Shown here: in pieces, positions 1-17,414 of the stretch
How positions within the stretch are numbered: the stretch's first letter is position 1
Layout: each line of letters opens with the position of its first letter
NCBI RefSeq assembly: GCF_028618695.1
Contig: NZ_JAQIVI010000630.1
Span: 1-17,414, forward strand
Origin: Natrinema soli
GTDB taxonomy: Archaea; Halobacteriota; Halobacteria; Halobacteriales; Natrialbaceae
Length of the DNA stretch: 17,414 nucleotides
Direction of reading: 5' to 3'
Notes under the pieces: model-generated
The model's database searches: none
What the model was told of the DNA's origin: nothing
Seen by the model: the letters and a program-made list of their open reading frames with translations, nothing else
Position numbers and translations under genes: made by a program

Positions 1-1055
1 GTCACCGCCCGGTGCGACTCAGAATTAGCAAGCGTTTTGGCGACGCTACGGTGGTTGGACAGTTGCTCCAACTGAGCTTTCTCACCCTCGTTCTCTGGGT
101 CGTATGCCTCGAGCGCGTCGGATAACTCCTGGGCAGTATGAAACTCGCCGATCTGAGTCTGGGGTGACGATCGCACCGCATTTTGGAGCAGTCGGACGAC
201 CTGCTCACCCCGGTCCCAGTTTTTCCACACCTTCTCGTACTGGCCGATCTCGAGGGCGTAGTCAGTCCGCTCGGTGATCGCCGTCTCGTGCTCTCGGAGC
301 CACTTGCGTTGTGGCTCACCGAGTTCCTGGTCTTGGACTGCCTGTAGCCGACCAAAACACCGCTTGGCGTACGATCGATAGGTGTCATGGAGGTGATCGA
401 GCGGGACGAAGAGATGATTGTCCTTGACCTGCGTTCGAATCTTACCTGTTTCGTCAGCACTCGTCGCTTCGGAGGATGCTCGCGCGAGACACTTTCGAGA
501 GGCAGCCGCCATTGGGATTTCGACGTAGAGATCGGACTCGGTATCGGCAGTCTCTTCCTCGTCAAATTCGGGCATCGGCTTGACGCCCGTACAAACGCGA
601 CCCGGGTGGGGACCGTCCTGACTCGGACCTTTCGCGTAGAGGACCTCAGCCATCTCTTGGTAGAGCGATGGATCGTCGTACTCATGCACAAGTGCGAGGA
701 GATTGGTCGCGAACAGCTCGCGGATGTTGTGGAGGACTTGATTCCGACGAGGCGGCGTGTCTTCGAAGCGGGGTTGTTCGCTCACGCAAACTGTACTGAG
801 AGTAGCCAACAAAACGAGCGTGGCGGGCTCATCGACGAATGGGTACTCGAGCGGGCGGTTACGCTGGGAGCTCTTGAACGCAGCAGTCCCGAACTGTTCG
901 AGATCCGAAAGCAGCGACTCTCGGTCTGGCGTATTATCGACGACGTAGCGGTCGTACCCGCGGGTGAACAATCGAACGATCTCTCTGTCAGTGTAGTTGG
1001 TAGGGATCGCTGCAGCGAGGTAGGCGTCTCGGTCGGTCTCTCGTGGATCAATCAT
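1..1055 (-). CDS. Unrecognised acidic protein, C-terminus beyond window
   Basis: I do not recognise this protein. The frame is open on the minus strand from an ATG at 1055 to the window edge, giving at least 351 residues. It reads as a genuine soluble haloarchaeal protein: many Asp/Glu, few Lys, a predominantly helical pattern and GC-rich third positions. Visible pieces include MIDPRETDRDAYL at the start, an aromatic-rich RGYDRYVVDNTPDRESLL near residue 33, an acidic EFDEEETADTESD stretch in the middle and a long charged helical region towards the C-terminus. No signal peptide, membrane segment or nucleotide-binding motif was seen. The frame stays open further upstream, so the start is a best guess. 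It lies 139 nt downstream of the CopD-like gene on the same strand and could be read with it. Long frames on the opposite strand here are antisense shadows rich in Arg and Ser. Confidence 0.75.
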   Translation of the reverse strand, partial: MIDPRETDRDAYLAAAIPTNYTDREIVRLFTRGYDRYVVDNTPDRESLLSDLEQFGTAAFKSSQRNRPLEYPFVDEPATLVLLATLSTVCVSEQPRFEDTPPRRNQVLHNIRELFATNLLALVHEYDDPSLYQEMAEVLYAKGPSQDGPHPGRVCTGVKPMPEFDEEETADTESDLYVEIPMAAASRKCLARASSEATSADETGKIRTQVKDNHLFVPLDHLHDTYRSYAKRCFGRLQAVQDQELGEPQRKWLREHETAITERTDYALEIGQYEKVWKNWDRGEQVVRLLQNAVRSSPQTQIGEFHTAQELSDALEAYDPENEGEKAQLEQLSNHRSVAKTLANSESHRAV

Positions 1056-1194
1056 GGGTGAGTTCACGCTCGGTTTCAAGGAACTGTGGGCGAGCTTCCG
1101 TTCGCGGATCGAACGCTGGGCTCTCGATCGGCTGGACGACGCGACAGACGTCAGCGTGCAACGAGTAGATACGACTGTTCGCTCGAACACGGTC

Positions 1195-1641
1195 CTACAA
1201 CCACCCACCGACGAGCAGGAGTGCGAGTGCGACGAGACCCGCGACGGTGAACAGTCCGGAGGCATTTTCCGCGGCCCGTTCGATGTCGGTCGATTCCACA
1301 CTTCCCACTAGACGTCGGCTCGATACGTTGGTGAGGGCAGATAGCGCGAGCCAGAGGCCGATCATCGACAGGACGAGGTATCCTCGCGAGCTGCCGAGTA
1401 GAGCGTCTGTCGGATAACTCTGCCCGACCATGTACATCCCAGTCAGGAACATGACGACGGGCGCTACCTTCGAGAACAGGGAGAACCGGCCCGTCAGCCA
1501 GATCAGGGCGTCCGAACCGAGGCGGCCATTCCGTGCCGCCGGCAGGATGAGCACGGCCATGAACACGGTCCAGCCGGCCCACACGCCGGCGGTCATCAGA
1601 TGCATGATACGCATCAGCACGTAGAGGGTTAGGTCGACCAT
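1195..1641 (-). CDS. CopD-like four-helix membrane protein
   Basis: A 148-residue integral membrane protein. Four hydrophobic segments are visible at about residues 5-30, 53-75, 85-107 and 129-148. The first contains RIMHLMTAGVWAGW, with a His and a Trp arranged as in the first helix of CopD/YebZ-like copper-associated membrane proteins and related small families. The call rests on that pattern and on size; it is not proof of copper handling. The ATG at 1641 is preceded by the palindrome-like site GAACATGTTT at 1681-1690, about 40 nt upstream, which suggests its own regulated promoter rather than pure readthrough from the dehydrogenase genes 147 nt upstream. The same site stands upstream of the dehydrogenase pair and of the small membrane protein, so these genes are probably co-regulated. 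Alternative: an uncharacterised DUF2269-like membrane protein. Confidence 0.8.
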   Translation of the reverse strand: MVDLTLYVLMRIMHLMTAGVWAGWTVFMAVLILPAARNGRLGSDALIWLTGRFSLFSKVAPVVMFLTGMYMVGQSYPTDALLGSSRGYLVLSMIGLWLALSALTNVSSRRLVGSVESTDIERAAENASGLFTVAGLVALALLLVGGWL

Positions 1642-1680
1642 GGACGCTACGAGGGATCTACCGGCCGTAGCCGTTCACTC

Positions 1681-1690
1681 GAACATGTTT
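1681..1690. promoter_or_regulatory. Putative operator, copy 1
   Basis: TCGAACATGTTTAGCC lies about 40 bp upstream of the CopD-like start. The core GAACATGTTT differs from the perfect palindrome GAACATGTTC of copies 2 and 3 by one base, and the preceding TC is conserved. Its position matches an archaeal core promoter, where a repressor or activator would act. The cognate regulator was not seen in the window. Confidence 0.55.
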
Positions 1691-1787
1691 AGCCAGCCGT
1701 CTGCCCGTGCCGGTCGGCATCGGCAACGAGGCGTTCTCGTTTCTCGGTGCGTCTCCCTTCGGTTACTCGGGATTCCGGTTCGAGTCC

Positions 1788-2528
1788 TCACGTCGGTACG
1801 TAGCCCCGTCCATCGCGAATGGTGATGCGCATCACTGCGCCGGCACGGGAGTCGTCCTCGATGAGTTCCACGACGCCGGCCGCGATCTCTTCGGGCGGGA
1901 GGATCTCGTCCGCCGCGCGCAGATCCTCTAAGCGCTCCTCACCGAGGCCGTGTGCCATGGGCGTGTCGACGAGCTCCGGGCAGATCGCGTTCACCCGGAT
2001 GCAGGATTCCTCCTTCAGGTACGCCAGAGACCTCGAGAAGTTGACCACACCCGCCTTCGCGGCCGCGTACACCGGGGCATCCGCCATCGGCCCCAGACCG
2101 ATCAGCGAAGCGGTGTTGATGACCACGCCACCTCGGCCGGTCCGCTCCATCTCCCGGACAGCGATACGGGTCGCATCGATCACTGCGGTGAGGTCGATGT
2201 CGATGACGCGCTTCCAGTCGCCCGGGTCGTCGGCGAACAGGTCCTCGCCGCCGACGCCGGCGTTGTTGAACGCGACGTCGAGCTGACCGAAGCGTTCGAT
2301 CGCGAACGCGAAGGTACGGCTGAGGTCGTCGATTTCCGTAACGTCGCAGCGAGCGAAGACGGCGGTGCCCTTCCTCCCGGCGACTAGGTCGACGGTCCGC
2401 TGTCCCGCCGCCTCGTCCACGTCCGCGACGACGACCGATGCTCCACGCTCCACGAGAGCGAGGACTGTCGCCCGGCCGATCCCCGAACCGCCACCGCTCA
2501 CGACGGCTACCTTGTCTATGATGTCCAT
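1788..2528 (-). CDS. Classical short-chain dehydrogenase/reductase (SDR)
   Basis: A 246-residue Rossmann-fold oxidoreductase of the classical SDR family. The cofactor motif GGGSGIG is at residues 12-18. An Asp at 36, at the end of the second beta strand, suggests NAD(H) preference. The adenine-side motif is CDV at 61-63, and NNAG is at 88-91. The catalytic set is complete: Ser141, Tyr154 and Lys158 (YAAAK). I chose the ATG at 2528 because the Rossmann fold begins at once and because it leaves only a 14-nt gap after the stop of the upstream SDR gene. A longer frame would overlap that gene heavily. The substrate cannot be named from sequence. The gene is probably co-transcribed with the upstream SDR from the promoter region near 3390 and shares the GAACATGTTC control site. 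Confidence 0.92.
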   Translation of the reverse strand: MDIIDKVAVVSGGGSGIGRATVLALVERGASVVVADVDEAAGQRTVDLVAGRKGTAVFARCDVTEIDDLSRTFAFAIERFGQLDVAFNNAGVGGEDLFADDPGDWKRVIDIDLTAVIDATRIAVREMERTGRGGVVINTASLIGLGPMADAPVYAAAKAGVVNFSRSLAYLKEESCIRVNAICPELVDTPMAHGLGEERLEDLRAADEILPPEEIAAGVVELIEDDSRAGAVMRITIRDGRGYVPT

Positions 2529-2542
2529 GTCGTCGCTACCTC

Positions 2543-3256
2543 TCAGTCCATCAGCGTGCCACAGGAGATGTTGACTTCCGTGGCAGTCATGGTTCGGGCC
2601 CAATCCGATGCCACGAAGGCGGCGACGTTCCCGACGTCGGCCAGCGTCGCCGCCCGGCCGAGCAGGGTCTCCTCCTCGATGCTCGCGACGATCTCGTCCC
2701 GTCCAGGGGCAGTGTCTGGAATGATTTCGACCACACCGCCCGTCTTCAGGGTGACGACGCGGACGCCGTGTTCTCCCAGCTCCACCGCCCACTGCCGACG
2801 GAGCCCCTCGACGGCGTCGAGGGCCACCTTGAACCCGCCCAATCCGGGGAGCGTCTGTGGGCCGTCTCCGCCGAAGTGGAGGATCACTCCGGATCCGCGC
2901 TCGACCATGTGCTCGGCGGCCGCCCGGGTGGTCAGGAACTGTGTCCGCGTCGCGGTCATAATCGGCTGGAGGAAGTCCTCGACCGAGATCTCGGTCAGCG
3001 GCTTCTGGACGTCCCGATACGAGATGACGTTGAACGAGACGTCGAGGCGACCGGCTTCTTCGACGACCGCGTCGACGACAGCCGTCTCTGCGTCGCCGCC
3101 GTCCGAGCTGATGTCCTCGGCGACCTCCTTGAGCGTCGATTGCGTTCGGCCGGCGAGGAAGACCGTCGCCCCCTCCCGAGCGAAGGCCCGGGCCACCGCG
3201 CCGCCGATTTGTCCGGCCGCGCCGTAGATCACGGCCACCTTTTCTTCGAGCAACAC
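2543..3256 (-). CDS. Atypical SDR-fold protein lacking the YxxxK active site
   Basis: A 237-residue SDR-fold protein. The dinucleotide motif GAAGQIG is at residues 12-18. Gly36-Arg37 in place of an acidic residue suggests NADP(H). The usual NNAG is NVIS (76-79). Where classical enzymes carry Ser...YxxxK, this one has HFGG (127-130) and GGFKVALDAVEG, with Phe142 in the Tyr position and Leu146 in the Lys position. From memory, a bacterial and haloarchaeal SDR subfamily shares this GGF-K-ALDA-EGLRRQWA pattern, so it is probably a family trait, not damage. The stretch between the cofactor motif and NVIS is about 12 residues shorter than in the neighbouring SDR, as if one helix or strand were lost. 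The start is a GTG at 3256; no in-frame ATG lies between it and an upstream stop near 3332. First gene of a pair with the next SDR. Confidence 0.88.
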   Translation of the reverse strand: MLLEEKVAVIYGAAGQIGGAVARAFAREGATVFLAGRTQSTLKEVAEDISSDGGDAETAVVDAVVEEAGRLDVSFNVISYRDVQKPLTEISVEDFLQPIMTATRTQFLTTRAAAEHMVERGSGVILHFGGDGPQTLPGLGGFKVALDAVEGLRRQWAVELGEHGVRVVTLKTGGVVEIIPDTAPGRDEIVASIEEETLLGRAATLADVGNVAAFVASDWARTMTATEVNISCGTLMD

Positions 3257-3387
3257 GTCACTCCACCCACCCGAATCGTGACGCTCTCCGGCTGGAGTGG
3301 TCAGCCGCCGTACTCTCTCCGTTGATCTGAATCATACGATAATCATCTGCCGGTAAGTGCGCGTTACGAGTATTTAGCTTAGCAGTC

Positions 3388-3397
3388 GAACATGTTC
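3388..3397. promoter_or_regulatory. Putative operator, copy 2
   Basis: GAACATGTTC is a perfect 10-bp palindrome within CAGTCGAACATGTTCAGCT. It lies upstream of the SDR pair, 132 bp before the GTG start. On the minus strand it is followed within about 15 bp by the AT-rich GCTAAATACTCG, a plausible TATA element, so it sits where a regulator could meet the basal factors. Confidence 0.55.
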
Positions 3398-3420
3398 AGC
3401 TCAGGTCGACGGATGGAGTC

Positions 3421-3885
3421 CTAGGTAGCGTCGACCCCACGGGCACGCCACGCCGTGCGAATTCCCCCGACCAGCACGATCACGATGGCCACGTGGTATA
3501 CGACGTCCGGAACAGTTCGGGGGCCGACGCCGACGAACATCGTCCAGAGCCCGACGAGCGTGCCGAGGAGCGCGAACATCTGTACACCCGCAGCGACGGA
3601 GAACATCCAGCGCGGTCGGGCCCAGGTCATCGCGAGGCCGACGAGCAGGACGGTGCCGATCACGCTCTCGGCGACCATCGCCTCGTAGTGCTCGTACCCC
3701 CCGACGAGTACGCCGGCATGAATCGTGGCGGCGAGGAGGAAGGACGCAGCCTCGATCCCGAGCAGCGTGCGTATCGTTCGCTTCACGGGGGTATTCCCGG
3801 GGCGTCCGGCTTGGTCGCGCAGTCGTTCTCGTGTCGTTCCGAGGGTGTTCTCCGGTGGTCCGGCATCGGACGGTTCACAGTGCAT
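3421..3885 (-). CDS. Small four-helix membrane protein of unknown function
   Basis: Up to 154 residues. The last 121 form a compact membrane protein with four hydrophobic segments: LLGIEAASFLLAATIHAGVL, AESVIGTVLLVGLAMTW, a segment around MFALLGTLVGLWTMFVG, and VVYHVAIVIVLVGGI. Two His residues (IHAG, GYEHYEA) and VGVGPRTVPDVVYH are distinctive. From memory, similar short proteins of unknown function occur in Actinobacteria and haloarchaea. The start is uncertain. The ATG at 3885 lies about 33 nt downstream of the GAACATGTTC site, a spacing that suits an archaeal promoter, but it adds a polar 33-residue leader. The GTG at 3786 gives a tidier protein starting right before the first helix. It is the first gene of the minus-strand block and shares its operator-like site with the SDR pair and the CopD-like gene. 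Confidence 0.72.
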   Translation of the reverse strand: MHCEPSDAGPPENTLGTTRERLRDQAGRPGNTPVKRTIRTLLGIEAASFLLAATIHAGVLVGGYEHYEAMVAESVIGTVLLVGLAMTWARPRWMFSVAAGVQMFALLGTLVGLWTMFVGVGPRTVPDVVYHVAIVIVLVGGIRTAWRARGVDAT

Positions 3886-3917
3886 GGAACGGGGACAGCC
3901 ACGTTGACCCTTCGCTC

Positions 3918-3927
3918 GAACATGTTC
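3918..3927. promoter_or_regulatory. Putative operator, copy 3
   Basis: A perfect GAACATGTTC palindrome within CGCTCGAACATGTTCTACC, 33-42 bp upstream of the ATG at 3885. It shares the flanking TC on the left and a pyrimidine-ending right flank with the other two copies. Confidence 0.55.
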
Positions 3928-3929
3928 TA

Positions 3930-4340
3930 CCACCGGGTCTACGATCGATCGGCAGATCGACAGGGCACGCGTGGGCGTCATTCCAGTCAACCACGATCCA
4001 CGCCTTCGCCGGTGGAACTCGCGTCGGGCGCATCTCGATGGTCGTGGTCGTTTCCGGGCGCGCGCACCGGACACCGCATTGCCGTGCGCATGACGTCAAG
4101 GACCGGCGCACCCGATCCGGTGGTTCGCTCGAAGACGTTCGCGGAAACAGTCGAGCAACTGCGTGACCGAACTTGACCGATGACTTCGAGGAGATGCCAG
4201 CGAGACCAACCGTCGTCCGAAACGGTTCTCATGCTCACGGATGGAAGCGAACGGGCAGGACGGACGGCGGAATGGTGGCTCGTCTTCACCGAGTCGCGAG
4301 AGGCGACGGTTCACCGCATCGACGTCCTCGACTGCCTCGA
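3930..4340. other. Intergenic stretch without a convincing gene
   Basis: Open frames exist on both strands here, but all look like Arg/Ser/Pro-rich shadows and none has a recognisable motif. The plus-strand frame that enters the transposase fragment at about 4350 is open back to 4180. Its first 55 residues do not match the second transposase copy in the window, so they may be fused non-transposase sequence. Confidence 0.5.
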
Positions 4341-4347
4341 CTCGGGC

Positions 4348-4740
4348 GTGATCGTTCAGCGATATGATAGCGAGCAGGGCTCGCACGCGATGCTGTTTCT
4401 GTACGTCCTCTCGACGAAAGGAGACGGCACAGCGGTCTTTGCGACGAATCTCTCAGTTGGGGCGGACGAGGCTGAGACGTTCTGTCGTCGGTACAGACGT
4501 CGCTGGCAGATCGAAAACGAATACAAGAGCATCAAGAACGACTTCTTGGCGAAGACGTCTTCCAAGGATTACCGAGTTCGACTCTTCTACTTCGTGTTCG
4601 CGGTGTTGCTGCATAACATCTGGCGGCTCACCGATTTCTTGTTGAAGGCTGGTGTCGACGGTGAGATGGACTACGCGCCAGTTATTACGGCTGGTGAATG
4701 CGTCGAGTTGGTTTGCTCAGCGTTACTTCCGTCGGATTAG
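4348..4740 (+). pseudogene. Transposase C-terminal fragment (IS4-superfamily type), copy 1
   Basis: About the last 125 residues of a DDE transposase. They align closely with the C-terminus of the transposase frame at 12969-14567: both have FLYV-STKGDG, VFATNL, WQIENEYKSIKNDFLAKTSS and FYFVFAVLL-NIWRLTDFLL. The YRRRWQIENEYKSIK segment carries the third catalytic acid with the Tyr-Arg-Glu-Lys pattern typical of IS4-superfamily transposases. The N-terminal two thirds, including both catalytic Asp residues, are missing. Unlike copy 2, this copy keeps the Tyr-Arg part of the motif (CRRYRRRW). The stop is TAG at 4738. It cannot be active and is a relic of an element similar to, but not identical with, copy 2. 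Confidence 0.85.
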
Positions 4741-5093
4741 CACTGGACATCGACTCGATCGCCCATTGAGAGTAGCGACGCTCTGCCAGAGGTCGAATTT
4801 TGAGCTGCTCTTGCTTACTTGACAAAATTAATCCGAGAGAGATAGCTGGATCATTCGAGCCACGATAAGCTCCGAAAACACGCGAAAATAGTTCATCCTC
4901 CGAAACTCTGGTAACCAGACAGTCCCAAAAATCGTATCGCGTTATATAGTTTATTCACACAGCACATATTATCGTCGGATTTCTCGTGGGTTACGCGGAC
5001 TCTCTCGCTCTGCTATACCTACACGAGAAACCGCCATAATATTGGCCAGTGCTCGGACTTCCTTGTAGCACAGCGGCTCTACTAATCAGAAGA
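4741..5093. other. Non-coding, AT-rich mobile-element debris
   Basis: No gene was seen. The stretch holds copy 1 of a dispersed 34-nt motif (4874-4907), an AT-rich patch around 4941-4970, and a perfect 9-bp inverted repeat, TTTCTCGTG at 4980-4988 and CACGAGAAA at 5022-5030, 33 nt apart. Confidence 0.6.
4874..4907 (+). repeat. Dispersed 34-nt motif, copy 1
   Basis: It begins GAAAACACGCGAAAATA and ends CCTCCGAAACT. By hand alignment it matches the copy at 10124-10157 at 29 of 34 positions. A more divergent copy lies on the opposite strand at 12783-12818. It stands 134 nt after the stop of the transposase fragment and may be an insertion-sequence end. Confidence 0.6.
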
Positions 5094-6293
5094 CTAGATG
5101 CCACCGTCGACATCTTCAAGCGCTTCTGCCGAGATATCACCGAGTTCACCGGCCTCGATATGTGAATATCGTTCGCGGACCATCTCTTCACTATTGTCGA
5201 GGTATCGTGCGGCCACCGTGTAACCGAACGCTCGAACCAGGATCTCTCCCATGCCTCACCGTCCACCATGGGGCGCAAGGTACTCGTGTTTTGGATGGTC
5301 AACATCAATGCCAGCGCGCCAGTTATCCGTCTCAGGACAGTTCGCGCTCCATCAGTCGTGAGCGACGGCGGCTGAATATCCTCATCTATCGCGAGGAGAA
5401 GATCACGGCATAGGAGCTTCGCTGTTCATCGATTTCTGCAGGTTTTAGACCACGATCTCCAGTTCTTCGCTGACGAGAGTGGCGAGTGTCCGTTGGTCGA
5501 ACGTCAGAAAGACTGGCCAACGCTCAGACAGTGGATCGAGGAGACGCTGATAGTTCCGGAGCGGTGAGATGACCGGGTCGGGAAGACTCACCGAGTCCCA
5601 CTGTTGGTTCTTCCGATAGACGTGCATACTCCCGTCCTCGTGATCGATCTCCTCCCACCGGACACCGCGCCGACGTGGATCGGCTGAATCTCGAAGGAGT
5701 TCACCAACTCGGACAGCTGTATAGGCGAGAACGCAGACTAGCGCTCGGTCACGAGCAGCTCTGAGTGCCGCGTATCGACCTCGCTCGCGTTCAAGCTGGT
5801 CGATGTCCTCCGGTAATCGTGTGAACTGTTCGATAGCAGTGCGCGCCACCTCGTCAACGTAGCCGGTAAGGGTGTGGCGCTGCTCGAGGGTCCATGACTG
5901 CTGATCTCCTGGCTTGCGGCCGTCATCCTCGGGGAGTGGTGAGGCCGCGCTGGCCCGCTGGGCGTATAGTGGGCTTCCAGATACCCCTCGTTGACGCACC
6001 AACCACACCACGCAGAGAGAGAGCGGTAATAGGTTTGTACAGTGTTCTGTTTAAGGCCTCGATCACCGGCGAGGTGTCGCGTACTCCCGAAACACGCGTT
6101 CGTCGAGGTCCTCGAAAGTCGGCTCTCGATCGACGCCGTCGGGGACGATCCCGGTCCAGTCATCGCGACCGCGGTCACCGGCGGCCCACTCGGCAAACCG
6201 CTCGAGTTCGCGAGCGGCGTTGCGTCGGTAGTTCCCGCCGTCGCCACCGCGGCCTTTTCCCTTGTCTTGGAGGTATCGCTCAAAGCTGTCGTC
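5094..6293 (-). pseudogene. Broken tyrosine recombinase/integrase
   Basis: Pieces in different minus-strand frames join into one haloarchaeal XerC/D-like integrase. The N-terminal SAM-like core-binding part reads DDSFERYLQDKGKGRGG and RRNAARELERFAEWAAGD (about 6293-6100), then EDLDERVFREYA. After a frameshift near 6085 comes RHLAGDRGLKQNTVQTYYRS to EGYLEAHY. A second shift near 5985 leads into the frame running to 5445, with the catalytic-Arg region TAVRVGELL. That frame stops with EELEIVV. Further debris (DLLLAIDEDIQPPSLTTDGA), then another frame, gives DVDHPKHEYLAPHGGR, an in-frame TGA, and the C-terminus FGYTVAARYLDNSEE and YSHIEAGEL with the presumed catalytic Tyr. At least three frameshifts and two stops make it inactive. 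It follows the PIN relic directly, as in a mobile module. Confidence 0.85.
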
Positions 6294-6296
6294 AAG

Positions 6297-6690
6297 AGAA
6301 CGACGTGGTCCGCCTCCCCGGCATCGAGCAGTTGCGCAGCGAGCCCAACAAGCGCCGTATCCGCTTTCTCGGTGGTATCCTCATCGCGGTCGGTCTCCTT
6401 GGCGATGAACCGGCGCACCTTGTCCATCACTGTCGAAACGAAGTGGATCGGTGTAGTTGAGCTCGTCGGCAACGACGATCCAACCCTCCTCGAATCCATC
6501 GGAATAGGAAGGTTTCCCGAGGGATACGCGTCCGCTGCAGGATCGCCCCCGAGTTCTGCGTAAACACGCTTCGGGATACGCAACGAGACCTTTGCCTGTC
6601 GAAGCGCCCGACGAAGCCGTTGGAATTTGTCCTTGTCCGGCCACCAAACCGTACAAAAACGCCGGTATCGGCGATATAGAACGTCGTCAT
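6297..6690 (-). pseudogene. Broken PIN-domain toxin-like gene
   Basis: Three frames are needed to read it. It starts with MTTFYIADTGVFVRFGG, where the early Asp fits the first PIN-domain metal ligand. A one-base slip then gives PDKDKFQRLRRALRQAK and RVYAELGGDPAADAYPSG, with the Glu of the second acidic position. Another shift gives GFEEGWIVVADELNYTDPL, and a last one leads to KADTALVGLAAQLLDAG with HVVLLTT, the usual PIN C-terminal pattern. PIN domains are Mg-dependent RNases, often VapC-like toxins. The ATG overlaps the upstream gene's TGA by 4 nt (ATGA), the classic arrangement of an antitoxin-toxin pair. Frameshifts make this copy non-functional. Confidence 0.75.
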
Positions 6691-7169
6691 GCAGCCGCAT
6701 CAGCGTATTCGATAGCAACCGGTTCCAGCGCTTGGAGGATAATTTCGGCTTCAAACGGTGAGAGGTCAAGTTCCTGGGCCGTAATCCGATGGTTGACCGT
6801 GCCGTCGACGTACTCGGTGGCGTACTCGAGGGCGACGGAAAGACCGTCGAGGCCGTGGCGCTCAATATAGACATCGATGTCCTCGTTCTCATCGCGGCGG
6901 GCAACCGCGGCGCTAAGTACCGGCGTGATCGTTTGGGTTTCGCCATCCGTCGAGAGCGTGAGTGCAATCGACTCGGCGTCGTATTCGTACGGGCGCTTTT
7001 CACGGGTTTCTCCACTAAGGAAGCTGTTTCGAGGTTCTGGACGTAGTCGTAGGCGCGGGGTATCGATCTCGTCGACGATCATTCGGAACCCACTCGGTAA
7101 CTGCAGAAAGACACCCTCTCTCAGCGGCTCTACCCCGGAGGAAGCGGCGTCGTGAAGCGGTTGCAACAT
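6687..7169 (-). CDS. Conserved-looking partner of the PIN gene, possible antitoxin
   Basis: A minus-strand frame of 160 residues from the ATG at 7169. I do not recognise a named family. The last 100 residues are clearly protein-like and acidic: EYDAESIALTLSTDGETQ, ARRDENEDIDVYIERHG, a long amphipathic stretch ending in a YVDGTVNHRITA motif, and SPFEAEIILQALEPVAIEY. The stop overlaps the PIN ATG by 4 nt, so the two were translationally coupled, and an antitoxin or toxin-regulating role is inferred from that alone. The first 60 residues (PRLRLRPEPRNS region) look less natural and may be out of their original frame, so the real gene could be shorter or 5'-damaged. The frame is open to 7253 across two hairpins, but translation through them is unlikely. 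Confidence 0.55.
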   Translation of the reverse strand: MLQPLHDAASSGVEPLREGVFLQLPSGFRMIVDEIDTPRLRLRPEPRNSFLSGETREKRPYEYDAESIALTLSTDGETQTITPVLSAAVARRDENEDIDVYIERHGLDGLSVALEYATEYVDGTVNHRITAQELDLSPFEAEIILQALEPVAIEYADAAA

Positions 7170-7177
7170 TCGTGCTT

Positions 7178-7194
7178 CCCCGACGGCGTCGGGG
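7178..7194. repeat. Perfect 7-bp hairpin
   Basis: CCCCGAC-GGC-GTCGGGG, preceded by GTGCTT and followed by TGCTTC. It lies 9 nt before the ATG of the possible antitoxin gene, so it would be in the mRNA leader if transcription starts upstream. It also resembles end hairpins of IS200/IS605-type elements. Confidence 0.6.
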
Positions 7195-7202
7195 TGCTTC
7201 AA

Positions 7203-7236
7203 AGTGGTCGTGATTATTGGGGTAATCACGACCACT
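7203..7236. repeat. Perfect 14-bp hairpin with 6-nt loop
   Basis: AGTGGTCGTGATTA at 7203-7216 and TAATCACGACCACT at 7223-7236 are exact reverse complements around the loop TTGGGG. It is the longest perfect palindrome noticed in the window. It stands 8 bp from the hairpin at 7178-7194 and marks the edge of the toxin-integrase module. It could be an operator, an RNA structure or a transposon end. Confidence 0.75.
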
Positions 7237-7315
7237 ACTGGAAGACGTGTCATATCCTACATTCTCACGATAGAAGGGTTCTACTCCCCAATCACCGAAC
7301 CTGAGTTGATAATAA

Positions 7316-7735
7316 ACCATATGTCGGTATACTAAAATTGCAACCTCAACCGGCCAGCTCCAGTGGCGATCGTCATTTGGAATGGATGCCCGAGTCCAAG
7401 GGTTCCACAAAACTGAATCATCTCTTTTAGTTGCAGAGTCGACAGCGCAAGCACCTTCTGGAACTTTTGGGACATCATATGAGCTCTCACTTCAGAACGG
7501 CACGGAACGCTATGAGAGACGCTTTGAGACGCCCGTAACACAAACAACTTCGACCTTGGACAGGTTCATTGTCGGAACAGATGCCGGACAGGTCACGTGG
7601 GTCGATAGACTCTCTTCATTTGAGCAAGCTCAGACGACGATTTCCAGTGAGACATTTCTCCTCGGTGCCGGTGACGAGCAAGTGTTTGCACAAACAACCA
7701 ACGGAACTCTATACGCTCTCACTCAGCCATCATAA
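7316..7735 (+). pseudogene. Fragment of a PQQ-like beta-propeller protein
   Basis: The frame opens after a stop at 7313-7315 and has no good start until an ATG at 7382. Protein-like sequence is already present before that ATG: YTKIATSTGQLQWRSSFG fits the beta-propeller repeat pattern of a Thr-Gly turn followed by a Trp. Downstream repeats include LLVAE...YELSLQNGTERYERRF, RFIVGTDAGQVTWVDR and QVFAQTTNGTLYALTQPS, the last a good PQQ/BamB-type blade. It therefore looks like the C-terminal one to two blades of a larger secreted or membrane-anchored propeller protein that lost its N-terminus when the neighbouring hairpin-bearing DNA was joined to it. If translated from 7382 it would be 117 residues. 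The stop is TAA at 7733-7735. Confidence 0.6.
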
Positions 7736-7781
7736 CGCGAGATACTACGGTAACAGACAACAGCGTTAGCAAGCCTTCACT

Positions 7782-7800
7782 CTCGGGGTCAAGCCCCGAG
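7782..7800. repeat. Hairpin resembling an IS200/IS605-type right end
   Basis: CTCGGGG-TCAAG-CCCCGAG, a perfect 7-bp stem. Read on the minus strand it follows GGCGGAGCAGGCCGAGTGC, a context I associate, from memory, with the 3' end of haloarchaeal tnpB (IS1341-type) elements. No tnpB coding sequence is left nearby, so this would be a solo end. It also lies about 50 bp past the stop of the MazF-like relic and could serve as a terminator. Confidence 0.4.
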
Positions 7801-7850
7801 GCACTCGGCCTGCTCCGCCTGTAGATTCCGCTTGGTCTCGTACAGATCAG

Positions 7851-8050
7851 CTACTGCAACTCTTCGGCGAGGGCAGCAACCGCTTCGTCGACAACCTCGC
7901 TCTCCACCTGTCCCTGACAGAAGTCGATATCCTCGTGGTCGATCGATTGGACGCCCATGGGACGATTCGACTCTCGTCGGGCGTCCCACCACGCAGCCAA
8001 TTCTCTTCGGGAATATCGATGAGGCCGTCCATCCAGGATTTCGTCGTCAT
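7851..8050 (-). pseudogene. PemK/MazF-like toxin relic
   Basis: After an ATG at 8050 the frame reads GLIDIPEENWLRGGTPDESR and IVPWA. A one-base loss near 7954 then moves the continuation to the frame QSIDHEDIDFCQGQVESEVV and DEAVAALAEELQ, ending in TAG at 7851. Joined, this matches the C-terminal half of PemK/MazF-fold mRNA interferases: a GG-P-S motif, a PW, an I-x-x-x-D-I segment and a final helix. The N-terminal beta strands with the toxin's active-site Arg are missing. The relic begins 10 nt after the stop of the winged-helix gene, so it was probably the toxin of a regulator-toxin pair and has been truncated and frameshifted. Confidence 0.55.
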
Positions 8051-8060
8051 TTCTCGTCAG

Positions 8061-8432
8061 TCACTGCTCACTCTCCACGCTCGGGTGTGGCTCACTGGGT
8101 GCGTGTTCGCGCCACGACTCCTTGTCTTCGTCACCGAGTTGCTCGTTGAACAGAGCGGTCGCCCGTTCGTAGCCGCTATACCCGTCGAGTCGCTCGGTGT
8201 CGTCAGTCACGGCCCAGTACGTTGCCTTGTGTTCGACCAAGTTACGGGCCTTCAGCCGTGAGAGCGCAGTACTGACTGCACCCTCGTCAACGTCAATCTG
8301 GGATGCAATTTCGTGCGCCTTGAATGCACGATTGTCGTGGGCAGCGAGAAACCCAAGTGCCTGATCAGGGACCGATAGGTCTTCGAGTTCTTCCTCGCTC
8401 GTATTCTCGAATGTGTCTCGATCGATGGACAT
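8061..8432 (-). CDS. Winged-helix (MarR-like) transcriptional regulator
   Basis: 123 residues from the ATG at 8432 (MSIDRDTFENTSEEELEDL). An ATG at 8453 would add MTYLLST, which looks less natural. The central part has a helix-turn-helix, with HEIASQIDVDEGAVSTALSR as the turn and recognition helix, followed by the wing LVEHKATYWAVTDD. The C-terminal part has DGYSGYERATALFNEQLG and an acidic tail. This is typical of small haloarchaeal MarR/HTH regulators paired with PemK/MazF-type toxins. Here the toxin gene downstream is broken while this gene is intact, so it may survive as an orphan antitoxin or repressor. Three 9-bp-spaced TTTCRTG repeats just upstream are a candidate autoregulatory operator. 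Confidence 0.88.
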   Translation of the reverse strand: MSIDRDTFENTSEEELEDLSVPDQALGFLAAHDNRAFKAHEIASQIDVDEGAVSTALSRLKARNLVEHKATYWAVTDDTERLDGYSGYERATALFNEQLGDEDKESWREHAPSEPHPSVESEQ

Positions 8433-8471
8433 CGTTGAAAGAAGGTACGTCATCCGCTGTAAAGAGTGTTA

Positions 8472-8498
8472 GGCATGAAAGCCACGAAATTCATGAAA
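8472..8498 (-). promoter_or_regulatory. Candidate operator: three TTTCRTG repeats at 9-bp spacing
   Basis: On the minus strand the sequence is TTTCATGAA, TTTCGTGGC, TTTCATGCC, three exact-spaced 9-mers about 40-65 bp upstream of the winged-helix gene's ATG. The outer units also form the inverted pair CATGAA/TTCATG. Position and repetition suggest binding by the regulator encoded next to it. Confidence 0.45.
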
Positions 8499-8673
8499 TA
8501 CGTATAACTGTTCATTGCGAAGGGGTTCGAGAACCGTATGCATTGAGACGATCGGTCTCAACTTCTGTGCAACCGCCACAACTTCGGAGGATGGAATTGA
8601 TTCATGTCTTATATTCTATTAATCTGCTCTGAATCGAGATGTAGACGGGTTCTCTTGCCAGTTTTGCGCTGGT

Positions 8674-9120
8674 TACGCTTCCCGAATGTCTCGGATTTCG
8701 AACTCTCGGACCGGAAAAACGTCCGTTCCGAGGTTGATTTCGGCTCCATCTGTCTGGGCGGTCGACGGCCTCGGCGGCCTCAATCTCGTCGGACTTCTCG
8801 ACTTCGGCGAACAGTTCGCGGGCGCAGTCGGTAAGCTAGAAAAACCGTACGGCTGGCCCCGTTCGAGCCTCTCACGGCCCCGTTTAACGATCTCGATTAA
8901 CCCCCTCTAACTGGCTGAGATGGTTGATGAGCGTCAACGCTGCGACGCCCGAGTTGTAGTATTCGAGTTCTTTCTTCGAGGGTGTGTTTTTTGGATGGCC
9001 GACGATCATCCTGATGAGATTCGCGCGGCATTGAGACCTAACTAAAGACCCGGCGTTGCGGATAAACGCCAAGCAAACGGTCAGACGATCGTGACGGCCA
9101 CCGATCGGGATTTGGTCCAT
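8674..9120 (-). pseudogene. Decayed winged-helix-type gene
   Basis: Minus-strand pieces in different frames form one degraded gene. The first is MIVGHPKNTPSKKELEYY, then ALTLINHLSQLEGV, which looks like a helix-turn-helix region. After a frameshift comes IEIVKRGRERLERGQPYGF, after another RELFAEVEKSDEIEAAEAVD, and finally TDGAEINLGTDVFPVREFEI with RDIREA and a TAA at 8674. The HTH-like character is inferred from the KELEY...ALTLINHL spacing; the C-terminal domain is not recognised. At least two to three frameshifts make it a pseudogene. It is 30 nt downstream of another decayed gene on the same strand, so the two probably formed one operon. Confidence 0.5.
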
Positions 9121-9150
9121 GTCACGATCGCTCGGCGCGGACTCCGCTAG

Positions 9151-9825
9151 TCACGACGGCGTCGGCAAATCTCGTTGCAGACTCTCGTACCGGACTGGAT
9201 CGAGCATCGCGACGTACGTCGTTCCCTCGTAGGCGACGATCCAGTGACCTTCGCTATCAGTACTCGCGACCGGTTCGTGCTCGAAGAGCGTGTGGGCCAC
9301 GCCTTCGAACGCCCCGTCGTCGGTTAGGGACACGTAGTACCCGCCCTCGGCGATCGCCTCATCGACGACGTCCCGTTCGTCGTCGGAGAGTCAATGACGG
9401 AAAACCGATACCGTGATTCGAGGGCCTCGGCGTACCGCTCATCACTCTCGAGCCGCTCGGCCAGGATACACTCGTAAGTCGTCACCGTCGTCTTGACCGG
9501 TTCGACCTCGACGCCCGTCCGTTCGCTGTCGATCAGGAGGACGTGAATGCTGGTTCAGGGACGAGGTCCGAGGTTGCCTGTTCGTCTCAGTGTAGGTTCG
9601 CTCGCCGCTGACGGCATCGACGCCGGACCGCCGATCCGACAGAGCCGACTCGATCCACTCGATATCGACGGACGGAAGGGTGTCATCCGACCGTGCCCCC
9701 CTCGGTCGCGACGTCGAAATCGAGCAGGAGATGATACTTGTTGCACGTTTCAGTGGTCAGTTCGGTTCGGTCGAGTGCGACCACCTCGTCTTCGAAGCGA
9801 ACCGGGACGCGACGTCTGGAGGGTG
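9151..9825 (-). pseudogene. Decayed gene of unknown family
   Basis: A roughly 220-residue protein can be pieced together on the minus strand: PVRFEDEVVALDRTELTTET and CNKYHLLLDFDVATEGG; then SVDIEWIESALSDRRSGVDA with SGERTYTETN; after a frameshift VLLIDSERTGVEVEPVKTTV, CILAERLESDERYAEALESR and YRFSVI; after another, LSDDERDVVDEAIAEGGYYV, HTLFEHEPVASTDSEGHWIV and MLDPVRYESLQRDLPTPS with its stop at 9151. Composition is haloarchaeal. I do not recognise the family. The last 60 residues could still be translated from an ATG-like start at 9333, but that would be a fragment. Confidence 0.5.
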
Positions 9826-10123
9826 TCACTCGGGAACAACTTATCACGGAAAAATACTTTCTGCTCACGTCATCGTTTCGCACGCTTGGTAGCAGAGTGG
9901 CCGGCGGTCTCATCACGACCGTATTGGCGTGGCGGTTATCCCCTCGCGAGTTGAAAGGTAGTAGGCTAGTGGTTTGTAGCAATCCACATCCCGATCAGTC
10001 GTGAGTGACGACACTCTACGAGACGACTGATTTTGGTCTGTTTTTCGCGTACTCGGTGGGATCTACCTGACAGGAACAGTTGAGTCTTCAATAATATCGT
10101 CCAATTGAGCGAGGGATAGGACT

Positions 10124-10157
10124 GAAAATACGCTAAAATAATCCCTCCTCCGAAACT
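10124..10157 (+). repeat. Dispersed 34-nt motif, copy 2
   Basis: It begins GAAAATACGCTAAAATAAT and ends CCTCCGAAACT. It is 29/34 identical by hand to the copy at 4874-4907 and in the same orientation. There is no transposase gene next to it, so it would be a solo end or a short non-autonomous element. Confidence 0.6.
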
Positions 10158-10296
10158 GAGGGTTCCTCCTTTCGCGATTGCTTTGGAAACTTCTCAATTC
10201 GATTTCAGCTGCTGTCGATCGCTCCTTCCGGATGGAATTCCTGCTTTCACGATGTTGGTAGTTGGAAAAGAGGGCGCTACATTCCCTCCTCACGGA

Positions 10297-10311
10297 GCCG
10301 CCGCAGGCGGC
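10297..10311. repeat. Small GC hairpin
   Basis: GCCGCC-GCA-GGCGGC, a perfect 6-bp stem within GAGCCGCCGCAGGCGGCGAG. It marks the end of the GC-rich sequence just before the AT-rich repeat arrays and may be a terminator or a mobile-element end. Confidence 0.35.
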
Positions 10312-10363
10312 GAGTCAACAGGGATAGTTCACCTTTCAGTCTTCGGTGTCCTTTCCCGCTATC

Positions 10364-10507
10364 AATAGGCATGGTCTGAATGATAGATACAATAGGGATA
10401 ATAGCTGGAATAGGTTCAATAGGCATAATAGTCGAAATTGGTGTAATAGACACAATGCATAAGGCAGCTACGATATGTGGACTATATGATACGGATGAAA
10501 TAGGTTA
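10364..10507 (+). repeat. AATAGNNNN array, block 1 (9-bp register)
   Basis: Sixteen consecutive 9-bp cells from 10364. AATAG opens the cells at 10364, 10391, 10400, 10409, 10418, 10427, 10445 and 10499. The cells at 10382 (GATAG), 10436 (AATTG) and 10454 (AATGC) are near matches. Even the isolated unit at 10499 keeps exact 9-bp phase with the first, 135 bp away. The last four bases of each cell vary, often beginning with G. This looks like a series of binding sites for a protein that packs every 9 bp, most likely the product of the gene downstream of parA. Confidence 0.85.
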
Positions 10508-10549
10508 GGTGCGATCAGATATTTGAGGAGAGCCTGATGCAGTCTGTGT

Positions 10550-10594
10550 GATAGATAGAATAGCCACAATCGGTAGCTGGCTACCAATAGGTGC
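10550..10594 (+). repeat. AATAGNNNN array, block 2
   Basis: Five 9-bp cells: GATAGATAG, AATAGCCAC, AATCGGTAG, CTGGCTACC, AATAGGTGC. The orientation is that of block 1, but the phase is shifted relative to it. The block is followed directly by the first inverted CTATT core at 10595. Confidence 0.75.
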
Positions 10595-10604
10595 CTATTT
10601 AAAC

Positions 10605-10685
10605 TAATCTACTCCAGCTATCCCACCTATTGTGGCTATTGTAGCTAGTAATGCTATTCCATCTGGCGTGGCTACTCTATCTACC
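10605..10685 (-). repeat. NNNNCTATT array, block 3 (inverted orientation)
   Basis: Nine 9-bp cells ending at positions matching CTATT or close variants (CTACT, CTATC, CTAGT, CTACC). Perfect cores are at 10627, 10636 and 10654. The unit is the reverse complement of blocks 1 and 2, so array polarity flips between 10594 and 10605. Confidence 0.8.
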
Positions 10686-10736
10686 GTCTCTTGAGTCGCC
10701 CTCACCAATCGGTGTATAACTCCTATAATAGGTTCC

Positions 10737-10826
10737 TAAACTAGCTTTCCTATTGATCCTATTATTCCTATTCTACCTATTGTTTCTACCCTATTTATTG
10801 TAGCTACCTCTCCTATTTCACCTCGA
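10737..10826 (-). repeat. NNNNCTATT array, block 4 (inverted orientation)
   Basis: Ten 9-bp cells. Four successive cells are perfect (TTTCCTATT, GATCCTATT, ATTCCTATT, CTACCTATT at 10746-10781). Next come GTTTCTACC, CTATTTATT, GTAGCTACC and TCTCCTATT. The palindrome CCTATAATAGG at 10722-10732 just before the block joins the two orientations in one site. Confidence 0.85.
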
Positions 10827-10835
10827 GTAGGTAGA

Positions 10836-10843
10836 GTTAATAT
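10836..10843 (+). promoter_or_regulatory. Possible TATA element of the parA operon
   Basis: TTAATATG within GAGTTAATATGATGG is the best AT-rich candidate between the arrays. It would place a start of transcription near 10865-10870 and give a leader of about 70 nt that includes array block 5, a set-up suited to autoregulation by the array-binding protein. Confidence 0.3.
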
Positions 10844-10874
10844 GATGGAGTAGAATGTATTCTTCGCCAGCTGA

Positions 10875-10910
10875 AATAGGAGATATCCGAATAATAGGAG
10901 CCTATTCTGG
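10875..10910 (+). repeat. AATAGNNNN array, block 5, at the parA promoter
   Basis: Four 9-bp cells: AATAGGAGA, TATCCGAAT, AATAGGAGC, CTATTCTGG. They restore the forward orientation and end 26 bp before the parA ATG. A protein bound here would cover the parA leader or promoter. Confidence 0.7.
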
Positions 10911-10936
10911 CTCGCCTATGGCAGGTACATCCAATA

Positions 10937-11827
10937 ATGACCGATACAACGACCGAGTCACGTGCCGTAAGCGTGGTTATTTTGAAAGGTGGCGTCGGCA
11001 AATCAACGACTTCGATGAATCTCGCGCGCCAGCTTGTAGAGCGCGGACGAACCCTCTACGCTGATCTCGATCCGAACGGTCACGCAACGAACGGCCTCGG
11101 TTTCGAAGCGGCCTACCACGGTGAGATCAATCTCGGTGACGTCATTCTCGAGGGCAATGCGACGCCCCATGACTTGATTCGACCGACGGATCATGGCTTC
11201 GACCTCCTTCCGTCCTCGAACACACTCGAGGATGTCGAAAAGGACCTTGCGGGTGCGATGCAGGGCTCGGCTCGGATCAAATCGAAGATCGTCGATCCGT
11301 TACTCGGTGACGAGTATGACTTCATCGTTTTCGACTGCCCGGCGTACCCGGGAATGCTCAACAACAACGCTCTCGTTGCGACGGGGAACGTCGTGATCCC
11401 GATCGAACCGGGCTCGAGTGCGATCGGCGGCTACAAACGAACGATGGAACGGTTGATCGAACCGGCTCGGGAGTACATCGACGTCGACGTCCTCGCTGTC
11501 GTTCCGAACAAGCTGTCCGATCGGATCGACCAACAGACCGAAGATCGGGAGCTACTCGAGAACCTGAATACTGCGACCTACGAGGTGAATCCAGAGCAAT
11601 CGTTACAGGAGGCGATCCCAAACTTCGCTCGGATTACGGCCAACGAGTTCGACGCGATTGACGCCGGCGAGATAACTCCCCCGAAACCCGGTATCCGTCA
11701 CCGATCGGCGCTGTCGCGATCACTGCAGCATAATCAACCGTTGCAGGATTACGACCCGGAGAACGATCAGATCGACTTCTACGAGGAACTCGCCGAAATA
11801 GTTGCCGTCGGAGGGGTCGAACGATGA
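10937..11827 (+). CDS. parA: ParA-family partition ATPase
   Basis: 296 residues. It has the deviant Walker A box KGGVGKST at residues 17-24, with the signature Lys17 and phosphate-binding Lys22. Switch-like YADLDPNGHAT is at 41-51 and Walker B DFIVFDCPAYPG at 128-139. ParA proteins bind DNA non-specifically as ATP dimers and move plasmid copies apart when a centromere-bound partner stimulates hydrolysis. The N-terminus is short, with no helix-turn-helix domain, so this is a small type Ib-like ParA/Soj/SegA form and does not itself carry a sequence-specific DNA-binding domain. The C-terminal RHRSALSRSL region is basic and may contact DNA. The ATG at 10937 fits the family start. Its TGA overlaps the ATG of the next gene by 4 nt, so the two are coupled. 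The operon is bracketed by AATAG arrays, the presumed centromere. Confidence 0.93.
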   Translation: MTDTTTESRAVSVVILKGGVGKSTTSMNLARQLVERGRTLYADLDPNGHATNGLGFEAAYHGEINLGDVILEGNATPHDLIRPTDHGFDLLPSSNTLEDVEKDLAGAMQGSARIKSKIVDPLLGDEYDFIVFDCPAYPGMLNNNALVATGNVVIPIEPGSSAIGGYKRTMERLIEPAREYIDVDVLAVVPNKLSDRIDQQTEDRELLENLNTATYEVNPEQSLQEAIPNFARITANEFDAIDAGEITPPKPGIRHRSALSRSLQHNQPLQDYDPENDQIDFYEELAEIVAVGGVER

Positions 11828-12285
11828 GTAATCCGTTCGACGATCTCAAAGAAGACGAGACGGACACATCCGAGTCGGAAGATTCGATCGACTCCGAGTC
11901 ACGAACTGACTCGAAGCGAACTGACGAACAACCGTCGGTAGCGGAGTCCGCTGCCTCGAGTATACACGATTCGTCACCATCAGAGACGTCCGTGGAGGGA
12001 GAGAGCGCTGACGCAACCTCGGACGAACCGCTATCGCCTGCAGAGACGGGACCGGCGTTCGAGTATAGTGAAGTGAAACAGAAGCCGTTCTACGCACGCA
12101 CCGAGACGGTGAACCAATTCGAAAATGAGATTCGGATGACGATCGTTCCGAAACTCGCCGAGGCTGGGCTGCTCGACGAAGAGACACGCGAAATTCACGA
12201 TGCGGTCCTCCGCCTCGCAAACGAGCAGCCGGAACGGATCGCAGAACTCGTCCTCGAGGAACGACGACAGTCAGGGAGTCAGTGA
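11824..12285 (+). CDS. Small ParA-partner protein, candidate centromere-binding adaptor
   Basis: 153 residues in two parts. Residues 1-80 are acidic, Ser/Thr-rich and of low complexity, almost certainly disordered. Residues 86-148 are compact: KPFYARTETVNQFENEIR, then VPKLAEAGLLDEETREIHDA, then LANEQPERIAELVLEER. The pattern of a short strand (PFYAR) followed by helices is compatible with a ribbon-helix-helix-like or small helical DNA-binding dimer. I infer this; no motif proves it. Position is the strongest argument: it overlaps parA by 4 nt, where ParB, ParR, omega or SegB-type adaptors are encoded. It would bind the flanking AATAGNNNN arrays and stimulate ParA. An acidic rather than basic N-terminus is unlike most bacterial adaptors, though acidity is general in haloarchaea. 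Confidence 0.8.
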   Translation: MSNPFDDLKEDETDTSESEDSIDSESRTDSKRTDEQPSVAESAASSIHDSSPSETSVEGESADATSDEPLSPAETGPAFEYSEVKQKPFYARTETVNQFENEIRMTIVPKLAEAGLLDEETREIHDAVLRLANEQPERIAELVLEERRQSGSQ

Positions 12286-12309
12286 GTTCGTTGTGGCCTT
12301 ATTTCTGAT

Positions 12310-12337
12310 CTCTTCGGCGCTGATCTGAGAACTTTTT
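12310..12337 (+). terminator. Possible terminator after the parA operon
   Basis: A weak dyad with GATC ends (12308-12325) is followed by CTTTTTCT at 12332-12339, about 50 bp after the operon's stop. T-rich tracts suffice for archaeal termination, so this is plausible but not strong. Confidence 0.3.
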
Positions 12338-12417
12338 CTACGCTCTCGTAGTGATCGGTTGGATCTCGAGCGATATTAGGTTTGCAAGAGGGGGATTCTC
12401 ATGCCCTCTCTGCGAAG

Positions 12418-12561
12418 AATAGGTACCTAAGGTTCAATAGGGTGCGTGGACAACCTCGGTGAAACGAATACAATAGGACGGATAGGTGAAATAGGAGGAA
12501 TGGGGATAATAGGACAGGTAAGTACAATAGTTAGAATAGCTCAGGTATTTGGAATAGGTAG
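12418..12561 (+). repeat. AATAGNNNN array, block 6, downstream of the operon
   Basis: Sixteen 9-bp cells in one register. AATAG opens the cells at 12418, 12436, 12472, 12490, 12508, 12526, 12535 and 12553, with GATAG at 12481 and AATGG at 12499. The length (144 bp) and orientation equal those of block 1. Together the arrays enclose parA and its partner gene on both sides. Confidence 0.85.
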
Positions 12562-12762
12562 TACAGGTATACTTTAGGGAAAGAAACAGGAGGTGAATCG
12601 CCTTGACCTAATGCTCCGAAGTTGACCGACCTACAATAGAGTTCGCTCTGTGACTTCGAATGGGCTAATCCACGAAGCAGGCGTGACTAGCTGACTGCAC
12701 ATCCAGCGTTCACGGAACGATGTCTCTATCAATCTATAAACCAACTTTCGATATATGATTCT
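12562..12762. other. Non-coding stretch between array and inverted-repeat element
   Basis: No gene was seen. An isolated ACAATAGAG at 12633-12641 recurs at 14585-14593, on the other side of the transposase relic. Confidence 0.5.
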
Positions 12763-12833
12763 GGGGCACTGAGGTCCCCCACAGTTTCGGAGGGCAGGCT
12801 AGTTTTGGTCAGATTTTCGGCATTCAGTGCCCC
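12763..12833. mobile_element. 71-bp element with perfect 10-bp terminal inverted repeats
   Basis: GGGGCACTGA at 12763-12772 and TCAGTGCCCC at 12824-12833 are exact reverse complements. The 51 bp between them contain the divergent third copy of the dispersed motif (minus strand, 12783-12818). ATTC occurs close to both outer edges. The structure fits a miniature non-autonomous element or an insertion-sequence end, but a large RNA hairpin is also possible. Confidence 0.5.
12783..12818 (-). repeat. Dispersed motif, divergent copy 3
   Basis: On the minus strand it begins GAAAAT and ends CCCTCCGAAACT, sharing both ends with the copies at 4874 and 10124 but with a diverged middle. It lies about 150 nt after the stop of the transposase frame, comparable to the 134 nt seen at copy 1. 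Confidence 0.4.
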
Positions 12834-12968
12834 TATTCATCAATCAATGGCTTAATTCGTGCGTTCTTTGTCATAAAGACCGGAAACGCGTGAGAAAATA
12901 CGTGTATTTTGGCACTGCTAAATAGGGTTGTCACTCCTAAACAGCGGACTCAGCGAGTGCTCAGCCGG

Positions 12969-14567
12969 TCAGTCGGGTGGAATCAACGCTGAGACGACGA
13001 TCTCGACACATTCACCCGCGGTCAACACGGTCGCATAGTCCATTTCACCGTCAACACCAGCTTTCAGTAAGAAGTCGGTGAGTCGCCAGATATTGTACAG
13101 CAGCACCGCAAACACGAAGTAGAACAGCCGAACCAGATAGTCCTTCGACGAGGTCTTCGCGAGAAAGTCATTCTTGATGGATTTGTATTCGTTTTCGATC
13201 TGCCAGCGACGGCAGAACGTTTCGGCCTCGTTCGGCCTGACTCGAAGATTCGTCGCGAAAACGGTCATCCCATCCCCCTTGGTTGAGGGTACATACAGAA
13301 AATGCATTGAGTGTCTCCCCTCCTCAACGTGAGCGGACGCTGATTCCACAGCGACATCTTGCCCGGCAGCCTCCATCGTCTCGATTACTTCCCGCTCAGT
13401 ACTGTTGATTCGCTTTGGGATGAGGTAGTTCATCCCGAGATTCGACAGTGTCTGGAACACCTGCTGAGAATCGAATTCCCAGTCACAGAGTATCGTCTCG
13501 ATAGGGACACGTTCCTTTGCTCGCTTCACCAGTCGTCGGACGACGCGGTGAATCTGGTTCGGTGGATTCTCGTCCCAGGCTGAGCTCTCTCGGATCGGCT
13601 CCACACCGAGTACGAGCGGGACGTTCTGGCCGATGATCGACACCGTCGCGAATTTGAACGCTCGGCCCTTCCCATCTTTTGTCCAACTGATCATCGACAT
13701 CCCCTCGACATCACCGTAGTACGGCACGGTCGTAATGTCAATAGCGGCTGTTACCGGCCGGCGAAACGACGCTTCAGATTCGCTGAGCGAAAGAAGGCGG
13801 TCGGTCGCCTCATCGAATCCTTCGATGAGTGTCTTCAGGTCAAACTGCTTGATCGCCCGGAGATGAGTATCCCCGTGCGGACCGTAGTCGTTCCCACGCC
13901 GATATTGGAAGCGGGCTGCGCCCTGTGGCGTCCCACAGCTGACCATCCCCGTGAACGTTTCCAACTCGAGGAATTGCGTGTCCTCATATGTAGCATTCGC
14001 GGCCCGACCCGAATCGAACTCGTTGAAGCCGTGGTCCCGTGCGAGGCGTGTGGTTCGGTGGATTTGTTCGTCAGTGGATCCTCGACCAACTGCCTCGTCG
14101 TCCTTGGTAGAACGATTCTCATTGTCGACAACCTCGCTTTTCGGCCGGACAGCAGGAGCTGATAACTCCCAGTCGTGGACCTCTTTGACGACGAAGTGAG
14201 CAGTACTTCGAATGAACTCTCGAACACCGTCGTCGAAGCGATTGCGTCATGTTCGAGACAGCACGGATTCATCAGGGATGTGATCCAGCTCGAACGGTTC
14301 GGCAAGTTCTTGATACTGAGCCAAAGCTCGATAGCTCTCTCCCGTAATCTCTCGGTAGATGAGGAGTCGAATCATCCCGAGAAACGAGTCCGGAGCGGGG
14401 TGCCACTCCGGATAGCTATCATCGAGATATTCGGTTCGAATCGTACTCTTAGCGATGCTCGATGGCAGCGAGTTGCCTGCTTGAAACTGTTAAGTGATTT
14501 CGATTCCCGTGCAGGTGTCGGTCATTCGGCAGGCACGGTCCGAGAGCGAGTCCATCGAGTCCTTCAT
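12969..14567 (-). pseudogene. Near-complete DDE transposase frame with two in-frame stops, copy 2
   Basis: A single minus-strand frame of 533 codons runs from an ATG at 14567 to a TGA at 12969 with no frameshift, broken by TAA at 14492-14490 and TGA at 14249-14247. The N-terminal part includes YPEWHPAPDSFLGMIRLLIY, a tract resembling transposase DNA-binding helices, and IPDESVLSRT just before the TGA, where a Trp codon is likely lost. The DDE core follows: AIDITTVPYYGD (first Asp), ILCDWEFDS (second Asp) and CRRWQIENEYKSIKNDFLA (Glu). It belongs with IS4-superfamily haloarchaeal elements; I do not assign a specific IS name. Next to the catalytic Glu it lacks four residues present in copy 1, including the Tyr of the Y-R-E-K motif. 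The piece from 13964 (TTG) down could be translated but would lack the N-terminal domain. Confidence 0.85.
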
Positions 14568-14610
14568 CTATTCTGCCGGTATTAACAATAGAGGGCCATA
14601 ATTAGCCAAT

Positions 14611-14618
14611 TATAAATA
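14611..14618 (+). promoter_or_regulatory. TATA box of the COG0523 gene
   Basis: TATAAATA lies 26-33 bp upstream of the ATG at 14644. With the usual 25-27 bp to the start of transcription, this predicts a leaderless or nearly leaderless mRNA, common in haloarchaea. The surrounding 50 bp are very AT-rich, and an imperfect dyad, CCATA (14596-14600) and TATGG (14621-14625), flanks the TATA box as a possible operator. Confidence 0.7.
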
Positions 14619-14643
14619 AGATATGGTCTATAGTTAATAACAG

Positions 14644-15924
14644 ATGAATCGAGAGACGATTCCCGTCACCGTGCTGAGCGGCAACCTCGGCGCGGGTAAG
14701 ACGACCGTTCTGAACAACCTCCTGAACACGCGAACGGACCGGGACATCGCGGTGCTGGTCAACGACATGGGCGAGGTGAACGTCGACGCCGAGCGCGTCG
14801 CCGAGCACTCCGACATCTCCGAGAATGACGAGGATCTGATCGAGTTGTCGGATGGATGTATCTGTTGTGAACTTCGGGGAGATCTGCTCGACGCGCTCGC
14901 GAAGCTTGCGGAAACCCGCGAGTTCGACTATCTCTTCATCGAGTCAACGGGCGTCGCCGAGCCGCTTCCCGTCGCACAAACCCTCACTATGGGGTTCGAC
15001 CAAGGAGATCTCGACCCCACGGAGTTCTACGAGGAGACCGGAATCGAGGTGATGGACTACTACGAACTCGACACGACGGTCACCGTCGTCGACGCCCACC
15101 AGTTCTGGACGACGTTCGACTCGACGGAGTCGCTCATGGACGGCGACACGGAGAAAGACCTCGGGAGTCTTCTGGTCGAACAGATCGAGTTCTGTGACGT
15201 CCTCCTGTTGAACAAGTGCGACCTCGTGGACGGGGAAGCACTCGATGAGATCGAAGAGATGATCGAGGTACTCCAGCCGCGAGCGGCGGTCATCCGAACG
15301 GAACACGGTGCGGTCGATCCGGAAGCGATCGTCGATACAGGTCGGTTCGACTTCAAAGCAGCGAGTCAGTCCGCGGGCTGGATGCAAGAACTCGAAGAAC
15401 CTCACGCTTCGGCGGAGGAAGAACACGGGGTCACCTCGTTCGTCTTCGAGTCCCGCCGACCGTTCCATCCGGAGCGGTTTGCTGACCTGTTGGACGACTT
15501 CCCGACGAACGTCGTCCGCTCGAAAGGTCACTTCTGGCTGGCGGGACGTGAAGAGATCGCGTTCGGCCTTGACGTCGCGGGGCAGTCGATTCGGCTCACA
15601 CCCGCTGGAACCTGGCTCACGACGCTTCCGGAGGACGAACAGGCGCAATACTTCGAAGCACATTCCGAACTAGAGGAGAACTGGCATCCCGAGTACGGCG
15701 ACCGAGCGTCCCGGTTCGTTATCATCGGTACCGACATGGACCACGATGCGCTCCGCGCAGATCTCGCGACGGCCACGTTGACCGATGAGGAGATGGATGC
15801 TGACTGGGATGCCTTTGAGGATCGTTTTCCGACGTTCGAAGGCGGCGAAAACGCCGAGGAGGCCACTGACCAGGGCACCCAGCGCACCGACGATAGTGCC
15901 GAGGAGGTCGGCCTCGCTGATTGA
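14644..15924 (+). CDS. COG0523 (CobW/YciC-type) GTP-dependent metal chaperone
   Basis: 426 residues of the G3E GTPase family. Walker A GNLGAGKTT is at residues 13-21, the metal-binding CxCC motif (CICC) at 72-75, Walker B ESTG at 100-103 and the guanine-specificity NKCD at 190-193. The C-terminal CobW_C domain includes RRPFHPERF and runs through GTDMDHDALRADL to an acidic, Thr-rich tail. Such proteins bind Zn, Co or Ni at the CxCC site and deliver it with GTP hydrolysis. Many members are induced in metal starvation, but the metal cannot be read from the sequence. The ATG at 14644 has a TATA box 26 bp upstream. The next gene set is an ABC importer of the peptide/nickel class, about 350 bp downstream on the same strand, which makes a metal-uptake context possible but not proven. 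Confidence 0.93.
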   Translation: MNRETIPVTVLSGNLGAGKTTVLNNLLNTRTDRDIAVLVNDMGEVNVDAERVAEHSDISENDEDLIELSDGCICCELRGDLLDALAKLAETREFDYLFIESTGVAEPLPVAQTLTMGFDQGDLDPTEFYEETGIEVMDYYELDTTVTVVDAHQFWTTFDSTESLMDGDTEKDLGSLLVEQIEFCDVLLLNKCDLVDGEALDEIEEMIEVLQPRAAVIRTEHGAVDPEAIVDTGRFDFKAASQSAGWMQELEEPHASAEEEHGVTSFVFESRRPFHPERFADLLDDFPTNVVRSKGHFWLAGREEIAFGLDVAGQSIRLTPAGTWLTTLPEDEQAQYFEAHSELEENWHPEYGDRASRFVIIGTDMDHDALRADLATATLTDEEMDADWDAFEDRFPTFEGGENAEEATDQGTQRTDDSAEEVGLAD

Positions 15925-16269
15925 CGATGTCGTCGCCACGCTCGCGCTTTCAGACAGTCCTGATCAAGCGGATTCGCCCCGACCTATCCGTCGGCGCCGA
16001 GAAACCCGATGTTTTACAATTGGAGTTTCACTACTACAAATTAGATTGATGATTCGGATAATAGGGTCCGATCGATTGCGGAATGACGACACCTGTTACG
16101 AGCGGTCGAGATCCGTACATGTTCGCCGAACACCGCTTCACACCGGATGGACTCGAGCGGGCGGACGCAGTAACAACTGCGGCGGCTCGGGACGTCGTGA
16201 CCGACGACGTATCGATTGCGCCCGTCGCTCGTGTGACCGCGTTCGAACGCAATCGTCAGCTTCCATCCG
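15925..16269. other. Intergenic region with a doubtful short frame
   Basis: The only possible coding stretch is a plus-strand frame from the ATG at 16083 (MTTPVTSGRDPYMFAEHRFT). It has haloarchaeal codon use for about 60 codons and then runs into the permease gene in another frame. It has no recognised motif and could be a relic of a gene once upstream of the permease. AT-rich sequence at 16011-16060 (TTTTACAATT, CTACAAATTAG) offers a promoter for the ABC genes. Confidence 0.4.
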
Positions 16270-17223
16270 GTGCTAACTCCGATGCTGCGTTCCTTCCTCG
16301 TTCGGTTCGGATCGCTGTCGTCGGTTCTCCTCGGCGTCTCGCTGATCACGTACGGGTTCGTGTTTCTGACGCCCGGCGATCCGGCGTATACGATCCTCAG
16401 AGAGCAACGCCAGAGCCCGCCATCGGAATCCGAGGTAGCGAGCTTTCGCGCCGAACACGGGCTGGACGACCCGTTCCTCGTCCAGTACGTCTCGTGGCTC
16501 ACTGACGCGCTCCGGGGCGATCTCGGTGTGTCGTACTACCAGTCAGAATCCGTCACGTCACTGGTGCTTACGTACCTGCCGAACACGCTCGAGCTCGCGC
16601 TGGCGGCGACGGCCGTCTCGCTAGTGCTCGCCGTTCCCCTGGGCGTACTCAGTGCCGTCCACCGCGACACGTGGATCGATCACACGAGCCAGATCGCCGC
16701 CCTGGTCGGTGTTTCGATGCCGAACTTCTGGCTCGGCTACCTGCTGCTTCTCGTCTGTTCGCTCTGGCTCGGACTGACGCCCGTCGGCGGCGTCGGCACG
16801 CTCGGTCATCTCGTCTTGCCCGCGATCACGCTCGGCACCGGGATGGCCGCGATCGTCACCCGAATTGTCCGCACGTCGATGCTCGAGGTCCTCGAGGCCG
16901 ACTACGTCGATACCGCACGCTCTAAGGGCGTCCGCGAACGGCTCGTGATCTACAAGCACGCGCTCCGGAACGCCCTTATCCCGGTCGTGACGATGGTCGG
17001 CCTCCAGTTCGGATACGTCATTAACGGCGCCGTGATCGTCGAGACCGTTTTCCAGCGGCCGGGGCTGGGGACGCTGCTCGTGGACGCCGTCTTCGCCCGC
17101 GACTACCCGATCGTTCAGGGCGTCGTGCTGGTGACGGCCGTCGCGTTCGTCGTCACGAACCAGTTGGTCGACCTCGCGTACGTCGCGCTCGACCCGCGCG
17201 TCGAACGAGGTGAGCGCCCGTGA
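16270..17223 (+). CDS. ABC importer permease, DppB/OppB/NikB type
   Basis: 317 residues from a GTG at 16270; an ATG at 16282 would give 313. It is an inner-membrane permease with an N-terminal helix (SLSSVLLGVSLITYGFVFLT), the conserved TPGDPA after it, LGVSYYQSESV before the second segment, and five further membrane segments. The coupling-loop motif EADYVDTARSKGVRERLVIY with HALRNALIPV contacts the ATPase. FGYVINGAVIVETVFQRPG and ARDYPIVQGVVL are typical of the DppB family. It forms a channel with the DppC-type subunit encoded next, overlapping by 4 nt (GTGA). Substrates of the class are di/oligopeptides, nickel or other solutes. The usual substrate-binding protein gene is not upstream here. 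The preceding COG0523 gene makes a metal substrate conceivable. Confidence 0.93.
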   Translation: MLTPMLRSFLVRFGSLSSVLLGVSLITYGFVFLTPGDPAYTILREQRQSPPSESEVASFRAEHGLDDPFLVQYVSWLTDALRGDLGVSYYQSESVTSLVLTYLPNTLELALAATAVSLVLAVPLGVLSAVHRDTWIDHTSQIAALVGVSMPNFWLGYLLLLVCSLWLGLTPVGGVGTLGHLVLPAITLGTGMAAIVTRIVRTSMLEVLEADYVDTARSKGVRERLVIYKHALRNALIPVVTMVGLQFGYVINGAVIVETVFQRPGLGTLLVDAVFARDYPIVQGVVLVTAVAFVVTNQLVDLAYVALDPRVERGERP

Positions 17224-17414
17224 GTGACCAAGACCGACTCAAGTGGCGGGGCCGACTCGATCGGTGGCGGCCCGAGATCCGAACGAATACCGCGATCCGA
17301 CTTGGCAGCGGGGCCGTGGGATTGCTCGCGATCGTCGCTCTCGTCGGCCCGCTCGTCTCGCCGTACGATCCGACGGCGCAAGCGCTCGAGACCCGCCTGC
17401 AGGGGCCGGCGCTC
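17220..17414 (+). CDS. ABC importer permease, DppC/OppC/NikC type, partial
   Basis: The first 65 codons, cut by the window end. The GTG at 17220 overlaps the stop of the DppB-type gene, the usual coupling in this transporter class. It reads MSDQDRLKWRGRLDRWRPEI, then a first membrane helix (SGAVGLLAIVALVGPLV), then SPYDPTAQ, a hallmark of DppC-type N-termini. The ATPase genes would be expected beyond the window. Confidence 0.88.
   Translation, partial: MSDQDRLKWRGRLDRWRPEIRTNTAIRLGSGAVGLLAIVALVGPLVSPYDPTAQALETRLQGPAL

Follow-up and report, generated by a model that had tools for sequence, protein, structure and literature searches.

The parA operon and its flanking repeats

The window, by which we mean the whole stretch of DNA analysed (17,414 nucleotides), carries parA and a small partner gene between arrays of short repeats. 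The features are as follows.

10364..10503, forward strand: upstream array block 1, eight AATAG cores in one 9-bp register, phase 5 mod 9; unit score 33.2 at 10382
10559..10599, no strand assigned: block 2, two forward cores and one reverse core, with the palindromic pair AATAGGTGCCTATT at its end (10586-10599)
10627..10658, reverse strand: block 3, three reverse cores, the first lying 41 bp (5 mod 9) past the last forward core of block 2
10727..10817, no strand assigned: block 4, one forward and six reverse cores; five of the six reverse cores share one register
10830..10840, forward strand: GGTAGAGTTAA box, a putative promoter element, 107 bp ahead of the parA ATG
10875..10906, no strand assigned: core at 10875 and palindromic pair AATAGGAGCCTATT (10893-10906), a putative operator; the pair starts 44 bp ahead of the parA ATG
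10937..11827, forward strand: parA, 296 residues, deviant Walker A motif KGGVGKST
11824..12285, forward strand: partner gene, 153 residues, 4-bp overlap with parA; putative centromere-binding protein
12418..12557, forward strand: downstream array, eight forward cores that share one 9-bp register and are inverted with respect to block 4; unit score 24.5 at 12481

The parA product matches AAA_31 (3.4e-29, residues 9-172) and the ParA-like family phrog_164 (4.1e-42). Because the AAA_31 domain begins at residue 9, there is no space for an N-terminal DNA-binding domain. The partner consists of a tail with an NPFDDL tip, an acidic linker and a C-terminal helical domain. The tail is predicted with low confidence and appears disordered, with a conserved tip; the C-terminus contains a strand-like QxPxYAR segment followed by predicted helices at 93-113, 119-134 and 136-151 (low-confidence monomer models). 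No invariant or near-invariant Arg or Lys precedes residue 92 among 63 partner sequences. K and R are absent from the first 30 residues in 13 of 23 aligned partners; the partner in the window has two (K9 and R27).

No Pfam, NCBIfam or PHROGs family was assigned to the partner at E 0.01, nor was a ParB/Spo0J domain. PF25925 is the precomputed label on 90 of 90 rows, yet it is absent from our local Pfam scan of the partner even at E 1. The two AlphaFold models are poor (pLDDT 64.6 and 63.0, pTM 0.27). Foldseek and VIA searches with them gave no meaningful fold match, returning two chance rows, and a profile search of PDB sequences gave five rows, all with E values of 0.011 or above and none of them convincing. 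Given the poor models and the lack of a meaningful PDB match by sequence or fold, we infer solely from position and comparison that the partner is the DNA-binding protein of the arrays.

Cores in the window lie in a 9-bp register

The first-pass annotation had counted about thirty AATAG cores in two stretches around the operon, and the count is borne out. There are 24 cores (13 AATAG, 11 CTATT) in 10364-10910, compared with a mean of 2.8 and a maximum of 8 in 1000 dinucleotide shuffles, and 8 in 12410-12565 (shuffle mean 0.8, maximum 5); the remainder of the window holds 13. Lag-9 enrichment over shuffled sequence, proposed there as a check, is also found. Against 300 shuffles, the autocorrelation of the upstream region is dominated by lags 9, 18 and 27 (z 8.2, 7.9 and 5.9), and the corresponding values downstream are 4.4, 4.7 and 5.6. 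In two comparison stretches, lag 9 scores z 1.9 (11000-12200, where the best lag is 15, z 3.6) and -0.3 (12600-12960).

A single register is common to all eight cores of 10364-10499, and likewise to all eight of 12418-12553. The register proposed earlier therefore holds within blocks, but the statement that even isolated units come back into phase at distances of 100 bp and above was too strong, since the phase (mod 9) runs 5, 2, 7, 8, 4, 3 through the upstream region. Within block 4, the core at 10791 is off phase. Block 4 and the downstream array contain a 56-nt inverted pair (10768-10823 and 12484-12539) that is 71% identical. The reversed sequence of the window, used as a control, reaches a maximum unit score of 9.8.

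The array region is AT-rich, with low GC. Tandem Repeats Finder breaks the arrays into short rows.

The unit is a nine-mer with a conserved spacing

Across 302 AATAG sites at 33 loci, the preferred unit is AATAGGTRC. Because AATAG served as the search word, its five positions are invariant by design; the four positions that follow prefer G, T, R and C (0.68, 0.67, 0.32 and 0.19 bits). The unit first given, AATAGNNNN, thus has a real core but undersold the repeat, as the rest of the nine-mer is also preferred. Same-strand cores 5-58 bp apart are spaced by a multiple of 9 in 206 of 239 pairs, with 18 seen as often as 9 (61 and 54 pairs). The offset of 5 mod 9 between facing units recurs in relatives, in 69 of 104 convergent pairs. 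The strict form AATAGGTNNAATAGG has 12 matches across 15 genomes compared with 0 control matches, although just 6 of these genomes have any.

On its own, AATAGNNNNAATAG performs poorly as a genome probe, with matches no more numerous than in the control in two genomes, G003 (4 vs 7) and G004 (4 vs 4). Automatic fitting of a 9-column motif to single loci gave mostly soft profiles and was used for one locus only (L135). The reversed control of a Halorussus plasmid reached a unit score of 24.5, equal to that of the downstream array in the window.

Arrays accompany homologous parA operons

We analyzed 35 close and 16 distant par loci; as the loci are mutually related, the counts are not independent. 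Three were left out: L033 (an 18-residue match), L136 (a partner match with no annotated parA adjoining) and L137 (the same place as L040). L138-L140 served only for the two-strain word comparison below. By unit score, an array lies upstream of parA at 34 of 35 close loci, the unit having been learned on 33 of those same 35. A motif-free, codon-corrected contrast was compared with 3,113 control windows, from which known par and satellite arrays were excluded. It passes their 95th percentile at every one of the 35 close loci, and their 99th at 31 of these; among the 16 distant loci, 11 pass the 95th. The best-200-bp variant passes the 95th at 34 close and 11 distant loci. The association of the arrays with the ParA/partner pair, including their presence beside homologous operons, is thus strongly supported by comparison, and most of the family examined shares the 9-bp period.

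Of the five distant loci that fall short, four have in-register cores that cross the annotated parA start, and three of these four exceed the 99th percentile of the best-200-bp controls there, with the stretch picked post hoc. No array was detectable at L131, and the signal at L126 is weak, with a 200-bp contrast of 0.032 where the 95th percentile of the controls is 0.056. When each locus is compared with its own shuffles, lag 9 has low z values at L015 (1.6), L126 (1.9), L127 (0.1), L128 (1.0) and L131 (0.9).

The raw lag-9 score was rejected as proof. Period 9 comes first at every one of the 35 close loci and at 11 of 15 distant ones. However, it also does so in 22.6% of 3,144 control windows, because coding DNA is 3-periodic; this control set still included par arrays from the replicons themselves. 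The raw score exceeds the control 99th percentile at just 7 of 35 close and 5 of 15 distant loci, and we swapped it for the codon-corrected contrast.

Arrays on both sides of the operon, which had been singled out earlier, are real in the window but uncommon: just 3 of 35 close loci have an adjoining downstream array, with short ones following the operon in the pNRC100-like clade. A further array lies elsewhere in the fetched flanks at 9 of 35 close loci (one marginal). Ahead of parA, 25 of 35 loci have a palindromic unit pair (17 strict, 8 near) whose start lies between -35 and -49, and the box GGTAGARTTAA recurs about 100-112 bp upstream in 8 independent loci.

In most relatives the spacing is kept while the word changes

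In a motif-free lag-9 scan of seven replicons or large contigs, the top block lies at parA in six: pHTUR02 (by a narrow margin, z 4.6 vs 4.3), pNRC100 (where the second copy ranks next), the Halorussus and N. daqingense plasmids, the N. texcoconense contig and pHcu_235. On the H. salina contig, a satellite array comes first and the par array second. Satellite arrays are present on three of four cognate replicons scanned, and six of eight satellites are about 100 kb or more from par.

Most relatives examined keep the 9-bp spacing with a changed word. The window-group unit is not prominent on pNRC100, pHcu_235 or the Halorussus plasmid, each of which has its own 9-bp array. The word varies between subfamilies and, in both strains compared, also between co-resident plasmids: pHTUR02 has six AATAGG and one GAATAG, whereas pHTUR03 has none and ten, and in N. 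thermotolerans unnamed6 has seven AATAGG and unnamed1 none. Such a difference is what incompatibility avoidance would require. Megablast matches, found in only four plasmid records, span parA and the beginning of the partner gene but extend no more than 141 bp upstream and leave out the main arrays, indicating that the array pattern outlives sequence turnover.

A candidate centromere and operator

The arrays most likely act as the handle through which both daughter cells receive the plasmid. Specifically, they are very probably the partner-bound centromere and operator of a ParA/small-partner system that acts like bacterial type Ib partition. The computed part of this reading comprises the arrays, their register and unit, their haloarchaea-wide link to parA and the partner, the placement of the palindromic pair and the satellites; partner binding, filament formation, ParA engagement, repression and segregation are proposed by analogy. 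Partner molecules would load side by side on the 9-bp units in either orientation, and together with the DNA would make a nucleoprotein filament, the plasmid centromere. The flexible acidic tail may engage nucleoid-bound ParA-ATP through its conserved NPFDDL tip, an engagement that would move plasmid copies apart. Partner bound to the palindromic pair 44 bp ahead of parA would repress the operon.

It is improbable that the arrays lack a part in the centromere and serve only as an autoregulatory operator or as the sites of some small regulon. The near-fixed palindromic pair, the recurring GGTAGARTTAA box and the repressor activity of type Ib partners described in PMC5016525 all fit an operator; however, 24 cores over about 500 bp plus satellites about 100 kb away exceed what a single operator needs, and in omega the two roles coexist (PMC9499535). 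We consider it just as improbable that the arrays are replication-origin iterons for Orc1/Cdc6 or Rep that lie near parA because origins and par genes travel together. In favour of an origin, the region is AT-rich, and orc1/cdc6 is annotated in the fetched parA flanks of 6 of 21 plasmid loci (pHTUR02, Halorussus pelagicus, pNRC100, pHcu_235 and two Haloferax plasmids). Yet the other 15 have no orc gene within 3-8 kb (in an incomplete gene table, with three loci cut by the record end), and no orc or rep gene is among the 10 window ORFs scanned, of 62 listed on a contig of just 17.4 kb. In addition, the array position relative to parA is constant, most satellites are far from par, and the search for origin boxes (long ORB elements) in haloarchaea described in PMC3528665 looked for motifs of 20-40 bp that include a G-string, not for 9-bp units. 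Neutral tandem repeats from slippage would share the low GC and tandem arrangement but are very improbable, as the units are diverged, lie in both orientations with preferred phase offsets and are spaced by 18 as often as by 9, strict AATAGGTNNAATAGG lacks control matches, whole-replicon top scorers are par loci and a few satellites, and conservation across genera largely contradicts such an origin.

Beyond the centromere reading, we can imagine, while leaning slightly against it, a haloarchaea-wide partition family in which the 9-bp packing is fixed and the word drifts across subfamilies and co-resident plasmids to give an orthogonal set of centromeres. In such a family, an acidic tail with an FxDL-type tip and no arginine finger would contact ParA, and in the pNRC100-like clade the centromere would extend into the annotated parA frame at three codons per unit. 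If true, a period that stays fixed as the word drifts would mean that packing geometry is more constrained than base recognition, and could aid prediction of plasmid compatibility.

To our knowledge, the sharing-out of plasmids and megaplasmids at division in polyploid haloarchaea has been little studied, and among the literature matches listed, no title or abstract points to these arrays. A candidate cis site, partner gene, unit and likely operator can now be named across many plasmids, including the classic pNRC100, which makes haloarchaeal plasmid partition directly testable.

Relation to known partition systems

The first-pass annotation had proposed a new centromere type. This goes too far, because the upstream array, a deviant Walker A ParA without an N-terminal DNA-binding domain, a small downstream partner without a ParB/Spo0J domain (the candidate centromere binder), direct and inverted units (the putative centromere) and a site ahead of parA follow the bacterial type Ib plan with another unit length. 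Type Ib partners carry a ribbon-helix-helix DNA-binding domain at the C-terminus, the part modelled here, at low confidence, as a strand-like segment and helices. The arginine finger of the flexible N-terminal type Ib partner tail has no conserved counterpart here, and with a low-confidence partner fold that has no meaningful match, we describe the system as similar to type Ib rather than as a member. Type Ia (ParABS, with an HTH/CTPase ParB) is not matched, as the partner has no ParB domain.

TP228 repeats are about 8 bp long, and those of pCXC100 (Leifsonia) are reportedly about 9 bp; the novelty of a 9-bp period depends on the latter. As outlined in PMC9499535 and PMC5016525, pSM19035 delta/omega also pairs ParA with a small partner and has tandem short non-palindromic units, direct and inverted, that overlap the par promoters, with several separate sites per plasmid. 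It differs in its 7-bp heptads of unrelated sequence, set in runs of 7-10 consecutive units, whereas the arrays here are interrupted and phase-shifted; our parA and partner form one overlapping operon, archaeal, and the partner tail lacks a conserved Arg/Lys. TP228 ParF/ParG (parH, OF) resembles our locus in having short repeats in both orientations ahead of the operon, a flexible partner tail and extra regulatory repeats between centromere and genes (PMC5016525), and is unlike it in repeat length and sequence and in the arginine finger of the ParG tail. The type Ib ParB system of pCXC100 likewise uses direct repeats as its centromere (PMC5016525), but these are direct only and bacterial. Among archaea, SegAB (Sulfolobales, Euryarchaeota) has a ParA-like ATPase, an overlapping partner gene and upstream sites (PMC12284271); SegB sites, unlike 9-bp-register arrays, are dispersed over the chromosome and consist of imperfect palindromes with a 13-bp motif. 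The pNOB8 ParA/ParB/AspA system is also an archaeal plasmid ParA partition system (PMC9178275), but it relies on three proteins, of which AspA binds the centromere, compared with two here.

Arrays around the parA operon

In the window, AATAG cores (CTATT when reversed) are concentrated in two stretches, with 24 in 10364–10910 and eight in 12410–12565, far above shuffled sequence in both cases, and lags of 9, 18 and 27 bp dominate. The arrays are real, and the core enrichment and 9-bp period described in the first-pass annotation are confirmed. Its further proposal, that isolated units return in phase over 100 bp or more, holds only within blocks: eight cores in 10364–10499 share one register, as do all eight in 12418–12553, but the phase shifts from block to block of the array upstream of parA. 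Open reading frames of at least 80 residues were listed for the window, and the sequence was read around 10364–12561, which holds two genes:

10937–11827: parA, a 296-residue ParA ATPase (AAA_31, 3.4e-29; PHROG 164, ParA-like)
11824–12285: the partner gene, 153 residues, overlapping parA by 4 bp

Arrays at related loci

One genome scan yielded 33 loci; in 32, ParA is close to full length. At the close loci, AATAG cores cluster upstream of parA with spacings of 9, 18 and 27 bp. In 302 pooled sites from the 33 loci, the window included, the four positions after the core (itself fixed by the search word) favour G, T, R and C and the preceding bases echo the previous unit, giving the consensus AATAGGTRC. 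The annotation had proposed a search for such arrays beside homologous parA genes. In 34 of 35 close loci the in-register unit score upstream of parA exceeds 14.75, the maximum among 35 reversed-sequence controls; L025 ties with it (14.8). This test is partly circular, because 33 of its 35 loci also served to derive the unit. An array also lies within 1.4 kb 3′ of parA in three of the 35 (the window, L026 and L030), and nine carry an additional array at another place in the flanking sequence retrieved (L001, L002, L003, L006, L007, L027, L032, L034 and, marginally, L019).

Motif-free tests avoid this circularity. Raw lag-9 ranking proved a poor test of arrays, and a codon-corrected contrast was used, in which the signal at other multiples of 3 is subtracted. 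Against 3,113 control windows, every one of the 35 close loci scores above the 95th percentile; 31 of these also pass the 99th, as do 11 of 16 distant loci, and 28 of the close loci pass the 99.9th. L036 was scored 3′ of the operon, because its record begins 171 bp before parA. Five distant loci are missed: L037, L126, L127, L128 and L131. At all but L131, in-register AATAG cores span the annotated parA start; there, in a 200-bp stretch chosen post hoc, the contrast is 0.124 for L037, 0.032 for L126, 0.084 for L127 and 0.086 for L128. Three of these values are above 0.075, the 99th percentile of best-200-bp controls, and that of L126 is below 0.056, the 95th. At L131 (Natronorubrum bangense plasmid unnamed1), no 9-bp array was found by contrast, by reading or in a 200-bp stretch. 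This locus has the partner and a divergent ParA (KGGFGKS).

Scans of whole replicons

When whole replicons were scanned, again motif-free, at lags 9, 18 and 27, the highest-scoring block of every plasmid in a first set of four lay at parA: pHTUR02 (z 4.6, next 4.3), pNRC100 (9.6, its second copy 9.2, next 5.4), a Halorussus plasmid (5.4, next 3.8) and an N. daqingense plasmid (7.9, next 3.8). The same holds for an N. texcoconense contig (6.8, next 5.6) and pHcu_235 (6.7, next 4.7); on an H. salina contig the par array (4.9) comes second to a satellite array (5.8).

Scanning with the unit identified satellites on pHTUR02 (271351, 288092 and 385337; scores 28.0–29.5, control 14.8), the N. texcoconense contig (100564 and 330446; 38.2 and 31.2, control 13.0) and the H. 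salina contig (128922, 176967 and 274583; 34.5–37.0, control 14.2). Those at 385337 and 274583 lie within 4 kb of par, and the other six at distances of roughly 100 kb or more. Two pHTUR02 satellites checked against the plasmid's gene annotation are intergenic among the genes listed in an incomplete table. The unit scan found no satellite on the N. daqingense plasmid (next score 12.2) and no clear peak on pNRC100 (12.8, control 15.5), pHcu_235 (15.0, control 14.0) or the Halorussus plasmid (18.8, control outlier 24.5); these last three use other words. Among four genomes probed with AATAGNNNNAATAG, 7 of 9 matches in G001 and 9 of 11 in G002 fall on the contig carrying the cognate parA, and matches in G003 and G004 are not above control.

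Architecture and word drift

Among 239 same-strand core pairs 5–58 bp apart, 206 have a spacing divisible by 9. Of 104 convergent pairs, 69 have a spacing of 5 mod 9 and 28 of 0 mod 9; therefore, arrays of opposite orientation hold preferred offsets. Seventeen of 33 loci contain the strict palindromic pair AATAGNNNNCTATT. Measured from start codons picked by script, such a pair begins 35–49 bp before the parA ATG in 25 of 35 loci (17 strict, 8 near), and at −44 in the window. A megablast of 10300–12700 matched only four plasmid records, at 80–83%, with parA well conserved and matches starting at or beyond 10796; thus turnover of the main arrays has left the pattern in place.

The core word differs among subfamilies: AATAGGTRC in the window's group, GAATAGC-like in pNRC100, CAGTAGACA-like in pHcu_235, TAAGGTAGC-like in L129, CCTNAGGTA in L135 and GCTACCTNA in L134, as read off several outputs rather than fitted by one common method. 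Co-resident plasmids also differ: pHTUR02 has six AATAGG and one GAATAG, pHTUR03 none and ten; in N. thermotolerans, unnamed6 has seven AATAGG and unnamed1 none. Upstream of parA in L134 (Natrialba magadii pNMAG02), lag 9 is very strong, with lags 41 and 23 also present, and the 5 mod 9 offset of facing arrays in the window's group may recur there with a different core.

In the pNRC100-like loci L037, L038, L126, L127 and L128, short arrays of 3–5 cores each were read directly 3′ of the operon, where 200-bp contrasts are low (−0.019 to 0.049). In this clade the 9-bp array enters the annotated 5′ end of parA (L037, L126–L128) or lies just upstream (L038). In frame, each unit makes three codons, and the encoded protein shows repeats such as NSxNSxDR. 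Unless the true parA start lies further downstream than annotated, the putative centromere would be translated.

The sequence GGTAGARTTAA has nine exact matches among 140 loci (L002, L005, L006, L008, L010, L020, L026, L034 and L111, the same site as L002), all about 100–112 bp before a parA ATG. By reading, it is also present in the window at 10830–10840, and it is probably a promoter element.

The partner and comparison with known systems

By sequence search, the nearest solved relatives of ParA are ParA/Soj-type proteins, with delta′ lower in the list. Plasmid records matching ParA number 141 at ≤1e-20 and those matching the partner 96 at E ≤0.01; the best 60 of each are all haloarchaeal. 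No family was found for the partner in Pfam, NCBIfam or PHROGs; all 90 proteins listed in its protein search, the window's own among them, carry the precomputed label PF25925.

The partner's tail tip, NPFDDL, is almost fixed in 63 close and middling relatives (N3, P4, F5, D7 and L8 invariant), and is followed by a variable acidic linker and a helical C-terminal domain. In a wider set of 23 partners, 15 have [N/D]PFxDL, five more FDDL without that N/D, L132 and L133 FAGL, and L134 neither; in the alignment, 13 of the 23 lack K/R up to residue 30. The two structure models are poor and their fold searches returned no matches, so ribbon-helix-helix stays a candidate reading of the fold. The residues of a strand-like QxPxYAR-type stretch differ among word groups, which suggests a possible link to the array word.

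Comparison across loci gives good support to the annotation's assignment of the arrays to this ParA and its partner. By analogy, the three are read as working like type Ib partition, with putative binding and putative segregation. The window system differs from type Ib in unit length, tail tip and host domain, and its arrays are dispersed and phase-shifted. Repeats of bacterial pCXC100 are reportedly also about 9 bp. Sources were PMC5016525 and PMC9499535 for type Ib features, PMC12284271 for SegB, PMC3528665 for haloarchaeal replication origins, PMC5120986, PMC7617429 and PMC9178275 as archaeal reviews, and PMC4158269 as a survey. PMC7671480 concerns direct repeats upstream of parAB in Deinococcus. 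Among the matches listed, 9-bp arrays at haloarchaeal par loci were not found in titles or abstracts, a search with most subscription literature outside its scope.

Other features of the window

5445–6011: tyrosine-recombinase-like open reading frame (weak match, 0.0013)
6687–7253: DUF7437 protein

Two ISH3-like transposase genes (4180–4740 and 12969–13964) are inverted, one truncated, with 240-nt arms that are 80% complementary. The sequence CCTCCGAAACT occurs at 4897, 10147 and 12783; three of 200 shuffles reach three matches at ≤1 mismatch. The second and third copies are inverted, bracket the par module and are possibly insertion-sequence ends.
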